Assembly: GCF_003858635.1 (NCBI RefSeq)
Contig: NZ_RQJO01000009.1
Location: 620,001 to 684,000 of the forward strand
Length of the DNA: 64,000 nucleotides
From: Larkinella rosea
GTDB taxonomy: Bacteria; Bacteroidota; Bacteroidia; Cytophagales; Spirosomataceae
Direction of reading: 5' to 3'
Notes under the pieces: generated by a model
Told to the model about the DNA's origin: nothing
The model's input: only the letters and a program-made list of their open reading frames with translations
Databases searched by the model: none
Position numbers and translations under genes: made by a program
Shown: one piece after another, positions 1-64,000 of the stretch
Numbering within the stretch: the stretch's first letter is position 1
How the letters are laid out: the number at the start of each line of letters is the position of its first letter

Positions 1-2
1 AG

Positions 3-344
3 GCGACGGCAACTTCCAATCGCCCGCAGTTCTGGGCGGATCACTGGACGCCCGAAAATCCAAATGCAATCTATCCAAGCCCTTATTACAAAGATACTTA
101 CAACATCGATTCGGATTTCTGGTTTCGCAGTTCCACCCAGGTTTCGATTCGTAACTTCAATGTTTCCTACGGTTTGCCCGCCGGTTTCAGCAGCAAACTG
201 GGGCTGAATAATGTGCGGGTGTACCTGGTCGCGACCAACCCGCTCAATCTGTACAATCCGTACGATTACAAGACCTATTCGGGCAACTACGATGCGTATC
301 CGGTTTTGCGTTCCTTCTCATTGGGTTTAAATCTGGGCCTGTAA
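3..344 (+). CDS. SusC/RagA-type TonB-dependent outer-membrane receptor, C-terminal fragment
   Basis: This is the last 113 codons of a reading frame that enters from the left edge and stops at 342-344. The translation is aromatic- and Asn-rich beta-strand sequence. It contains a DFWFRSSTQVSIRNFNVSYGLP-type block, a VYLVATNPLNL-type strand and a terminal hydrophobic strand ending LGLNLGL. This is the standard last portion of a SusC barrel, where the final strand ends in alternating hydrophobic residues. The frame is followed 11 bp later by a SusD gene, the usual susC-susD order, which supports the call. The family imports oligosaccharides across the outer membrane using TonB energy. The plug and carboxypeptidase-regulatory domains lie outside the window, so substrate cannot be inferred from this piece alone. 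Confidence 0.88.
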   Translation, partial: ATATSNRPQFWADHWTPENPNAIYPSPYYKDTYNIDSDFWFRSSTQVSIRNFNVSYGLPAGFSSKLGLNNVRVYLVATNPLNLYNPYDYKTYSGNYDAYPVLRSFSLGLNLGL

Positions 345-355
345 CCTTCTACACC

Positions 356-2131
356 ATGAAACTTTCATATAAAATCCTGGCCATTTTCTGTGCGTCGCTG
401 GCGTTGACCAGTTGCAAGGATGTGCTCGATAAAACCGATCTGACGTCAACCAGCGGAGTACTGATTTATAACGATTCGACGCTCACCCAAATGAACCTCG
501 ACTACGTGTACGATCAGAATTTGCCGACGGGTATTCCGACGCTGGGGCCGGGCAGTCCGAGCGTCACCAGCCTGACGGATGAATCGTTCGGAGAAAGCAA
601 ATTGCTGGAAGGGACACTTCTGGTTAACGAAGTTGGGGATTTCGGAACATCGCTGGACGTCAAAAATAACTACGGAAAAATCCGGGTGATCAACATGTTT
701 CTGAGTGATACGAAAGCCGGAAACTTGCCGCCGTACACCAAAAACAAGCTTCGGGCGCAGGCTCAGTTTTTCCGGGCCTGGCGGTATTTCGATCTGGTGC
801 GCTTGTATGGCGGGGTGCCGCTGGTGATGACGCCACTGGCAGCGGTTGGCGTTGAAGCGCGCGACCAGGCTTTTCTGCCGCGGAACTCGACCACCGAAAC
901 CTTTGCCGCCATCGTGAAAGACCTGGATTCGACCATTGCCTCCGTACCGGGCCGCTGGAGCTCGTCGGCTGATTGGGGGCGGATTACCAAAGGCGCGGCC
1001 GCAGCCCTGAAAGGCCGGGTTTTGCTGACGGCTGCCAGCCCGCAGTTCAACCCGAACGATGAGGTGTCGCGGTGGCAGACTTCGTATGACGCTAATAAAC
1101 AGGCGTTTGATGTGCTGACAGCCAGTGGATACGGCCTGCATTCGTCCTTCGATCAGCTCTGGTTTCAGGAGGTCAATAACCCCGAAGCGGTTTTTGTGAC
1201 GGGCTACAATACCGCAACGGGCGATCAGACCCGGAAGAATAATGGCTACGACAATGCGACGCGGCCGTCGTATACCGGAACGGGCGGAGGATCTAATCAG
1301 CCGTCGTGGGAAATGGTGAAGGCGTTTCCGATGCTGGACGGCAAAAAACCGGGCGAGTCGACCAAATATGCCTATACCGACCAGTTGTTTTTCAAAAACC
1401 GGGACCCGCGTTTTGATAAAACCATTGCCTATAACGGCGTGACCTGGCCCCTGAACGGGAGCAATTCCTACAAACTCTGGACCTATTTTGTGGGCGGAAA
1501 AACCGTGGAGCCGAAAGCAACAAACACTGGTTTTTACACCCGAAAAGCCGTTAATCCGACGCCGGCCATTGGTGATGTGCAGTTTTCGGGCACCGACTGG
1601 ATCGAAATCCGGTTCGCAGAAGTGTTACTGAATCTGGCCGAAAGTGCCGTTGGAATTAACAAGCTGGATGAGGCTTACACGCAACTGAAAGCCATTCGCA
1701 AACGGGCGGGCCTTGAAGCCGGAACCGACGGTTTATACGGCCTGAAAGCCAACATGACGCGCGCCGAACTGTTCAGTGCCATTCTCTACGAACGCCAGAT
1801 CGAATTTGCGTTTGAAGGCAAGCGGTTCTATGATCTGCGTCGCTGGAAACTGATCGAAAAAACGCTGAACGGCACCAGGCGGACGGCAGTGACGATTAAT
1901 CTCAAAACAACCGGTGTTCCGGCGGATTTTGCCAACACCCGCGACAACGTCAGTCTGGAGCAGGCCTATACCAACTATTTTACGCTGGAATTCAAACCGT
2001 TGGATACGAAGTACAGCATCAACTGGAAACCCGAATATTACTTCTTCGCGATTCCGCAAACTGCCATCGACAACAATCCCAAGCTGATCCAGAACTCGAC
2101 CTGGGGCGGGGCGTTTGATCCGTTGAAGTAA
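356..2131 (+). CDS. RagB/SusD family surface glycan-binding lipoprotein
   Basis: The 591-residue product begins with a lipoprotein signal ending in LTSC (Cys about residue 20), so it should be lipidated and surface-exposed. It has the SusD layout: an N-terminal helical TPR-like part, the FFRAWRYFDLVRLYGGVPL-type motif near residue 140, and the C-terminal block with ERQIEFAFEGKRFYDLRRWK near residue 485. SusD proteins cap the SusC barrel and capture glycans. The gene starts 11 bp after the upstream susC stop and is probably co-transcribed with it. A repeat-rich gap of about 185 bp separates it from the GH28 gene downstream, so co-expression with the hydrolase is likely but not proven. Confidence 0.93.
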   Translation: MKLSYKILAIFCASLALTSCKDVLDKTDLTSTSGVLIYNDSTLTQMNLDYVYDQNLPTGIPTLGPGSPSVTSLTDESFGESKLLEGTLLVNEVGDFGTSLDVKNNYGKIRVINMFLSDTKAGNLPPYTKNKLRAQAQFFRAWRYFDLVRLYGGVPLVMTPLAAVGVEARDQAFLPRNSTTETFAAIVKDLDSTIASVPGRWSSSADWGRITKGAAAALKGRVLLTAASPQFNPNDEVSRWQTSYDANKQAFDVLTASGYGLHSSFDQLWFQEVNNPEAVFVTGYNTATGDQTRKNNGYDNATRPSYTGTGGGSNQPSWEMVKAFPMLDGKKPGESTKYAYTDQLFFKNRDPRFDKTIAYNGVTWPLNGSNSYKLWTYFVGGKTVEPKATNTGFYTRKAVNPTPAIGDVQFSGTDWIEIRFAEVLLNLAESAVGINKLDEAYTQLKAIRKRAGLEAGTDGLYGLKANMTRAELFSAILYERQIEFAFEGKRFYDLRRWKLIEKTLNGTRRTAVTINLKTTGVPADFANTRDNVSLEQAYTNYFTLEFKPLDTKYSINWKPEYYFFAIPQTAIDNNPKLIQNSTWGGAFDPLK

Positions 2132-2160
2132 GACACAGAAAGAAATTTGTGTTGTAACAG

Positions 2161-2295
2161 CCTACGGTTTTAACCGTGGAACATAGTGAAATACGTTCTT
2201 CACGGCAACCGTTTTAACGGTTTTAAAATCTCAAAACCGTTAAAACGGTTCGTATTTTCCGAATCCTCTCACGATCCCCCGGTTTTAACCGGGGG
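2161..2295. repeat. Cluster of palindromes with a GGTTTTAACC-type core
   Basis: The gap between the SusD and GH28 genes holds three hairpin-forming palindromes sharing a GGTTTTAACC-like core. They are at 2163-2178, a pair of 18-bp inverted copies at 2207-2224 and 2233-2250 with an 8-bp loop, and CCCCCGG...CCGGGGG at 2276-2295. The arrangement resembles bacterial REP/BIME elements. In mRNA the hairpins could stabilise or attenuate the transcript between the two genes. No REP-associated transposase is present in the window. Confidence 0.7.
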
Positions 2296-2316
2296 CTATT
2301 ATTTTTACTTCTGAAA

Positions 2317-3897
2317 ATGATTTCATCACATTCTGGAACAAAATGCGGTTTTCTACTGACGTTCGTCCTGACGGTTTTCACGGCGATCAGCGCGTTGGCG
2401 CAGCAAGGCATTTACCACAACGTGTTGCAGTACGGCGCAAAAAACGACAGCAGCCAACTCTCAACGATGGCCATCAATAAGGCCATTGAAACCGCCGTGA
2501 AGGGTGGGGGAGGAACCATTTATTTTCCGCCGGGAAAGTATAAAACCGGTCCCATTCAGCTGAAAAGTAACATCACAATTTTGATCGACGCCGGAGCCGA
2601 ACTGCATTTCAGCGACAATTTCGACGACTATCTGCCAATGGTGGCGTCTCGTTGGGAAGGGACGGATGTGACCAATTTTTCACCGCTTTTTTACGCGTAC
2701 AAGGCTGACAACATTGCCATTCGGGGGCGCGGCATCATCGACGGCCACGGGAAAAAGTGGTGGCATTATTCGGAGGTGATCGTGAAGAATTCGCCGGGTT
2801 CGAAATGGCAGGACGAGTTTCACCGCCTGAACAAAGACATTCTGCGCCCCGATTTGCCGGGTTGGGTGGAGCGCGGTTTTCTGCGTCCGCCCTTCATTCA
2901 GCCGATGCATTGCAAAAACGTGCTGATCGAGGGCATTACCATTCGAAACTCGCCCTTCTGGACGGTGAACCCCGAATTCTGTGAAAATGTAACCGTCACC
3001 GGCGTTACGATCAACAACCCCAAATCGCCCAATACGGACGGTATCAATCCCGAATCGTGCCGGTACGTTCACATTTCCAACTGCCACATCAGTGTTGGCG
3101 ACGACTGCATTACCATCAAATCGGGCAAGGATCGGGCGGGCCGAAAGATGAATGTTCCGGCGGAGAATTACACGATTACGAATTGCACCATGCTGGCCGG
3201 ACACGGGGGCGTGGTGATCGGCAGTGAAATGTCGGGCGGAGTGCGGAAAATCAGCATTTCCAACTGCATTTTTGACGGCACGGACCGGGGCATCCGCATC
3301 AAAACCGCACGCGGTCGTGGGGGCTTGGTGGAAGAAATCCGGGTCGATAATGTGATCATGAAGAACATCAAGGAGCAGGCCATCGTCCTTGATATGCACT
3401 ACGCCAAGACGCAACCCGAACCGGTTTCGGAGCGAACGCCCGCGTTTCGGAACATCCATTTTAGCAACATGACCGCCGAAGCGAAACAGGCCGGGTACCT
3501 GAGCGGTCTGGAAGAAATGCCAATCGACAACATCACGTTTACGGACCTCAACATCACCTCAGAAACCGGCTTTTCGATTAAAGAAGCCCGAAATCTGGAG
3601 TTTCACAATGTTTCCGTCGGCACGCAGAGCGGTCCGGCGATAGTCGCCGAAAAAGTCAAAACGATGGAAATCGACGGCGTAAAAACCGCTACTACGCACC
3701 CGAATACGCCGGTCGTGGAACTGACCAATGTAGAAGACGCCTTTATTTACGACTGCTTTCCAAAACCGGGCACCGACGTTTTTCTGAAACTCAACGGCGA
3801 GCAAACCCAGCACATCACCGTCAGCGGCAACAACTTCCGGCACGTCAAAACGCCGGTTTTGAAGGAAGGAAAATTGGAGAGTTTGAAAGTTGAGTGA
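2317..3897 (+). CDS. Glycoside hydrolase family 28 (polygalacturonase-type)
   Basis: The 526-residue secreted protein has a signal peptide ending near SALAQ (about residue 28). It then has the start of a pectate-lyase-like right-handed beta helix (YGAKNDS..., GGGTIYFPPGKY). All GH28 signature elements are visible: NTDGI near residue 240, GDDC near 261, GHGG near 295 and RIK near 328. These supply the catalytic aspartates, the conserved His and the substrate-binding Arg/Lys. GH28 enzymes hydrolyse alpha-1,4-galacturonic acid linkages in homogalacturonan or rhamnogalacturonan. Exo or endo mode cannot be told from sequence. It follows a susCD pair on the same strand and converges on the GH95 gene, with a long inverted repeat between the two stops. 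The start is the first ATG giving an intact signal peptide. Confidence 0.93.
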   Translation: MISSHSGTKCGFLLTFVLTVFTAISALAQQGIYHNVLQYGAKNDSSQLSTMAINKAIETAVKGGGGTIYFPPGKYKTGPIQLKSNITILIDAGAELHFSDNFDDYLPMVASRWEGTDVTNFSPLFYAYKADNIAIRGRGIIDGHGKKWWHYSEVIVKNSPGSKWQDEFHRLNKDILRPDLPGWVERGFLRPPFIQPMHCKNVLIEGITIRNSPFWTVNPEFCENVTVTGVTINNPKSPNTDGINPESCRYVHISNCHISVGDDCITIKSGKDRAGRKMNVPAENYTITNCTMLAGHGGVVIGSEMSGGVRKISISNCIFDGTDRGIRIKTARGRGGLVEEIRVDNVIMKNIKEQAIVLDMHYAKTQPEPVSERTPAFRNIHFSNMTAEAKQAGYLSGLEEMPIDNITFTDLNITSETGFSIKEARNLEFHNVSVGTQSGPAIVAEKVKTMEIDGVKTATTHPNTPVVELTNVEDAFIYDCFPKPGTDVFLKLNGEQTQHITVSGNNFRHVKTPVLKEGKLESLKVE

Positions 3898-3900
3898 AGT

Positions 3901-4010
3901 GTAAAAGAATGAAAAATGTAAAATGATGAATGCTAAATGTAAAAGTGACCGGGCTTCGCTGAAACACTTTTACATTCGACATTTATCATTCTACATTTTT
4001 CATTTACAAT
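3901..4010. terminator. Long inverted repeat between convergent GH28 and GH95 genes
   Basis: A left arm (about 3901-3947) and right arm (about 3965-4010) pair over some 40 bp with a few mismatches, around a 17-base loop. The arms are A/T-rich and made of short phrases such as AATGAAAAATGTA and AAATGTAAAAGTG that are themselves quasi-repeated. The right arm overlaps the stop of the GH95 gene. The position between two convergent stops suggests a bidirectional terminator, although the length and internal repetition are greater than a simple terminator needs. Confidence 0.65.
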
Positions 4011-6841
4011 ATCTTCAACTCCCCATCCAACCGATACGTTTTCCCCTTTTCGGTCGATAACTGAACTTCTTTAGTCCCGTAACGCAGCGTGCACGGCTGC
4101 CCGGCCTTGGAAGTAACTTCAACGTTACTCAGTTTTCCGTTCTGCCAGCGGATGTTCAGCACAAATCCGCCTGACGCACAGATTCCGTTGATCGACCCGG
4201 TGGGCAAATCGGTCGGCAGGGCCGGAAGCAGATCGAGCGTCTTTCCCTGACTTTGCAGCAGCATTTCCCCAATACCACTCGCGCCCCCAAAATTGCCATC
4301 GATCTGGAACGGCGGGTGGGCGTCGAACAGGTTGGGGTAGGAGCCGCCCCCGGTGACGCCTTCGGGCGAAATGGCCGGACGAAACAGTAGCTTAACCATG
4401 TTGTAAGCATGATTTCCGTCGCGGAAACGGGCCCAGAAGTTAATTTTCCAAGCCAGGCTCCAGCCGGTTCCTTCGTCGCCCCGCACCAGCAGCGACTGCC
4501 GGGCGGCTTTCATCAGGTCGGGCGTTTCGTCCCAGTTGATATCGGTGCCGGGGTGAACGCCCCAGAGGTGCGACACGTGCCGGTGGTGGTCGTTCGGGTC
4601 GTCGATGTCCGGCAGCCACTCCTGCAACTGGCCGCGTTTCCCAATCTGGTTGGGCGCGATTTGGCCGTACATCGTTCGCAGGGTGTCACGAAACGCAACA
4701 TCGATGCCGAGAATTTCGCTGGCGGCTACGCAGTTTTTAAACAGATCGCGGATGATCTGGTGGTCCATGGTCGGTCCCGCAACCAGGCCGAGGTGCTCGG
4801 GCGAGTTGGATGGGGTGCTGATCAACCAGCCGGTTTTTGGGTCTTTTACCAGGAAATCCACAAAAAACCGGGCGGCTTCTTTCATGACCGGATACCCCCG
4901 GTTTTGCAGAAAAGCCCGATCCTGCGTGTAGCGGAAATGCTCCCAGAGGTGCCGCGACACCCAGGCGCCCCCGCTCACCCAAATGCCGTGGTTCGACGCG
5001 TTGATCGGGGCCGTTCCGCGCCAGAGGTCGGTATTGTGGTGCAGCACCCATCCCTGGGCATTGTAGTGTGCTCTGGCGGTTTTCCGACCGCTTTCGACCA
5101 GTTCGTCGATGGCGGCAAACATGGGTTCGTGGCAGGCCGACAGGTTCAGCAGTTCGGCAGGCCAGTAGTTCATCTGGAAATTGATGTTCGTCGTGTATTT
5201 GCTGCCCCAGGGTGGGGTGAGCAGGTCGTTCCAGATGCCTTGTAGGTTGGCGGGACGTGTGCCGGGTCGGGAACTCGAAATCAGCAGATACCGCCCGTAT
5301 TGCACGTAAAGGGCCACCAGCGCGGGGTCGGGTGATTTCTCAAAACGGTTGAGTCGCTCGTCGGTCGGGAGTTGCTCGCTGGCGGTGTGGCCCAAATCCA
5401 GCGATAAAGTGTTGAAATAGGATTGGTATTCGGCGATGTGGGCGGTTTTCAGGGCATCAAATCGTTTCGTGCGGGCGGTTTGCAGCGGTTTCTGACTCAT
5501 TGCGGCCGGGTCCCCGGAAACATCTTTGTAATTCTTGAAATTGGTGCCTGCCGTCAGATACAAGGTGGCTTCGTCGGCTCCCGAAACGATGAGTTTATTC
5601 CCCGAAACCGTAATCTGACCTTTCTGCGTCTGGATATGCAGCAGACTTTCACCTCTCAACGCGCCGTTCCGTACCTGAACCGACAACGCAATCGTCTGGT
5701 GATCAACTTTCCGAACGGAGCTTTCTTTGTGCGGACTAGCCAGCGATGCTTCAAAACTGATTTTCCCCGGCTGGCTGGCGGTCAGGTGAATGGCCACGAC
5801 CTGATCGGGGGCGCTGGCGAGGTATTCACGGGTGAAATTTACGCCGTTGGCCGAGTAAGTAACGCGGGAAAGGGCCGTTTTAAGGTCCAGCTCGCGCCGG
5901 TAATGGACTGGTTTTGTGGTATTTCTGAACCGGAGCCACAGATCGCCAAAGGGTTGGTAATCGGCCTGATAGCGCGGCATGGCCGGGGGGGCGTCGTCCT
6001 GAATCCAGAAGCGGAACGGTTTTTTCAGGGAAACCCCATCGGCTGGTTGCTGGCCTTCGGGATAAACCACGAACGTTGGCTGGGCGGTTTTGACGCCGAT
6101 AAAACCGCCTTTGTCAAACCAGTTGATGACCTGAATCGCCAGTTGATTGGTACCTACCCGCAGCTTGCCCGCCGGAATTTTATACCGCCGGTTTTTCGCA
6201 ATGCCCTCGTCGGAACCAATCAGTTCGCCGTTCAAATAGGTAAAATCCTGATCACGAATCCGGCCCAGATCGAGTACGACATCCTTGCCCGCCCAGGCTT
6301 GCGGAAGTTCAAAGGACGTACGAAACCAGACCGCGCCGTCCAGCCCTTCCAGCCCAGCCCGTTCCCAGCCCTCGGCCGTCGGAACCGGCAGGGTTTTCCA
6401 GGAACGATCATCGAACGATGCCAACGCCGGATTGGCTTTTAAGTTGTCTAACTTGCGGATGCGGGCAAACCAGGCGGTTTTCTTTGCCTCATAATCTCCC
6501 TCGTTGCTTTGCCGCCCCATGAACTTCTCCTGCGCCAGTTTTTCGGCTTCGGCCTGTTTGCCCTCGGCGAGTAGCTGACGAATCTGCGGCAAATACGGAG
6601 CGGCTCCTTCACGCTGGTAGTCACGCGGTTCGCCGGTCCAGAGGGTTTCTTCGTTAAACTGAACGTGGTCCGTTTCCACACCGCCGAACACCATGCCGCC
6701 CAGTCGCCCGTTGCCGATGGGCAGCGCTTCCACCCACTGACTGGCCGGTTGTTTGTACCAGAGCGTCAGCGGTTGCGGAACTGGCGTTTGCGCTGTTGCT
6801 GTAAAACAGGAAAGCAGAACGAACAGGGCGTTTTTTTTCAT
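4004..6841 (-). CDS. Glycoside hydrolase family 95 (alpha-L-fucosidase / alpha-L-galactosidase type)
   Basis: The 945-residue secreted enzyme (signal MKKNALFVLLSCFTATAQ) opens with the GH95 N-terminal domain (LTLWYKQPASQWVEALPIGNGRLG). This is interrupted near residues 130-230 by an inserted galactose-binding-like jelly roll (WFRTSFELP...). The (alpha/alpha)6 barrel keeps the expected active-site residues. These are the TNINFQMNYW block near residue 552 (the two Asn that activate water), SNSPEH near 680 (general acid Glu) and FQIDGNFGG near 847 (Asp). GH95 inverting enzymes remove alpha-1,2-L-fucose or alpha-L-galactose, for example from xyloglucan or rhamnogalacturonan II. It is the last gene of the reverse-strand set, 142 bp after the beta-helix gene. 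The ATG at 6841 is preferred to the in-frame GTG one codon upstream. Confidence 0.93.
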   Translation of the reverse strand: MKKNALFVLLSCFTATAQTPVPQPLTLWYKQPASQWVEALPIGNGRLGGMVFGGVETDHVQFNEETLWTGEPRDYQREGAAPYLPQIRQLLAEGKQAEAEKLAQEKFMGRQSNEGDYEAKKTAWFARIRKLDNLKANPALASFDDRSWKTLPVPTAEGWERAGLEGLDGAVWFRTSFELPQAWAGKDVVLDLGRIRDQDFTYLNGELIGSDEGIAKNRRYKIPAGKLRVGTNQLAIQVINWFDKGGFIGVKTAQPTFVVYPEGQQPADGVSLKKPFRFWIQDDAPPAMPRYQADYQPFGDLWLRFRNTTKPVHYRRELDLKTALSRVTYSANGVNFTREYLASAPDQVVAIHLTASQPGKISFEASLASPHKESSVRKVDHQTIALSVQVRNGALRGESLLHIQTQKGQITVSGNKLIVSGADEATLYLTAGTNFKNYKDVSGDPAAMSQKPLQTARTKRFDALKTAHIAEYQSYFNTLSLDLGHTASEQLPTDERLNRFEKSPDPALVALYVQYGRYLLISSSRPGTRPANLQGIWNDLLTPPWGSKYTTNINFQMNYWPAELLNLSACHEPMFAAIDELVESGRKTARAHYNAQGWVLHHNTDLWRGTAPINASNHGIWVSGGAWVSRHLWEHFRYTQDRAFLQNRGYPVMKEAARFFVDFLVKDPKTGWLISTPSNSPEHLGLVAGPTMDHQIIRDLFKNCVAASEILGIDVAFRDTLRTMYGQIAPNQIGKRGQLQEWLPDIDDPNDHHRHVSHLWGVHPGTDINWDETPDLMKAARQSLLVRGDEGTGWSLAWKINFWARFRDGNHAYNMVKLLFRPAISPEGVTGGGSYPNLFDAHPPFQIDGNFGGASGIGEMLLQSQGKTLDLLPALPTDLPTGSINGICASGGFVLNIRWQNGKLSNVEVTSKAGQPCTLRYGTKEVQLSTEKGKTYRLDGELKIL

Positions 6842-6986
6842 CACGAACAGACACTAGTGAATGGCAATGTAAAGTTACACCTTTCTGATAATCAGCGAAA
6901 TCCAGGCAATCCGGATGCGCCGGGTGGGGCCGAAGGTTTCGAAAAAAAACACGCAAGCCGTTTATTAGTAAGGAGTAACCATAAAC

Positions 6987-9506
6987 TTATTTTTGCAAAA
7001 CAACCGGCCGGAAATTGACCCACACTTCGCCCGGTTTGGTGCCGGGAATGCCTTCCTGGTAGCGCTTCATGCGGGCATTCCAGGCGTCGACGCGCGGGTT
7101 GTTTTCGGTGGTTTTGGGATTGAGTTTATCCAGCCTTTCGCCTTTCGGAATGCTGATCACGAGCATCAGTTGCCGACCGTTTTTGAAGAGCAGTAGTTGC
7201 TGAAACTGAGCGTTGCAGAAACCGTTGGACACCTCCGGCCATTTCTCAAACTGAGTAGCATGATCGGCCAGATACTCCTTCTGAAGCGTTTCATCAGCCA
7301 CCAGATTAGCCGTCAGAATCGTGTGATCCCATTCACCGTTTGTCGGTCCGGAATCACAGCGACTGCGGTTGAACTCGTAAAATAAATCATAATAAGTCTT
7401 CACCGTTGCCGTCGGAAATGCCGAACGCAGCCGACTGGTCAGTACCGAAACATCCTGCACCTTGTCAAAAATGACGTACCGGTTTTGCCACTGATACAGA
7501 GCCTCCGGACGAAGGTTGGTTCGAGTCATAATCTCATTTATCCGCTGTAGGTCAATAGGTTGACTTGGGTTGGTGACCAATTCGACAATCACCGGATTTT
7601 CCTTATTGATCGACCAATTCGGATCGGGCTGAACCTTGTCTTTGAACAAAAAGCGATACGGTTTTTGAATTCCTGCGTTGGCCTTCACGCTGTCGGCCAC
7701 CTGCGGCCCGTTGTGTTCCCAGACGTTGTTGGGGCCGTTGGCGTTTTGCAGGAATTTTTCCGACGGCGTCCAGTTGTCTTTGATCGTGAAATACGACGAA
7801 CCTTCGTCGGTGTAGAGGTAAAACCAGTGCGTCGGCAGGTGCGCATAGGGTGCCTTGTAAACGCTGTCGATGTAATTCTCAGCGATCAACGAACCCGGTT
7901 GCGCCGACAGCGTATAAATCGCTGCCGCATCGTAGAGATGTTTGGCAAAATGGTGGATTTTATTCGCGACCACCCGGTTAGTGCGCATGGCGTTGATCGT
8001 GCGCGTCCAGCCCCAGCCCAGGCTAATGCCGCTGTACGACACCTCGCAGATTTCATTGTGTTCAATCGTACTACCCCGAAGGTAGCCCGCGCCAATGCCC
8101 ACGCAACCCCAGTCTTCGTTCGTAACGTTGGTAATTAAATTGTTGGTAATGAGTAGATTCGTACAGATTTCCTGCTCGTCGGTGGGGTTGTAGGGCCGGT
8201 GAATTTCGGTGGCTTCGTCGGCAAAAACGCCCGCCAGAATGCCCGTGCCGCCGATGTCTCTGAACAGATTTCCCCGGATGACATTGTCGCTAACGCCCTT
8301 GTGGTAATCCAGCCCGGTAGCGGCCAGGTGCTCAAACCGGCAGTTCTCAAAACCGGTCTGGTTGGCAAAGGAAACCTCCACTGCCGCGGCCGGGCGACCC
8401 ACCCAGGCCTGATTCTCCAGCGTTTTTTTGTCGGGTGTACCCGGCAGTTTCAGTTTGTAGGCATCCAGCATGTACAACCCGGTCTGGTGCGGCACGTGCC
8501 CCTGCTGCGACGGCCGGAGCCAGCCGGTATGCTGAAACGTAATGCCTTTGAAAAGGACGTTTGAAACCGGATGATCGGCGGTTCCGGCGACGCGCACCAG
8601 CGTTTCGAGCGAAGGGACAATCACCGTTGCCGTGGATAGATTTTCGTTGGGGCGCGGAATGTAGTAGATTTTTCCGGCCCTGGTATCCAGAAACCACTCG
8701 CCGGGCTGATTCAGGAATTGAATAGCATTGGTCAGGTAAAACGCCGAATTGCCGGTTTCTTTCGAAAGCCAGGGCGCGGGCCAGGGGTGCTCGGATTGAA
8801 TACGGCTTTCGGGCTGGTGAAACCAAAGTTTAGCGCTATCGCCCTGAAATTCAATCTGTTTAATGCGCAGGTTGGCAATGGCCCACCACTGGTGAATCAG
8901 CATTTCCAAACCGACAGCTTTCGACAAATCACCGAATTTGGGAGCGGGAATCCAGCAGGTTTGCTCGGTTTTGTTCCACGACAGAATCCGGTTCATCAGC
9001 GGATAGGATGTGTCTTTGGCCCGCGTCGCTTTTTCGCCGTTCACCCACAACTGACGGAATTCCAGCATCCGACCGCCCACGTTGGGTACATCGGCCACCC
9101 AAGCTTTTCCGCTGGCTTCTTTGGGCAAACCCGGAACGGATGTTTTCAGTTTCTGCCAACCGGTTACCGGAACGCCACCGCTCAAAACCGGGTGAGCATT
9201 CGGCGCGGCTTCAATCACCGTCGGACTCGATGGTGTCCCCGAATCTTCCGGGAGGATGAAAACCGGTTCATTTAAAGCGTAAACGCCATTTTTTAGGTAA
9301 ATGTGTGCGCCGTTTGCCACAACCGGGTCCGATAACCGGCGGAATTCCCGAATCTTCCGAAGCGCCATCTGTAAACTCATAACCGGTTTTTCGCTCGTTC
9401 CGGCATTCCGATCCGACCCGTTCGGTGACACCCAGATTTCGGCTTGCTGCCCGAAACTAAGTCGGGCGAGGAGGGAAAAAAGGAGGAAAAGTAGAGGGCG
9501 TTTCAT
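6987..9506 (-). CDS. GH141-like right-handed beta-helix protein fused to a C-terminal L-rhamnose mutarotase domain
   Basis: From the ATG at 9506 the product is 839 residues with a signal peptide (MKRPLLFLLFSLLARLSFGQQ). An in-frame codon 24 bp upstream is less good because it adds residues before the signal. Residues about 22-620 carry the layout of GH141-like beta-helix proteins: IWVSPNGSDRNAGT, PEDSGTPSSP, FRQLWVNGE, YSGISLGWGW and IYTLSAQPGS. The last 110 or so residues match the RhaM/L-rhamnose mutarotase fold (EYLADHATQFEKWPEV ... NNPRVDAWNARMKRYQ ... KPGEVWVNFRPV). A second, weaker ferredoxin-like stretch lies between the two. GH141 members known include alpha-L-fucosidases acting on pectin. 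RhaM interconverts anomers of L-rhamnose. The ATG lies only 4 bp after the GH2 stop, so translation is probably coupled. Confidence 0.8.
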   Translation of the reverse strand: MKRPLLFLLFSLLARLSFGQQAEIWVSPNGSDRNAGTSEKPVMSLQMALRKIREFRRLSDPVVANGAHIYLKNGVYALNEPVFILPEDSGTPSSPTVIEAAPNAHPVLSGGVPVTGWQKLKTSVPGLPKEASGKAWVADVPNVGGRMLEFRQLWVNGEKATRAKDTSYPLMNRILSWNKTEQTCWIPAPKFGDLSKAVGLEMLIHQWWAIANLRIKQIEFQGDSAKLWFHQPESRIQSEHPWPAPWLSKETGNSAFYLTNAIQFLNQPGEWFLDTRAGKIYYIPRPNENLSTATVIVPSLETLVRVAGTADHPVSNVLFKGITFQHTGWLRPSQQGHVPHQTGLYMLDAYKLKLPGTPDKKTLENQAWVGRPAAAVEVSFANQTGFENCRFEHLAATGLDYHKGVSDNVIRGNLFRDIGGTGILAGVFADEATEIHRPYNPTDEQEICTNLLITNNLITNVTNEDWGCVGIGAGYLRGSTIEHNEICEVSYSGISLGWGWTRTINAMRTNRVVANKIHHFAKHLYDAAAIYTLSAQPGSLIAENYIDSVYKAPYAHLPTHWFYLYTDEGSSYFTIKDNWTPSEKFLQNANGPNNVWEHNGPQVADSVKANAGIQKPYRFLFKDKVQPDPNWSINKENPVIVELVTNPSQPIDLQRINEIMTRTNLRPEALYQWQNRYVIFDKVQDVSVLTSRLRSAFPTATVKTYYDLFYEFNRSRCDSGPTNGEWDHTILTANLVADETLQKEYLADHATQFEKWPEVSNGFCNAQFQQLLLFKNGRQLMLVISIPKGERLDKLNPKTTENNPRVDAWNARMKRYQEGIPGTKPGEVWVNFRPVVLQK

Positions 9507-9510
9507 GCGG

Positions 9511-12294
9511 TTATTTCCCGGAAAAATCAAAAAACAGGGTTAGCTCTTTGGCGCGGGCGGGTTCTTTTTCGTAATCGTAATAAATGTGCTTCATCCCCAT
9601 CGGACCGGTCGTTTCGTTGCGCTGCGTTTTACTGCCAATGCTGCTGATGCCCTGCATAAACGAGAGGTCGCCCGACGGAAAAATTGGTTCGTAATTGTGC
9701 CACTGATCGGTTTTCCAGGCGGGCGTAAACAGACGGAAGAAAACGTCTTCGTCGTCGGTTGCCACCGTAAACGGCTGGCCTGTGGTTTCAAACCGACACC
9801 AGTACAGGTTGGCATGATAGCCCTTGAATTCGGGGTAAACAACCGGCGTTTCACCGGTTTCGGTCTTGTTATAGGCCTTGTTCCAGACGCCCAGTGCCCC
9901 GCCTTTCATCCGGTTTTTCCAGACCCGATACGGCCCTTTGCCCATCCATTTGACGGCTTTCATCGCGCTTTCGGGAAATGAAAAATTGACGCCGACGAGC
10001 GTGGTGAAATACCCATCGGGAAAATACCGCACCTTCATTTTGATCCAGCCCGACGGATAAATTGTCCATTGAAGGGTATTATAGCTGGTTTTTCGCTCAA
10101 ACGTCGATTCAATGACGGCATTTTTTCCCTCGACGCGGTGCGTAAAGTTTTTGAAGTTGTTGACACCTTCCTGCAAAACCGGCCCGTTGGTAAACGGAAT
10201 GGTTCCGTTTCGGTTGGCAACCTGTTTCAAAATTCCGGTTCGCTTGCTGAACAACACCTGAACCCCGTTGGCCGAGACTGTATACAAGGAATCGGATTCG
10301 GTGAAACTGACTGGCGCAGGGCCATCGGTTTTGACGAGTGATGCAGCTGATTTGTCAGGCAACGAAATGGGGAAGCTCCAGGTAAACAGTTCACGGCGAT
10401 GCGGATCGGTGGCGGTGATGTACAGAAAATCGTAGTTGCGCCAGTCGGCGGGGAGCTGGGCTTTCAAGGCACCTTTTTGGAGCGGTTGTAGGGCCGGTAC
10501 AGAAATTGAAAACCGCTTTTCCGGGGATTTAACCGCGTCGTTGGGGCCACTCATTTTCACCAGTTTGCCGATAAACATACATTGGCTCGTATTGGTAAAG
10601 TGATACCGGTTTTCAATTGGAAACGTACCGTCGAAGGTTGACGTCAGCTCCCGGTGTTCCAGTTTAATGGGCGACCAGACTTCCTTGATCGTGAAAAAGC
10701 TCCCTTCTTTTTCGCGGTACGGACCTACAATGCCGTCGGCGCCCCGGTTTCCGTCGGTATCGATGATGCCGTCCTTGTCGGTGCGAACCACGCCCTGATC
10801 GGCAAAGTCCCAGAGAAAACCGCCAGCCGCCAGCGGGTCGTGCCACATCGCTTCCCAGTAATCTTCCAACCCGGCCCCGTGGCCGCCGTCGTACATCCCG
10901 TGCAGAAATTCGGTCGGCAGCGTAATCGAATGGCCGTGGTTGTAGTTGCCGATGCCGTAATTATATTCCCGGTAATGCTGCGTGTCAAAACCGCCAAAAT
11001 CCTCCCAGGCGTGAATCACGGGCCGCTTCTGAATATCTTCTTTCGTAAACAGCGGATCAAGTTCGTAGTTGTGACCACCTTCGTTGCCGTTGATCCAGAA
11101 AATAACCGAAGGATGATTGACGTCGTGCGTGATCAGTTCCTTCAGAAGTTTGGTGCCGGTTGGCGTGTCGTAATGACCGTGCCAGCCCGCCAGTTCGTCG
11201 AACACGAAAAGGCCGAGCGAATCGCAGACGTCCAGAAAATGCTCGTCGGGCGGGTAGTGCGACATCCGGACGGCGTTCATGTTCATGTCCTTCATCAGAT
11301 TCACATCCAGCACGCTGAGTTTTTTGCTCAGCGCCCGGCCCGACGACGGCCAGAACGAATGCCGATTGACACCTTTCAGCTTGATTTTCGTGCCGTTGAC
11401 GTAAATCCCGTCGCGCGGTTTCACCTCAACGGTTCGGAAGCCGAAAAACTTCGTCACCGTATGCACTGGTTTTCCGGCCTGCAGAAGCCGGAATTCAACT
11501 TTGTACCGATTCGGCGTTTCGGAGGTCCACAGCCGCGGATTCGGAATGATTTTCGCCAGCGAGACCCTGTTGTTTTCCGGCCCGGTTTTCGCACTGAACG
11601 GCGGACCCGCTTTTTGCCCGTTCAGCGTAAAAATCTGTGCAGAAACTTCGAGCGGTTTTTCATTTGTAACCAGCTGGACCTGAGCTTTAAATGTGCCATC
11701 GGCGCGGGCGTCGATGGCTACGTGTTCAAGGTGTTCGGCGGGCAGAATTTCCAGGTAAACCGGTCGGAAAATGCCGCCGAATAGCCAGAAATCACCCTTG
11801 CGCTCGGCTTCGTTGACGGATGCGTTGGCTGAATGCTTCGAAACGGTAACTTCCAGCAGATTACCGGCGCCATACTGAAGCAAATTCGAGACGTCATAGC
11901 GGAAGGCGTAGTACGATCCTTCGTGCCTTGGTCCCGCCGGTTTTCCGTTGATTTTAACCTCGGTGTCGGTCATCACACCCTCGAAAACCAGGTTGATCCG
12001 CTTGCCTTTCCACGACGCTGGCGCCTGAAAATCGTGTTTATACAAACCCTGCTCCTTGCCGCGCGCGCTGTCTTTGGCAAAACCGTAATTGTATTTGCCG
12101 AATCCCTGCAATTCCCAGTTCGACGGCACCGGAATGGTGGTCCATTTTCCCGAATTCCGACCGGCGGTGCAGAAAAACTGCCAGTTGACGGTCTGGTCGT
12201 TTCCGGTGCCCGACAGATACCGTTTTTCGGTAGACTGGGCGGTGACCAGCTGCGCCATCAGAAGAAGAAAAACCGTTGCAAATCGGTACGTCAT
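9511..12294 (-). CDS. Glycoside hydrolase family 2 (beta-galactosidase-like)
   Basis: The 927-residue secreted enzyme (signal MTYRFATVFLLLMAQLVTAQ) shows the GH2 domain order. A sugar-binding jelly roll (PVPSNWELQGFGKYNYGF) is followed by an immunoglobulin-like domain, then the TIM barrel (KLKGVNRHSFWPSSGRAL, NAVRMSHYPPDEHFLD). INGNEGGHN near residue 403 supplies the acid/base Glu, and a Glu in PTEFLHGMYD near 458 is the likely nucleophile. A further C-terminal beta domain follows. Members cleave beta-galactosides, beta-glucuronides or related linkages, and specificity is not evident here. It lies 17 bp downstream of the GH43-like gene and 4 bp upstream of the beta-helix gene, so the three form a tight operon. 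Confidence 0.9.
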   Translation of the reverse strand: MTYRFATVFLLLMAQLVTAQSTEKRYLSGTGNDQTVNWQFFCTAGRNSGKWTTIPVPSNWELQGFGKYNYGFAKDSARGKEQGLYKHDFQAPASWKGKRINLVFEGVMTDTEVKINGKPAGPRHEGSYYAFRYDVSNLLQYGAGNLLEVTVSKHSANASVNEAERKGDFWLFGGIFRPVYLEILPAEHLEHVAIDARADGTFKAQVQLVTNEKPLEVSAQIFTLNGQKAGPPFSAKTGPENNRVSLAKIIPNPRLWTSETPNRYKVEFRLLQAGKPVHTVTKFFGFRTVEVKPRDGIYVNGTKIKLKGVNRHSFWPSSGRALSKKLSVLDVNLMKDMNMNAVRMSHYPPDEHFLDVCDSLGLFVFDELAGWHGHYDTPTGTKLLKELITHDVNHPSVIFWINGNEGGHNYELDPLFTKEDIQKRPVIHAWEDFGGFDTQHYREYNYGIGNYNHGHSITLPTEFLHGMYDGGHGAGLEDYWEAMWHDPLAAGGFLWDFADQGVVRTDKDGIIDTDGNRGADGIVGPYREKEGSFFTIKEVWSPIKLEHRELTSTFDGTFPIENRYHFTNTSQCMFIGKLVKMSGPNDAVKSPEKRFSISVPALQPLQKGALKAQLPADWRNYDFLYITATDPHRRELFTWSFPISLPDKSAASLVKTDGPAPVSFTESDSLYTVSANGVQVLFSKRTGILKQVANRNGTIPFTNGPVLQEGVNNFKNFTHRVEGKNAVIESTFERKTSYNTLQWTIYPSGWIKMKVRYFPDGYFTTLVGVNFSFPESAMKAVKWMGKGPYRVWKNRMKGGALGVWNKAYNKTETGETPVVYPEFKGYHANLYWCRFETTGQPFTVATDDEDVFFRLFTPAWKTDQWHNYEPIFPSGDLSFMQGISSIGSKTQRNETTGPMGMKHIYYDYEKEPARAKELTLFFDFSGK

Positions 12295-12311
12295 GGAAGA
12301 GAATCGGGCGG

Positions 12312-13220
12312 TTACTTACTGTTTACTAATTTGGTTAAAATCCGCTTTTTTACCTTGAAAATCGTTCCGTGTTTGTGGCCTTCCGGCACCGAAATCCGGT
12401 CGGAAATAGCCGTGAATGTTTTGAAATCGCGGGTCTTCACGGCGTCGTAGGTTTTGTTCTGGTACGAATCGAAGTAAATCAGCCAGTCTTTGCCGACTTT
12501 TACGACCGAGGGGCCTTCTGTGAATTTTTGGGTAAATGGGGAAGATACGCCGGTAAATGGTCCGGTGGCGTTTGGGCCGAACGCGACTTTCAGATTGCGC
12601 TCCGGGCGGGTGTTATCTTTCAGAACGAGCACGTAATCAGCGGCTTTTCGTTTAACGATCACCGCATCGATGACGCTGAATTTGGGGTCGAGAAACAATT
12701 GGGTGGGCGCGAAGGTCCGGAAGTCTTTCGTGGTCGTGAAATACATTCGGTGATTGTTTTTCTCTTCTTCCACCCCGCGCTCAAAACGGTTCGGAATGGT
12801 GGACGCCCAGATGATGACAAACCGGTCGGCTTCCTGGTCGTAAAATAGTTCGGGCGCCCAGACGTTCACCGTCGTCGGTTCGTGTTCCATCACCGGAATA
12901 AACCGCTCTTCCGACCAGTGAATCAGGTCTTTAGAGCTTGCATAACCGAACCCTTTGTCCTCTTTCCAGCTACTTGTCCAGACCAGGTGGAACGTGCCGT
13001 CTTTGCCCTGCGCAATCGACGGGTCGCGCATCACTTTCTGGTTCCCAATTTCCGGTTTCAGAAATGTACGGTTCAGATCCGTCCAATGATATCCATCTTT
13101 GCTATACAAAAACCGCAACCCTTCGTTGGCCGGTTCGTGAAAGGACGTAAAGAGAAACACCTCTTTTGAACACGAACTCAACAGGAGAAAAAGACCAAAA
13201 AGGTAACTTAAACGCTTCAT
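12312..13220 (-). CDS. GH43-like five-bladed propeller lipoprotein
   Basis: The 302-residue product has a lipoprotein signal ending LLLSSC. Repeated blade motifs follow (GLRFLYSKDGYHWTDL, GYASSKDLIHWSEE, YFTTTKDFRTF, AVKTRDFKTF). The three acidic residues expected of GH43 are visible: Asp in RDPSIAQG (about residue 67), Asp in SVIDAVIV (about 187) and Glu in FTEGPSVV (about 238). The family contains arabinofuranosidases, xylosidases and galactosidases. The lipid anchor suggests action at the cell surface. It is the first enzyme gene after the susCD pair on this strand, separated from it by a REP-like inverted repeat. Exact linkage specificity cannot be read from sequence. Confidence 0.8.
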   Translation of the reverse strand: MKRLSYLFGLFLLLSSCSKEVFLFTSFHEPANEGLRFLYSKDGYHWTDLNRTFLKPEIGNQKVMRDPSIAQGKDGTFHLVWTSSWKEDKGFGYASSKDLIHWSEERFIPVMEHEPTTVNVWAPELFYDQEADRFVIIWASTIPNRFERGVEEEKNNHRMYFTTTKDFRTFAPTQLFLDPKFSVIDAVIVKRKAADYVLVLKDNTRPERNLKVAFGPNATGPFTGVSSPFTQKFTEGPSVVKVGKDWLIYFDSYQNKTYDAVKTRDFKTFTAISDRISVPEGHKHGTIFKVKKRILTKLVNSK

Positions 13221-13337
13221 GGGTTCAGGGTCAATCCGCCCGGCCGATCAGGCCGGTTTTCGCAGCTACAAAGGATTATTTTTATTGGTTATAGGGTTTG
13301 TAGCATTTTAGCGGGGATGTGTAGTATTTTGTCAGCA

Positions 13338-13429
13338 ACGTACCCACGGACTTTAGTCCGTGAGATCCTCTCAATTATTCTATCTTCAAGAATAGTTAGG
13401 GACTCACGGACTAAAGTCCGTGGGTACGT
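13338..13429. repeat. REP-like pair: two inverted 27-bp copies, each with a CACGGACT-TT-AGTCCGTG-type palindrome
   Basis: Copies at 13338-13364 and 13403-13429 are perfect reverse complements of each other, separated by 38 bp. Each contains its own 18-bp palindrome flanked by GTACC on one side. The same unit occurs once more, singly, at 58838-58863, and a related unit (GTACCCACGGA) makes the inverted repeat at 29786-29898. The element sits between the SusD stop and the GH43 start and ends 3 bp from the SusD stop codon. It may therefore act as a partial terminator or mRNA stabiliser within the operon. Confidence 0.8.
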
Positions 13430-13431
13430 GA

Positions 13432-14847
13432 TCAATACCCCGGATTCTGCGTAATGGCCGCATTTTGGGTGCGGACGATCTGCGGGATGGGCCAGAGCAG
13501 TTTTTGGGCGGTGATGGCTTTTCCCTTGGCGGTCAGAACCGGAACGGCGCGGTTGGTGCGTTTCAGGTCGAACCAGCGCTGGAATTCGATGGCCAGCTCC
13601 ACCCGGCGTTCGTGTTCGATAGCCAGATCAAGCGTGGCGTATTTGGCGGTTGGGTAAGCCGCATCGCCAAATTTGGGCAGCTTCGCGCGGGTTCTGACCA
13701 GATTCAGGTACGTCGGATCGCCGGTTGCTTCGGAGAGCAGTAGCAGCGCATCGGCGTAGCGTAAGATTACGAAGTTATTGTTCGACAAGGGGTTACCACC
13801 GACCTGCGTCGCTTTCGTATCCGTCCACTTGATGGGGTATTTCTGCGCGATGAACGTTCCGGCGTTGTTGTACCCCAGCGCAATCGATGCATCCCGGCGG
13901 GTGTCACCGGTTTCGTATTCGTTGTACAGATCGTCGGTCACCTGGTTCATGCCACCACCGTAAAAACCGAGGAAGTTGTTGTTCGGGTAGAATGTCTGGT
14001 AATACCGGCTGAACGGCGCTGACGCATTGCCGCCCAGAAACTGAATCTCGAAAATGGACTCCTTCGTGTTTTTGACGCTTGGTCCCCACAAGTCGGTGTA
14101 ATTGGGCAGCAGCGCATACTGGTTGCTGTTGTACACTTCCTTTAAAACCGTGGCCGCAGCCGCTTTGTCGCCGAGCGTCAGATAGACTTTTCCCAGCAGG
14201 GTTTGAGCCGCCCCTTTGGACGCCCGACCCGGTATCGTAATGGCTGTCGCCAGCGGCAGTTTGTCAGCCGCGAATTGCAGATCTTTCTTGATCTGATCGT
14301 AAACCGCACTCTGCGGAGAACGCAGCACGGCGTAGCTTTCCTCACCGGAAAGGGGCGTCGTCACGATCGGCAAATCACCCCACAACTGAACCATGTTGTA
14401 GTAATAAAGCCCGCGTAAGTACATCATTTGGGCTTTCACCCCGTCCTTGTAAGCGGCATCCAGATTCGCGCCTTCAATCTTGTTCAGGACAATATTCGCG
14501 TTGAAAACCGCCTTGTAGCAATCCTGCCAGAACTGGTACACCATTGTGTTGGCCGTAGCCAGGCTGTAATCCTTGAACTGCCATTTGTCGGCCTGAATCC
14601 CCGAAATATTGAACATAATGGCGTTGTCGCTCATTTGCTCGTTGGCATAGGAAACCGGTCCTTCGGGGTGATAAAACGTGTACAGCGAAGCGTAGGCCCC
14701 GTTGACCGCCAGTTCGAAATCGTCGCGGGTTTTGAAGTTGTCGGCCGTGGCATTTGACAGCGGAGTCAGGTCCAGAAACGAGTCTTTGCAGCCGGTAGTC
14801 AGTAGCCCGAAGCAAAGAATGGTTAGGAAATAGTTGATGGTTTTCAT
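13432..14847 (-). CDS. RagB/SusD family surface glycan-binding lipoprotein
   Basis: Starting at the ATG at 14847, the 471-residue product has a lipoprotein signal MKTINYFLTILCFGLLTTGC. The longer in-frame start at 14880 would overlap the SusC stop and place 11 extra residues before the signal, so it is rejected. SusD hallmarks are present: MMYLRGLYYYNMVQLWGDLPIV near residue 140 and LAIEHERRVELAIEFQRWFDLKR near 430. The gene follows its SusC partner by 22 bp. The protein should cap the SusC barrel and bind the polysaccharide degraded by the downstream enzymes. Confidence 0.93.
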   Translation of the reverse strand: MKTINYFLTILCFGLLTTGCKDSFLDLTPLSNATADNFKTRDDFELAVNGAYASLYTFYHPEGPVSYANEQMSDNAIMFNISGIQADKWQFKDYSLATANTMVYQFWQDCYKAVFNANIVLNKIEGANLDAAYKDGVKAQMMYLRGLYYYNMVQLWGDLPIVTTPLSGEESYAVLRSPQSAVYDQIKKDLQFAADKLPLATAITIPGRASKGAAQTLLGKVYLTLGDKAAAATVLKEVYNSNQYALLPNYTDLWGPSVKNTKESIFEIQFLGGNASAPFSRYYQTFYPNNNFLGFYGGGMNQVTDDLYNEYETGDTRRDASIALGYNNAGTFIAQKYPIKWTDTKATQVGGNPLSNNNFVILRYADALLLLSEATGDPTYLNLVRTRAKLPKFGDAAYPTAKYATLDLAIEHERRVELAIEFQRWFDLKRTNRAVPVLTAKGKAITAQKLLWPIPQIVRTQNAAITQNPGY

Positions 14848-14869
14848 GAGAAATAAGTCTTTTTTCAGC

Positions 14870-17800
14870 TTAGAGATCAACTTTCAACCCGATGGTCACG
14901 ACGCGCGGGATGGGGTAGGAGCCGTAATCGACGCCAATGAAAGCACCGTTCGGCGCGTTGCCCGAGGCATTCAAACCGTTGCTGCCGCTGGAATAATTGC
15001 TGGCGCCGTAGGTCGTGTTTTCCGGGTCGTAGTTGGTGTATTTGCTCCAGAGATAGACGTTATCGGCATTGACGTAGACCCGGGCAACGCGGAACGGGGT
15101 TCGGCGGGTCAGCGACGTTGGCAGCGTGTACGAAATCCGGATGTTTTTCAGGCGGGTAAACGATGCATCTTCCACCCAGAGGCTGTGAAACTGATCCTGC
15201 AAACCGGTCAGGCCAAGAGTCGCACGGAAGTGTTTGCCATCGCCGGGATCGGCTTCGGAACGCCAGCGGTTATCGACGCTCGCGAACATGTTCCGGCCGT
15301 TGTTCCAGAAGCCGAGGTAGCGGAAATTCTGGTTGACAATCTCCCCGCCATAGGTTCCCTGCAACAGAAACGAGAAATCGAAGCCTTTGTACGAAACCGT
15401 GTTGGTCAGACCCGCCGTGAAATCAGGCTGGTAATTGCCCAGCGAAGTTCGGTCGTCGGGCGTGATTTTGCCGTCGCCGTTCACATCCCGGATGATCGGA
15501 TCGCCCGGCTTGGTGGTGCTGTAGTGCGGAGCCGCATCGACAGCCGCCTGGTTTTTAAACACCCCGTCGACCACGTAACCATAGAAATTGGAGATCGGCT
15601 GGCCGACTTCGGTTTTGACTGCGACCACAAAATCCGTGTAAATAATCGGTGCGTTGGTGGGGCCGAGTTGCAAAACCGTGTTGCGGTTTCGGCTGAAATT
15701 CAGGTCGGTCGTCCAGATTACTTTGCCCGTCGTGTTTTTCGAATTCAGATTCAGTTCAACCCCCCGGTTGCGCATCCGGCCGATGTTGGTGAGCTGCGAC
15801 GAGAAACCGGAAATGTCGGGCACCGGCACGTTCAGCAGCATATCGCGGGTTACCGAGTTGTAATATTCCGCCGACAGCCCGATCCGGTCGTTCAACACGC
15901 GCAGGTCCAGCCCAATGTTCAGCTGCCCGGTGCGTTCCCATTTCAGGTTGGTGTTCGAAATGTTGGAAATCGTCAGCCCCGAAGCCAGAGCCGCACCGGA
16001 AACGTAGTTGGTGGCCGACAACAAACTGATGGCGCCGTAGTTCGGAATCTGGTTATTCCCCGCAATTCCGTAGCTGGCGCGTACTTTCAGGTTGTTGACG
16101 AACTTGACGTTCTGCATGAACGATTCATCCGAAATCAGCCAGCCCGCCGAAACCGATGGAAAATAACCCCAGCGCGATTCTTTCCCGAACCGCGAACTAC
16201 CATCCCGGCGAATGGCCGCCGTCAGGAAATACTTGTTTTGGAAATTATACTGTGCCCGGCCGAGGTACGAGATCATCGACCATTCCGTGGCCGTGCTGGA
16301 GCCGCTCGTGACCACCCCGGCATTGAGCGTTTCGACCAGGTCGTTCGGGAAACTGCCCGAGGTAACGGTCGCAAATTCGTCGCGTTGTTTCTGCACCGAA
16401 TAACCGGCCAGCACATTCAGGTTGTGGTCGCCGAAACGTTTGTCGTACGTCAGCGTGTTTTCCGACAGCCAGTTCAGCATGTACGACGACTGCACGTTTC
16501 CTTCCGCGGGGAGCAAACCGGAATAGCCATAGCCCTGGTTCTTAACGCGATATGAATTTAGCCGCGTGTTGAACAGGTTGCCGTTGATGCTCGTCCGGAA
16601 CTTCAGATCGTTGGTGATGTAGTACTCCGCGAACGCTGTTGCGAGCGTATTGAACGACTTGTTCTGCTTGTGGTAAAACCGGGTCAGGGAGTACGGATGC
16701 CAGAGATTCAGGTCGTTGTAGGCGATGTATTTGCTCCAGACCGAGTTCGGGTCGCGGTAACCGAGGTTGCCGTTTTCGTTGTAAACCGGAAAAATCGGAT
16801 CGCTCTGGATCGCCAGACTCACCACGTCGCTCTTGCCCTGCGTGCCTTCCGTCCGGTCAAAAACCGTGGTCGCACTCAGGTTCAACCCTACCGAAAACTT
16901 GTCCGAGACGTTGTGTTTGATGTTCGTGCGCAGGGACAGTCGCTTGTAATAATTTTCGTCTAAAACCGCCTGCTGACCAAGGTACGAGCCTGAAAACAGG
17001 AACTGCGTTTTCTCGGTGCCGCCCGAAACCGAAAGCTGGGCGTTGTGCGAGGGCGCTACCCGGAACATCACGTCCTGCCAGTCGGTGCCTTTGCCAAACT
17101 GCTGCGGATTGGTGGTAAATTCTTCGGGAATGCGGTAGGTCGAGGAGCGAACGCTGTTGGGGTCGGAGGCTTTGTTGACCGCCGGATTCAGATCGACCCA
17201 GGCGTTGTTGTGGGCGTCGATGTAATAGCCGATCCACTGCTGGGCGTCCATCATCGGCACCTTGCGGATCACCGTTTGCACGCCGTATTCGTAGCCCGCG
17301 CTGATGTTGGTTTTGCCCACTTTCCCCAGTTTGGTTGTCACCAGCACGACGCCGTTAGCACCGCGCGATCCGTAAATGGCCGCCGATGACGCATCTTTCA
17401 GCACATCGACCGACTCGATATCCTGCGGATTGATCAGGTTCAGGTTGAAGTTTTCGAGCGGCACGCCATCCACCACGAACAGCGGAGTGGTACCCGCCGT
17501 GATGGAACTGACGCCCCGGATGCGGATAATCGGCGAAACGCCCGGTGCGCCCTGCGACTGCGTGATGTTGACCCCGGCAATTTTGCCGGCCAGCGACTGA
17601 GTAACATTGCTGAACGACCGGTCTTTGAACTCATTGAAGCCCACCGACGCCACCGCGCCGGTGATGGCCCGCTTGCTTTGCGTACCGTAGCCCACCACGA
17701 CCACTTCGTTGAGGGTTTTGTTGGAAGGCAGCATCGAAACGTCGATCACCGTCCGGTTGCTGACCGGAATTTCCTGGGTTTCGTAGCTGATGGAGCTGAA

Positions 17801-18043
17801 AACCAGCGTCGCGTTTTCGTCGGCCGAAAGGGAGTAAGCGCCGTCCTGATTCGAGATCGTACCGGTTTTGGCCGATTTGATCAGGATGGATACGCCCGGC
17901 AGCGGTTTTCCGTTTTCGTCGGTGACTTTGCCCGTAATAGCGACGGTTTTGCTCTGTCCGATGACCTGAACAAAAGAAAAGCAAAGAAAAACAAAGGCCA
18001 GGCAGCACTGCCAGGCTCGTTGGGCGGTTGGAGTAGGACTCAT
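14870..18043 (-). CDS. SusC/RagA family TonB-linked outer-membrane receptor
   Basis: This is a 1057-residue receptor. A signal peptide ends near VIGQ (residue 30). A carboxypeptidase-regulatory-like domain follows (ITGKVTDENGKPLPGVSILIK, about 34-115). The SusC motif VVVGYGTQSKRAITGAVASV (about 120-138) leads into the TonB plug (VTQSLAGKIAGVNI, LFVVDGVP, SAAIYGSRGANGVV), and the rest is a 22-strand barrel. It imports oligosaccharides and is first in the reverse-strand set SusC-SusD-GH43-GH2-GH141-like-GH95. Its start is divergent from the DUF5060/DUF4038 gene across 170 bp, so a shared regulatory region is likely. A 573-codon open frame on the opposite strand is a shadow of this gene. Confidence 0.95.
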   Translation of the reverse strand: MSPTPTAQRAWQCCLAFVFLCFSFVQVIGQSKTVAITGKVTDENGKPLPGVSILIKSAKTGTISNQDGAYSLSADENATLVFSSISYETQEIPVSNRTVIDVSMLPSNKTLNEVVVVGYGTQSKRAITGAVASVGFNEFKDRSFSNVTQSLAGKIAGVNITQSQGAPGVSPIIRIRGVSSITAGTTPLFVVDGVPLENFNLNLINPQDIESVDVLKDASSAAIYGSRGANGVVLVTTKLGKVGKTNISAGYEYGVQTVIRKVPMMDAQQWIGYYIDAHNNAWVDLNPAVNKASDPNSVRSSTYRIPEEFTTNPQQFGKGTDWQDVMFRVAPSHNAQLSVSGGTEKTQFLFSGSYLGQQAVLDENYYKRLSLRTNIKHNVSDKFSVGLNLSATTVFDRTEGTQGKSDVVSLAIQSDPIFPVYNENGNLGYRDPNSVWSKYIAYNDLNLWHPYSLTRFYHKQNKSFNTLATAFAEYYITNDLKFRTSINGNLFNTRLNSYRVKNQGYGYSGLLPAEGNVQSSYMLNWLSENTLTYDKRFGDHNLNVLAGYSVQKQRDEFATVTSGSFPNDLVETLNAGVVTSGSSTATEWSMISYLGRAQYNFQNKYFLTAAIRRDGSSRFGKESRWGYFPSVSAGWLISDESFMQNVKFVNNLKVRASYGIAGNNQIPNYGAISLLSATNYVSGAALASGLTISNISNTNLKWERTGQLNIGLDLRVLNDRIGLSAEYYNSVTRDMLLNVPVPDISGFSSQLTNIGRMRNRGVELNLNSKNTTGKVIWTTDLNFSRNRNTVLQLGPTNAPIIYTDFVVAVKTEVGQPISNFYGYVVDGVFKNQAAVDAAPHYSTTKPGDPIIRDVNGDGKITPDDRTSLGNYQPDFTAGLTNTVSYKGFDFSFLLQGTYGGEIVNQNFRYLGFWNNGRNMFASVDNRWRSEADPGDGKHFRATLGLTGLQDQFHSLWVEDASFTRLKNIRISYTLPTSLTRRTPFRVARVYVNADNVYLWSKYTNYDPENTTYGASNYSSGSNGLNASGNAPNGAFIGVDYGSYPIPRVVTIGLKVDL

Positions 18044-18213
18044 CGTGTAAAACAGTTATAAGTGTTCATAGAAATGGTCAATTAGTTCAGTATAAATTAC
18101 CAGTTAAGGGAGGTTGAGTAATCATTATTTCGGAATGGTATTTTCTTATTTTTTCATAAAAGTATTTCGTTTTATTTGTTTTACTTTGTTTTCGAAAAAT
18201 ATTTTCTTGAAAT

Positions 18214-19827
18214 ATGTCTATACAGGCTCAAATCCGGCTTTTCTTTTTTTGCTTCATGTGTTTTCCGCAACTCCTTGCCGCCCAGCGACCCACGGCTTCA
18301 GAGCAGGCCGTTGAGCAATGGGGCCTTTATGAAATCACGCTGGCGGGGCCAACTGCCGGAAATCCATTTGCGGATGTCTGGCTGACGGCTGAGTTTTCTT
18401 CGGGGGCTAAAAAGATCAAGGTGAGCGGTTTTTATGATGGCGAGGGCGTCTACAAAATCCGGTTTATGCCGGATGCGACGGGCCAGTGGTCGTACCTGAC
18501 GAGTAGCAACGCCAAACCGCTGAACGGGAAAAAAGGCAGTTTCACCTGTCGCGCGCCATCGGCCACCAATCACGGGCCGGTGAAGGTTCGGGAAATGTAT
18601 CATTTTCAGTACGCCGACGGAAAACCGTATTACCCGTTTGGAACGACGGCCTACGCCTGGACCCACCAGCCGGAACCCTTGCAGGAGCAGACGCTGAACA
18701 CGCTGAAGAATTCGTCCTTCAATAAAATCAGAATGTGTGTGTTCCCGAAAACGTACAGTTATGTGGAGGAAGAACCGGCCCTGTTTGCGTACGAAGCAAA
18801 AAACCGCACCAAGCTGGCGAATGGAAAGCTCAAATACGAGTGGGATTTTACGCGCTTCAATCCTGCCTTTTTCCGGCATCTGGAAAAGCGCATTACCGAT
18901 CTGGCGAAACTGAACATCGAAGCCGACCTGATCATTTTTCACCCATACGACAAAGGCCGCTGGGGGTTCGACAGTATGGGTATGAAAAACGATCTGTTTT
19001 ACATCAAGTATCTGGTTGCCAGGTTATCAGCGTACCAAAATGTCTGGTGGTCGATGGCGAATGAATTCGATTTTATCAAGAATAAACCCCGCGAAGCCTG
19101 GGACGTCTACAGCAAAGCCGTGGTGGAAGCCGACCCCTATCATCACCTGTGTTCGATTCACAACGGCACCGAGTATTTCGACAACTGGAAACCGTATTTC
19201 ACCCACGTCAGCATCCAGAACGGGTCGACGGTCGAAGATTTCGGGCGGGCGGTTTTGCTGCGCGATGCTTACCGAAAACCGGTGGTCTACGACGAGGTTT
19301 GTTACGAAGGCAATCTGCCGCAGCGCTGGGGCAGGCTGAGTCCGGAGGAGATGACCGAAGCATTCTGGCAGGGCGTCATTGCCGGAACGTATGTGACGCA
19401 CGGCGAAACGTACCGCACGCCGGGCGACACGATTTTCTGGGCCGAGGGCGGACGGTTTCACGGCCAGAGTCCGGCGCGAATCGGTTTTTTACGAAAGCTG
19501 GTTGAAGAAGAACCCGGCCCGCTGCAACTGGCGGACCCCTGGAAAGACCACCAAACGGCGCAGGCCGACAGCGCCCACTACCTGATTTATTTCGGAAAGC
19601 AGATGCCGCCGGAGTGGGTATTCAGTCTGCCGAAAAAAGGGGCACCACCCACCGGAGCGGTTTTTAAAGCCGAACTCATCGACACCTGGAACATGACGAT
19701 TACACCGATTTCGGAGACATTCCGGCTCGGCGACGTGAAAGATTATCGGGTGTATGACGACGGTTTTAAGAAAATCCGTTTGCCCGCCAAACCGTATCTG
19801 GCCATTCGACTGACACAGGTTAACTAG
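18214..19827 (+). CDS. DUF5060 / DUF4038 (apiosidase-like) / DUF5605 putative glycoside hydrolase
   Basis: The 537-residue secreted protein (signal ending QLLAAQ) begins with a DUF5060-type beta domain (VEQWGLYEITLAGPTAGNPF ... EGVYKIRFMPDATGQWSY, about 30-110). The DUF4038 TIM barrel follows (YPFGTTAYAWTH, FNKIRMCVFPKTY, DLIIFHPYDKG, VWWSMANEFDF). Glu in MANEFDF near residue 284 and Glu in VVYDEVCYEG near 363 are good catalytic candidates. A C-terminal beta domain resembles DUF5605. The DUF4038 family includes GH140 apiosidases of rhamnogalacturonan II, but whether this member cleaves apiose is not established. It is divergent from SusC and upstream of the DeoR-type regulator. Confidence 0.8.
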   Translation: MSIQAQIRLFFFCFMCFPQLLAAQRPTASEQAVEQWGLYEITLAGPTAGNPFADVWLTAEFSSGAKKIKVSGFYDGEGVYKIRFMPDATGQWSYLTSSNAKPLNGKKGSFTCRAPSATNHGPVKVREMYHFQYADGKPYYPFGTTAYAWTHQPEPLQEQTLNTLKNSSFNKIRMCVFPKTYSYVEEEPALFAYEAKNRTKLANGKLKYEWDFTRFNPAFFRHLEKRITDLAKLNIEADLIIFHPYDKGRWGFDSMGMKNDLFYIKYLVARLSAYQNVWWSMANEFDFIKNKPREAWDVYSKAVVEADPYHHLCSIHNGTEYFDNWKPYFTHVSIQNGSTVEDFGRAVLLRDAYRKPVVYDEVCYEGNLPQRWGRLSPEEMTEAFWQGVIAGTYVTHGETYRTPGDTIFWAEGGRFHGQSPARIGFLRKLVEEEPGPLQLADPWKDHQTAQADSAHYLIYFGKQMPPEWVFSLPKKGAPPTGAVFKAELIDTWNMTITPISETFRLGDVKDYRVYDDGFKKIRLPAKPYLAIRLTQVN

Positions 19828-19995
19828 GTAAGTTATTTCGTTTTGTATTTATTGTTTGTGGTTATTGTTGGTTAAGAACGAATGAGAAGTAAAGAAAACG
19901 AATTAGAAAATTCTGGTCCGAAGGCGATAAAATCGGGTTTAGTTAACAAACCGGGTCGGGTTCAATCATTTGATAGAGGAAAAGGTTCTTTTTGT

Positions 19996-20003
19996 TACTT
20001 TTG
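19996..20003 (+). promoter_or_regulatory. Candidate Bacteroidota -7 box (TACTTTTG) for the DeoR-type regulator
   Basis: TACTTTTG fits the Bacteroidota consensus TAnnTTTG and lies 30 bp before the ATG at 20034. A TTTG that could serve as the -33 element sits about 23 bp upstream of it, slightly longer than the usual spacing. It suggests the regulator has its own promoter rather than depending on the upstream hydrolase. Confidence 0.4.
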
Positions 20004-20033
20004 ACACTTTCAGGAAGTTTAGAATAAAACCGT

Positions 20034-20798
20034 ATGCTACCGAATCAACGTCGGGATAAAATACTTGAATTGCTGAAGGAAGACGGCTCCGCCAAGATCG
20101 TCAACCTCGCCCGGATCTTTAAAGTGACGGAGGTGACGATTCGTCAGGACATCGAGAAGCTGGAAAAAGACGGGCTGGTGATCAAGGACCACGGCGGGGC
20201 GTACCTGAAAAACGTGGAAGATCAGGTGCGGACGGTTTCGCTGGGGAACCAGGAAAACATCGATAAAAAGGAGCGGATTGCCACCAAGTGCCTGGAATTC
20301 ATCGAAAGTGGCGACACCATTATTCTGGATTCGGGTTCAACCACGACCGAAATTGCCAAGAAACTGCGCGGCTACCGCAACCTCACCGTCATCACCAATG
20401 CCCTGAACATCGCCCTGATTCTGGGCGCCGAAACCGGTATCGAGGTGATCATGACCGGCGGGGAGTTTAAACCGCCCACCCTGTCGCTGACGGGGCAGAA
20501 AGCCGCCGATTTTTTCAAGGGCATCAATGTCCAGAAACTCTTTCTGGCGACGGCGGGCATTTCGCTTAAATCGGGCCTAACGTATCCGAGTATCAGTGAC
20601 TTAGTGGTGAAAAAAGCCATGATCGATGCCGCCGATGTGACCTATCTGGTGGCCGATTCGACCAAAGTCGGCAAGAGCGCTTTTGCCAGTCTGGGCGCGT
20701 TGTCGCTGATCGACTACATCATTACCGACGCCACGATCCAGGAAAAATACAAGCAGATTTTTCATGATAACGAGATTGAGCTGATCATTGCGCCCTAA
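20034..20798 (+). CDS. DeoR/GlpR family transcriptional regulator
   Basis: The 254-residue protein starts MLPNQRRDKILELLKEDGSAKI, the classical DeoR winged helix-turn-helix (VTIRQDIEKLEKDGLVIKDHGGAY). A sugar-phosphate-binding DeoRC domain follows, with DSGSTTTEIAKKLR (about residue 98), NALNIAL, GGEF and ADSTKVGKSAFASLG (about 208). Members usually repress sugar catabolic genes and are released by a phosphorylated sugar. Placement between the DUF4038 enzyme and a large glycosidase suggests local control of this polysaccharide region. The stop is 6 bp from the stop of the convergent glycosidase gene. Confidence 0.92.
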   Translation: MLPNQRRDKILELLKEDGSAKIVNLARIFKVTEVTIRQDIEKLEKDGLVIKDHGGAYLKNVEDQVRTVSLGNQENIDKKERIATKCLEFIESGDTIILDSGSTTTEIAKKLRGYRNLTVITNALNIALILGAETGIEVIMTGGEFKPPTLSLTGQKAADFFKGINVQKLFLATAGISLKSGLTYPSISDLVVKKAMIDAADVTYLVADSTKVGKSAFASLGALSLIDYIITDATIQEKYKQIFHDNEIELIIAP

Positions 20799-20804
20799 CC
20801 GGGT

Positions 20805-23555
20805 TTACTCAAACAGCCAGTCGATGTTTTTCTTGTTACCCGTCAGGCCCGCGTCAAAAACCGGTATTTCCTGATTGCCGTCCACAAAACCGAGCAGCAG
20901 GCAGGCTCCTTTTCCCAGGTTGAGCGTATGCGTTCCGGCTTTGAACGAATAGGCATGCACGTTGACCGGTGGAAACCCCTTCAGCAGCAGGGCATTCGAG
21001 ATTTTGATTTCCGACTGACCGTAGTCGTTGGCGCTGGCGTCGGTTTCGAGTTCAGGTGCCGGAAGGTAGTTCGGATTCTTTTCGGTAAAAAAGCCCACCA
21101 GCAGCTTAACGGGCACACTGGCCGTAAACGTCAGGCTGGTACGTTCCTGCTGCTGTTTCGCCTTCGCCAGTTGCAGGCCGTTCAGATTTTTTAGTTCGGG
21201 CGCCACCTCGCCGATCGCTACGGTTGTATCGGAAAAAACACGCTGCCCTTTTGCCACGGAATAGGTTTCCGCGGTCGGGCTCTGAATCTGAACGGGTGCG
21301 GGGCGGAACAAAACCGGTTGTTTGACAATACCTGGGGGCGACGATTTCAGCGAGTCGATGACGGATTTAAACCGCTCCAGTTCTTTCTGGTAAACCGGCA
21401 GCATTTCTTCCCAGGTTTTGTAAGTCCCATCGATGCCGCGCATTGGAATTTTGCGCTGTTTGGTCTGCATGCTATTGGCATACAGGTACGTATCTTTCGT
21501 CAGATTCACCAGATCGGTGTAATGAGTTACACTGCTTTCCAGCAGCGGAACGGCTTTTTCGAGGTCGCGCACGTCGGTTGAATACGTGTATTTCAAAACC
21601 GCTAAAGCCGCCCGGGCTTTTTGCGCGTAGAAATTCGCCATCGCATTCTGGGCGTAAACGTCATTTTTCAACCGGTCAAATTCATCCTTATTTCTGGTTA
21701 CCGCACCAGCCGCTTTGTCGATGGCGGCCACCGCTTTTCGTCCGTGTTCGATGACCTCGTCGGCAACCTGAACCGGCGTTTCGCCAAGGTGTTTTTCGTG
21801 CTTCGACTCTTTCTCGGCATACTCGATAATCATTTCACCCTCAGGAGCTTCCGATTCGTACATCAGCGTAAACAAGCCATACCGAAACGGGTTAATGAGT
21901 TGAGTCATCAGCATACCCAGCGTGAGCGTCTGGCGGTTGCCGTCGGTGATGCCGTAGCGTCGCAGGAGCTTGGGCGAAATCTCACCGGTTTGTTCGTAAG
22001 CTTCCAGCACCGCTTTGCCTTTTTCGACCGATAAACCGTATTGATCGGCCAGTTGATGGCCCCAATACGCCACCTCTGCGGGCCGTTCCCGTTCGGACTT
22101 CCAGGCGTAGCGCGCCCAGGTTTTGTACCAGATCCAGTCACGGTCGAGCTGAAGCAAGCGGGGCGAGGTTTTGTCGGCGGTATACGGCCAGTCCCAATAC
22201 GATGCCTGCGGGTATAGATGAAGGCCATTCGCGCCGTAAACGGTGTGCATGGCCTGAACGGATTTCTGGATGAAGTCGGGCGAACCGTAGCGGAAAGGCT
22301 CCAGATTGGCCAGAATATGCACATTTTCGACGTGCACGGTACCGATATTGCTCAACGTTCGGTGCAAATCCGCCCATTTGCCACGCGGAGTGTAGGTCGT
22401 CAGGGCTTCGCCGTTGTATTTTGCCATCGTGTACAGATTTTTGTACAGCGGCAGGGCTGCTTTCATCACGCGGGGCGCGTCGGAATCGTGGGCACGCAGC
22501 ACAATGGGCGGTTCGTTGGTTTGGCCGAGGGCCTTCAACCCGTCTTTGACACCCGGAATAATCGTTTTGGTAAACCAGTCGACATCGTCCTGACCAACGC
22601 CTTCCATCGCTTCGCCAAGCGTGATGAGCAGGCCGACATTCGGGTATTTCTGGACGAATGCGGCAATGGATTTCTGGGTGTAATCGGCGATGAGCGGGGT
22701 AATGGGGCGGTTTCGGTCCTGGGTTTTGATGTGATGTTTTTCGGCAAAAGGCTTCGAAACGATGATGTTGTAGAACATCTGAATCACCCAGATGCCGCGT
22801 TTATCGGCTTCGCTGGTCAGAAACCGAAACATTTCCTCGTTTTTTTGAAAGGTGGCGTCGTCGACTTCCACGGCGTAGGGATACGCTGTAAGCCGAACGA
22901 GCGATGCAAACGGGTGACCATTCCACAAATACAGCGAATTATACCGGTTTTCGGCCATGGCATCCAGGTACTTGATCCAGAGTGCTTTGTCGTATAACCA
23001 CGGAAAGGTTTCGGGGGTATACGGATATTCATACACCTCGCGGCCGGGCAGATAAACCGGTTTCTGAATGCCCACGGCCGTTCCCCGCAACACCATTTCG
23101 GGCCGATCGTTCAGCGCGATGGTTTCGGGAAGTTTCCCGGTTTTGTTGATTTGGTCGGCTAATTCCAGACAACCGTATAACACGCCGGACGGATCGAATC
23201 CGGCAATGAGCAGCGGTTTTTGACTGTCTTTTCGAAGGGTGAAACTTTCCTTGCCCGCTGCTTTGTCCGCTGTCTGGCCATAACGCGAAGCCAGCGGTTT
23301 AACAATTGCATCCGCCCACCGGCCCACCACAATCTGTTGATTTCCACTGGCTGAAACACCTTTTGAAACCGTGATTTGATAACCGGCTTTCGTCAACGCC
23401 CGTTTTACTTTTTCAACTCCGTAGGCAATCCGCGCGTGCGCCGAAACCGGCGTGATGATGGTTACTTTTTTCCCTGTACTCTGCGCAAATGCCGCAATCA
23501 GGCTGAGAAATACGAAAAGAAACGAAAGTGAAATTGGTTTGACGGAGCGGTTCAT
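20805..23555 (-). CDS. Secreted TIM-barrel glycosidase with GH67/GH20-type N-terminal domain, specificity unknown
   Basis: The 916-residue protein has a signal peptide ending AAFAQS. Residues about 27-130 form a hexosaminidase/glucuronidase-like N-terminal alpha/beta domain (GVEKVKRALTKAGYQI ... GVLYGCLELADQI). A TIM barrel follows (NRYNSLYLWNGHPF, GIWVIQMFYN, LLITLGEAMEG, PPIVLRAHDSDAPR, LHLYPQASYWDWPYT). After a helical region comes a C-terminal beta domain. Glu in LITLGEAMEG near residue 314 is a plausible catalytic acid. The layout recalls alpha-glucuronidase or alpha-galacturonidase-type proteins seen in pectin loci, but I cannot place it in a numbered family. It converges with the DeoR gene. 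No partner gene follows on its strand. Confidence 0.6.
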   Translation of the reverse strand: MNRSVKPISLSFLFVFLSLIAAFAQSTGKKVTIITPVSAHARIAYGVEKVKRALTKAGYQITVSKGVSASGNQQIVVGRWADAIVKPLASRYGQTADKAAGKESFTLRKDSQKPLLIAGFDPSGVLYGCLELADQINKTGKLPETIALNDRPEMVLRGTAVGIQKPVYLPGREVYEYPYTPETFPWLYDKALWIKYLDAMAENRYNSLYLWNGHPFASLVRLTAYPYAVEVDDATFQKNEEMFRFLTSEADKRGIWVIQMFYNIIVSKPFAEKHHIKTQDRNRPITPLIADYTQKSIAAFVQKYPNVGLLITLGEAMEGVGQDDVDWFTKTIIPGVKDGLKALGQTNEPPIVLRAHDSDAPRVMKAALPLYKNLYTMAKYNGEALTTYTPRGKWADLHRTLSNIGTVHVENVHILANLEPFRYGSPDFIQKSVQAMHTVYGANGLHLYPQASYWDWPYTADKTSPRLLQLDRDWIWYKTWARYAWKSERERPAEVAYWGHQLADQYGLSVEKGKAVLEAYEQTGEISPKLLRRYGITDGNRQTLTLGMLMTQLINPFRYGLFTLMYESEAPEGEMIIEYAEKESKHEKHLGETPVQVADEVIEHGRKAVAAIDKAAGAVTRNKDEFDRLKNDVYAQNAMANFYAQKARAALAVLKYTYSTDVRDLEKAVPLLESSVTHYTDLVNLTKDTYLYANSMQTKQRKIPMRGIDGTYKTWEEMLPVYQKELERFKSVIDSLKSSPPGIVKQPVLFRPAPVQIQSPTAETYSVAKGQRVFSDTTVAIGEVAPELKNLNGLQLAKAKQQQERTSLTFTASVPVKLLVGFFTEKNPNYLPAPELETDASANDYGQSEIKISNALLLKGFPPVNVHAYSFKAGTHTLNLGKGACLLLGFVDGNQEIPVFDAGLTGNKKNIDWLFE

Positions 23556-23717
23556 AGAGCAAAGCTTAGGAACTTCCCAAAAGAAACCGGTTCAATTCGA
23601 AAACCGAATCCGGGAGGTGGAGGAAGTGGACAAATTTACCCGGTTTTGATACCGGTAATCTCCAGCATTTTCTCAAAAAAATATACAATGTTAGCGTGAG
23701 CGGCTAAGCCCTGAATT

Positions 23718-25184
23718 CTACGAAATCGTATTTTCCGCCTGAATCGGCCTTGAAACCGGCGAAGTCAGCTTGCCCCGCAGGAACGAAATCAGGGCGCCGG
23801 TCAACACCAAACCGCTCATGATCAGGTACGCATTATGCATGCCCAGAAGCTGGGCTTCCGTTGATTCCGGACTGGCATCATGCGCCAGTGCCCACCGATT
23901 TCGGGTGCTATACCAGACGGCTGCCGCCATGGCAATACCGACGACAAAGCCCAGGTTTCGCATAAAGGCAATCATGCTGCTGGCAATGCCGCGTTGGGTG
24001 ATCGGTGCCGCGTTGAGCGCACTGCTGCTGTTGGGCGATTGAAAAAGGCCAAAACCCAGACTCACCAGCGAACTCCGCCAGACGACATCCTGCCAGCCCC
24101 AATCCGTATCCAGAAATGAAAAAGCGAAATAGCCGCAGGCCGTGATTAACAGACCGGTGCTCGATAACCACCGCGTACTGACCCGGCTCGAAAGGTAACC
24201 ACCCAGGGGCGCAATCAGGCTGAGGGTCACGGGGCCAGCGAGTAAGATCATCCCGGCGCGTTCGGGAGGAAGCCCCAGCAACTGTTGCAGAAAAAATGGA
24301 ATGATGAACAGATTGCCCCCGGAAGCCACGAATCCGCAAAATGCCGCCAGAATTGCCGACGTATACGGCCAGATGCGAAACAGGCTCAGTTGCAACATCG
24401 GTTCCCGAACGCGCCTTTCCCACAGCAGAAACAAAAGCAGCAAAACCGCTCCGGTGGTCAGCAAAGCAACCACCAGCGGATTATCCCAGCCGTACGCCGG
24501 TTCGGGGCCAAAATCAAGCCCGGTCAGCAAGGTGGTAACACCAATCAGAAACAGGCCTGCTCCAGCCATATCGAAGCGTTGATTGGTAACCTTGGGGCTT
24601 TCGGGCAGGATGGTCCACGCCCGCCAGATCGCCAGTAATCCGATGGGAACATTGACAAAAAAGATGCTTGACCACCCGAATTTTCCCAGCAAAAAACCGC
24701 CGATCACCGGCCCGGCACTGGACCCGGCGGCCACGATCGAACCCATCAGCCCCATGGCCTGACCGCGTTCCTGCGGGGCAAAGGTGTCGCCAATGATGGC
24801 CGGACCGACGGCGTAAATCATGGAAGCCCCCAGCCCCTGAAGAACCCGAAACCCCACCAGCGACCAGAGGTTCCAGGCCAGTCCGCACAGCAGAGAGCCT
24901 AGCACAAACACGCAAAAACCGGTGATGTAAAGCGTTCGGCGACCCACCCGGTCGGAGATTTTGCCCATAATGAGCAGGGTGCTGGTGGTGGTCAGCAGGT
25001 AACATAATACGATCCACTCGACGCTGTCACCCGCGCCCAGTTCCCGCCGGATGGTGGGCAGGGCGATGTTGACGATGCTGCTGTCGAGCGTCGACATGAA
25101 CGTGCCGAACATGAGCGTGCCCAGAATGATCCATTTATTGGGAGACGAAGACGAAACCGTTGAAGGGGTTGATGACACAGGCAA
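23718..25184 (-). CDS. MFS transporter, DHA2 (EmrB/QacA, 14-TM) family
   Basis: The 488-residue integral membrane protein is predicted to have 14 helices. Typical drug:H+ antiporter motifs are present: motif D1 near MSTLDSSIVNIALPTI, motif A near GKISDRVGRRTLYITG, and motif C near AAGSSAGPVIGGFLLG. Such proteins export drugs, dyes or metabolites. The only upstream in-frame starts are TTG (25184) or GTG (25178). No ATG occurs before the first membrane helix, so the exact start is uncertain. It is preceded by the methyltransferase gene on the same strand, 64 bp away. No adjacent membrane-fusion protein is visible, so it probably works alone at the inner membrane. Confidence 0.9.
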   Translation of the reverse strand: MPVSSTPSTVSSSSPNKWIILGTLMFGTFMSTLDSSIVNIALPTIRRELGAGDSVEWIVLCYLLTTTSTLLIMGKISDRVGRRTLYITGFCVFVLGSLLCGLAWNLWSLVGFRVLQGLGASMIYAVGPAIIGDTFAPQERGQAMGLMGSIVAAGSSAGPVIGGFLLGKFGWSSIFFVNVPIGLLAIWRAWTILPESPKVTNQRFDMAGAGLFLIGVTTLLTGLDFGPEPAYGWDNPLVVALLTTGAVLLLLFLLWERRVREPMLQLSLFRIWPYTSAILAAFCGFVASGGNLFIIPFFLQQLLGLPPERAGMILLAGPVTLSLIAPLGGYLSSRVSTRWLSSTGLLITACGYFAFSFLDTDWGWQDVVWRSSLVSLGFGLFQSPNSSSALNAAPITQRGIASSMIAFMRNLGFVVGIAMAAAVWYSTRNRWALAHDASPESTEAQLLGMHNAYLIMSGLVLTGALISFLRGKLTSPVSRPIQAENTIS

Positions 25185-25248
25185 ACGAAGTTACTACCGG
25201 GAAATAACCAGGGGATTGGGGTAGTTGTTTTGCATCCGTGTCCCGATC

Positions 25249-25986
25249 TTATTTCTGAAATATCATCACGTGCTGCTGCGGTAGTTTATCATACACGGTT
25301 TTGAGCTGTAAACCCACGGCTTTCATTTCCCTTTTCGCCTGGGCAATGCTCATTTTGTGGTGCGGTTTGATGGGAACGTTCGGGTCTTCGGCGCGGTATT
25401 CGACCAACACGACCCGGCCACCGGTTTTTAGGGCGCGGACGATGTTTGTCATCATTTCGCGGGGGTGCGAAAATTCGTGGTACGCATCGATCATCAGCGC
25501 CATATCGATGCTGTTGGCGGCTAGTTTCGGATCGGTGATCGTTCCTAAAACCGGCTCGACGTTCGTAATTTTAGAGCGGTTTTTGGTTTTATTCAGATCA
25601 GCAATCATCTCATTTTCAATGTCGACGGCCAGAATTCGGCCTTTCGGAACTTTGGGTGCCATCAAAAAAGTGAAATACCCGGTTCCGGCACCCACGTCGG
25701 CAATGACGTCCGTTGGTTTCAGGTTCAGGGCTTCCAGTAACAGGTCGGTGCGTTCTTCCTGCTCGCGCTCCGGGCGGTCGAGCCAGGCGGCTCCCAAATG
25801 ACCCATGACCTGCGAAATTTCCCGGCCCATATACGTTTTGCCGATCCCGTCATACGCAGCTTTCCGGTACTGATAAACCCCTTTTGGGGCGTTGATAACC
25901 GGGTCAGGCTGCTGACCGAAAGCCCGTTCGGAGAACGAATAAACGGACACTAGCACGAGGCTGAGAAAAACATGCGGTTTTTTCAT
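25249..25986 (-). CDS. Class I SAM-dependent methyltransferase with an N-terminal signal peptide
   Basis: The 245-residue protein has motif I VIADVGAGTGYFTFLMA (about residue 100), motif II near RILAVDIENEMI, and later motifs LMIDAYHEFSHP and RVVLVEYRAED, all standard Rossmann methyltransferase signatures. The first 24 residues (MKKPHVFLSLVLVSVYSFSERAFGQQ) look like a Sec signal peptide. This is odd because S-adenosylmethionine is cytoplasmic. Between signal and fold is a segment YMGREISQVMGHLGAAWLDRPEREQEE that recurs in this type of exported methyltransferase. Substrate is unknown. It may share a transcript with the MFS gene downstream. Confidence 0.85.
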   Translation of the reverse strand: MKKPHVFLSLVLVSVYSFSERAFGQQPDPVINAPKGVYQYRKAAYDGIGKTYMGREISQVMGHLGAAWLDRPEREQEERTDLLLEALNLKPTDVIADVGAGTGYFTFLMAPKVPKGRILAVDIENEMIADLNKTKNRSKITNVEPVLGTITDPKLAANSIDMALMIDAYHEFSHPREMMTNIVRALKTGGRVVLVEYRAEDPNVPIKPHHKMSIAQAKREMKAVGLQLKTVYDKLPQQHVMIFQK

Positions 25987-26067
25987 GGCGGGCTGAAATA
26001 ATCTACGGTTTGAACAAGCGGCAAAAGAAAGTGTTTACAAATTGTTTTCCACCATTCTCCCGCACGT

Positions 26068-26484
26068 ATGAACCTTATTTTGCACTTGTTACTCGATGCT
26101 GCCGTTATTTTTGGACTGGCCTATCTCATGCCGCAGGTCGATGTTAAAAGTTTCGGTACCGCTCTCGTGATTGCCATTATCCTGGCGATGCTCAATTTCC
26201 TCGTTGGCTGGATCATCCGATTTCCGCTTAACCTGGTAACGCTCTTTTTCTTAACCGGAATTGTCCGCATCGTGGTGACGGCCATTCTGCTGAAACTCAT
26301 CGATAAAATGATGGGCAGTTTCACCATCGTCGGGTTTTGGCCCGCGCTGGTCATCGCAGTTTCTGTGGCCGTTGCCGGAGCGATTGTCGACGGCGCACTG
26401 GCTCCTTCCGAGGCTGTCATTGAAGAACGCCGTGTGGAAGCCGCGCTGCTGACGCCGGCGCCGGTTTCTGTTTTCCGGATATGA
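26068..26484 (+). CDS. Small four-helix membrane protein of the 'phage holin 4_2' (YvlD-like) family
   Basis: The 138-residue protein has four hydrophobic helices (about residues 4-20, 28-48, 52-78 and 88-108), with the family's NFLVGWIIRFPLNLVTL segment and a short hydrophilic tail. Despite the family name, chromosomal copies are common in Bacteroidota and are not tied to prophages. No phage gene lies nearby. Function is unknown, and envelope stress roles have been suggested for relatives. The gene stands alone and ends just before a strong bidirectional terminator shared with the convergent ohr gene. Confidence 0.8.
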   Translation: MNLILHLLLDAAVIFGLAYLMPQVDVKSFGTALVIAIILAMLNFLVGWIIRFPLNLVTLFFLTGIVRIVVTAILLKLIDKMMGSFTIVGFWPALVIAVSVAVAGAIVDGALAPSEAVIEERRVEAALLTPAPVSVFRI

Positions 26485-26499
26485 AAATCCGGTGATTGC

Positions 26500-26548
26500 A
26501 GCAAGCAAAAAGCCGCCGGAACTGAATCCTGGCGGCTTTTTACTTGCT
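26500..26548. terminator. Bidirectional intrinsic terminator
   Basis: An 18-bp stem pairs 26500-26517 with 26531-26548 with one mismatch. The GCCGCC/GGCGGC core is flanked by A5 on one side and T5 on the other, and the loop is 13 bases. It lies between the convergent holin-family and ohr genes and would terminate both. Confidence 0.9.
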
Positions 26549-26559
26549 ATGAGGTGGGT

Positions 26560-26979
26560 TCAATCCACAATTTTCAAATCTACCGGAATGTTTCCACGGG
26601 TTGCGTTGGAGTAAGGGCAAACCTGATGCGCTTTCTCGGCCAGTTCCCGGGCTATGGCCCGCTCGACGCCCGGAATCTGAATTTCCAGCACCACGGCCAG
26701 ACCGAATCCGCCCGCATCGTTCTTTCCAATACTCACATCCGCCGTTACACTCGTCTGACCGGCTTCTACTTTTTGCGTGCGAATGATCAAACTCAGGGCA
26801 CTATCGAAACAGGCTGCGTAACCAGCGGCAAACAACGTTTCAGGATTGAGGTAGGTCCCGCCGGGACCACCCATTTCTTTCGGTACGCGTACTTCGACAT
26901 CCAGGGCACCATCCTGTGATTTAACGTGGCCATTGCGGCCTCCGGTTGCGGTGGCTTTCGCCGTATACAATTTGTTCAT
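26560..26979 (-). CDS. ohr: Organic hydroperoxide resistance protein (OsmC/Ohr family)
   Basis: From the ATG at 26979 the product is 139 residues, the usual Ohr length, starting MNKLYTAKATATGGRNGHV. A longer frame from 27015 adds 12 residues absent from the family and nearly touches the upstream gene, so it is rejected. Both reactive cysteines are in place: Cys57 in YAACFDSAL and Cys121 in HQVCPYSNATRGN. Ohr reduces organic peroxides using lipoylated partners in the cytoplasm. No OhrR-type repressor is adjacent. It follows a DUF4097 gene, with 42 bp between that gene's stop and this start, and ends at a strong terminator. Confidence 0.94.
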   Translation of the reverse strand: MNKLYTAKATATGGRNGHVKSQDGALDVEVRVPKEMGGPGGTYLNPETLFAAGYAACFDSALSLIIRTQKVEAGQTSVTADVSIGKNDAGGFGLAVVLEIQIPGVERAIARELAEKAHQVCPYSNATRGNIPVDLKIVD

Positions 26980-27021
26980 TTCAAAACAACCGGCAGCAAA
27001 CGCAAATGGTTGCAAAATCCG

Positions 27022-27870
27022 TTACTTCGCTTTGCGGATGTAGATATTGCCGTTCATGTTTTTCATCATCACCTCGCGGCCTCCGCCGTTGACTTTACCC
27101 TGCACCCAGTCGTCGATGCTGACCTTGTACATACCCTCCTGGCTGCTGCGGGTTGCTTTCGGCTGGGTTTTGTCGACATCCACGTCGAAGTCGCTGTAGA
27201 TTTCACCCCGGTCGGATTTTAACTTGACGTTAAACTTGGCCGTTGCCGGAAAAGTAACATCAACGTTGCCATTGAGGGTCGAAAAAGCCATCGGCGCATC
27301 CGAATTGACACTTTTGAAATTGGCTTTCAACAACCCGTTGACGGTATTGGCCACCGCCGAACCGGCAATGTTGGTGAGTTGAATCGGACCGTTCACGTTA
27401 TTGACCTCAAATTCGCCGGTTACATTTTCAATCGAAATCTCGCCGTGATTCACCGTGCTGACTTTCAACGAAAATTGCTGCGGTACTTTGATCGTCAGGT
27501 TGACCGTTCGTCGAATCGAGTTGGAACTCACATGGATGTTGTTGTTTTTTTCCTCGGCGCTGATGTCGAAATCGCCCCGGGTCGAGATCCGTTTCATGCC
27601 GTTGGCCAACTCGTCGGGTTTAGGCTCTTTTCGTTTATTGGAATTGGTATTGAGTTCCGCAACGGCATCGATGACGACTTCTTTCCCGGCGTAACCGACT
27701 ACGTGAATGGACCCGTTGATCAGGCCGACGTGCAGTTTGCCCGGTTTGTTCGGATCGCTCAACGGCACGGTCAGTTGTTCCTTCACCTGATCGGTCTGGG
27801 CGATCAGTCGCGGGGCTCCGGCGAGTGAAACGAACATCAGAAGGGCGGTGGCTATGTGATTTTTTTTCAT
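27022..27870 (-). CDS. DUF4097 beta-strand repeat protein, secreted
   Basis: Starting at ATG 27870, the 282-residue product has a signal peptide MKKNHIATALLMFVSLAGAPRLIAQ. It then has the DUF4097 'putative adhesin' solenoid of short strands with repeated G-x-I-x-(V/I)-x-N-V patterns (GEISIENVTGEFEVNNVNGPIQLTNI, NTVNGLLKANF, STLNGNVDVTF). A longer start at 27936 lies within a dyad repeat and is rejected. The function of this family is unknown. In Bacteroidota it is commonly found downstream of ECF sigma/anti-sigma genes, as here. It follows a paralogous DUF4097 gene after an inverted-repeat spacer. Confidence 0.85.
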   Translation of the reverse strand: MKKNHIATALLMFVSLAGAPRLIAQTDQVKEQLTVPLSDPNKPGKLHVGLINGSIHVVGYAGKEVVIDAVAELNTNSNKRKEPKPDELANGMKRISTRGDFDISAEEKNNNIHVSSNSIRRTVNLTIKVPQQFSLKVSTVNHGEISIENVTGEFEVNNVNGPIQLTNIAGSAVANTVNGLLKANFKSVNSDAPMAFSTLNGNVDVTFPATAKFNVKLKSDRGEIYSDFDVDVDKTQPKATRSSQEGMYKVSIDDWVQGKVNGGGREVMMKNMNGNIYIRKAK

Positions 27871-27916
27871 GTTTTCAGATTGTTTTTTACTATTTGATTC
27901 AAGATGATTGGCTTTT

Positions 27917-27967
27917 GACCATCGACGATTGACCATGGACCATTGCAGTTACGGATTGACGATGGTC
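27917..27967. repeat. GACCATCG...CGATGGTC dyad between the two DUF4097 genes
   Basis: An imperfect inverted repeat starts GACCATCGACGATTGACC and ends GACGATGGTC. It is built from the same GACCATTG/GACGATGG phrases as the longer repeat at 28885-28948, one gene upstream. It may be a degenerate copy of that element. Confidence 0.5.
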
Positions 27968-27973
27968 AACTAC

Positions 27974-28846
27974 CTACGATTGTTTTTTGATGTAGACGTT
28001 GCCATTGAACGTTTCGAACCGCAGCGTTTGGCCGCCTTTTCCGATGCGAATGGATGCGTCTTTCGTGAGTTTGTAAACCGTTCCGCTGTTGGTTTTTTCC
28101 TCGGTTTTGGTCACTTTGACCGGCAGCAGTTCGGCATCCGGGAAATCGGTGTAGAACTCGCCCTGAAAGCTTTTGAAGCTCAGATCGGCGGATAAATTGG
28201 CCGGGTAACTGATTTTAATGTCGCCGTTCAGCGTGTAATACTTCGATTTTTCGGGCGGGGTAGCCAGGTAATTGGCTTCTACATTTCCGTTGATTGTGTG
28301 TGCGGTGGTCGCTCCCTTGATGTTGGTCAATTTGATGGCTCCGTTGACATTATTCGCATGTAAAGAACCGGTTACGTCTTTTACGGTTACATCGCCATTA
28401 TTCACCGTCGAAACGTGCAGGTTCATTGAGTAAGGCACTTTGACGGTAAATTCGAGATCGTATTTGTAGTCGATCCGGCGGTGGTTGGTGCCGTTGTTCC
28501 GCCAGTTGTTTTGATTCGGGCGCGAATCGTACGGCTGGGCGATGTAGGCCATGATCGTATCGGCGTCCTGATCAAACTGTAGCAGAAACTCCTTCTTGCC
28601 CTGTTCCAGCAACTCGGCGGTTTTAGCACTGATCCGGCGGTCGATTTCCAGGGTCACCTTCGTGCCCGAATAGCCCTCGACTTTGATAAAACCGCTGATG
28701 TTGTAGATGGCAAGCGTACTGCTGCCTGCGTCTTTCGACAGGGTGAATTCCTTGCTGATGTGATCCTTAAACTCCTGGCTCTGAGCCGATGAGGGGATGC
28801 CATAAGCCACCAGTCCCACCAAAAAGAGGGTGATAATTGATTTCAT
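27974..28846 (-). CDS. DUF4097 beta-strand repeat protein, secreted (paralogue)
   Basis: The 290-residue protein has a signal peptide (MKSIITLFLVGLVAYGIPSSAQS). It has the same solenoid pattern as its neighbour: NGDVTVKDVTGSLHANNVNGAI, TNIKGATTAHTINGNVEANY, YYTLNGDIKISYP, LRFETFNGNVYIKK. It is about 120 bp of repeat-containing spacer downstream of the anti-sigma factor gene and is probably expressed from the sigma factor promoter. It may be an envelope or periplasmic scaffold. No catalytic motif is visible. Confidence 0.86.
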   Translation of the reverse strand: MKSIITLFLVGLVAYGIPSSAQSQEFKDHISKEFTLSKDAGSSTLAIYNISGFIKVEGYSGTKVTLEIDRRISAKTAELLEQGKKEFLLQFDQDADTIMAYIAQPYDSRPNQNNWRNNGTNHRRIDYKYDLEFTVKVPYSMNLHVSTVNNGDVTVKDVTGSLHANNVNGAIKLTNIKGATTAHTINGNVEANYLATPPEKSKYYTLNGDIKISYPANLSADLSFKSFQGEFYTDFPDAELLPVKVTKTEEKTNSGTVYKLTKDASIRIGKGGQTLRFETFNGNVYIKKQS

Positions 28847-28884
28847 GATTGTTGTTTGTGTTAGAGTAAAGAAGTTGGGGAAAG

Positions 28885-28948
28885 GACCATTGACGATCGA
28901 CCATTGACCATTGTTTTGACCATCGTCAATGGTCGATCGTCAATGGTC
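28885..28948. repeat. Perfect inverted repeat built from the decamer GACCATTGAC
   Basis: The arms at 28885-28908 and 28925-28948 are perfect 24-bp reverse complements. Each arm is GACCATTGAC-GATC-GACCATTGAC, so the decamer occurs twice directly and twice inverted. The loop also contains CATTG and GACCAT fragments. It lies between the anti-sigma stop and the first DUF4097 start. Confidence 0.85.
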
Positions 28949-28955
28949 ATTCACT

Positions 28956-29771
28956 CTACGTCAAATCCTTGATCGACTGTTCGATTTTGACCTTGACAAA
29001 GTCGTTGAGATTTTCCTGCCGGAGCAATTCCCGAAGCGGTTTGATCGATCGTTTTTCCTGCAATTTCACCATCACATCGGCCAGGGCCGATTGGACCATG
29101 GGCGAATCCTGTTTGACGATGGAATGCACCAGTCCTTCCCGGACTTTCGGATCGGCGGCCAGTTCGGCCAGTGCTTCCAATGTTACCAGCCGGACGTTCA
29201 CGTTCGAGTCGTTATTGAGCGTACTCAGCAAGGCTTCAACGACCTGTTCATCCGCGTGTTCGATGTCTTTCGTGTATTCGACCGCCCGCAGCCGTTCGGT
29301 CGCCGACTGGTTTTCGAGCAACGACAGCAAAACCGTCTGCCGCATTTCTTTCACCTGCGTATCCAGTGCGCTGATTTGTTCTTCGTAAACCGGCGTTTTC
29401 TTGGCACTCAGCCAGTAGCCGCCCGCCAGACCGATCAGCACCAGCGCCAGGCTGTAGGCCACCCGAACGGCGAGTTCCGGCGTCAAAAACCGCTTGATCC
29501 GGCGCAGGATGCTTTTCCAGGAGCGACGGCGTTTTTTGGCTTCCTCGACCTGGACCGATTCCAGCATGGCGTAAAACCGGGAGCGGACTTTCTCGCCGGG
29601 TTCGGGCACCGGCACATGGCCCATCATTCCCCAGAGTTGCCGGGTGGCGACCAGTTCCGCCTGACAGTCAGCACACTGCGCCAGATGCGCTTCGACGGCG
29701 GCTCGTTCGGTTTCCGGAATCTGATTACTCAGCAAATCGATCAATTGTTCTTTTGCGCTTTCACAGTTCAT
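28956..29771 (-). CDS. Anti-sigma factor: zinc-finger HC2, one TM helix, HEAT repeats
   Basis: The 271-residue protein begins with a zf-HC2/ZAS zinc-finger domain (Cys3, then HLAQCADC at about 29-36). This clamps ECF sigma factors. A basic segment (KKRRRSWKSILRRIKRF) is followed by a single membrane helix near residues 105-125 (VAYSLALVLIGLAGGYWL). The extracytoplasmic part has a short coiled coil and HEAT-type alpha-alpha repeats (NVRLVTLEALAELAADPKVREGLVHSI, MVQSALADVMVKLQEKRSIKPLRELL). HEAT repeats probably sense a protein partner. It lies downstream of the ECF sigma gene, separated by a 113-bp inverted-repeat element. Confidence 0.88.
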   Translation of the reverse strand: MNCESAKEQLIDLLSNQIPETERAAVEAHLAQCADCQAELVATRQLWGMMGHVPVPEPGEKVRSRFYAMLESVQVEEAKKRRRSWKSILRRIKRFLTPELAVRVAYSLALVLIGLAGGYWLSAKKTPVYEEQISALDTQVKEMRQTVLLSLLENQSATERLRAVEYTKDIEHADEQVVEALLSTLNNDSNVNVRLVTLEALAELAADPKVREGLVHSIVKQDSPMVQSALADVMVKLQEKRSIKPLRELLRQENLNDFVKVKIEQSIKDLT

Positions 29772-29785
29772 GGTTGTATGATTAT

Positions 29786-29898
29786 GTACCCACGGAATGA
29801 TGTACCCACGGACCGGTGGTCCGTGTTTTTAAAGTTTAGGCTAACTAAAATCTCAAAACACGGACCACCGGTCCGTGGGTACATCATTCCGTGGGTAC
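29786..29898. repeat. Perfect 44-bp inverted repeat with GTACCCACGGA units
   Basis: The arms at 29786-29829 and 29855-29898 are exact reverse complements with a 25-bp loop. Each contains GTACCCACGGA twice and the near-palindrome CACGGACCGGTGGTCCGTG. It sits between the sigma factor stop and the anti-sigma start. The unit resembles the REP-like copies at 13338-13429 and 58838-58863 but with a different palindrome centre. Confidence 0.85.
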
Positions 29899-29902
29899 GT
29901 GT

Positions 29903-30448
29903 TTATGCTTTTAAAAACACCCGTTTCAATTCATTCATCGCCCGATGGACACGCACTTTTACGGCTCCTTCAGTGGTGTCCAGAATCCGGGCAATTTCTT
30001 CGTATTTTAGTTCCTGGAACCGGCTCAATATCAACACTTCCCGGTTTTCCGGGCTCAGTTTTCGCAGCGCATCGTGCAAGGAAGCCAACTCCTGTTCCTT
30101 TTGCATCTGCTCGTCGGCAGTGGTTCCGCCCCCGATGCGCTCGGCAAAATCCGCCACATCGTAATGATGAACCGAATGCTTGTTTTTCCGAACGTGATCG
30201 GCCAGAACGTTGCGAGCCAGGTGATACATCCACGTCCGAAACTCACCGTCGCCGGTGAACGTGTGCCGGTATTTCAGCATTCGGTAAAACACGTTCTGCA
30301 CCAGATCCTCACTCGCATCGGTCTGTCCCGTCATGTGGTACAGAAAACCGAACAGCGCACGGTGGTATCGCTCGAAGAGCAGGCCCATCTTTTCCAGATT
30401 GCCGTCCTTCACCTGAATCATGAGTGAGTTGTCTGTCAGCGATTTCAA
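29903..30448 (-). CDS. ECF-type RNA polymerase sigma factor
   Basis: The 181-residue protein has region 2 (LFERYHRALFGFLYHMTGQTDASEDLVQNVFYRML, EFRTWMYHLARNVLADHVRK) and region 4 (LRKLSPENREVLILSRFQELKYEEIARILDTTEGAVKVRVHRAMNEL), without the full-length sigma-70 domains. The frame begins at TTG 30448. An ATG at 30421 would start within the conserved LMIQVKDG segment, and relatives usually have the extra residues, so the TTG start is kept with reservation. It heads a unit with the anti-sigma factor and two DUF4097 proteins and probably directs its own transcription. Confidence 0.92.
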   Translation of the reverse strand: MKSLTDNSLMIQVKDGNLEKMGLLFERYHRALFGFLYHMTGQTDASEDLVQNVFYRMLKYRHTFTGDGEFRTWMYHLARNVLADHVRKNKHSVHHYDVADFAERIGGGTTADEQMQKEQELASLHDALRKLSPENREVLILSRFQELKYEEIARILDTTEGAVKVRVHRAMNELKRVFLKA

Positions 30449-30558
30449 CCGGGTACGTTTGCGTGTTTGGCTTAATTGTCTGTGGAAACTGAGCGAGTTG
30501 GGGAAGGTTACACAAAGAGATGAAATTTTTTCGTCTTGTTTTTTGTAACTTGCTTACA

Positions 30559-31539
30559 ATGATTTTCGACAACCATAATCGCCCCATTACCTATCTCCGT
30601 CTGGCTGTCACCGACCGCTGCAATCTCCGGTGTTTTTACTGCATGCCCGAAGAGGGAATCAAGTACCTGCCCAAGAATCAGTTGCTGACGTATGAGGAGA
30701 TGGAACGGCTGGTGCGCGTGCTGGCCCGGCTGGGGGTGTCGAAAATCCGGATTACGGGCGGAGAGCCCTTCGTGCGCAACGGTTTGATTGATTTTCTCTG
30801 GCGACTGAAAGCCACCGAAGGCGTTGAGGAACTGCACATTACGACCAACGGCGTGCTGACCGAACCGCTTGTGCCCGAACTGGTCCGGATGGGCATTGGT
30901 TCCGTCAACCTCAGCATTGATACGCTCGACCGCGAGCGGTTTCGGCAAATCACCCGGCGCGACGAACTTCCGGCGGTTTTGGGAACGCTCGATGCGTTAT
31001 TGGCGAATGACATCCCGGTCAAACTGAACGCGGTGGTAATGGAAGGTAAGAACAGTGAAGACCTTCCGTTGCTGGCCGAACTAACCCGCGCTCATCCCGT
31101 TGAGGTGCGGTTTATCGAAGAAATGCCATTCAACGGCGAAGGCAGCCACTACCCGGTTTTGAACTGGACGCACCGCCGGATTTTGCAGGAGTTACAACTG
31201 CTGTATCCGGGATTAAAGCGGCAAACCGATTCACCGTTTTCAACCGCAGCCACGTATCGAATTCCCGGTTATCGGGGAACCATTGGCATCATTGCCGCTT
31301 TTACGCGCACTTTCTGCGGCACCTGCAACCGCATCCGTCTAACGGCTCAGGGAACGCTCAAAACCTGTTTGTACGACAACGGCGTGCTCGATGTCCGCGC
31401 ATTACTGAGATCTGGCGCAACCGACGCCGAGTTAACGGCGGCATTTCTGAAAGCCTTTGGTCACCGCCCCAAAAACGGCTTCGAAGCCGAACACGAGCGC
31501 GGGCCGGTAACCGAATCCATGTCGACGATTGGGGGGTAA
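30559..31539 (+). CDS. moaA: GTP 3',8-cyclase (molybdenum cofactor biosynthesis)
   Basis: The 326-residue radical-SAM enzyme starts at MIFDNHNRPITYLRL; an in-frame ATG 39 bp upstream adds a hydrophobic lead not seen in the family. The radical-SAM cluster CNLRCFYC (about residues 20-27), the ITGGEP motif, and the C-terminal second-cluster cysteines (FCGTCNRIRL and TCLYD, about 253-270) are all present. The chain ends in the required double glycine (STIGG). It converts GTP to the cyclic pterin precursor together with MoaC. No other molybdopterin gene is adjacent, so the rest of the pathway must be elsewhere. It is divergent from the sigma factor gene. Confidence 0.95.
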   Translation: MIFDNHNRPITYLRLAVTDRCNLRCFYCMPEEGIKYLPKNQLLTYEEMERLVRVLARLGVSKIRITGGEPFVRNGLIDFLWRLKATEGVEELHITTNGVLTEPLVPELVRMGIGSVNLSIDTLDRERFRQITRRDELPAVLGTLDALLANDIPVKLNAVVMEGKNSEDLPLLAELTRAHPVEVRFIEEMPFNGEGSHYPVLNWTHRRILQELQLLYPGLKRQTDSPFSTAATYRIPGYRGTIGIIAAFTRTFCGTCNRIRLTAQGTLKTCLYDNGVLDVRALLRSGATDAELTAAFLKAFGHRPKNGFEAEHERGPVTESMSTIGG

Positions 31540-31790
31540 TGAATCAATCCAACAATTGTCAATAAAACCACTCCTGAGAATCGTGGATGGTTTTCTTATT
31601 CTCCATTCATGCCCAATAAATTCGTTGGGCGTCGAACAGTCGCGTAGCGACGCAAGGTTTGTAGCCCGACAATCCTGCCGTTTGTACCCAGTCGCGTAGC
31701 GATCGGACCATTCAACCTTTTTGGCCGCTTGCAGAAAGTCTGGAAAGCCAAAAACCAGTACTTACCACTCATCGGATTATTTTACCTTCG
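31540..31790. other. Gene-free spacer with two copies of a GTCGCGTAGCGA repeat
   Basis: No gene is evident between moaA and the serine hydrolase. The phrase CAGTCGCGTAGCGA occurs at 31637-31650 and again at 31689-31702, with GTTTGTA-CCC near each. The core TCGC-GTA-GCGA is palindromic, suggesting a short dispersed repeat. The rest shows no recognised RNA or terminator with a T-run. Confidence 0.5.
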
Positions 31791-31850
31791 ATGTATTATG
31801 TAATACATAGTACCTGTTATTGCCAATACTTTTGGAGTATTGATAATGAC
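31791..31850 (+). promoter_or_regulatory. Promoter region with two dyads around a TACTTTTG -7 box
   Basis: ATGTATTA-TG-TAATACAT (31791-31808) is a perfect 8-bp dyad. It lies about where a -33 element would be, relative to TACTTTTG (31827-31834), which matches the Bacteroidota -7 consensus TAnnTTTG. A second dyad (31816-31830 with 31836-31850, 12 of 15 pairs) covers the -7 box. The arrangement is what a repressor-controlled promoter for the serine hydrolase would look like. No regulator gene is adjacent. Confidence 0.5.
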
Positions 31851-31892
31851 ATAAGTTGTACGAATCACCGGAAAAACCGGTTTGACGATCGC

Positions 31893-33221
31893 ATGAAACG
31901 CTGGACACTTTTACTATTTCTGGGGCTGTTTTCGGACTTGGCCGGTTTTGGTCAGACACCTGACGCAAAGAAACTGGATAGTCTGTTCGATGCGCTGGCC
32001 AGCCGTGATCTGGCGATGGGTAGTCTAACGATTTCGGTTGATGGGAAAGTCCAGTATCGGCGTGCGGTGGGCGCTGCGTTTCAGGACGAGGGAAAAACCG
32101 TACCGGCCACGGTTCAGACCAGATACCGGATCGGTTCCGTGTCGAAACTGTTTACAGCGGTGATGATTTTTCAGTTGATCGACGAGGGTAAACTAAGTCT
32201 CGATCAAAAACTGGCTGCGTTTTTCCCGGAACTACCCAATGCGCCGAAAATCACGATCGGGCAGTTGCTCAGCCACCGGAGCGGTTTGCACAATTACACC
32301 GCCGATGATACCGGTTTTCCGGATTGGATGGATCAGCCGCAAACCCACGAGCAATTGCTCCGTGTCATTGCGTCGAAAGCCCCTGATTTTGAGCCCGAAA
32401 CCCGGGCCGAGTACTGCAACACCAATTACCTGCTGTTGAGTTACATTCTCGAAAAAGTCGGTAAAATGCCGTATGCCAGCGCGTTAAAACAACGGATTAC
32501 GTCGAAGATTGGCTTGAAAGATACGTATTACGGTCAGAAAATTTCACCCGAACAACACGAAAGTCGTTCCTATAAATTCGCCGAAGGCAACTGGAAAAGT
32601 CAGAAGGAAACGGACCTGAGTATTCACAGCGGGGCGGGTTCTATCGTCTCGACACCGACCGATCTGGTGAAATTCATTGAGGCTTTGTTCGCGCTTAAAC
32701 TGGTAAAACCAGCGAGTCTGGATCGGATGAAAACAATGGTGGATGGCTACGGCATGGGCCTGTTTCCGTACGATTTTGGGGCAAAAACCGGGTACGGCCA
32801 CAACGGTCGGATTGAAGAGTTTTATTCCGCCGTTCGGTATTTTCCCGAATCAAAACGGGCGATTGCTTATTGCACGAATGGCATCGTTTACCCGCGAACG
32901 GACATTCTGGATGCAGTTTTGAAAATCAGCTTTCAGCAACCGTATTCCGTGCCGTTTTCTAAAACCGTTGCGCTGAAAAGCAATGCGCTGGATCAATACA
33001 TGGGGCAGTATGCGTCGGCGCACTTGCCCATTGTGGTGACCTGCACAAAAACCGGATCGCAACTCGTGCTGGAAACGAAGGGCAAATCGTTTGAGGTGGT
33101 TCCGATCAACCCGAACTATTTCATGCACGCGCCGACGGGGACGTTTTTTGAATTTCATCCTGACAAGGGCGAGTTGTTGATCAAAGAGACGGACAATGTG
33201 TATTATTTAAGCCGAAAATGA
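31893..33221 (+). CDS. Secreted serine hydrolase, class C beta-lactamase / DD-peptidase fold
   Basis: From ATG 31893 the product is 442 residues with a clean signal peptide (MKRWTLLLFLGLFSDLAGFGQ). The longer frame from 31791 starts inside the operator dyad and is rejected. Active-site motifs are SVSK (about residue 88), YCN near 172 (Tyr of the YxN motif) and GYGHNG near 293 (equivalent to KTG/HxG). About 100 C-terminal residues form a beta-rich extension. Such proteins may be D-amino-acid peptidases, esterases or beta-lactamase-like, and resistance cannot be assumed. It is followed by a sigma-54-type permease gene and is similar in layout to the gene at 35982. Confidence 0.9.
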   Translation: MKRWTLLLFLGLFSDLAGFGQTPDAKKLDSLFDALASRDLAMGSLTISVDGKVQYRRAVGAAFQDEGKTVPATVQTRYRIGSVSKLFTAVMIFQLIDEGKLSLDQKLAAFFPELPNAPKITIGQLLSHRSGLHNYTADDTGFPDWMDQPQTHEQLLRVIASKAPDFEPETRAEYCNTNYLLLSYILEKVGKMPYASALKQRITSKIGLKDTYYGQKISPEQHESRSYKFAEGNWKSQKETDLSIHSGAGSIVSTPTDLVKFIEALFALKLVKPASLDRMKTMVDGYGMGLFPYDFGAKTGYGHNGRIEEFYSAVRYFPESKRAIAYCTNGIVYPRTDILDAVLKISFQQPYSVPFSKTVALKSNALDQYMGQYASAHLPIVVTCTKTGSQLVLETKGKSFEVVPINPNYFMHAPTGTFFEFHPDKGELLIKETDNVYYLSRK

Positions 33222-33233
33222 TTCCCAACCAAC

Positions 33234-33272
33234 TGTCCGAAACGGGACGGAAAGAATGTCCGTATCGGGACA
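33234..33272 (+). promoter_or_regulatory. Two tandem GTCC-N6-GGAC enhancer-like dyads
   Basis: GTCC-GAAACG-GGAC (33235-33248) and TGTCC-GTATCG-GGACA (33257-33272) have centres 23 bp apart. They lie about 65-100 bp upstream of a sigma-54-type promoter. The same dyad, also in tandem with 22-bp spacing, precedes the other FtsX-type permease at 42385-42422. The pairing fits binding sites of one NtrC-family activator. Confidence 0.65.
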
Positions 33273-33334
33273 ATAGATACTTTTTTAATTCAGAAAAACC
33301 GCATAATTCACCAGAAAAGGCCTTTTTGTTGAAC

Positions 33335-33349
33335 TGGCACCCGTTTTGA
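33335..33349 (+). promoter_or_regulatory. Sigma-54 promoter candidate for the permease gene
   Basis: TGGCAC-N5-TTGA has the intact -24 hexamer, and exactly 10 bases separate its GG from the -12 dinucleotide (GA instead of GC). Transcription would begin near 33361, giving a 5' leader of about 35 bases before ATG 33396. Confidence is raised by the upstream dyads. Confidence 0.65.
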
Positions 33350-33395
33350 TCACCTTAGTTTATTCATCGTTCAGCGCTATTTTTCCACTTTTGTT

Positions 33396-35813
33396 ATGAT
33401 CCGTAATTACTTCAAAATCGCCTGGCGGAATCTGATCCGCAACCGGGTTTTCTCGGCCATCAACATCGTTGGGCTGGCCATTGGACTGGCGACCTGCCTG
33501 CTGATCAGTCTGTTCGTACTCAATGAACTGAGTTACGACCGGTTTCACGCCAAGGCAAACCGCATCGTCCGCGTGGTGTTCCGGGGCACGGTGCAGGGCG
33601 GCATCATGAACGAAGCGCACGTGATGCCAGCCGTTGCCCGAACGCTCAAGGCCGATTACCCCGAAGTGGAAGAAGCCACGCGGTTACGCGTCGGCGGAAC
33701 GCCCAGGTATCTGGTTGGGGAAAAGCTGTTCAACGAAGAACGGATGGCGTTTGTCGATTCCAATTTCTTCCGGGTTTTCAGCTTTCCGCTGTTGCAGGGT
33801 GATCCGAAAACCGCTCTAACGCAACCCAATACGGTGGTGCTGACCAAACCGACGGCGCAGAAACTGTTCGGTCGGGAGGATATAGTGGGGAAAATGATTC
33901 AGGTGAAAGGGGTCGATAAACCCATGACAGTCACCGGCGTGATGGAAGAAATTCCGACCAACGCCCACTTCCATTTCGATGTATTTACCTCGATGGCGAG
34001 CTTGCCGGAAGGCCAGTCGACCTCCTGGATGACGTCGGAATTCTTCACCTATCTGGTGCTTCCCAAAAATTACAATTATAAACAACTGGAAGCCAAACTG
34101 CCGCAGGTGGTCGAAAAATACATGGGGCCGGAAATCGAGAAAGCGTTCAAAATGAACTACAAACTATTCCGGCAGAAGGGCAACGACCTGGGGCTATTCC
34201 TGCAACCGCTGACGGACATTCACCTGCATTCGGATTCAGCGTACCAGATAGAGCCAACCGGCAACATCCAATATGTGTACCTGTTCGGGGCGGTAGCGGT
34301 TTTTGTGCTGCTGATTGCCAGCATCAATTTCATGAATCTGTCGACCGCCGGAGCGTCTAAACGGGCCAAGGAAGTAGGCATCCGGAAGGTAATGGGCTCA
34401 ATCCGGCTGGAACTGGCGGGACAATTTCTGATCGAATCCATTCTGCTGACCGCGATTTCGCTGGTGGTGGCGTTGGCGCTGGTGTATCTGACGTTACCGG
34501 TTTTCAATAGCTTATCGGGCAAAGCCTTGACGTTCAGCTTTGTCGATGCGCCCTGGCTGTTGCCGGGTCTGTTGCTGTTCGGGTTATTCGTAGGTGTGCT
34601 AGCGGGCAGTTACCCGGCGTTTTTCCTGGCTTCGTTCAAACCGGTGGCGGTGTTGAAAGGGCGGTTTAGTGCCGGGAAAACCGGTATTGGCTTGCGCAGT
34701 GGTCTGGTGGTTTTTCAGTTCTTCATCGCGATTCTGCTGATGGTTGGAACGACCGTTGTTTATCAGCAACTTGACTACATTCAGAAAAAAAATCTGGGCT
34801 TTGACAAGGACCAGGTGCTGGTGTTCGACACCTGGGCGCTGGGTCCGAAAGAGGACGTATTCCGCGATCTGCTGTTGCAGGATCCGCGCGTAGTAAACGT
34901 CAGCCAGTCGGGCTATATACCGGCCGGTCCGAGCAACAACAACAATTTTATCGTCTATGGCGATAACAATTCGACCCAGTTGATCAAGACGTTACGCTAC
35001 GATATCGATTATACTTACATTTCGACGCTGGGCATGAAAATAGTCGCCGGGCGGAATTTTTCCAAAGAATTTGGCACCGATTCAACGGGCATTATTCTCA
35101 ACGAGACTGCCGCCAGACTTTTCGGGTGGAATGGAAAAGCATTGGGCCATACCGTGACGCGTCAGGATCGGGAGGGGATAAGTTCGACGTACCGGGTGGT
35201 TGGTGTCGTGAAGGATTTTCACTTTCGGTCGTTGCACGAGAAAATTACGCCTTTGGTGATGGTGCTGGCCAAAACCAACGGAACGATGATCGTAAAGGTG
35301 AAAACCCGCGAGGTTGCCGGGCTACTGGTCTCCGTTAAAAAGCAGTGGGATGCCTTCAAACTGGATCAGCCGTTCTCGTATTCATTTCTGGATGAGCGGT
35401 TTATGCAGACCTACGAAGCCGAACAGAAGATCGGTAAAATTCTCGGTATCTTTTCCGGGCTGACCATTTTCGTCGCCTGTCTGGGTTTGCTGGGCCTGGC
35501 CATTTTTACGGCCGAGCAGCGCACGAAAGAGATCGGCGTTCGGAAAGTGCTGGGCGCGTCGATTGGCAGCATCGTCGGCCTGCTCTCCCGCGAGTTCGTC
35601 AAGCTGGTGCTGATTGCGCTGGTGCTGGCGTCGCCCGTGGCCTGGTACGCGATGAATAAATGGCTTCAGGCGTTTGAATACAAAATTGCCGTCGAGTGGT
35701 GGATGTTTGTGCTGGCCGGTTTTCTGGCAATTGCCGTTGCCCTGCTAACCATCGGTTTCCAGTCGATTAAGGCCGCGCTGATGAATCCAGTGAAAAGCCT
35801 GCGGGCGGAGTAG
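33396..35813 (+). CDS. FtsX/MacB-type ABC transporter permease
   Basis: The 805-residue membrane protein starts MIRNYFKIAWRNLIRNRVFSAINIVGLAIGLA, the usual first helix of MacB_PCD permeases. A large periplasmic domain (about 45-280) follows, then three helices with the FtsX motif GASKRAKEVGIRKVMGS (about 322-340). A second periplasmic domain and a final helix group with EQRTKEIGVRKVLGASIGSIVGLLSREF (about 705-735) complete the double-module layout. Such permeases work with a separate ATPase, which is not adjacent, and often link inner and outer membrane processes. A signature sigma-54 promoter with paired enhancer-like dyads lies upstream. It is flanked by two serine hydrolase genes on the same strand. 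Confidence 0.93.
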   Translation: MIRNYFKIAWRNLIRNRVFSAINIVGLAIGLATCLLISLFVLNELSYDRFHAKANRIVRVVFRGTVQGGIMNEAHVMPAVARTLKADYPEVEEATRLRVGGTPRYLVGEKLFNEERMAFVDSNFFRVFSFPLLQGDPKTALTQPNTVVLTKPTAQKLFGREDIVGKMIQVKGVDKPMTVTGVMEEIPTNAHFHFDVFTSMASLPEGQSTSWMTSEFFTYLVLPKNYNYKQLEAKLPQVVEKYMGPEIEKAFKMNYKLFRQKGNDLGLFLQPLTDIHLHSDSAYQIEPTGNIQYVYLFGAVAVFVLLIASINFMNLSTAGASKRAKEVGIRKVMGSIRLELAGQFLIESILLTAISLVVALALVYLTLPVFNSLSGKALTFSFVDAPWLLPGLLLFGLFVGVLAGSYPAFFLASFKPVAVLKGRFSAGKTGIGLRSGLVVFQFFIAILLMVGTTVVYQQLDYIQKKNLGFDKDQVLVFDTWALGPKEDVFRDLLLQDPRVVNVSQSGYIPAGPSNNNNFIVYGDNNSTQLIKTLRYDIDYTYISTLGMKIVAGRNFSKEFGTDSTGIILNETAARLFGWNGKALGHTVTRQDREGISSTYRVVGVVKDFHFRSLHEKITPLVMVLAKTNGTMIVKVKTREVAGLLVSVKKQWDAFKLDQPFSYSFLDERFMQTYEAEQKIGKILGIFSGLTIFVACLGLLGLAIFTAEQRTKEIGVRKVLGASIGSIVGLLSREFVKLVLIALVLASPVAWYAMNKWLQAFEYKIAVEWWMFVLAGFLAIAVALLTIGFQSIKAALMNPVKSLRAE

Positions 35814-35886
35814 GGCACTGGCGCGTAAAGAGGTGAGACAGGAGATCGGTAAAAAGAAGTCTCTTGTCTCATTTTTTTGCCTAATT

Positions 35887-35918
35887 ACTTTGTATTGCAA
35901 AGTTCTTTTTTACTTTTG
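35887..35918 (+). promoter_or_regulatory. Operator-like dyad over a Bacteroidota promoter
   Basis: ACTTTG-TATTG-CAAAGT (35887-35903) is a 6-bp dyad containing the TTTG that would be the -33 element. TACTTTTG (35911-35918) matches the -7 consensus at an 18-bp spacing. It lies 64 bp upstream of the serine hydrolase ATG and would suit a repressor such as a PadR-type protein, which is not encoded nearby. Confidence 0.45.
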
Positions 35919-35981
35919 TGCTCAAGCTTTTTCTGCCAATTATTCAAGCATCTTTCACCCTATTTAGTATGATCAATTGCT

Positions 35982-37382
35982 ATGGAAAAAAACCGGTTTT
36001 TTCACTACAAAGCGGTGGAGTTACGCTTTTTATGGCTCTTTAACGTGGCTAACGGGCCACTCACTGCCATACTAATGCTGGTGTGGCTGAACCAGACATA
36101 TGCTCAGCCACTGGACAAAGCCAAACTGGATCAGTTTTTTGACCGACTGGCCGAAAAGAACAAAGCAATGGGAAGTCTGGTCATTGCCAAAGAAAGCGAC
36201 GTGCTGTACAGCCGCTCCATCGGTTATGGCCAGATCAATGGCACCGAGAAAAAACCGCTGACCGCAGCCAGCCGATTCCGAATTGGTTCGATTACCAAAA
36301 TGTTCACGGCTGCGATGATCCTGCAACTTGTCGAAGACGGAAAACTGAAGTTGACCGACCCGCTCGACCAATTTTTTCCGCAGGTTCCGAACGCGCAGAA
36401 AATTACGATTGCGCAACTCCTCTGGCATCGCAGCGGTATCCCGAACGTCAGGCGCGATCCGAAGGCTCAGGAAAAAGTAAACACGATTCCGGTAACGAAA
36501 GACGAAATGCTCGCCCTGATTGTCAAGGCCACACCTGAATTCGAACCTGATACAAAGCACTCCTACAGCAACTCCGGCTATCAGATTCTGGGTCTTATTC
36601 TTGAAAAAGTAACGGGCAAACCCTATGCGGAAGTCCTGAAGGAACGAATTACTTCAAAAATCGGGCTTGCGAATACGTATCTGGCAACCGGCCCTATCGA
36701 CCCGGGCAAGAACGAAGCGCTTACCTACATGAACTTTGGCGACGGGTGGAAACCGGTGCCCGAAACCCATCCCAGCATTCTCTACAGCGCGGGTGCGATT
36801 GTTTCGACGCCGGGCGATCTGGCCAGATTCATCCAGGCGCTGTTCGATGGAAAGATCGTGTCGAAAGAAAGTCTTGACCGGATGAAAACGATCCGGGACG
36901 GCGAAGGGTCGGGAATGGAATCCTTTACGTTCGCTGGCAAGACCTTTTACGGACACACGGGCGGGGCTGACAACTACGGTGCCTGGCTGGCTTATTTGCC
37001 GGAAGAAAAGCTGGCGGTCGCGTATACCACGAACGCAAAGGTTTACCCGGTAGGCAATATCGTACGGGGCGTGGTCGACATTTACTACCATAAACCGTTC
37101 GAAATTCCTGCTTTGGAATCAATGGCCGTCAGCCCGGACATTTTGGACAAATACGTTGGCGTTTATTCGAGCCCCGACGCGCCCGTGAAATTGACGATTA
37201 CCCGGGACGGTTCGACGCTTTTCTTTAAACCGCCGGGTGAGCAATCGGCGGCCCCACTCGAAGCAACGGCCGAAAACAGATTCCAGATCGAGGGGGCAGT
37301 TGTCATTGAGTTCGACGTGGCCAAGAACCAGATGACGGTCAAACGGCGTGGTGGGGAACGGGTTTTTACAAAAGAAAAATAA
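35982..37382 (+). CDS. Secreted serine hydrolase, class C beta-lactamase / DD-peptidase fold
   Basis: The 466-residue protein has an N-terminal hydrophobic segment that reads as a long signal or anchor (LTAILMLVWLNQTYAQ, cleavage near residue 42). The active-site motifs are SITK (about residue 104), YSNSGY near 181 and GHTGG near 324. A C-terminal beta domain follows. It is a paralogue of the gene at 31893, sharing the KLDQFFDRLAEKNKAMGSLVIAKE-type opening. It could be a peptidase, esterase or penicillin-interactive enzyme. The dyad-covered promoter upstream suggests independent regulation from the sigma-54 permease before it. Confidence 0.9.
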   Translation: MEKNRFFHYKAVELRFLWLFNVANGPLTAILMLVWLNQTYAQPLDKAKLDQFFDRLAEKNKAMGSLVIAKESDVLYSRSIGYGQINGTEKKPLTAASRFRIGSITKMFTAAMILQLVEDGKLKLTDPLDQFFPQVPNAQKITIAQLLWHRSGIPNVRRDPKAQEKVNTIPVTKDEMLALIVKATPEFEPDTKHSYSNSGYQILGLILEKVTGKPYAEVLKERITSKIGLANTYLATGPIDPGKNEALTYMNFGDGWKPVPETHPSILYSAGAIVSTPGDLARFIQALFDGKIVSKESLDRMKTIRDGEGSGMESFTFAGKTFYGHTGGADNYGAWLAYLPEEKLAVAYTTNAKVYPVGNIVRGVVDIYYHKPFEIPALESMAVSPDILDKYVGVYSSPDAPVKLTITRDGSTLFFKPPGEQSAAPLEATAENRFQIEGAVVIEFDVAKNQMTVKRRGGERVFTKEK

Positions 37383-37635
37383 CTCATGTGCCAGAAGAAC
37401 CAGCCATAACAGACCGCCAGTCTGGACCGTCGTCGTGCTTCTGGCGTTTATCCCTGTCGTGTTGACGCTTCTTGCCATCTGGCATTGGAAACCGGGCGCT
37501 TTTGGGCTGGCTGTCGTCCTGCTGCCTGGTGGGATAAGGCTGACGTACGAACCGGTGAAACCCGTGGACTCCACATTCCAATTGAAAGCGGGGTTTCCAG
37601 TAACAAAGAATCCGTTGCTGGAAACCCCGCTTTAA
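37348..37635 (+). pseudogene. Possible remnant of a small two-helix membrane protein
   Basis: An open frame in a different phase overlaps the end of the serine hydrolase gene. It encodes two plausible membrane helices (WTVVVLLAFIPVVLTLLAIW and FGLAVVLLPGGIRL) between about 37417 and 37560. The middle resembles small Bacteroidota membrane proteins of unknown function, but there is no convincing own start and the frame runs into the downstream terminator hairpin. I read it as a decayed or truncated gene, or as chance. Confidence 0.2.
37585..37633. terminator. Terminator-like hairpin between convergent genes
   Basis: A perfect 16-bp stem pairs 37585-37600 with 37618-37633 around a 17-base loop. 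It has a GCGGGG/CCCCGC core and a 3' run TTT/AAAAA. It lies between the serine hydrolase and the sarcosine-oxidase-type gene and overlaps the latter's stop codon. Confidence 0.8.
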
Positions 37636-38831
37636 AAACGATTTAACCGTAAAAAGTGGATGGGCAGATCGGTCCTGCCTTTCATCGCCAGGTCAGCAAG
37701 GATCTCACCGACGACAGGAACAAATTTGAACCCATGCCCGCTAAATCCACAGGCGACGGTTACCCGGTTGTCGTATCCCGGTAATTGATCGATGATAAAG
37801 TTCCTGTCTACACTATTCGTATAAAGGCAACTTTTGAACGCCCTAAAGGTGTGGCCTGCAGCCGGTATGTAGTTTTTGACAAAGTGTCGGAGAGCTTCTG
37901 CGTCTTTTTCCTGAATGCTGCGGTCTGCAAAATCAGGATTCGTTTTTTCGCCGGGAAAATGATGCGCTAGTTTTAAACCGGTAGGTCCTGGATATTCCGA
38001 AGACGGTAGAACCGGAAAACCATAAAAGGTGCCCAGCTCCGGGTCTTCAACCAGCCAGCAGGGAAAATCACCCAATGCAAAAGCGGTTTGGTCTTCCACA
38101 TCGAGCCAGGCTACTACCTGGCGGGTGACTGTAAGGGAGGTGGGCAGCGCTGGAATCAATTGTGACGTCCAGGCGCCGGCCGTAATGATTAATTTATCGC
38201 TGGTGTAAGTGGTTGAGTCCGTTTTGACCTCTACTCTTCCCGCTTCGACCTTCCAGGTATCGATTGCGGAGTTTGTTAAAATGGTTGCTCCCTTTTTTAT
38301 GGCGTCTTGCGAATACGCAATGATCGTGTTTTCGGGTGAAACGAAGCCCGCGTCGGCTTCCAGAATTACTTCGAAGTCGGATGGGAACCGGAATAAAGGA
38401 TACTGGCTGCCTGCTTCAGAAGGGGGTATTTTCTTTAAGGGAATCTGGTACATTGCGGCCGACTGTTTAAGGCCACTCATTGTTTCATGGTCCGGTTTTC
38501 CGGCATACAAAATCCCCGTAGGCTGGTAAAACGTGGATGTCATTTCGGCTTCTAAAAGTCGCCAGTTCTGATAGGCACGTGCAAGTAAAGGCACATAATC
38601 CGGGTGTTCGAAGTAGGATTTCCGAACGAGTCGGCTCTGGCCGGTATGCGACCCCTGCTCGTGTGGAGTCGTGAATTTTTCCAAGCCCAAAACCTTATAT
38701 CCTCGTTTTGCCAGAAACCAGCAAGCCGCCGATCCCATCGATCCAACCCCCACCACGATAACATCGTAATGCGGAGCTGTTTTACTTGTAGCTGTTTTCC
38801 GATGTTCCACGCCAATGAGCTGACTTGTCAT
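37632..38831 (-). CDS. FAD-dependent amino-acid oxidase, sarcosine oxidase / N-methyltryptophan oxidase type
   Basis: The 399-residue flavoprotein has the dinucleotide-binding fold YDVIVVGVGSMGSAACWFLAKRG near residue 22 and the conserved GSHTGQSRLVRKSYFEHPDYVPL segment typical of MSOX/SolA. KSCLYTNSVDRNFIID (about residue 332) places a Cys where the family forms its covalent link to FAD. These enzymes oxidise N-methyl amino acids to give formaldehyde and hydrogen peroxide. The substrate here is unknown. It is a single-gene unit, convergent with the serine hydrolase and downstream of the PfpI gene, from which a strong terminator separates it. Confidence 0.88.
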   Translation of the reverse strand: MTSQLIGVEHRKTATSKTAPHYDVIVVGVGSMGSAACWFLAKRGYKVLGLEKFTTPHEQGSHTGQSRLVRKSYFEHPDYVPLLARAYQNWRLLEAEMTSTFYQPTGILYAGKPDHETMSGLKQSAAMYQIPLKKIPPSEAGSQYPLFRFPSDFEVILEADAGFVSPENTIIAYSQDAIKKGATILTNSAIDTWKVEAGRVEVKTDSTTYTSDKLIITAGAWTSQLIPALPTSLTVTRQVVAWLDVEDQTAFALGDFPCWLVEDPELGTFYGFPVLPSSEYPGPTGLKLAHHFPGEKTNPDFADRSIQEKDAEALRHFVKNYIPAAGHTFRAFKSCLYTNSVDRNFIIDQLPGYDNRVTVACGFSGHGFKFVPVVGEILADLAMKGRTDLPIHFLRLNRF

Positions 38832-38862
38832 GCCCGAAATAAACGAATCGCGTGCGGATAAA

Positions 38863-38894
38863 AAAGCCCAGTCCGATTGCTCGGACTGGGCTTT
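38863..38894 (-). terminator. Intrinsic terminator of the PfpI-family gene
   Basis: A perfect 14-bp stem (38863-38876 with 38881-38894) around a four-base loop is followed on the minus strand by a run of six T. It lies 22 bp after the PfpI-family stop codon. Confidence 0.92.
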
Positions 38895-38915
38895 ACGGTT
38901 TTTAAGCCGGATGAG

Positions 38916-39485
38916 TTACGCGTGCTGGCCCGCGTGGGCACCTTCACGAATTTCCTCGATCATTTTTTTATTAAACGCCGGAATATCATCCGGTTTTCGG
39001 CTGGTGACCAGCCCCTGGTCGGTGACTACTTCCTGATCGACCCAGTTGGCTCCGGCATTACGCAAATCGGTCTGAATCGACGGATAGGAAGTCAATGTGC
39101 GACCTTTTACGACATCGGCCTCGATCAACAGAATCGGCGCGTGGCAAATGGCCGCGACCGGTTTATGATCTTCAAAAAAATGCCGGACAAACGAGACGGC
39201 TTTTTTCTCCAGCCGCAGGTTATCGGGATTCATGACGCCCCCGGGCAACAGCAGCGCATCGTAGCTATACGCATCGGCATCGTCCAGCAGTACATCCACG
39301 GCGAACGAATCGCCCCAGTCTTTTCCGTTCCAACCCTTGACGACACCGCTTTTGGGCGCAATTAAATGCGTTTCGGCACCGGCTTCCTGCAACGCCTTCC
39401 GCGGCTCCGTCATTTCGACCTGCTCAAAGCCATCGGTCAGCAGAATCGCCACTTTCTTTCCCTTCAATCTTTGCTGATTTTCCAT
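38916..39485 (-). CDS. DJ-1/PfpI family protein (type 1 glutamine amidotransferase-like)
   Basis: The 189-residue cytosolic protein begins KKVAILLTDGFEQVEMTEPRKAL, the family's first strand with its conserved Glu. It has the nucleophile elbow AICHAP (Cys about residue 113) followed by the conserved His. Close relatives are called protease I/YhbO and act as general stress or deglycase-like enzymes. The exact activity is debated in the family. It is a single gene with its own terminator. Confidence 0.92.
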   Translation of the reverse strand: MENQQRLKGKKVAILLTDGFEQVEMTEPRKALQEAGAETHLIAPKSGVVKGWNGKDWGDSFAVDVLLDDADAYSYDALLLPGGVMNPDNLRLEKKAVSFVRHFFEDHKPVAAICHAPILLIEADVVKGRTLTSYPSIQTDLRNAGANWVDQEVVTDQGLVTSRKPDDIPAFNKKMIEEIREGAHAGQHA

Positions 39486-39584
39486 GTCTACGTTGAGATT
39501 TGGTTACGATAGAATAACGACGCAAACCGGAGAAGGTTATCGGAATCGAGCCAGCGGGAAACCCAGGCCGGACGGAAAACCGTC

Positions 39585-42257
39585 TTATTCGCTCTTCAAA
39601 CTCTTCACGGGGTTCAGCAAAGCCGCCTTGATGGCCTGGTAACTTACCGTCAGTAAGGTAATTAGCAACGCCAGAATCAGCACCACCACAAATACGTCGA
39701 CACCAATCGTAATTTTGTAGGTATAGCTTTCCAGCCATTGATTCATGACGTACCAGGCGAGGGGTGAGGCAATCAGGCAGGAAATGATAACGAGTTGAAA
39801 AAAGTCCTTTGACAGTAAGCCCCAGACATTCGATACGCTGGCACCCAGTACTTTACGGATCCCAATTTCCTTGACCCGCTGTTCCGCCATGAAAGACGCC
39901 AACCCGAATAAGCCCAGACACGAAATAAAAATGGCCAGCACGCAAACAATGGCCGACAGATTCCCGATCAATTCTTCGGAACGGAATTTTTTGGCGTACT
40001 CCGCATCGGCAAATTGGTAATCAAATGGATACGTCGGGTTGTATTTATCAAAAATGGGCCGGATTTTGTCGATCGCGACTGAAGGTGACAGGGCCGGATT
40101 GATTCGTACGTCAATAAAATTGACCCAATCCGGACCAAACAGAATCGTCATCGGTGCGACGTCACGGTAGGCAGACCATTCAATGACGATATCCGGAATG
40201 ACCCCAACGACGGTCCACTCCCGATTCGCCCACCGCAGCGTCTCACCGACGGGATGTTTCAGCCCCATGCGTTTAACCGCTGCTTCGTTGAGCAGTACCC
40301 CGTGGGTATCAGTCGTAAAATCCCGCGAAAAATCGCGCCCTTCTTTCATCCTGATGCCCATCGTTTTGGCGTAGTCGTAACCGGTAGCCAGGGTCGTGAA
40401 AATGACGGATTCATCTTCGGGCGTTGCTCCCTTCCATTTCCAGCCACTGTTGCTGCTCCACCATTGCGTGGGCGGGGCGTTGGTTTTACAAATCGAGGAG
40501 ACCGCCCCCGTTGCCAGTAATTCGGCCCGAAGCGCTTCATAATGATCGAGTAAATCTTTCGAAGAATTGACGGAAATGAGTCCTTGTCTGGTAAAACCAA
40601 GCGGACGGTTTTTGCCGTGCTGAATCTGCTGGTAAATGATGATCGTACCAATCATCAGCGTAACCGAAAACGTGAATTGAACCACCACCAGGATTTTTCG
40701 AGGCAACGAAGCGCTTTTTCCGACATGAATGCTTCCTTTCAGAATCCTGACGGGATTGAACGACGACAAATACAGCGCCGGATAGCTGCCCGCCAATAAA
40801 CCGGTAAGTACGGTGAAAACCAGGGTGATACCCCAAAAAACCGGGTTGCCGAACTCGATCACCATCGCTTTCTCGGTCAGTTGATTGAAGTAAGGCAGGG
40901 AGATCAGGACAATGCCCAGGGCCAGCACCAGCGCCATACCGGTAATCAGAATTGACTCACTTAAAAACTGCCCGATCAACTGTTCGCGACCCGAGCCAAC
41001 GGCTTTGCGAACGCCCACTTCCTTCGCCCGTTTTTCGGATCGGGCCGTGCTGAGGTTCATGAAATTGATACAGGCAATGACCAGAATAAACAGGCCAAAA
41101 ACGCCAAATAATCGCACATACTTAATAAAACCGCCCGTGTTTTTCCCTTCGGTAAACTCCGAATAAAGCCGCCATTTGGCCATCGGATGCAGGAATAATT
41201 CGGGCTTGACAAGCTTCCTGATATTGGCATCATTGGCCTGATGGGTTAACACCACATCCTTTATTTTGGCGTTGGTTTGCCCGGGATCGACGCCGTCTTT
41301 GAGCTGGACGAAGAGACCAAAATCATTATTTCGCCAATCCGATTTTGCGTTTTTCACCCACTCATACAGTCGCTCCTGCAGTTGCCAGGGAAGCAGATAA
41401 TCAAACTGGAGCGTGGCATTCTTCGGTTGTTTGGCAACAACCGCCGTTACTTTGATATCGGCCTTATTCTCCAGCCGGATGATCTTGCCGATGGGGTCCT
41501 GGTTACCGAAAATAGCCTGAGCGGTTTCATCCGTTAAGACAACCGAGTAAGGGTCCTTGAACGGGTTTTTATCGCCATTCAGGATGGTTAGCGAGAACAT
41601 ATCAACGGCCTCTTCGCCAATGAAAATGCCCCGTTTGAGGAACTTCTGATTGCCAACGATCAACGAACGGTTTCCATCCGACCGCTGATACATCGCGACG
41701 GCCTTGAAGTCGGGAAAATGGCTCCTGAGTTCCTCGCCCGTCGGAAACGGTATCGCATCCTGAGTGCCCCGGCGACCGTCGAAGGTTTGGTTCAGTTTGA
41801 CCTCATAAAGCGTTGCGTAGTTTTTGTGGTGCCGGTTGGCCGATACTTCATCCTGGATCCAGATGCCAATGAGCATGGCTACGGCCATGCCGACGGCTAG
41901 CCCGGCAATGGTAATGGCGGAATAGCCCTTGTGCCTGGCCAGGTTGCGAAAAGCGAGTTTTACATAATTGCGTAGCATGATCGGGTGAAAAAAGGAAAGG
42001 TTCGAAACGTCATTGAATCTGGAATGATGGTGGTTTAAACGGGGAGCGGTTTCGCGTCGCCAGAGCCGGGGATGGAGTAACAACAGTACATCCAGCAGGT
42101 ACAATAAGCGCGCTCTTTGATAGCCGGATCGCCGGACTCGTTTATGAAACAATTCGTTGAGGTCGCCCTGAATTTCTTCCCGAAGATGAGGAGCGGTAAT
42201 CCCCATCAACAGGCGTTGCGCCCATTGTGGCGGTTTTGGGGTAGGTGGGTGGCTCAT
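39585..42257 (-). CDS. FtsX/MacB-type ABC permease with N-terminal permease-prefix domain
   Basis: The 890-residue protein has about 90 extra residues at the N-terminus (PPQWAQRLLMGITAPHLREEIQGDLNELFHKRV...). This is the 'permease prefix' domain common in Cytophagales. The usual MLRNYVKLAFRNLARHKGYSAITIAGLAVGMA first helix follows. FtsX motifs recur: RSEKRAKEVGVRKAVGSGREQL and EQRVKEIGIRKVLGASVSNVWG. Two periplasmic domains separate the helix groups. It is a paralogue of the permease at 33396. No ATPase gene is adjacent. A sigma-54-type promoter and two TGTCC-N6-GGACA dyads lie upstream, matching the arrangement of the other permease. Confidence 0.92.
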   Translation of the reverse strand: MSHPPTPKPPQWAQRLLMGITAPHLREEIQGDLNELFHKRVRRSGYQRARLLYLLDVLLLLHPRLWRRETAPRLNHHHSRFNDVSNLSFFHPIMLRNYVKLAFRNLARHKGYSAITIAGLAVGMAVAMLIGIWIQDEVSANRHHKNYATLYEVKLNQTFDGRRGTQDAIPFPTGEELRSHFPDFKAVAMYQRSDGNRSLIVGNQKFLKRGIFIGEEAVDMFSLTILNGDKNPFKDPYSVVLTDETAQAIFGNQDPIGKIIRLENKADIKVTAVVAKQPKNATLQFDYLLPWQLQERLYEWVKNAKSDWRNNDFGLFVQLKDGVDPGQTNAKIKDVVLTHQANDANIRKLVKPELFLHPMAKWRLYSEFTEGKNTGGFIKYVRLFGVFGLFILVIACINFMNLSTARSEKRAKEVGVRKAVGSGREQLIGQFLSESILITGMALVLALGIVLISLPYFNQLTEKAMVIEFGNPVFWGITLVFTVLTGLLAGSYPALYLSSFNPVRILKGSIHVGKSASLPRKILVVVQFTFSVTLMIGTIIIYQQIQHGKNRPLGFTRQGLISVNSSKDLLDHYEALRAELLATGAVSSICKTNAPPTQWWSSNSGWKWKGATPEDESVIFTTLATGYDYAKTMGIRMKEGRDFSRDFTTDTHGVLLNEAAVKRMGLKHPVGETLRWANREWTVVGVIPDIVIEWSAYRDVAPMTILFGPDWVNFIDVRINPALSPSVAIDKIRPIFDKYNPTYPFDYQFADAEYAKKFRSEELIGNLSAIVCVLAIFISCLGLFGLASFMAEQRVKEIGIRKVLGASVSNVWGLLSKDFFQLVIISCLIASPLAWYVMNQWLESYTYKITIGVDVFVVVLILALLITLLTVSYQAIKAALLNPVKSLKSE

Positions 42258-42306
42258 ACGCGCATGGGTCGTTTTCGGGAAAGAAATAAATCTTTCTCAT
42301 TTGCAT

Positions 42307-42322
42307 AGCAAATGGCAGACCA
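42307..42322 (-). promoter_or_regulatory. Sigma-54 promoter candidate for the prefix-domain permease
   Basis: Read on the minus strand, TGG-TCTGCCATT-TGCT gives GG-N10-GC spacing with a perfect TTGCT -12 element and a weak -24 element (TGGTCT against TGGCAC). Transcription would begin near 42296, about 40 bases before the ATG at 42257. It also overlaps a small TTTGC/GCAAA dyad. Confidence 0.55.
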
Positions 42323-42384
42323 CTTTTCTAAAATGGCCAATCGGCATTAAAAACGCGTACTTTTCCAAATTGCCCGGGGAAGAT

Positions 42385-42422
42385 TGTCCGTTTGTGGACA
42401 ATGGACTGTCCAGCCGTGGACA
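42385..42422 (-). promoter_or_regulatory. Two tandem TGTCC-N6-GGACA enhancer-like dyads
   Basis: TGTCC-GTTTGT-GGACA (42385-42400) and TGTCC-AGCCGT-GGACA (42407-42422) are perfect 5-bp dyads with centres 22 bp apart. They are 60-115 bp upstream of the sigma-54-type promoter, as in the 33234-33349 region. Confidence 0.65.
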
Positions 42423-42436
42423 GCAATGCAAGGCAG

Positions 42437-43930
42437 TTATTGTTTTTTAAAATCCAGTCCGTCGAAAACCAATGTGTCAACTTTGCCCGAATTATTCAGC
42501 GTGAACCGCGCCAGCATCTTTCCGTACCAGAATTTGCTGTAGGGGCCATAAAACGTATCGTAATGCCAGTGCGTCAACGTAGCGTTCAGCGCGTTGTCGT
42601 TGATGTTGAAAATCAATTGATTATTGACTACTGAAACCTCTGCTTTGCCATATAACGGACTGGTGTATTTTCCGGCATATTTGTTCAGCGGAAGCGAGGG
42701 CGAGGTGTTTGGGACGCGGTTTTCCTGAAAGGATTTAGCGGCTTTTTTACCGGTTTCCCTGATGCCGGCATATAAGGTCTTAATCTCCGCGTTCCAGTCC
42801 CGATTTCCACCTAAAGCAAAGAAATCCAGGGTTTTGTAGAGCAACACGTGCCGCACCTCGGCATGATCGTAGTTCCCAAAAACATAGACGCCCAGTTTTT
42901 CATCGGGGAGTTGTCCTGTAATGGCCGTCAGGCCGGATAAACTGCCGGTGTGAAAGTTGACTTTGTGACCCCGGTAATCGTGCTGGTACCAGCCCAGTCC
43001 GTAGGTCCGCCAGTTGGGTTTCAGGAGTTGCATTGTTGCGTATTCGTCTTCCGGGAAAAAGGTTTGCGGCTTGAAAATCTCGGCCCAGGTGGCCGGTTTC
43101 AGCAAACGACCTCCACCGTATTTACTGCTGTCGAGCATGCAAATCACCCACTTACTCATGTCATCGACGCAGGACCAGACCGCCCCCGCCGAACCAATCT
43201 CGCTGTCGGCACCGTAGTCGATCACCCGGATCGTGTCGTTGACGTTGTAATGCGGTTTGGTCATGTTCGTGCTCTTGCTGAGGCCGCGTTTGGGCGCGGT
43301 TTGGGTCATGCCCAGCGGGTCGAAAATCCGTTCCTGCATCACCGTCGACCACGGTTTTCCGTACAGCCGCTCGATGATGCGTCCGGCCGCCGAATACATG
43401 ATGTTCTGGTAAACAAAACCGGACCGCAGCGAATACGCTGGTTTGACGTACACCATCCGCCGGAACATCTCGTTGGCCGGAATGGTCATGATACCCGTAA
43501 AATAGTCGGTGCCCGGAACACCCGTGTTGTGCGTCAGCAGGTCACGAACGCGTACCTCGCGGGTCAGGTACGGATCGGAGAATTGCAGCTCGGGCAGGTA
43601 TTTATAAACCGGGTCGTTCCAGGAAATTTTCCCTTCATCCACCAGCATGCCCATCAGCGCCACCGTCATGGCCTTGGTCGTGGAGGCACAGGCAAACTGC
43701 GTCTGCGTATCCACCGGATCGTTCTTGCCGAACTCTTTTACGCCGTATCCTTTCTTAAAAAGCACCTGATTGTCTTTCACCACCGTGATCGCCAGGCCCG
43801 GCACTTCCCATTCTTTCCGAACCTGCTCCACGTAGGCGTCAAACTCCTGCAACTGCTTTGCGGTCGGTTTTTTCTGGGCAAACCCGGTTAGAAGGTATAG
43901 AGTGAAAATAAGTGTAAGTAATTGCTTCAT
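42437..43930 (-). CDS. Secreted serine hydrolase, class C fold with C-terminal DUF3471-type domain
   Basis: From ATG 43930 the protein is 497 residues with signal peptide MKQLLTLIFTLYLLTGFAQ. The longer frame from 43981 begins inside an inverted repeat and is rejected. Active-site motifs are STTK (about residue 82), YQN near 174 and HTGS near 327. The last 100 or so residues (NKYAGKYTSPLYGKAEVSVVNNQLIF ... WHYDTFYG) match the DUF3471 lipocalin-like tail found on many Bacteroidota class C-like hydrolases. Function could be a D-aminopeptidase or esterase. It lies downstream of the class A beta-lactamase on the same strand. Confidence 0.9.
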   Translation of the reverse strand: MKQLLTLIFTLYLLTGFAQKKPTAKQLQEFDAYVEQVRKEWEVPGLAITVVKDNQVLFKKGYGVKEFGKNDPVDTQTQFACASTTKAMTVALMGMLVDEGKISWNDPVYKYLPELQFSDPYLTREVRVRDLLTHNTGVPGTDYFTGIMTIPANEMFRRMVYVKPAYSLRSGFVYQNIMYSAAGRIIERLYGKPWSTVMQERIFDPLGMTQTAPKRGLSKSTNMTKPHYNVNDTIRVIDYGADSEIGSAGAVWSCVDDMSKWVICMLDSSKYGGGRLLKPATWAEIFKPQTFFPEDEYATMQLLKPNWRTYGLGWYQHDYRGHKVNFHTGSLSGLTAITGQLPDEKLGVYVFGNYDHAEVRHVLLYKTLDFFALGGNRDWNAEIKTLYAGIRETGKKAAKSFQENRVPNTSPSLPLNKYAGKYTSPLYGKAEVSVVNNQLIFNINDNALNATLTHWHYDTFYGPYSKFWYGKMLARFTLNNSGKVDTLVFDGLDFKKQ

Positions 43931-43939
43931 GGAGATAGG

Positions 43940-44034
43940 GTTTACGGTTTTCCGTTTTCGGTATACGGTGGGCTGGCGCATTCTACAGGGATGTGCGTCA
44001 GCCCACCGTATACCGAAAACAGAAAACCGTAAAC
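43940..44034. repeat. 41-bp near-perfect inverted repeat, GTTTACGGTTTTC...CTGRCGCA family
   Basis: The arms at 43940-43980 and 43994-44034 differ at only two positions and enclose a 13-bp loop. It shares GTTTACGGTTTTC, ACGGTGG and CTGACGC blocks with the inverted repeat at 57186-57261, so both belong to one dispersed family. It lies between the class A beta-lactamase stop and the serine hydrolase start and would form a very stable RNA hairpin. Confidence 0.88.
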
Positions 44035-44035
44035 T

Positions 44036-45112
44036 TTAACGAGTGATTGAAACCGGTGGCTGGAACAGGAAATAATCGTAAATCGTGCGGCTGAGGTGGG
44101 CGATGGTTTGTTCGCGTTCGGCCAGCGGCTGGGCCGAGGACGTGATGAAAACCGCAATAACAATGTGGCCCGCGTCGCCCGGCATAGTGATGATACCGAC
44201 ATCATCGGTGGCGCTAGAATTCAACGAACCGGTTTTATGGGCTACTACGGTTTCGGGTGGCAGAAAGCCTTTGATTCGAGCCAAACCGCCCCGGCAGCGT
44301 TCCATCACCGCCAGCAGCACATCCCGGCTTTCCGGTTTGAGGGCTTTGGCCTGGTAAATCTGGGTCAGCAGGTTCACCATCGCTGCGGGCGTCGAGGTGT
44401 CGCGGGGGTCCTGCTCGAGTTTCAGGGCGGCTGCCCGGCGGATTTCCGGCGTGGCCGCTGCGCCGAGTTTGTCGTAAAAGCCAACGGTCCACTGATCCTC
44501 CGCCGGTAACGTAACTCCTTCCAGGTCCGCAATCAACTGGATAATGGTCCGGTCGACAGACATGCCTTCCACTCCCAATGCCTTCAACCGGGCGCGAACC
44601 GGTTCGGCCCCACCGACCAGCCGGAGCAGAATGTCAGTAGCGGAGTTGTCGCTGATGACCATCATCAATTCCAGCAGGTTTTCCACCGAAAGCGAAACGC
44701 CCGGTTTGGCAAACAGCGTTTCCAGCGTCCCGCTCCCCGGATGCAGATCTGACGGTTTCAGATCGACCATCGTTCGCAGGGAAAGTTCACCTTTTTCGAT
44801 TTTAGTAAATAATTCAACGGCAATGGCGACTTTCACCGTGCTGGCCATCGGAAACCGCTCCTGGAGATTCAGGCTGATCTGTTTGCCGGACTCAAGGTGC
44901 ACGGCACAAACCCCAACTTTCCCCTTGGCAAGTTTGGCAATGCGCTCCAGTTCCTGATTCAGCCGCTGTTCGGCCACATTCGGAACAACGGGAGCCGGAG
45001 CGGTAACAGGGGCGGTTTTACTTTTTTTCGATTGACTAAAACCAGGCGTGGTGATCAAACCGATCAGCCCGAAGAGAAAGAACGTTGTGATGAAAGGTAG
45101 CGGTTTTCGCAT
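44036..45112 (-). CDS. bla: Class A beta-lactamase
   Basis: The 358-residue precursor has a signal peptide (cleavage near PGFSQS) and a Pro/Ala-rich linker before the catalytic domain. All class A elements are recognisable. These are STVK (about residue 90, nucleophile Ser and Lys), SDN (about 153), an omega-loop with KLEQDPRDTSTP (about 233, supplying the deacylation Glu) and KTGS (about 291). The omega-loop style resembles the Bacteroidota subclass A2 (CfxA/PER/VEB-like) rather than TEM. It should hydrolyse beta-lactams in the periplasm, and its spectrum is not predictable from sequence. No regulator or mobile element flanks it, so it looks like an intrinsic chromosomal gene. Confidence 0.92.
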   Translation of the reverse strand: MRKPLPFITTFFLFGLIGLITTPGFSQSKKSKTAPVTAPAPVVPNVAEQRLNQELERIAKLAKGKVGVCAVHLESGKQISLNLQERFPMASTVKVAIAVELFTKIEKGELSLRTMVDLKPSDLHPGSGTLETLFAKPGVSLSVENLLELMMVISDNSATDILLRLVGGAEPVRARLKALGVEGMSVDRTIIQLIADLEGVTLPAEDQWTVGFYDKLGAAATPEIRRAAALKLEQDPRDTSTPAAMVNLLTQIYQAKALKPESRDVLLAVMERCRGGLARIKGFLPPETVVAHKTGSLNSSATDDVGIITMPGDAGHIVIAVFITSSAQPLAEREQTIAHLSRTIYDYFLFQPPVSITR

Positions 45113-45289
45113 GAATTGACAGTGAATTGAAGCCCGAAAAACAGGAAAGGCTTGCTATTTTACGTTTTGTAGCCTTTCCGTTACTAAGATGCTATAAATT
45201 CTGCATAAAAACCGCCATTAGACTGCAAAAACCGCCCCGGCCATCATTAAAATTTTCAGGGTTCATTGGGAAATCGGACTAACTCGTTT

Positions 45290-48286
45290 TCATTCCAATA
45301 GCTGCTGGTTATGGCGCAGCTTTTTAAATTCGATCCGCTGCGTGATCCCTTCCAGTCGCGGATCGGGTTTAAAAGGCAACTTCTCCATTTTTCGCACTTC
45401 GATGCTGGGAAAACCGAATTCAACGACGACTTTTCCTTCGAGCAAATACATACCGGCACCCCGGTAGGGGTATTTTTCGAGCGATTGCGGAAAATGCGTG
45501 GTATCAAAATAGTGATTTTCTACATCTAGAAAGTAGCCGAAAACCATGGGTCTGCCATTCTTCGCGGTGATTCGTTTAGAGGTGATCAGGTATCCCGTCA
45601 ACGTTACGATGTGTCCCTCGTGCTGGGGGAGTTGACGCGCCGTGATGCCCTGAATCTCATCCGCCAGGAGGCCAAACGGGGTCAGCAGGGGAAAACCCAG
45701 CAGTTCAATTTCGTCGTACCTGTCTTCAATCGCTTCCTGCCATAACGGGGGAAGTGCCAATTGGGACTGTTCCAGTTCAAAAAGGTCCGTTACGCCCTCG
45801 TGGTGGACGTAATTGTTGACCAGAGCGTGGGCGTGCCACAGGAGTTCTTTCTTGGTGTGGTTCTCGAGGGAGCGAAAGACGCCCGTGCGGATCAGGATAA
45901 TCAATTGTTCCAGACCTGCCGGAACGCGCCGGGTGAAATCTTCCATACTGGTAAACCGCTGTTGGTTTCGCTGTAGGATCAATTCCTGAACAACATGCTT
46001 TTCCAGTGACTTGATGTGAATAAAACCCAGCCAGATGACCTGGCCTTCAATGCGGGTCAGGTAGTCGCTGTGCTGAATATCAGGGGCTTCGATCCGGGCT
46101 CCCCACCGCCGGGCTTCGTTGACGTAAAACTCCGTTCCGTAAAAACCACCAAAGTTGTTGATAACCGCTACCATAAACTCCAGCGGATAATAGGTCTTTA
46201 GAAACAGACTCTGGTAGCTCTCCACCGCGAAACTGGCCGAATGCGCTTTGCTGAAGCTGTAGCCCCCAAAACTCTGAATCTGCCGCCAGACCTCCCGTGC
46301 TACTGCGTCGGGGTAGCCCATTGCTTTACAGTTTTCGAAAAACCGCCCCTCAATGCGCGCAAACTGCGGTTTGCCCCGGTACTTCCCGGACATGGCCCGG
46401 CGCAAAATATCCGCTTCCGCCAGTGTCAGGCCCGCAAAATGGTGCGCGACCTTGATGACATCTTCCTGGTAAATCATGACGCCATACGTTTCCTCCATCA
46501 ACTCCTGCATCTTCGGATGCACAGCAATATAATTCGCCGGGTTGTGGTGCCGGCGAATGTACTCCGACATCATGCCGCTGGACGCAACGCCCGGCCGGAT
46601 GACCGACGAAGCCGCTACCAGGGTCAGGTAATCCGCACACTGGAGTTTCCAGATCAATTGCCGCATAGCGGGCGACTCGATGTAAAAACACCCCATCGTT
46701 TCATGGCTCTGAAGTTGCCGACGGACCTTCTCGTCTTTGACAAAGTCCTGAATGCGGTGAATATCGATCTGAATCTGGCGGTTTTTTCGCACCAGATCGA
46801 CGGCTTCCTTGATGTGTCCCAACCCGCGCTGGCTGAGAATATCCCACTTGGCAAAACCAATGTCTTCGGCAACGTGCATATCGAACTGGCAGATTGGAAA
46901 CCCTTTCGGTGGAAGCTCCAGCGCCGTGTACTGGTACAGCGGTGTTTCCGAGATCAGAATTCCGCCCGCGTGAATGCCGAGGTAATTGGGAAAATGCTCC
47001 AGTTCTTTGGCATATCTGAAAATATACTTGTTGTATTCGTTGGGCGGGGCCGCCTGCGGATTGGCAACCAGTTCATCAAGTTCGGATTTCGGCAATCCGA
47101 ACACCTTTCCGAGTTCCCGATAGGCGGCCCGATCCTGAAATGTGACATAGTTGGCCACCATACAGACATGATGACGCCCATACATTTTGAAGATGTAATC
47201 GATAATATCGTCGCGTTCGTCCCACGAAAAGTCGATGTCGAAATCGGGCGGTGAGGTGCGTTCGGGATTGATAAACCGCTCAAAGTACAAATCCAGGGCA
47301 ATCGGGTCCACGTCGGTAATTCGCATACAGTAGGCCACGATCGAATTGGCCCCCGACCCACGCCCGACGTGGTGGTACCCCCGGGAATGGGCATACCGGA
47401 TAATGTCCCAGGTAATCAGAAAGTAGGACGAAAAATTCAGTTCCTCAATGGTTTTCAACTCATTATCGACCCGCCGACGGGCTTCCGCATGATCACTTCC
47501 GTAGCGATCGCGCATGCCTTCTTCCGCCAGTTTCCGGAGCAGATTCAGATCGTCGTGCTTGCTGAGGGTGTAGAATTTCCGGTTTTTGGGCATCGAAAAA
47601 TCGAAATCGAAGGTACAATTCGCCAGTAGATTTTGGGTATTGTTAATTACTTCCGGCCAATCGCGAAAAACGGCTTCCAGTTCCGTTGGCGACCGGAAGA
47701 ACTCATTCGGTAAAACGGTTTCGTACTCGGTCAGCCTGGAAAGCAGGCAATTGTGATCAATCGCCCGCAGTAACTTATGCAGGTTAAATCCAATCTTGTC
47801 CACATAGGTCATGGGTTGTAGAAGAACCACCTGATGCGGTTTTATTTTGTGACCGTGGCGCCACAACTGGCTCGTATTGGTTACTGCCTGAACGCCCACA
47901 TACTCCTGCGATCCCAGGTCGGTAAAGTGATCCAGATTTTCGATGGGATAAATCACAGAAACCTGCTGGAAGTCGGGCGCACGCAGCGGGAAATCCTTTT
48001 TCGACAGAAGATACTGCGTTAAAAACCGGTTGATTTCCGCAAAACCGTCGAGGTTCCGGGCAATGCAGACGTAGGCCAGTTGCTGACGGTTGCGAAACTC
48101 GACACCTACAACCGGTTGAATTTCTGCGGCCCGGCAACACTTCACGAACTGAAAAACACCCGAAACCGTGTTGATATCCGTCAGCGCCAGCGTCTGAATG
48201 CCCAGCGTAACCGCCTGATTGACCAGATTTTCGGGCGAAAGCGTGCCGTAGCGGAGGGAAAAGTAGCTGTGAACGTTGAGGTACAT
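45290..48286 (-). CDS. DnaE-type DNA polymerase III alpha subunit, short form
   Basis: The 998-residue C-family polymerase has a PHP domain (MYLNVHSYFSLRYG ... LALTDINTVSG) in which the usual first metal-binding histidines are not conserved. The catalytic palm is intact (HHVGRGSGANSIVAYCM, PDFDIDFSWDERDD, about residue 350). The fingers (SGKYRGKP, GYSFSKAHSASFAVESYQS) and a C-terminal OB-fold (GHIVTLTGYLITSKRITAKNGRPMVFG) follow. It is about 150 residues shorter than replicative DnaE and lacks an obvious clamp-loader-binding tail. This matches DnaE2/ImuC-like error-prone polymerases in size. It is the last gene of an operon with DinB and a YopX-family protein, 15 bp after the latter. Confidence 0.9.
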   Translation of the reverse strand: MYLNVHSYFSLRYGTLSPENLVNQAVTLGIQTLALTDINTVSGVFQFVKCCRAAEIQPVVGVEFRNRQQLAYVCIARNLDGFAEINRFLTQYLLSKKDFPLRAPDFQQVSVIYPIENLDHFTDLGSQEYVGVQAVTNTSQLWRHGHKIKPHQVVLLQPMTYVDKIGFNLHKLLRAIDHNCLLSRLTEYETVLPNEFFRSPTELEAVFRDWPEVINNTQNLLANCTFDFDFSMPKNRKFYTLSKHDDLNLLRKLAEEGMRDRYGSDHAEARRRVDNELKTIEELNFSSYFLITWDIIRYAHSRGYHHVGRGSGANSIVAYCMRITDVDPIALDLYFERFINPERTSPPDFDIDFSWDERDDIIDYIFKMYGRHHVCMVANYVTFQDRAAYRELGKVFGLPKSELDELVANPQAAPPNEYNKYIFRYAKELEHFPNYLGIHAGGILISETPLYQYTALELPPKGFPICQFDMHVAEDIGFAKWDILSQRGLGHIKEAVDLVRKNRQIQIDIHRIQDFVKDEKVRRQLQSHETMGCFYIESPAMRQLIWKLQCADYLTLVAASSVIRPGVASSGMMSEYIRRHHNPANYIAVHPKMQELMEETYGVMIYQEDVIKVAHHFAGLTLAEADILRRAMSGKYRGKPQFARIEGRFFENCKAMGYPDAVAREVWRQIQSFGGYSFSKAHSASFAVESYQSLFLKTYYPLEFMVAVINNFGGFYGTEFYVNEARRWGARIEAPDIQHSDYLTRIEGQVIWLGFIHIKSLEKHVVQELILQRNQQRFTSMEDFTRRVPAGLEQLIILIRTGVFRSLENHTKKELLWHAHALVNNYVHHEGVTDLFELEQSQLALPPLWQEAIEDRYDEIELLGFPLLTPFGLLADEIQGITARQLPQHEGHIVTLTGYLITSKRITAKNGRPMVFGYFLDVENHYFDTTHFPQSLEKYPYRGAGMYLLEGKVVVEFGFPSIEVRKMEKLPFKPDPRLEGITQRIEFKKLRHNQQLLE

Positions 48287-48301
48287 GGTGCCTGTTGCCG
48301 G

Positions 48302-48748
48302 TTAAGCCGCCCAAAGCAGCGACGAAGGTGGCAGATCCAGTGCCAGGTGCGGATGTTCAAAGAAATTGCCCACCTGTTTAACCGCCTGAGCCAGTTCCCG
48401 ATCCAGCCGTAAGTAGGGCGGCAACCCCATGCTGTTCAGCAAAAACAGGCTGTAACCGCTCTGTTCCGGGTGATTCTGGATGATCCAGTGATGCCCATCA
48501 CATTCAACAATGTCGTAATCGAACAGCAGGGTTCCTTCCCGGTCGTGTTGCCCCACCGACAACATCAGGCGCCAGGGTTCGGTCGTCTCATACAGGCGGA
48601 TATCGGCCGGATTGGCCAGATTGACCAGCGCCAGGACATCTTCGAGCAGAATGGTTTGAAAGTGGTTTGTGCGCGTCATCTGCGACGAGAGGTAGTACAT
48701 GTGCCGGTTTTGCGTATCCCAGACCCGGCAGTTTAGAGCGAATGACAT
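48302..48748 (-). CDS. Small YopX-family protein encoded between DinB and DnaE
   Basis: From ATG 48748 the protein is 148 residues. The open frame continues upstream to 49099, but that part lies inside dinB in another phase and is rejected. The opening ALNCRVWDTQNRHMYYLSS matches the YopX pattern (RVWD...MxY). TLLFDYDIVECDGHHWII matches the (E/D)xDIVxxDG element. The end VGNFFEHPHL corresponds to the family's (I/V)GNxxENPEL motif. YopX proteins are mostly known from phages and their function is unknown. Gaps of 17 bp after dinB and 15 bp before dnaE make co-translation likely. A role as accessory factor of the two polymerases is inferred from position only. Confidence 0.7.
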   Translation of the reverse strand: MSFALNCRVWDTQNRHMYYLSSQMTRTNHFQTILLEDVLALVNLANPADIRLYETTEPWRLMLSVGQHDREGTLLFDYDIVECDGHHWIIQNHPEQSGYSLFLLNSMGLPPYLRLDRELAQAVKQVGNFFEHPHLALDLPPSSLLWAA

Positions 48749-48765
48749 GGTTGTATTGGTTTTGA

Positions 48766-49953
48766 TCAGATTCCTAATTGGTAATGGCTGGCCCGCCCGA
48801 TTTTGTGTTCCCCGTACCGGTCGCGGATTCGGTCGGTTTTCTGATAGAGGGTCGGCAGCTTGGAAGAAACTACGTCGCCTGCCGCATCGAACAGGGCCAG
48901 TTGCTCGGTTCCCCGCACCAGCTTTCCCAGACTGACGCCCACCAGCCGGATCATCAACCGCCGGTTGTAGAGTGCATCGAAGACTTTCAGCGCGGCCAGG
49001 GTCAATTGATGATCCGACGAAGTCGCCGGAAGCGTTACCTGGCGGGTGTACGTCTGGAAATCGGAATAGCGCACCTTGACCGTCACTTTGCCGGCACAAA
49101 AACCGCTCTTCCGCAGGTCATACGCCAGCGTTTCGACCATCCGTGACAAGGTTCCCTGCAACAGCTGCACATCGATCGTATCGGTCTGGAAGGTCATTTC
49201 CTTCGACATCGACTTCTGTTGGTGCGACGGCAGAACCGGGGAAGGGTCGATGCCATTGGCGCGATCCCAGAGAAACAGACCGGTTTTTCCGAATGTTTTC
49301 TCCAACAATCGCCGGGGAATCTGGGCCAGGGTTCCCAGTTTGGTCACGCCCATGCAGCGCAGCGTGTGTGCCATTTTCTCGCCCACGCCCGGTAATTTGC
49401 CCACATTGAGTTGCCACAGAAAGGGCTGAACCTCCGGAGCGCGGACATACAAAGCACCATTGGGTTTGTTTTCATTGGCCGCCATCTTGGAAACTGTCTT
49501 GGTGTTGGACAATCCCCAACTGACCGACAGGCCCGTTTCGCGAACAATCGCTTCCTTCGTCTCCTTCGCCCACTGCAAACAACCCACGAACTTCTCCATG
49601 CCGGTCATATCGATGTAGAATTCATCGATACTCGCTTTTTCCAAAACCGGGGCGCGCTCGGTAAGAATATCCGTGACCATGTTCGAATAGTGCCCGTACG
49701 ATTCATAATCTCCCTTGATGACGGTGGCTTCGGGGCACAACCTTCGGGCCAGTCGCATGGGCATGGCCGCGCGAACCCCAAACCGCCGGGCTTCATAACT
49801 GGCCGCTGCCACCACCCCCCGGTCACTGCTGCCCCCGACGAGCAGGGGCCGACCCCGCAACTGGGGCTGGCGCAGCACTTCGACGGAGGTAAAGAACGAA
49901 TCCAGATCGGTGTGCAGGATTTGGCGATCGAAAGCACTCTGGGTCTGATCCAT
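48766..49953 (-). CDS. dinB: Y-family DNA polymerase (DNA polymerase IV type)
   Basis: From ATG 49953 the product is 395 residues, and a longer frame from 50028 runs through the operator region. The palm has ILHTDLDSFFTSVEV (first metal Asp) and KASIDEFYIDMTG (second Asp/Glu pair). The steric-gate and fingers region VVAAASYEARRFGVRAAMP and a helix-hairpin-helix thumb (VGKLPGVGEKMAHTLRCMG) follow. The little finger domain completes it. GTEQLALFDA near residue 363 resembles a sliding-clamp-binding QLxLF motif. It performs translesion synthesis. It is first in the operon dinB-yopX-like-dnaE and divergent from the S24 repressor. Confidence 0.93.
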   Translation of the reverse strand: MDQTQSAFDRQILHTDLDSFFTSVEVLRQPQLRGRPLLVGGSSDRGVVAAASYEARRFGVRAAMPMRLARRLCPEATVIKGDYESYGHYSNMVTDILTERAPVLEKASIDEFYIDMTGMEKFVGCLQWAKETKEAIVRETGLSVSWGLSNTKTVSKMAANENKPNGALYVRAPEVQPFLWQLNVGKLPGVGEKMAHTLRCMGVTKLGTLAQIPRRLLEKTFGKTGLFLWDRANGIDPSPVLPSHQQKSMSKEMTFQTDTIDVQLLQGTLSRMVETLAYDLRKSGFCAGKVTVKVRYSDFQTYTRQVTLPATSSDHQLTLAALKVFDALYNRRLMIRLVGVSLGKLVRGTEQLALFDAAGDVVSSKLPTLYQKTDRIRDRYGEHKIGRASHYQLGI

Positions 49954-50150
49954 ACAATTGTAAGCATTGCAAGCATTAGTAAGCTTGTTATACAAGCGCA
50001 AGAATGCTGATAAAACTGACATTGCCAAAAAAAGGTTACTATTTTTTTGTTTTTGAGTAACATGTAATGCTTTTACAATGCTTGCCTAATTTACATTTGT
50101 AAATTTCTGACACTAAAATGCTGGTAATACTTACATTTTGATTATCTTTG
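49954..50150. promoter_or_regulatory. Divergent operator/promoter region with AATGCTT repeats
   Basis: Between dinB and the S24 gene, AAGCATT occurs at 49962-49968 and 49971-49977. Its complement AATGCTT occurs at 50066-50072 and 50077-50083, with variants near 50002 and 50118. A perfect dyad ATTTACA-TT-TGTAAAT lies at 50089-50104. TATCTTTG (50143-50150) is a good -7 box for the S24 gene, 18 bp before its ATG. The doubled AATGCTT units on each side suggest autoregulation and coordinate repression of both transcripts. Confidence 0.6.
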
Positions 50151-50168
50151 ATTGTAATTAGCTGAGTT

Positions 50169-50984
50169 ATGTATCTATCTGATAATCTGAAAGTTCTCCG
50201 AAAATACTTCCATTTGAAGCAGGACGAAGTGGCTTCAGAAGTGGGCATCAGCCGGCAAATGGTGGGCTTTTACGAAAGCGGAACCTATGTTCCTCCCATT
50301 GAGACGTTGAATCTGTTAGCTACGTTTCTGCGGGTTTCGTTGGATACACTGGTGAACCAACCCCTGGCAAAGCTTTCCCCAAAGCAGTTCGAGCAACTCA
50401 TGGCTGCCCCGAACCCGGTCTACCGGGGCAGCGCGCTGCAGGTGCGGGAGGTGCTCCATTCGGTGAAGGATGATCAGGAATTGATTGAGGTGGTACCTAT
50501 TCCCGCATCGATGGGGTACGCGCAGGGCGGGTACGCGGATCAGGAGTTCATGGCCGACCTGGAAAAATTTCACTTGCCACTGCCCGGCATTAGCCCGGAC
50601 CGGCTTTACCGGCTTTTCTCCACCGAGGGCGATTCGATGTACCCGGCCGTCACGGAAGGGTCGCACATTCTGGGCGAATACGTGGAGGACTGGTATTCGA
50701 TCAAAAGTGGGACGAACTGCATTTTCGTGCTGCAAACGGAAGGCATTGTCTTCAAAAAAGCCGTGAACGAACTGACCACGAAGCAGCGGTTTGAACTGCA
50801 TTCACTGAATACGTTTTACAAGCCTTATTACGTGCCGATTGAGGATATTAAAGAGATCTGGAAGTTCAAAAAGTTACTGACCGATGTGCTGCCGGAGCCC
50901 GAAAGCTCGATGACGAAATTGCTGTCCGAAATACGTGAATTGAAAGGCGGACAAACCGAAATTCTGAGCCGTCTTCCCAGGTAA
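50169..50984 (+). CDS. XRE-type repressor with S24 (LexA/CI) peptidase domain
   Basis: The 271-residue protein has an N-terminal helix-turn-helix (NLKVLRKYFHLKQDEVASEVGISRQMVGFYESGTYVPP, about 6-45). A linker leads to an S24 domain with the nucleophile Ser in FSTEGDSMYPAV (about residue 155) and the general-base Lys in GIVFKKAVNEL (about 196). The expected Ala-Gly self-cleavage bond is not present at the usual place. The corresponding stretch reads PASMGYAQGGYADQEF, with Met-Gly. A C-terminal charged helix could be a coiled coil. It probably represses the divergent dinB operon until RecA-type activation. Confidence 0.9.
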   Translation: MYLSDNLKVLRKYFHLKQDEVASEVGISRQMVGFYESGTYVPPIETLNLLATFLRVSLDTLVNQPLAKLSPKQFEQLMAAPNPVYRGSALQVREVLHSVKDDQELIEVVPIPASMGYAQGGYADQEFMADLEKFHLPLPGISPDRLYRLFSTEGDSMYPAVTEGSHILGEYVEDWYSIKSGTNCIFVLQTEGIVFKKAVNELTTKQRFELHSLNTFYKPYYVPIEDIKEIWKFKKLLTDVLPEPESSMTKLLSEIRELKGGQTEILSRLPR

Positions 50985-50988
50985 GCGA

Positions 50989-51207
50989 ATGATTATTATT
51001 TCCGGCGCGCACCTGGCCGCCATGCTTCCCGGCTGTAAATACACAATTGTGGCTAATTCCTTAATGAGTGGCAACGAAGCACTGCTGTTTTGTCAAAAAC
51101 TGAACGTGTCCTGGCCGGTCGCCGAGCTGCTTTCAGACGCGGATATTCGGGATCAGGTGTTCAGCTCCTTACGAATCGCCATTCCGGAAAACGCGCCGAG
51201 TGTGTAA
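50989..51207 (+). CDS. Small hypothetical protein downstream of the S24 repressor
   Basis: This is a 72-residue frame starting 4 bp after the repressor stop, which suggests translational coupling. It begins MIIISGAHLAAMLPG and has a moderately hydrophobic N-terminal half but no clear membrane helix, motif or recognised family. It ends just before the terminator at 51220-51260, consistent with being the last gene of a two-gene transcript. I cannot exclude a chance frame. Confidence 0.4.
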   Translation: MIIISGAHLAAMLPGCKYTIVANSLMSGNEALLFCQKLNVSWPVAELLSDADIRDQVFSSLRIAIPENAPSV

Positions 51208-51219
51208 AAGCAACTGCAC

Positions 51220-51260
51220 AAGATAAAAAAGAGAGCTTTGCCTGCTCCCTTTTTCATCTT
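51220..51260. terminator. Bidirectional intrinsic terminator
   Basis: A 17-bp stem pairs 51220-51236 with 51244-51260 at 15 positions, with a 7-base loop and A- and T-rich flanks on either side. It separates the convergent repressor operon and cystathionine synthase-type gene. Confidence 0.82.
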
Positions 51261-51268
51261 GGTATACA

Positions 51269-52486
51269 TCAGGATAAACCGATTTTCTCGTCCTGAAAAA
51301 CCGGTTCCAGAGCGGCCAGCGCCTGGCTCAGATCCCCGATTAAATCCTCCACGTTTTCAATACCAACCGAATAGCGGATCAGGCTTTCGGGAATCCCAAG
51401 CTGGGCGCGCTGTTCCGTTGTCAGTTCGACGTGGCTGGTGGTGCGCGGTGGTCCGGCCAGGGTGCTCACCGACCCCAGGCTGGCGGCCAGATGCACAAAC
51501 CGGAGGCTGGTTAGAAACGTTTTGACGTCTTCGTAGTCGCCGTTCAGCGCAAAGCTCATGACGCCACCAAAACCGCTCATCTGCGCGGCAGCAATTTCGT
51601 GGCCGGGATGTGTTTCGAGCCCGGGGTAAAACACGTCGCTGATTTTGGGGTGCGCTTTCAAAAACCGGGCAATTTTCAGCGCCGACGCATTTTGCCGCTC
51701 GATCCGGAGTTCCAGCGTTTTCATGCCGCGCGCAATCAGATAGGCCGGGTCGGCCTGCAAACTGGCCCCGTTGATTTCCCGAAACCGGAACACTTTTTCG
51801 ACCAGTTCCTTTTTTCCGCACAACAAACCACCCATCGCGTCGGAATGGCCGCCGAGAAACTTGGTCGCACTGTGCAGTACCAGATCGGCACCGAGTTTCA
51901 GCGGATTCTGGTTGATCGGCGTCGCGAACGTATTATCGACCACGACCACGGCACCCACCTGATGAGCGGCCGCCGATAAGCGTTTAATATCGACCACTTT
52001 CAGCGTTGGATTCGTCGGTGTTTCCAGGTATACCAGGTCGCAGCCTTTTGCCATTTCGGCTTCCATCGCTTCGTGATTCCCGGTTTCGCAGAGCCTTACG
52101 TCGATCTGGTATGAAGGAAGGAAATCCAGAAAAAGCCGACTGGTTCCGCCGTACGTATCCTTGATCGAAACCACCCGTTTTCCGGGACCGAGCAGCGCAA
52201 ACAACGTGTTACTGATTGCGCCCATGCCGGTCGCAAACGAAGTGGCGGCCTCGGCGCTTTCGAGGATACGAATTTTTTCCTCGAGTACATGCACCGTCGG
52301 ATTGGTATTCCGGCTGTAAATATGACCGTCGGCTTTTCCGGTCGCGACCTCATACCAGTCGTCGAGATCGTGGTACGCAAACGCCACACTTTTTACGACC
52401 GGCGAGGTGACTGCGCCATTGGCGAAGGATTCGGTTTCACCCGCCCAAACGGATGCCGTTCCTTTATTTTGTTCAGATAAATCCAT
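51269..52486 (-). CDS. PLP-dependent trans-sulfuration enzyme (cystathionine gamma-synthase type)
   Basis: The 405-residue fold type I enzyme has YSRNTNPTVHVLEEKIR (phosphate and PLP-contacting region), a Cys/Met-metabolism signature (DLVLHSATKFLGGHSDAMGG) with the PLP-binding Lys near residue 208, and VVVVDNTFATP before it. The C-terminal SLGSVSTLAGPPRTTSHVEL block is typical. Family members make cystathionine from an acylated homoserine, or break Met or cystathionine. The sequence does not separate these uses. It is a single gene, with a divergent SusC upstream. Confidence 0.9.
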   Translation of the reverse strand: MDLSEQNKGTASVWAGETESFANGAVTSPVVKSVAFAYHDLDDWYEVATGKADGHIYSRNTNPTVHVLEEKIRILESAEAATSFATGMGAISNTLFALLGPGKRVVSIKDTYGGTSRLFLDFLPSYQIDVRLCETGNHEAMEAEMAKGCDLVYLETPTNPTLKVVDIKRLSAAAHQVGAVVVVDNTFATPINQNPLKLGADLVLHSATKFLGGHSDAMGGLLCGKKELVEKVFRFREINGASLQADPAYLIARGMKTLELRIERQNASALKIARFLKAHPKISDVFYPGLETHPGHEIAAAQMSGFGGVMSFALNGDYEDVKTFLTSLRFVHLAASLGSVSTLAGPPRTTSHVELTTEQRAQLGIPESLIRYSVGIENVEDLIGDLSQALAALEPVFQDEKIGLS

Positions 52487-52606
52487 TATTAATGACGTAA
52501 GTGACCGAAGAATCTACGTTTAATAGCAAAAATTGCAAAATTTTGGATAAATGTTCACCTTGCCATGCGAATACTTAATATGATCATTTAAAACGTATGA
52601 GAAACT

Positions 52607-55600
52607 ATGAAACAAAAGCTACGGATTTTTTTGGGCGTGATCGGGCTGTTTTGCTCATCGCTGGCGGTGGCGCAGCAGATCGAAGTCAGTGGACGGGTGA
52701 CGAGCGACGGCGACGGAGGTGCCCTGCCAGGCGTTAACGTTTCGGTGAAAGGTACCACCACCGGGACCTTGACGGACGCCGATGGCCGGTACAACCTGCG
52801 GGTAACACCGGGGAATACCGTGATGGTTTTCAGTTACATCGGTTTTGAAACCCAGGAAATTACAGTCGAAAATCGCCGGAGCATCAACATTTCGTTGAAA
52901 ACGGACACCAAGATGCTGAACGAAGTGGTGGTGACGGCCCTGGGAATCAGTCGCGAAAAGAAAGCGTTGGGGTATGCGTCGCAGAGTGTCAATTCGGACG
53001 AACTGGTGCAAAACCGGCAGACGAACATGGTCAATGCCTTGCAGGGCAAAGTGGCCGGGGTGACCATTTCCAGTACCGGTGGAGCGCCCGGTCAGGGTGC
53101 CAGGATTCTGATTCGCGGCATTAACTCCATCGATGCCACCCGCGACAACCAGCCGCTGTTCGTGGTCGACGGCGTTTTGTTCGACAACAGCACCTCGACG
53201 GGCACCACCAATTCGGGGGCCGAATTCCGGGGCATGTCGAACCGGGCAGCCGACATCAATCCCGATGATATCGAGACGGTTAACATTTTGAAAGGCGGGG
53301 CCGCCACGGCTTTATACGGGTTGCGGGGCGCCAACGGCGTTGTGGTGATTACAACCAAATCGGGAAAAACCGGTGCCTTGCGGGGAAATTTCAGCAGCAC
53401 GTTCGGGATAGACAATGTCAATAAGTTTCCGGAAGTGCAGGATAAGTATACCATTGGTTATTCGGGTGTTTACAATCCGCAGGACTTTTTCCCTTCCTGG
53501 GGACCAACCGTCGCGGAAGCGATCAAGATCGACCCGACGCACCCACAGAAATTGTACAATCACTTTAAAGACGCCTACAATACCGGGAAACAGTACCAGA
53601 ACAATCTGTCGTTTTCGGGTGGCAACGAAAAGATCAATTTTCTGTCGTCGATTGGTCATTTGAAGCAGGAGGGCGTTATTCCGTTCACGGATTTCGAAAA
53701 ACTGTCGGTGCGGTTAAATACCAACGTCAAGTTCAGCGACCGGTTTACGACCAACGCCAATTTGAACTTTATCAATTCGGGCGGAGATCGTTACAATGCC
53801 GATCGCTACAACGAAAGCCTGAGTTACTGGTCGCCCCGCTACGACGTTCGGGATTACCTGAACGCGGACGGTTCGTACAAAGCGTATAGCCCCGATAACG
53901 GCAACCCGATTTACGGGGCGATGACCAACAAACTGCGCGATAACGTCAACCGGATGGTGGGCGGTCTGAATTTCGTTTACACGCCCCTGAAGTGGCTGTC
54001 GTTCAATTACCGCGTGGGGCTGGATACGTACTCGGAAGATCGGAAGCGGACAGCGCCCGGCCCAACGGGTAGGGCGGGGGAGCTAACCTTCGAAGACAAT
54101 GAACTGGGGTTTGTGTACCAGTATCACACCAATTTCCGGGCCATTACCTCGACCTTTGCGGCCAGTGCGACCACCAAATTTGGCGAAAGCCTGAACGCAA
54201 CGCTGCGGCTGGGGTACGACCTGTACGACCGCCGGATCCGGAGTTTTGGTGCGGAAGGCAACGAACTGACGGTGTATAACTACTTCGATTTGCGGAATGC
54301 CAAGACGATCACGCCCTCGCAGTCGGCGGAGGATTACCGGCTGATGGGCATTTTCGGCGAATTAACCTTCGATTACAAGGATTTCCTGTTCCTGACGCTG
54401 ACGGGCCGGAACGACGTAACGTCCTCGCTGCTGGCACCGAACAACTCGTTCTTTTATCCGTCGGCCAGCCTGGGCTACGTCTTTTCGAATCAACTGAAAC
54501 TACCGGCGTTCATTACAATGGGGAAATTGCGGGCGTCGTACGCCAAAATCGGGAAAGATGCGGCTCCGTATTCGACGGTTTCCGGCTACGCTTCCTACCT
54601 GAATTTACCATCCGGATCGACCGGTTTTACCCGCGGAGCGTTACTTGGTGACCCGAATCTGCGACCGGAGTTCACGGATACCTACGAAGGTGGTCTGGAA
54701 ATGAGTTTCCTGAACAACCGGCTGGGCGTGGACTTGACCTATTACCATTCGATCAGCAAAGACCAGATTATTCAGGTCGATGTGACGTCTTCGACGGGGT
54801 ACGTAAAGGCCGCTATTAACTCCGGTTCGATGCGGAACAAAGGGATTGAACTGATTCTGCGCGGAACGCCCGTTCGGAAAGGAAAACTGAGCTGGGATGT
54901 TAACCTAAACTTTTCGGCCAACCGCAACAAAATTCTCAGCCTGCGGAACGGGTTGACGGAAATCAATTACGCTTCGCAGTTCGGTTATTCGAGTTCGACG
55001 GTGACGATGAAACTGATTCCGGGGTATGCCTACGGCAATCTTTACGGCCGGACGTACAAACGCTATTACGCCAATGCCGTTGACGAAAATCCGACGGTTC
55101 TGGATAAAGACCGCCCGGTTGTAATTGGGGCCAACGGTTTTCCGGTCATCAGTACGGCGCAGAAACTGATCGCCAATTCGCAGCCCAAATGGATCGGTGG
55201 GATTACGAATACGGTGCGCTACGGCAATTTTTCGCTGGCGGTTTTGTTTGACGCCCGCGTGGGACAATATCGCTACAACCAATTGGACAACTTTTTTGCC
55301 GCCTTCGGGATCGCCAAATACACGGAAGATCGCAACGATACCAAAGTGTTCGACGGCGTGCTGGCCGACGGAACCCGGAACACCAAACCGGTTTGGCTGG
55401 GGCAGGGCAAAGGGCCGGACGGCGTCGATTATACCAACGGTTTTTACCGGAATGTCTACCGGGGCGTGTCTGAAAACTTCATCGAAGATGCTTCCTGGGT
55501 CCGGCTACGGTCCGCCAGCCTATCGTATAACTTACCGTCATCCATTCTTAAAAACACGTTTCTTAAAAGTGTACGGTTAAGTGCAACGGGTAATAACCTC

Positions 55601-55735
55601 GCTTTGTGGACCGGTTATTCGGGTTACGATCCCGAAACCAGTTCGACGAATAGCGGCAGCAATGTCGATGGCTTCACCGGATTTACGTATCCGGCGCTGC
55701 GCAGCCTGTTGTTCACCCTGAATGTCGGTTTTTAA
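52607..55735 (+). CDS. SusC/RagA family TonB-linked outer-membrane receptor
   Basis: The 1042-residue receptor has a signal peptide ending SLAVAQQ. Next come a carboxypeptidase-regulatory-like domain (VSGRVTSDGDGGALPGVNVSVKGTTTG, about 25-105), the SusC motif VVVTALGISREKKALGYASQSV and the plug (MVNALQGKVAGVTI, LFVVDGVLF, ATALYGLRGANGVVVITTK). The barrel ends in LRSLLFTLNVGF. It is followed 23 bp later by a SusD-like gene. No degradative enzyme is adjacent, so the ligand could be a glycan, peptide or other nutrient. About 120 bp separates its start from the divergent PLP enzyme gene. Confidence 0.95.
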   Translation: MKQKLRIFLGVIGLFCSSLAVAQQIEVSGRVTSDGDGGALPGVNVSVKGTTTGTLTDADGRYNLRVTPGNTVMVFSYIGFETQEITVENRRSINISLKTDTKMLNEVVVTALGISREKKALGYASQSVNSDELVQNRQTNMVNALQGKVAGVTISSTGGAPGQGARILIRGINSIDATRDNQPLFVVDGVLFDNSTSTGTTNSGAEFRGMSNRAADINPDDIETVNILKGGAATALYGLRGANGVVVITTKSGKTGALRGNFSSTFGIDNVNKFPEVQDKYTIGYSGVYNPQDFFPSWGPTVAEAIKIDPTHPQKLYNHFKDAYNTGKQYQNNLSFSGGNEKINFLSSIGHLKQEGVIPFTDFEKLSVRLNTNVKFSDRFTTNANLNFINSGGDRYNADRYNESLSYWSPRYDVRDYLNADGSYKAYSPDNGNPIYGAMTNKLRDNVNRMVGGLNFVYTPLKWLSFNYRVGLDTYSEDRKRTAPGPTGRAGELTFEDNELGFVYQYHTNFRAITSTFAASATTKFGESLNATLRLGYDLYDRRIRSFGAEGNELTVYNYFDLRNAKTITPSQSAEDYRLMGIFGELTFDYKDFLFLTLTGRNDVTSSLLAPNNSFFYPSASLGYVFSNQLKLPAFITMGKLRASYAKIGKDAAPYSTVSGYASYLNLPSGSTGFTRGALLGDPNLRPEFTDTYEGGLEMSFLNNRLGVDLTYYHSISKDQIIQVDVTSSTGYVKAAINSGSMRNKGIELILRGTPVRKGKLSWDVNLNFSANRNKILSLRNGLTEINYASQFGYSSSTVTMKLIPGYAYGNLYGRTYKRYYANAVDENPTVLDKDRPVVIGANGFPVISTAQKLIANSQPKWIGGITNTVRYGNFSLAVLFDARVGQYRYNQLDNFFAAFGIAKYTEDRNDTKVFDGVLADGTRNTKPVWLGQGKGPDGVDYTNGFYRNVYRGVSENFIEDASWVRLRSASLSYNLPSSILKNTFLKSVRLSATGNNLALWTGYSGYDPETSSTNSGSNVDGFTGFTYPALRSLLFTLNVGF

Positions 55736-55758
55736 AAACACTTTATTTCCTGACAACC

Positions 55759-57174
55759 ATGAAATTCAATCATAAATCGATATTTCCGCTGCTGACCCTG
55801 CTGCTGATTGGCCTGGGTGGGTGCAAGGATTACTTTGACCTGAAAGACAATCCGAACCTGATTGCGAATCCGCCACTGGCGTCGTTGCTTTCGACCACGA
55901 CTCAAAAAACCGCCCTGAACTCGCAGCGGGTCGCCAATACGACGTCTTATTTTGTGCAATACCTCGCCAATCCGGGAACCGCCGGATCGACGGATACCTA
56001 TCAGGTAACGGATTATACCGCAACCTGGGATGCGGTTTATTTCGGAATGGCCGACCTGTATGACCTGAAAAAGATGGCGCAGGAGCAGGGCGCTTCCGAA
56101 TACGTTGGGGTGGCCGATGTCATGCTGGCGTATCACCTGACGCTGATTGCCGACGTGTTTGGCTCGGCTCCGTTCTCCGATGCCTTTACCGGCACCACGC
56201 TGACGCCGAAGTACGATACCGGCGAAACGCTGTATACTACCGCTTTAACCTTATTGAATGAAGCCATTACCGAACTGGCCAAAACCGATTCGAAAGTGAA
56301 GCTGGCCGGTTCCAACGATTTGATTCACAAAGGAAACACGGCCGCATGGACGAAAACCGCTTATGCGCTGAAAGCCCGGATGCTGAATAAAGTGTCGAAG
56401 CAGGCGACCTACAAACCGGCCGATGTGCTGGATGCGGTTTCGAAATCGTATACTTCCAATGCCGACGATGCGCAGATGTCGTCGTTTCTGCTGCGGAATC
56501 CGTGGGCGCAGGTGGCCCGCGACAACGCGGCTCTGCTGCTCGATGGCTGGCTTTCCAGTCAGTTGGTCAATCATTTGAACGGGGTGACCTACGGCGTTTT
56601 TGACCCGCGCATTGAAAAAATTACGGATAAAACCGTCAACAACGATTACAAAGGCACCCGGAACGGGCAGGGCAATGTGGGCGGAAACAACACCACCAAA
56701 GACGAAAATTACATTTCGCTGAACTCCCCGTTGACGGGTGACGCGTCGCCTTTGCTGATTGCGACGTTCTCAGAAATGAAATTTGTCGAAGCTGAAGCCG
56801 CTTTCCGGGCGGGTGACAAGGCGCGCGCATACACGGCTTACCTGGCTGGAATTACTGCAAATATGGACAAATACGGTGTAGCGGCAGCTGCAAGAGATGC
56901 CTACCTGGCCAATCCGGCTGTCGGGGTCGGTTCGGCGGCCCTGACGATCGACCTGATTTTCAAGGAGAAATATGTCGCAACGTACCTGAATCCGGAAGCC
57001 TGGAACGACGCCCGCCGTTATGATTACAAATACAAGGGGTTCACGCTTCCGCTGAATGCCGCCCTGCCGACCTTCATCCGCCGGGCTGCCTACCCGAACG
57101 GCGAAACTGCGAAAAACGGCGTCAACGTTCCGGCCGAAGTACCCCTGTCGACACCGCTTTCGTGGGATAAATAG
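55759..57174 (+). CDS. SusD/RagB-like nutrient-binding outer-membrane lipoprotein
   Basis: The 471-residue protein has a lipoprotein signal ending LLIGLGGC (Cys about residue 22). It follows the SusD-like_2 pattern rather than classical SusD: YFVQYLANPGTAGSTDTYQ, YFGMADLYDLKKMAQEQGA, LTLIADVFGSAPFSDAF, a central AYALKARMLNKVS TPR segment and a C-terminal IFKEKYVATYLNPEAWNDARRY block. This subfamily often pairs with SusC proteins of unknown ligand. It is co-transcribed with the upstream SusC. The stop is followed by an inverted repeat that may end the transcript. Confidence 0.92.
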   Translation: MKFNHKSIFPLLTLLLIGLGGCKDYFDLKDNPNLIANPPLASLLSTTTQKTALNSQRVANTTSYFVQYLANPGTAGSTDTYQVTDYTATWDAVYFGMADLYDLKKMAQEQGASEYVGVADVMLAYHLTLIADVFGSAPFSDAFTGTTLTPKYDTGETLYTTALTLLNEAITELAKTDSKVKLAGSNDLIHKGNTAAWTKTAYALKARMLNKVSKQATYKPADVLDAVSKSYTSNADDAQMSSFLLRNPWAQVARDNAALLLDGWLSSQLVNHLNGVTYGVFDPRIEKITDKTVNNDYKGTRNGQGNVGGNNTTKDENYISLNSPLTGDASPLLIATFSEMKFVEAEAAFRAGDKARAYTAYLAGITANMDKYGVAAAARDAYLANPAVGVGSAALTIDLIFKEKYVATYLNPEAWNDARRYDYKYKGFTLPLNAALPTFIRRAAYPNGETAKNGVNVPAEVPLSTPLSWDK

Positions 57175-57185
57175 GTAGGTTCGGT

Positions 57186-57261
57186 TTACGGTTTTCAGTT
57201 CACGGTGGCTGACGCGTTCCTGTTGTAGCTTGCGTCAGCCACCGTGAACTGAAAACCGTAA
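57186..57261. repeat. 30-bp perfect inverted repeat of the TTACGGTTTTC...CTGACGC family
   Basis: The arms 57186-57215 and 57232-57261 are exact reverse complements with a 16-bp loop. Flanking bases (CGGT/ACCG) extend the pairing imperfectly. It shares TTTACGGTTTTC, ACGGTGG and CTGACGC with the repeat at 43940-44034. It lies just after a SusD stop, so it may act as a terminator. Confidence 0.88.
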
Positions 57262-57670
57262 CCGAAAATGGTAAACCGCGCAATAAACTTTCGCATCTCC
57301 AATAAAACCGCCCCTTCATCGTTATTAATCTGGATGTTGGTTGGAAATCCATAATTTGTTTGTAGATTACACATCTGTATCGACTTTCTCTAGTCTTTCA
57401 GTTCCACCCCTCTTTTATCTATCAGGAAATTCGTTGGGAAACGTCCCGGCGTTTACTAATTTAGCTCTTACTTTTAAGGATTATTTGGTCTCTTTTTTGC
57501 ACATAATCCATTCGGGAATTAACCAAAGCGGTTTTTGTAACCCGAAAAGATATTGACTGGCAAAAAATAGCCCTGATGAACCATGGTTCATTACCTATTC
57601 ACTTAGAAGGGCCGATTAACTTTCACAAAACAGATTCTAAAAAATCGGCCGAATTTTTAACTATTCGTTT
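57262..57670. other. Gene-free leader region of the desaturase with a 16-bp palindrome and a hairpin
   Basis: No convincing gene is present; a 71-codon frame at 57341 lacks any recognisable feature. ATGAACCATGGTTCAT (57576-57591) is a perfect 16-bp palindrome of TetR-operator size. GGCCGATT (57610-57617) pairs with AATCGGCC (57643-57650), 20 bp before the desaturase ATG, and could form a leader hairpin. Both are candidates for control of the desaturase, but no regulator is adjacent. Confidence 0.45.
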
Positions 57671-58792
57671 ATGGTAAACCCATTGAAATTCAACACCACG
57701 AATCGGTCTCAGTTTTTCTCCACCGTCCGCCAGCGTGTCAATGTCCACTTCAAGGAAAAAGGCCTTTCGCCCCACGCCAACGGCGCGATGTGGGCCAAAG
57801 CCACATTCTTCATGACGGGTTACCTGACGCTTTACGGCCTGATTTTGTCAAATCAGTTTGGTACCTGGACGATGCTGGCAATGGCGTTGGTGTTGGGGGC
57901 TTTTGCGGCTTTTATCGGTTTCAATGTTTCGCACGATGCCATCCACGGCGCATTTTCGTCGCGTAGTTGGGTAAACCGCCTGGTGGCTTCCAGTTTTTAC
58001 CTGATCGGAGCCAATCCGTATGTCTGGAAAATCACGCACAATGTGGTGCATCACACCTATACCAACATTCCCGGCCACGACGAAGACATTGAAATTGCGC
58101 CCGGTTTGATCCGCGTCGATGTCGATGAACCCCTGCGTCCGTGGCAGCGGTTTCAGCAGTGGTACGCCTTTCCGCTCTACTCACTGGCGTCGCTTTCGTG
58201 GGTTTTTCGCAAGGATTTCCTCAAGTTTTTCAAGAAAACCATTGGGCAGTGCGACAACACAAACCATCCCCGGAAAGAATACATCACCTTGTTTGCTACT
58301 AAAATTGGCTATTATGTTTTCTTCATCGTCGTGCCATTACTGGTGCTCGATCTGCCCTGGTGGCAGTTTGCGATCGGTTTTGTCTTGATGCACATGGTAG
58401 AAGGGCTGGTGTTGGGACTGGTTTTTCAACTAGCGCACGTTGTTGAGGGAACCACCTTTCCGGTGCCGGTCGAAGGGGTTGGAATGCAGGAAGCCTGGGC
58501 GGTTCACCAGATGCAGACCACGGCCAACTTTGCGCCCAACTCCGCGCTGGCGGCTTTTCTGTGCGGAGGATTGAACCGCCAGATCGAGCACCACCTCTTT
58601 CCGAAAATCTGCCACATTCACTATCCGGTTATTACGGCCATTGTCCGACAAACCGCGCATGAATTTGACCTGCCGTACATCGAAAACCCGAGTTTTTCGT
58701 CCGCCTTGTCTTCGCATTACCGGCTCCTGAAAAAATTGGGGAGAGAACCCGTGCCGGTTTGTGTCTCCGAACCGGCGGGCGTTCCGGTTTAG
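57671..58792 (+). CDS. Membrane fatty acid (acyl-CoA/lipid) desaturase
   Basis: The 373-residue integral membrane enzyme has three histidine boxes: HDAIH (about residue 88), HNVVHH (about 122) and QIEHH (about 305). The third, with Gln as first residue, is typical of front-end or linoleoyl-CoA-type desaturases. Four or so hydrophobic segments surround them. It introduces a double bond into fatty acyl chains using oxygen and iron. No N-terminal cytochrome b5 domain is fused. It is followed by a fatty acid synthesis gene (fabF) after a REP-like unit, suggesting a lipid-metabolism pairing. The promoter region contains a perfect 16-bp palindrome. Confidence 0.92.
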   Translation: MVNPLKFNTTNRSQFFSTVRQRVNVHFKEKGLSPHANGAMWAKATFFMTGYLTLYGLILSNQFGTWTMLAMALVLGAFAAFIGFNVSHDAIHGAFSSRSWVNRLVASSFYLIGANPYVWKITHNVVHHTYTNIPGHDEDIEIAPGLIRVDVDEPLRPWQRFQQWYAFPLYSLASLSWVFRKDFLKFFKKTIGQCDNTNHPRKEYITLFATKIGYYVFFIVVPLLVLDLPWWQFAIGFVLMHMVEGLVLGLVFQLAHVVEGTTFPVPVEGVGMQEAWAVHQMQTTANFAPNSALAAFLCGGLNRQIEHHLFPKICHIHYPVITAIVRQTAHEFDLPYIENPSFSSALSSHYRLLKKLGREPVPVCVSEPAGVPV

Positions 58793-58837
58793 CCGGGTCA
58801 TTTTTGTGAAAAAATTGATCACTACCCGAATGTAAAT

Positions 58838-58863
58838 CTCACGGACTTTAGTCCGTGGGTACG
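58838..58863. repeat. Single REP-like unit with CACGGACT-TT-AGTCCGTG palindrome
   Basis: One copy of the 26-27-bp unit that occurs as an inverted pair at 13338-13429, here unpaired. It lies between the desaturase and fabF genes. Confidence 0.75.
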
Positions 58864-58951
58864 GAACCTAAATTCATTCCGACGTTTTATCCCACAAAGG
58901 AAGTCGCTTTCTTTGCGGACACATTTTCGGAATACTCACTTTTAGGTTCAC

Positions 58952-60196
58952 ATGTTACACCGGGTTGTTATTACAGGATTAGGTGCATTTACTCCCATTG
59001 GTACGGATATTTCGACGTTCTGGCGTCAGGTAGTAGAGGGCCAGTCGGCCTTTGCCCCCATAAACCGTTTCGATGCCTCCCAGTTTCGGACGCAGTTCGC
59101 GGCAGAAATTACGAATTTTGACCCTTCGCAGTACCTAAACCGCGCCGACATCAAACGGACCGACCGGTTTACCCAATACGCCCTCATTGCGGCCGATCAG
59201 GCCATCAAAGACTCCGGTTTTGAGCTGGAAAAAATGGACCCCTTCGATGTCGGGGTGATTTGGGGATCGGGACAAGGTGGGACGGAAACCCTTGAAGATC
59301 AGACGAAAGAGTTTGTGCTGGGCGACGGCCATCCCCGGTTTAGTCCGTTTATGATTCCGAAAGTACTCATCAACCTGGCTTCCGGTTTGATCTCGATCCG
59401 CAGCGGTTTTAGGGGCATCAACTACACGGCGGTTTCGGCCTGCGCGAGTTCCAATTCTGCCCTGATGGACGCTTTCAATTACATCCGGCTCGGGAAAGCC
59501 AAAATCATCGTCAGTGGCGGTTCCGACGCGCCCATTACGCCCTCGTCGTTCGGCGGGTATTGTTCCATGAAAGCCATGTCGACCCAGAATGCCAATCCTG
59601 CAACGGCTTCGCGGCCGTTCGATGTCGATCGCGACGGTTTTGTGATGGGCGAAGGCGCGGGCGCGATTGTGCTCGAAGAATACGAACACGCCGTTCAGCG
59701 CGGGGCCACGATCTACGGCGAAATGATCGGCGCGGCCATGACCGCCGACGCGTACCACATAACGGCTACGCATCCGGATGGGGTGGGAGCCACCAAAGCC
59801 ATGCAACTGGCGCTGAAGGAAGCCAAACTCAATATCGAAGACCTCGATTACCTGAACGCCCACGCGACGTCGACGCCGGTGGGCGATTTGTCGGAAATGA
59901 ACGCCGTAGCCCGCTTGACCGGAAATAAAAAAACAAAACTGCAGATCAGCGCGACCAAGTCGATCACCGGCCACCTGATGGGAGCCGCCGGGGCCATTGA
60001 AGCCATCGTTTGCCTGCTGGCCCTGCGCGACAACGTCATTCCGCCGACTATTAACACCGAAGTGCGCGACCCGGCGATTCCCGAAACCCTGAACCTCGTG
60101 CTGAACGAAGCCGTCCGCACGAACGTCAAAACCGCCATGAGCAACACCTTCGGGTTCGGTGGACACAACGGAATTGTGGTTTTTCAAAAGATATAA
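58952..60196 (+). CDS. fabF: Beta-ketoacyl-ACP synthase II
   Basis: The 414-residue condensing enzyme starts MLHRVVITGLGAFTPIGTD. The catalytic Cys is in AVSACASSNSALMDA (about residue 164), and the two His are in HATSTPVGD (about 305) and GHLMGAAGAIE (about 340). The GEGAGAIVLEEYEHA and NTFGFGGHNG glycine-rich loops are present. It elongates acyl-ACP with malonyl-ACP in fatty acid synthesis in the cytoplasm. No acyl carrier protein gene precedes it, unlike the canonical acpP-fabF pair, so it could be a second copy or a specialised elongation enzyme. It lies downstream of the desaturase. Confidence 0.92.
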   Translation: MLHRVVITGLGAFTPIGTDISTFWRQVVEGQSAFAPINRFDASQFRTQFAAEITNFDPSQYLNRADIKRTDRFTQYALIAADQAIKDSGFELEKMDPFDVGVIWGSGQGGTETLEDQTKEFVLGDGHPRFSPFMIPKVLINLASGLISIRSGFRGINYTAVSACASSNSALMDAFNYIRLGKAKIIVSGGSDAPITPSSFGGYCSMKAMSTQNANPATASRPFDVDRDGFVMGEGAGAIVLEEYEHAVQRGATIYGEMIGAAMTADAYHITATHPDGVGATKAMQLALKEAKLNIEDLDYLNAHATSTPVGDLSEMNAVARLTGNKKTKLQISATKSITGHLMGAAGAIEAIVCLLALRDNVIPPTINTEVRDPAIPETLNLVLNEAVRTNVKTAMSNTFGFGGHNGIVVFQKI

Positions 60197-60223
60197 GCGC
60201 AAAAACCGATCGGACTCCGGCGT

Positions 60224-60889
60224 CTACGATTCATCCAGAATGTCGGCGGCCAGGGCATTGACGGTTTCCCAGGAAAAGGGGAGCCACTGCCCCGTTGTGT
60301 CGTCGTACACTTCGGTGGCCGCTTCGCAGGGGAACAGCTTGTAGTCGAATTTGGGGTAGTTACTGACCAGATAACCCGGGTAATAGTAGAGTTTGTGCCC
60401 CTGCCGGGCGTGGTTGATTTTTTGCATCATCAGGTATTTGCCCAGGCTGTATTTGCGGTATTCGGGGTCGTAAAAATTCATAATACCGGCAATGGTTTCG
60501 GAGCCGTTGTCGAAAATACCGACCGCAATCAGCCGGTTCTGGTCTCGGACTTCCACGGAATAGGTGTCGAAACGGTTGTACGTGGCCCCGTTCAGCAGCC
60601 AGGCTTCTATCGAATCGGGCGCTTCGAAGTCCACGGCGTTTCGGTAAACCGCAAAAAGTGCCCTGATTTCGTCCGTGAGAACAAACGGTTTTGTGATCGT
60701 GGTGAATTTTTCGTTTCGCCGGAGCAGAGCGCGTTGTTTGGCCTGGTAGTCGACGTGTTTGAGGTCAATTCGCAGCCAGTGAACGGGAAAAATGGTATTG
60801 TCATGCACCAGGTATCGGCAGGTAAAAACGTCCTGATGCATCCGGAAATAACCCAGACTCAGGTAAAAATCCAGCTCACTTTCTCTCAT
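60224..60889 (-). CDS. Arginyl-tRNA-protein transferase C-terminal-domain protein, short form
   Basis: The 221-residue protein has the GNAT-like fold of ATE/Bpt C-terminal domains (YSVEVRDQNRLIAVGIFDNGSETIAGIMNFYDPEYRKYSLGKYLMM, YYYPGYLVSNYPKFDYK). The N-terminal Cys-rich domain of complete transferases is absent. ATE and Bpt transfer arginine or leucine from tRNA to proteins with destabilising N-termini. Whether this shorter form does so is unknown. It converges with fabF. Next to it on the same strand is the DUF4287 gene. Confidence 0.75.
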   Translation of the reverse strand: MRESELDFYLSLGYFRMHQDVFTCRYLVHDNTIFPVHWLRIDLKHVDYQAKQRALLRRNEKFTTITKPFVLTDEIRALFAVYRNAVDFEAPDSIEAWLLNGATYNRFDTYSVEVRDQNRLIAVGIFDNGSETIAGIMNFYDPEYRKYSLGKYLMMQKINHARQGHKLYYYPGYLVSNYPKFDYKLFPCEAATEVYDDTTGQWLPFSWETVNALAADILDES

Positions 60890-60943
60890 CGGTGGGTGTA
60901 TCGTTAAACAGCAATAGGTTTTAACGGGTTGATAGCGACTGTT

Positions 60944-61150
60944 TTATATCAATCCGTCGTCTTTGAAAACCTTGTAGATCGCCATCGCGTGACCGTGCCC
61001 CAATTCAAAATCGGTTTTGAGCCAGCTCACAATTTCACCGGCTTTCACCCCCGGTTTAAGCAGCCCTTTTTCGCTGGCGATTTGTTTAAAATCGTCCGGT
61101 TTTTTGCCTGTTTTCTTCTCGATGTTATCGATGTAGGCCTGAAATGACAT
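60944..61150 (-). CDS. DUF4287 domain protein
   Basis: The 68-residue protein starts MSFQAYIDNIEKKTGKKPDDFKQIASEKGLL and ends in the ELGHGHAMAIYKVF motif that defines DUF4287. The function of the family is unknown. Members are small, soluble and often fused to or placed near DUF5655 proteins. It is expressed in the same direction as the arginyl-transferase-like gene, 54 bp upstream of it. Confidence 0.88.
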   Translation of the reverse strand: MSFQAYIDNIEKKTGKKPDDFKQIASEKGLLKPGVKAGEIVSWLKTDFELGHGHAMAIYKVFKDDGLI

Positions 61151-61255
61151 GGTTTTCGAGGTAATTGGGTTCCAACAGCCGGAGTAAAAATAAGAAAGTT
61201 GGGATGATTTTTGCAAAAAAACAAATAGGGGCAAAAACGCACTTCTCCACGAAAT

Positions 61256-61294
61256 AGCCAACGACAACCCCGGCTGGCGAGGTTGTCGTTGGCT
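61256..61294. terminator. Terminator-like hairpin after the PKD/beta-helix lipoprotein gene
   Basis: A 14-bp perfect stem (61256-61269 with 61281-61294) encloses an 11-base loop, about 18 bp after the lipoprotein stop on the minus strand. The U-run is weak, so termination is likely but not certain. Confidence 0.65.
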
Positions 61295-61311
61295 GGAAGA
61301 ATACGACAGTC

Positions 61312-62847
61312 TTACTCTTCCACTTCGACGGCGGTTTGGGCGTTGCTGTCGAAGGTGTTGCTGGTGGCTGCATCGGCATTGATGGTGGAACCGTAGCCAA
61401 CCCAAATCCCGTGTCCTCCGCTGCCGCTGATGCGGGTATTTCGAATGGTGATGGTGGCATGATTACCGTACAGGGCTACATTCGCCCGTTTGCCCGAGAT
61501 GATCACTTTGCTGCCGGCGTTAGTGATTTCCGCGTGTTCGATGCTATTCTGGGCGCTGACCGAATGACTCAGAATGCCCTGCCAATAGGCCGATGCGTTG
61601 GCGGCTCCGGTGAAAATAACCTTCTGATTCGCGGTGCCTTTGGCGAGTAGATAGCCTTCTTCGTTGACGATAATCGAGGCATCGCGGGCTATTTCAAGGG
61701 TAACGCCCGGATTTAGTTTCCAACCGGAACGAACCGCCACGGAATTCAGTAGCCGGTAAGGTGTCTTATCGGCAAAACCGCCCCAGACGATTTCGCTGTT
61801 TTTGGTCGTATTATTTCCGATGTAATCCCCGTTGATCTCGACGACGTTCCGTCCATTATTGCCCGTAAAAATGGAAGCCGCGTCCAGTTTTGCCACGTTT
61901 TCGGTCGAAAGCAGAATGCCTGCTTCGGTATTGTTGCTGAACGCGTTCGTCGAAAACTCCCGCAACAGAGCGGTTTCCTGGACGAACAAACCGTAGCCAT
62001 CGTTTTGGGCGAACAGCGTGTTTTTCAGCGCCATCTGGCTTTCCTTGAATAGAGCCATGCCCACTTTTTTGTTATCCAGCATCGGACGACTTCCCGCATG
62101 GAACAGGTCGGCCTGTTCCATCACGTTGACGTTGCTCTCGGAATACACCATAATGCCCGCCCAGTATCCTTTGGTTTGCCCGACACCGATGAAGCGGATT
62201 TTTTTCTCGGCAGTTCCTTTGGCGATCAGGATGCCACCTTCGTCGTTGATGTCAAACCGGACATCCCGTTCAAACGCAATCACCACGCCCGGTTGAATGG
62301 TCAGTTCGTGCTTGACGGCAATGCTTTTTGGCACGATGTAGTCGGGGAGATTCGGGTTAAGAATGCGGTCTTCCAGTACGGTTTTCACCGTAATATCACG
62401 GTCGATGGTCAGCGGCTGGGCCGTCGACGCCAGCACCAGCACGTTGTCGAAACTCGTGGCCGCGCCGTTGGAAACCGTCAGTCGGAGTTCGTATTCCCCT
62501 ACTTCATCGGGCGTAAACGTAGGTCGGGCGGTTTCGGACAGGGCTAGCGTAACGACGCTTTTCGCGGGCTTTCGCAGAATGGCCCACTGGTACGTGAGCG
62601 GTTTTCCCGGGCCGTCTTTCGAAGCCGTACCGTCGAGCGTGACGGGCTGCCCTACCTGAACGGGTTGATCCGGCCCGGCGTTGGCCTGTAAGGGTTCGGT
62701 CGGCCCGGGCTCCGTTGTTTTACAACCGGCTACCAGCAGCGTGGCCGCCAGAAAATAGATCATCAGTTTCCCGGGAAACGAAAACCGCATTAACCGATGC
62801 ATAAAAGAGAGACTGAACAAATTCGATGCTTGTTTAAAAGGATTCAT
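61312..62847 (-). CDS. PKD-domain, right-handed beta-helix lipoprotein
   Basis: The lipobox LLVAGC is preceded by a long lead. Start at 62847 gives 511 residues, but ATGs at 62802 or 62790 place a more normal signal peptide, so the exact start is uncertain. After a Pro/Thr linker comes a PKD-like domain (ANAGPDQPVQVGQPVTLDGTASKDGPGKPLTYQWAI ... VGEYELRLTVSNG, about 55-140). Two long beta-helix segments follow, repeating the phrase (G)ILIAKGTAEKKIRFIGVG...YWAGI and YLLAKGTANQKVIFTGAA...YWQGI. Such proteins are surface-attached and may bind or cleave polysaccharides. No catalytic residues can be assigned. Confidence 0.8.
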   Translation of the reverse strand: MNPFKQASNLFSLSFMHRLMRFSFPGKLMIYFLAATLLVAGCKTTEPGPTEPLQANAGPDQPVQVGQPVTLDGTASKDGPGKPLTYQWAILRKPAKSVVTLALSETARPTFTPDEVGEYELRLTVSNGAATSFDNVLVLASTAQPLTIDRDITVKTVLEDRILNPNLPDYIVPKSIAVKHELTIQPGVVIAFERDVRFDINDEGGILIAKGTAEKKIRFIGVGQTKGYWAGIMVYSESNVNVMEQADLFHAGSRPMLDNKKVGMALFKESQMALKNTLFAQNDGYGLFVQETALLREFSTNAFSNNTEAGILLSTENVAKLDAASIFTGNNGRNVVEINGDYIGNNTTKNSEIVWGGFADKTPYRLLNSVAVRSGWKLNPGVTLEIARDASIIVNEEGYLLAKGTANQKVIFTGAANASAYWQGILSHSVSAQNSIEHAEITNAGSKVIISGKRANVALYGNHATITIRNTRISGSGGHGIWVGYGSTINADAATSNTFDSNAQTAVEVEE

Positions 62848-63129
62848 TCGCGTGGTTGTTTACAGATTGTTTTGCAAAGGTCGGTCTGGATGGACAGCGG
62901 TTGCCTACGCAAACCGGATTAGCACCTACCCGAAACGGATTTTGACGAATGGCGGTTTTTCAGTTCAGGCAGGCGGTTTACCAATTGACGCCCCTGTTCT
63001 TCCAATTGAGCCGGTTTCTCATTCTTCCAACCTGAACGAGCGCCTATTTTTGTTTTACAAGGCCGGATTTCTTCGGCAAAAGATTGGTTTCCGAAGGCCA
63101 ATCGCTTTTCCAAAAACAAGACTCAGGTT

Positions 63130-64000
63130 ATGGCGACGATGGTGTTAAATGCGACGGATTTGTTTGATTTTGAAGTAATTGAAAGTTTGAACAAACCGAG
63201 TCCTTTCCCGCTGGCGGGGGCATCCATAAAGAGCGCCGATGCCTTGTACCACCCCAAAGCCGGATCGATTCAGCTGAAACACGCCGGTTTTCCGCACCTG
63301 CAACTGATCGATATGCGGTGGGATATTGCCAGCGACATCGAACTGCACGATACCGTGCCTTCCAACAGCATTTCCATCAATTTCATGCTCGAAGGAACGA
63401 TCGATTCCCGGTTTCGGGGCTTGAGCCACGACCTGAATATGCGCGCCGGAACGCACAACCTGATTCATACGCCCGAGTCGGGGCACACCAACCAGATGAA
63501 GGGCGGGCAGTCGATGGCGTCGTTGCTGATTGGGCTGGATCGGGATTTTTTCGCGGCTGCCATCGGGTCGGATGATGCGTGGAGTGAACAGATTCTGACG
63601 GAGTTACACCACGACCGTCCGTTTTCCGGGGTGCGGGGCGTGCAGACCATCACGCCCCAGATGCGGCACCTGATCGACGATATTCGCAGCAACAAAGCCA
63701 CGGGGCCGATGCGCAATCTGCTGATTCAGTCGCGGGTGCTGGAACTGGTGGCGCTGGAAATCGACCAGTTCCGAAAACCGGTGGCCGGGTCCGAAACCGT
63801 TCCTCCGCACGAAGCCGAAAAACTGCACCAGTTGAAAGCCTATCTGGAAGCTACTTTTCTGGAAGAACACACGCTGGCGCAGCTCAGCCGGTATTGCCTG
63901 CTGAATGAATTCAAGGTGAAAAAAGGTTTTAAGGAACTCTTCGATACCACGGTTTTCAATTACCTCCGGAAACTGCGGATGGAATATGCCGGTAAGCTGC
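63130..64000 (+). CDS. AraC family transcriptional regulator, 3' end outside the window
   Basis: The frame opens at ATG 63130 (a second ATG is at 63139) and continues without a stop to the window edge, about 290 residues. The N-terminal part is an AraC-type sensing domain (SISINFMLEGTI, HTPESGHTNQMKGGQ). The C-terminal part begins the helix-turn-helix region (HTLAQLSRYCLLNEFKVKKGFKELFDTTVFNYLRKLRMEYA), typical of PchR-like regulators with one of the two HTH motifs complete. In Bacteroidota such proteins often respond to siderophores or small ligands. The neighbouring target genes lie beyond the window. Confidence 0.85.
   Translation, partial: MATMVLNATDLFDFEVIESLNKPSPFPLAGASIKSADALYHPKAGSIQLKHAGFPHLQLIDMRWDIASDIELHDTVPSNSISINFMLEGTIDSRFRGLSHDLNMRAGTHNLIHTPESGHTNQMKGGQSMASLLIGLDRDFFAAAIGSDDAWSEQILTELHHDRPFSGVRGVQTITPQMRHLIDDIRSNKATGPMRNLLIQSRVLELVALEIDQFRKPVAGSETVPPHEAEKLHQLKAYLEATFLEEHTLAQLSRYCLLNEFKVKKGFKELFDTTVFNYLRKLRMEYAGKL

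Follow-up and report, generated by a model that had tools for sequence, protein, structure and literature searches.

A 64,000-nucleotide stretch of the Larkinella rosea genome (the window) carries genes for a Y-family polymerase (dinB), a small YopX-family protein and a short C-family polymerase (dnaE), and a gene for a phage-type S24 repressor stands divergent from them (Table 1). We put the probability at about 0.7 that this is a translesion operon of the DnaE2B-PolY type known from Bacteroidetes, controlled by a CI-like S24 repressor encoded divergently from it. Taken as a whole, the locus is best read as an operon with a dedicated S24 repressor, whose regulon may be very small, and with a lineage-specific accessory gene, and we infer that it is induced by DNA damage. 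The layout is known in the phylum; nothing is unusual here except the small YopX gene and the altered cut site of the S24 protein.

In an undamaged cell, an S24 dimer would hold the shared intergenic region, most likely via TTTACATTTGTAAA, and keep both promoters shut. Upon DNA damage, RecA filaments would trigger self-cleavage or release of the repressor and dinB-yopX-dnaE would then be expressed, so that its two polymerases, the Y-family and the DnaE2-type enzyme, could replicate across lesions, possibly together with RecA, while introducing mutations. PMC8565304 describes CI-like S24 repressors that respond to DNA damage in Bacteroidetes (non-canonical LexA), along with dinB-dnaE operons regulated by S24 proteins and an S24-polymerase pair arranged divergently; Ala-Gly is given there as the signature scissile bond and GGA-N5-TCC and CTAA-N5-TTAG as the motifs, and relatives from Cytophagaceae could not be assigned to either cluster. 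A putative DnaE2B-PolY-RecA mutasome of Bacteroidetes, consisting of DnaE2 and an active PolY, has also been described (PMC6511836; PMC12926913). The present locus would extend these two findings to the group whose repressors PMC8565304 left unassigned. It may show the smallest SOS-like circuit, made up of one phage-type repressor, one palindrome and one mutagenic operon, and it gives a handle on the YopX family.

Organisation and distribution of the cassette

Table 1. Features of the cassette and its intergenic region (window coordinates).
Feature	Position	Strand	Length	Remarks
dnaE	45290-48286	-	998 aa	Open reading frame; predicted short C-family polymerase, DnaE2-like
YopX-family gene	48302-48748	-	148 aa	Counted from ATG at 48748
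dinB	48766-49953	-	395 aa	From ATG at 49953; predicted active-type Y-family polymerase (PolY2/DinB-like)
Divergent intergenic region S24/dinB	49954-50168		215 bp	
Candidate operator TTTACATTTGTAAA	50090-50103			Palindrome
-7-like element TATCTTTG	50143-50150	+		18 bp 5' of S24 start
XRE/CI-type HTH + S24 peptidase repressor gene	50169-50984	+	271 aa	

As originally predicted, dinB, yopX and dnaE form a tight reverse operon, with gaps of 17 bp (dinB-yopX) and 15 bp (yopX-dnaE) from the ORF coordinates, and both the ORF layout and the HTH_3 and Peptidase_S24 domains identify an XRE/S24 repressor gene divergent from dinB. The interval first drawn around the cassette, 48302-50984, omits dnaE, an operon member. 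The prediction would have fallen had the genes been unlinked in neighbouring genomes; the same four-gene order was found in five further Larkinella genomes (L022-L026), and the arrangement is therefore not due to chance. L023 and L024 have identical match values, and five distinct Larkinella cassettes were counted. In the family sample, all six Larkinella members having this dinB carry the four-gene cassette, and dN/dS against L022 is 0.04-0.13 across all four genes. The proposal of a damage-inducible mutasome with its own repressor holds for its anatomy, namely a CI-like HTH/LexA-like S24 repressor, two polymerases and a conserved palindrome between them, and its inducible part is kept here as a conditional reading.

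The organisation had also been put forward as a distinct one, and in this respect the prediction went too far, because many Bacteroidetes loci have S24-dinB(-dnaE) divergons and similar ones appear in PMC8565304. Of the 80 order loci fetched, 36 have an S24 gene divergent from dinB within 800 bp, as do 31 of the 80 named loci, the latter being the best 80 among the matches listed; some loci are truncated at contig ends. With dnaE downstream as well, the counts were 17/80 and 25/80 (named loci again the best among matches listed). The order loci represent 80 of the 99 listed non-window dinB matches; of the remaining 19, two lie at short contig ends and the rest are mostly low-ranked. In several order loci dnaE precedes dinB, and these are excluded from the dnaE-downstream count. 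Across the order, the four-gene arrangement recurs in its S24-dinB-dnaE part. YopX is a lineage-specific addition rather than a constant member, and was seen in 0/80 of the order loci fetched, a set that includes neither Larkinella nor the genus g20.

The S24 repressor and its cleavage site

The repressor contains a CI-type multi-helical HTH without a winged HTH, matching HTH_3, P22 C2, 434 and CylR2-type chains, and an S24 C-terminal domain with a Ser-Lys dyad (Ser156 in GDSM, and Lys196), seen in Pfam, alignment and structure matches; Peptidase_S24 itself lies barely above the Pfam cut-off (24.5 vs 23.3 bits). Its structure model (mean pLDDT 77.9) matches the lambda-186 hybrid repressor, LexA, and RecA-bound LexA or CI with E values from 3e-6 to 1e-4, at low whole-length TM-scores (0.27-0.37) because the two domains are placed differently, and ends in a helix (248-268) that corresponds to the extra C-terminal helix reported in PMC8565304. 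The dyad Lys is aligned in 86/86 S24 proteins; the 85 locus proteins among them, some of which do not face dinB, were selected for containing GDSM or GESM, so that only the Lys is informative, the Ser being part of the selection pattern. Like the non-canonical LexA proteins, the repressor thus combines a CI-type HTH and S24 domain, the dyad and the extra helix, adjoins error-prone polymerase genes and has a palindrome in its own promoter region (PMC8565304).

The difference lies in the bond. Met115-Gly116 occupies the expected cleavage position in the window, whereas the published bond is Ala-Gly (PMC8565304); this position rests on alignment since loop 117-121 is of low model confidence. Met stands at P1 in the S24 protein of every Larkinella cassette examined (window, L022-L026) and in L027, with Lys in L081, and no scissile Ala-Gly is found in the alignment of the window and L022-L027. 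The repressor is therefore treated as a relative which would work like the non-canonical LexA proteins, placed in neither published cluster. With Met at P1, the protein might be cut slowly, be cut in another way or no longer be cut, which is one point against simple RecA-triggered cleavage.

One rival explanation is that the repressor has lost self-cleavage altogether and that some other signal or regulator relieves repression of the divergon. A candidate for the latter is the product of a second S24 gene in the same genome (L042), which is 36% identical, retains the Ala-Gly published as the signature (PMC8565304) and could be the real damage regulator. The absence of Ala at P1 from all Larkinella cassettes examined and from L027 and L081 fits this explanation; yet the P1' Gly and the dyad Lys are retained in the Met-Gly proteins, and Met-Gly recurs in dinB-facing S24 proteins of Chryseobacterium (L262) and Epilithonimonas (L264) and in the relatives L286 and L287. 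When the Chryseobacterium S24 protein was searched across the class, 118/395 genomes matched, and the 30 loci obtained comprised 28 Ala-Gly and two Met-Gly. The dipeptide counts from the 86-protein alignment contain duplicates, as some named loci coincide with sample ones (L193 with L022, L194 with L023 and L195 with L026). A literature search on Met at P1 of LexA returned nothing useful. Moreover, a divergent S24-polymerase pair is inducible in E. anophelis, a likeness of layout with the dipeptide outside the comparison (PMC8565304). Taken together, loss of cleavage is considered improbable.

The two polymerases

Pfam assigns IMS and IMS_C to DinB, and its start is consistent with the closest relative, L022, which aligns from residue 1, the others aligning from residues 3-12. 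The DxD and SIDE residues are invariant in 7/7 aligned cassettes, and the protein carries QLALF, which we take to be a clamp-type motif. The DinB tail has a weak likeness to the RecA N-terminus that does not hold in several relatives, with 14/1000 shuffles reaching the window score compared to 63-547/1000 in five relatives, 962 for the genome's own Pol IV and 43 for its own UmuC. The genome has three IMS genes and one RecA-family match. DnaE (Pfam DNA_pol3_alpha, finger, HHH_6 and PHP) differs from the genome's own DnaE1 in its PHP domain, where HxH is replaced by NxH and TDH by TDI, and retains the polymerase motif PDxDxD. Judged by these residues, the PHP (proofreading) site is degenerate, as is the PHP metal site of DnaE2, with the polymerase catalytic residues kept.

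A predicted catalytically intact PolY in one operon with a DnaE2-type polymerase, with no imuA or imuB alongside, is shared with the DnaE2B-PolY-RecA module; Larkinella differs in having a YopX-family gene between the two polymerases, and the word YopX is absent from the main texts of PMC6511836 and PMC12926913. The imuA-imuB-dnaE2 cassette similarly joins a second C-family polymerase and a Y-family gene in one operon, but the window protein keeps the catalytic residues that are lost in ImuB and has no imuA alongside (PMC6511836).

The YopX-family gene

The 148-aa protein scores 25.8 bits for YopX (PF09643), above the cut-off of 22.4, and matches the profiles of 2qyz, 2p84 and 2ox7 at 6e-7 to 1e-5 (2i2l at just 0.038) and the phage-type family PHROG 98; the YopX proteins of g20 (L036, L037) fall short of the Pfam cut-off. 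An AlphaFold2 model built from four sequences was poor (pLDDT 63.3) and had no PDB match at E 0.001, so the assignment rests on sequence profiles, and the fold was dropped as evidence. A family sample of 150 genomes has 75 that are positive for dinB, and eight of these, from two genera, have YopX in the operon; among the 80 named loci (best among matches listed) it is present in three, all Larkinella. Searches found no paper on YopX with dinB and dnaE, on the YopX family with DNA polymerase in Bacteroid*, or on Spirosoma with the SOS response and dinB. The titles and abstract openings of the YopX papers listed, mostly phage work, gave no family function.

A role as third subunit of the polymerase complex, comparable to UmuD', YqjX or ImuB-C and held in fixed proportion by its mid-operon place, would agree with several observations. 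YopX lies between the polymerases, set off by short gaps in Larkinella and overlapping dinB by 4 bp in g20, its place is the same in 8/8 loci where it adjoins this dinB, it is constrained against L022 (dN/dS 0.036), and small PolY subunits vary between lineages (PMC12926913). Its rarity in the order and named loci, however, argues against such a role, as do L081, the nearest relative without YopX, in which dnaE follows dinB by 6 bp, six strong YopX relatives that face an S24 gene and have no polymerase in view around them, and eight orphans. In other lineages the same slot is taken by unrelated genes (ORF6N, 23S_rRNA_IVP and 2'-5' RNA ligase superfamily), dN/dS climbs to 0.16 (L023) and 0.38 (L026, near saturation), and the poor model offers no significant fold match. 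The subunit role is thus unlikely, and YopX as core to the module was rejected because it is absent from most cassettes.

YopX could instead be a co-regulator or antirepressor-like partner of S24 that entered the operon through this link, by analogy with DdrR, the partner of UmuDAb in Acinetobacter (PMC11332147). An S24 gene faces YopX in 5/5 g31 genomes with a strong YopX match, all of them lacking this dinB at 1e-70, and also in L027, and against L023, L025 and L026 the S24 (45-48% identity) and YopX (43-61%) proteins have diverged faster than the polymerases (69-78%). Fast divergence has other causes, however; in g20 YopX lies within the dinB-dnaE operon with no S24 relative detected in the fetched stretches, and none was present in those fetched around the eight orphans. 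We regard the co-regulator as a tentative possibility. A passenger captured from phage and co-transcribed by accident is plausible, although still short of probable. It would suit the phage-type family with its mostly phage literature, the exchange of genes in the slot and the two changes that the trait requires on the dinB tree, but sits poorly with retention in 6/6 Larkinella cassettes under constraint against L022, with the recurrent S24 link in a third genus (g31) and with the lack of any tblastn relative (E 0.01) in 50,697 phage records. We read YopX as an accessory specific to its lineages, for which a modulating or passenger role is likelier than that of a core subunit. The bolder suggestion that it is an unrecognised partner of S24-controlled translesion synthesis, either a mutasome small subunit or a DdrR-like co-regulator, in a repressor line that cleaves, if at all, at Met-Gly, is rather doubtful; if true, the phage-type YopX family would gain a cellular role.

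The palindrome and the size of the regulon

Four of the five distinct Larkinella cassettes retain the palindrome TTTACAWTTGTAAA, which is missing from the upstream S24 regions of L025 (one half-site by eye) and L027. In the window it lies 66-79 bp 5' of the S24 start and 39 bp from the downstream -7 match. TATCTTTG and a second element within the palindrome, TACATTTG at 50092, are exact matches to TAnnTTTG, presumably the consensus of the Bacteroidetes promoter -7 element; no exact match occurs on the dinB strand of 49954-50168. TTTACANNTGTAAA has three exact matches at two places in the 8.17-Mb genome, the second being a tandem pair, compared to none for a reversed control. That so few further exact copies of the operator exist suggests a dedicated regulon of little more than this one divergon. 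The size of the regulon is uncertain because the one-mismatch search barely exceeds the control (24 vs 17 matches), and a regulon defined by the relaxed pattern was dropped. None of the one-mismatch places listed lies close to recA (C12:519025) or to either of the two remaining Y-family genes. The sole pair of one-mismatch palindromes inspected adjoins another XRE gene.

The window site, TTTACA-N2-TGTAAA, differs from both published motifs, as may the regulon, perhaps of one divergon (PMC8565304). Neither motif lies upstream of S24 in L022-L027; in the window, CTAA-N5-TTAG was not found and GGA-N5-TCC was not seen by eye in 49954-50168. Among 85 S24 genes from order, named and related loci, CTAA-N5-TTAG is upstream of five (L119, L134, L137, L230, L255) and GGA-N5-TCC of six (L151, L152, L153 and L155 with three copies each, L205 and L208 with single ones), which ties part of the divergons to the published repressors (PMC8565304), and about 75 of the 85 upstream regions have neither. 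The E. anophelis S24 gene and its opposed error-prone polymerase gene offer a closer parallel in site and layout, with TTAC-AAATT-GTAA there and TTAC-AWTT-GTAA in the window, although the spacer is 5 rather than 4 and the family another; that site is bound and the genes are mitomycin-inducible (PMC8565304). FddR of Francisella also forms self-contained divergent units, which its authors suggest to be a stage on the way to an SOS network, but belongs to a different phylum and has the motif GTG-N11-CAC, the comparison being by motif and layout (PMC13148647). Further intergenic repeats vary between Larkinella species.

Locus organization and proposed regulation

The dnaE, YopX-family and dinB genes are divergent from an XRE/S24 repressor gene (see table), and the ORF coordinates return the intergenic gaps of 17 and 15 bp given in the original prediction. 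A Pfam scan of the flanks showed a beta-lactamase-like ORF, a Cys/Met-metabolism enzyme and a 72-aa ORF, the last without a Pfam match. Relatives of the 72-aa ORF lie beyond S24 in the further Larkinella cassettes L022-L025 (76-93% identity); none was found in L026. Among the named loci listed, the closest by dinB is L. terrae (92%). The most economical account, to which we give a probability of roughly 0.7, is that S24 represses both promoters and releases them after damage. The repressor would keep both promoters closed until damage led to its release, whereupon DinB, YopX and DnaE would be made together.

Coordinates of the cassette, its neighbours and related features in fetched loci
Feature	Position	Strand	Basis
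Beta-lactamase-family ORF (PF13354), after dnaE	44036-45112	-	Pfam
dnaE	45290-48286	-	ORF + Pfam
YopX-family gene	48302-48748	-	ORF + Pfam
dinB	48766-49953	-	ORF + Pfam
XRE/S24 repressor gene, divergent from dinB	50169-50984	+	ORF + Pfam
72-aa ORF, start 4 bp past S24 stop	50989-51207	+	ORF
Two exact TTTACANNTGTAAA in tandem, ~11 bp before 324-aa ORF	L190 1501-1528 (G000:C10:2112704-2112731)		
2'-5' RNA ligase superfamily gene (PF13563)	L134 4852-5460	-	Pfam
2'-5' RNA ligase superfamily gene (PF13563)	L156 3702-4271		Pfam
2'-5' RNA ligase superfamily gene (PF13563)	L137 4618-5202		Pfam
2'-5' RNA ligase-like gene	L140 3707-4327		Resemblance by eye
ORF6N in dinB-dnaE slot	L216, L221		
23S_rRNA_IVP in dinB-dnaE slot	L245, L259		

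Repressor and cleavage site

Profile searches and a model connect the N-terminal part of the repressor with P22 C2 and with repressors of the 434 type, and match the whole protein to lambda-186 and LexA, including RecA-bound LexA and CI. The dyad Lys is present in all 86 aligned S24 proteins (the window's own and 85 that a GDSM/GESM pattern picked out of the loci; duplicates included). Counting duplicates, 54 of them carry Ala-Gly as the cleavage dipeptide, 19 Ala-Ser, 12 Met-Gly and one Lys-Gly; 30 additional loci of the class gave 28 Ala-Gly and two Met-Gly. Met-Gly is carried by the S24 proteins of the window, L022-L027, their named duplicates L193-L195, L262 (Chryseobacterium) and L264 (Epilithonimonas), and this bond is the main doubt concerning the usual release step. 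The Ala-Ser proteins, those of order family f19 (e.g. L100, L112) and of L229, L231, L251 and L254, are an exception to the published Ala-Gly signature. A possible alternative regulator is a 260-aa XRE/S24 protein of this genome (L042 1498-2280, contig C11), 36% identical to the window's and with Ala-Gly retained, which might be a broader damage regulator.

Candidate operator

The palindrome TTTACAWTTGTAAA lies in the S24-dinB intergenic region of the window (66-79 bp ahead of the S24 start), L022, L023 (L024 alike) and L026, and was not found there in L025. Four of the five distinct Larkinella cassettes have it, a count that becomes three of four when the closely related window and L022 are treated as one. 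A whole-genome search placed the exact form TTTACANNTGTAAA at two sites, the S24-dinB region and a tandem pair before an ORF with a below-threshold DUF932 match (L190), and its reversed control had no match in the same genome. With one mismatch allowed there were 24 places vs 17 for the control. Two one-mismatch copies about 109 bp apart (L275; G000:C10:856431 and 856540) adjoin a 135-aa XRE gene, and are possibly its own operators. Related divergons elsewhere carry published motifs in some cases and neither motif in most.

Polymerases

DinB keeps its DxD and SIDE residues in 7/7 aligned cassettes and has QLALF, which we take to be of the clamp-motif type, close to its C-terminus; its tail weakly resembles the RecA N-terminus. 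The genome holds one RecA-family match and two Y-family genes elsewhere, of Pol IV (L039) and UmuC (L040) type. The latter also faces a divergent XRE/S24 gene (L040 5128-7240, contig C13), with a cleavage dipeptide of Ala-Ser by eye. The cassette DnaE is 29-38% identical to the genome's DnaE1 across matched parts, and its retained polymerase PDxDxD motif and lost PHP histidines are consistent with error-prone DnaE2, as portrayed in PMC3919608 and PMC12926913.

Distribution and published systems

The dinB type (E 1e-80) occurs in 98 of 291 order genomes. Among 80 fetched order loci, S24 is divergent within 800 bp in 36, dnaE lies within 1 kb downstream in 32, and both occur in 17; among the 80 named loci, the best of a longer list, the figures are 31, 46 and 25. 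These S24 and dnaE counts are lower bounds because contig ends cut some loci and diverged S24 relatives are missed. YopX is seen in 0/80 order loci (a set containing no Larkinella or g20 genome) and 3/80 named loci. In the family sample, 75/150 genomes have dinB (E 1e-70), with YopX beside it in eight (six Larkinella, two of genus g20), and 3/9 Larkinella are without cassette-type dinB at this cut-off.

PMC8565304 establishes S24/CI-like SOS regulators in Bacteroidetes, reports that dinB frequently shares an operon with a DNA polymerase III alpha gene, controlled through GGA-N5-TCC, and could not assign the Cytophagaceae proteins. For E. anophelis it shows diverged palindromes and an opposed polymerase pair inducible by mitomycin. 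A Bacteroidetes module of DnaE2 and active PolY is described in PMC6511836 and PMC12926913. The S24-dinB-yopX-dnaE system thus represents a variation on a kind already in print. The word YopX is absent from the main text of PMC8565304, PMC6511836, PMC12926913 and PMC3919608.

The YopX-family gene

Among 22 strong YopX profile matches (E <1e-20, of 27 listed, 150 family genomes), eight occupy the dinB-dnaE slot, six face S24 (L027 and five of genus g31: L038, L162, L163, L164, L187) and eight are orphans, one in this genome (L030). No polymerase was detected in the examined stretch beside the six S24-facing genes. Mapped on a 97-row tree of dinB, the presence of YopX takes two changes, so there were either two gains or one gain followed by a loss. 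Against L022, dN/dS is 0.036 for YopX, 0.085 for S24, 0.10 for dinB and 0.125 for dnaE; for YopX it is 0.16 and 0.38 against the farther L023 and L026, and saturated, hence without value, against L025. In other lineages the slot is filled by genes unrelated to YopX (2'-5' RNA ligase superfamily, ORF6N, 23S_rRNA_IVP), the ligase-superfamily gene standing immediately ahead of dnaE in some Cytophagales, in the place of Larkinella YopX. YopX is therefore tied to either half of the module, outside its core. In L123, a DNA alkylation repair gene (PF08713; 4676-5401, reverse strand) follows dinB, with another ORF before dnaE.
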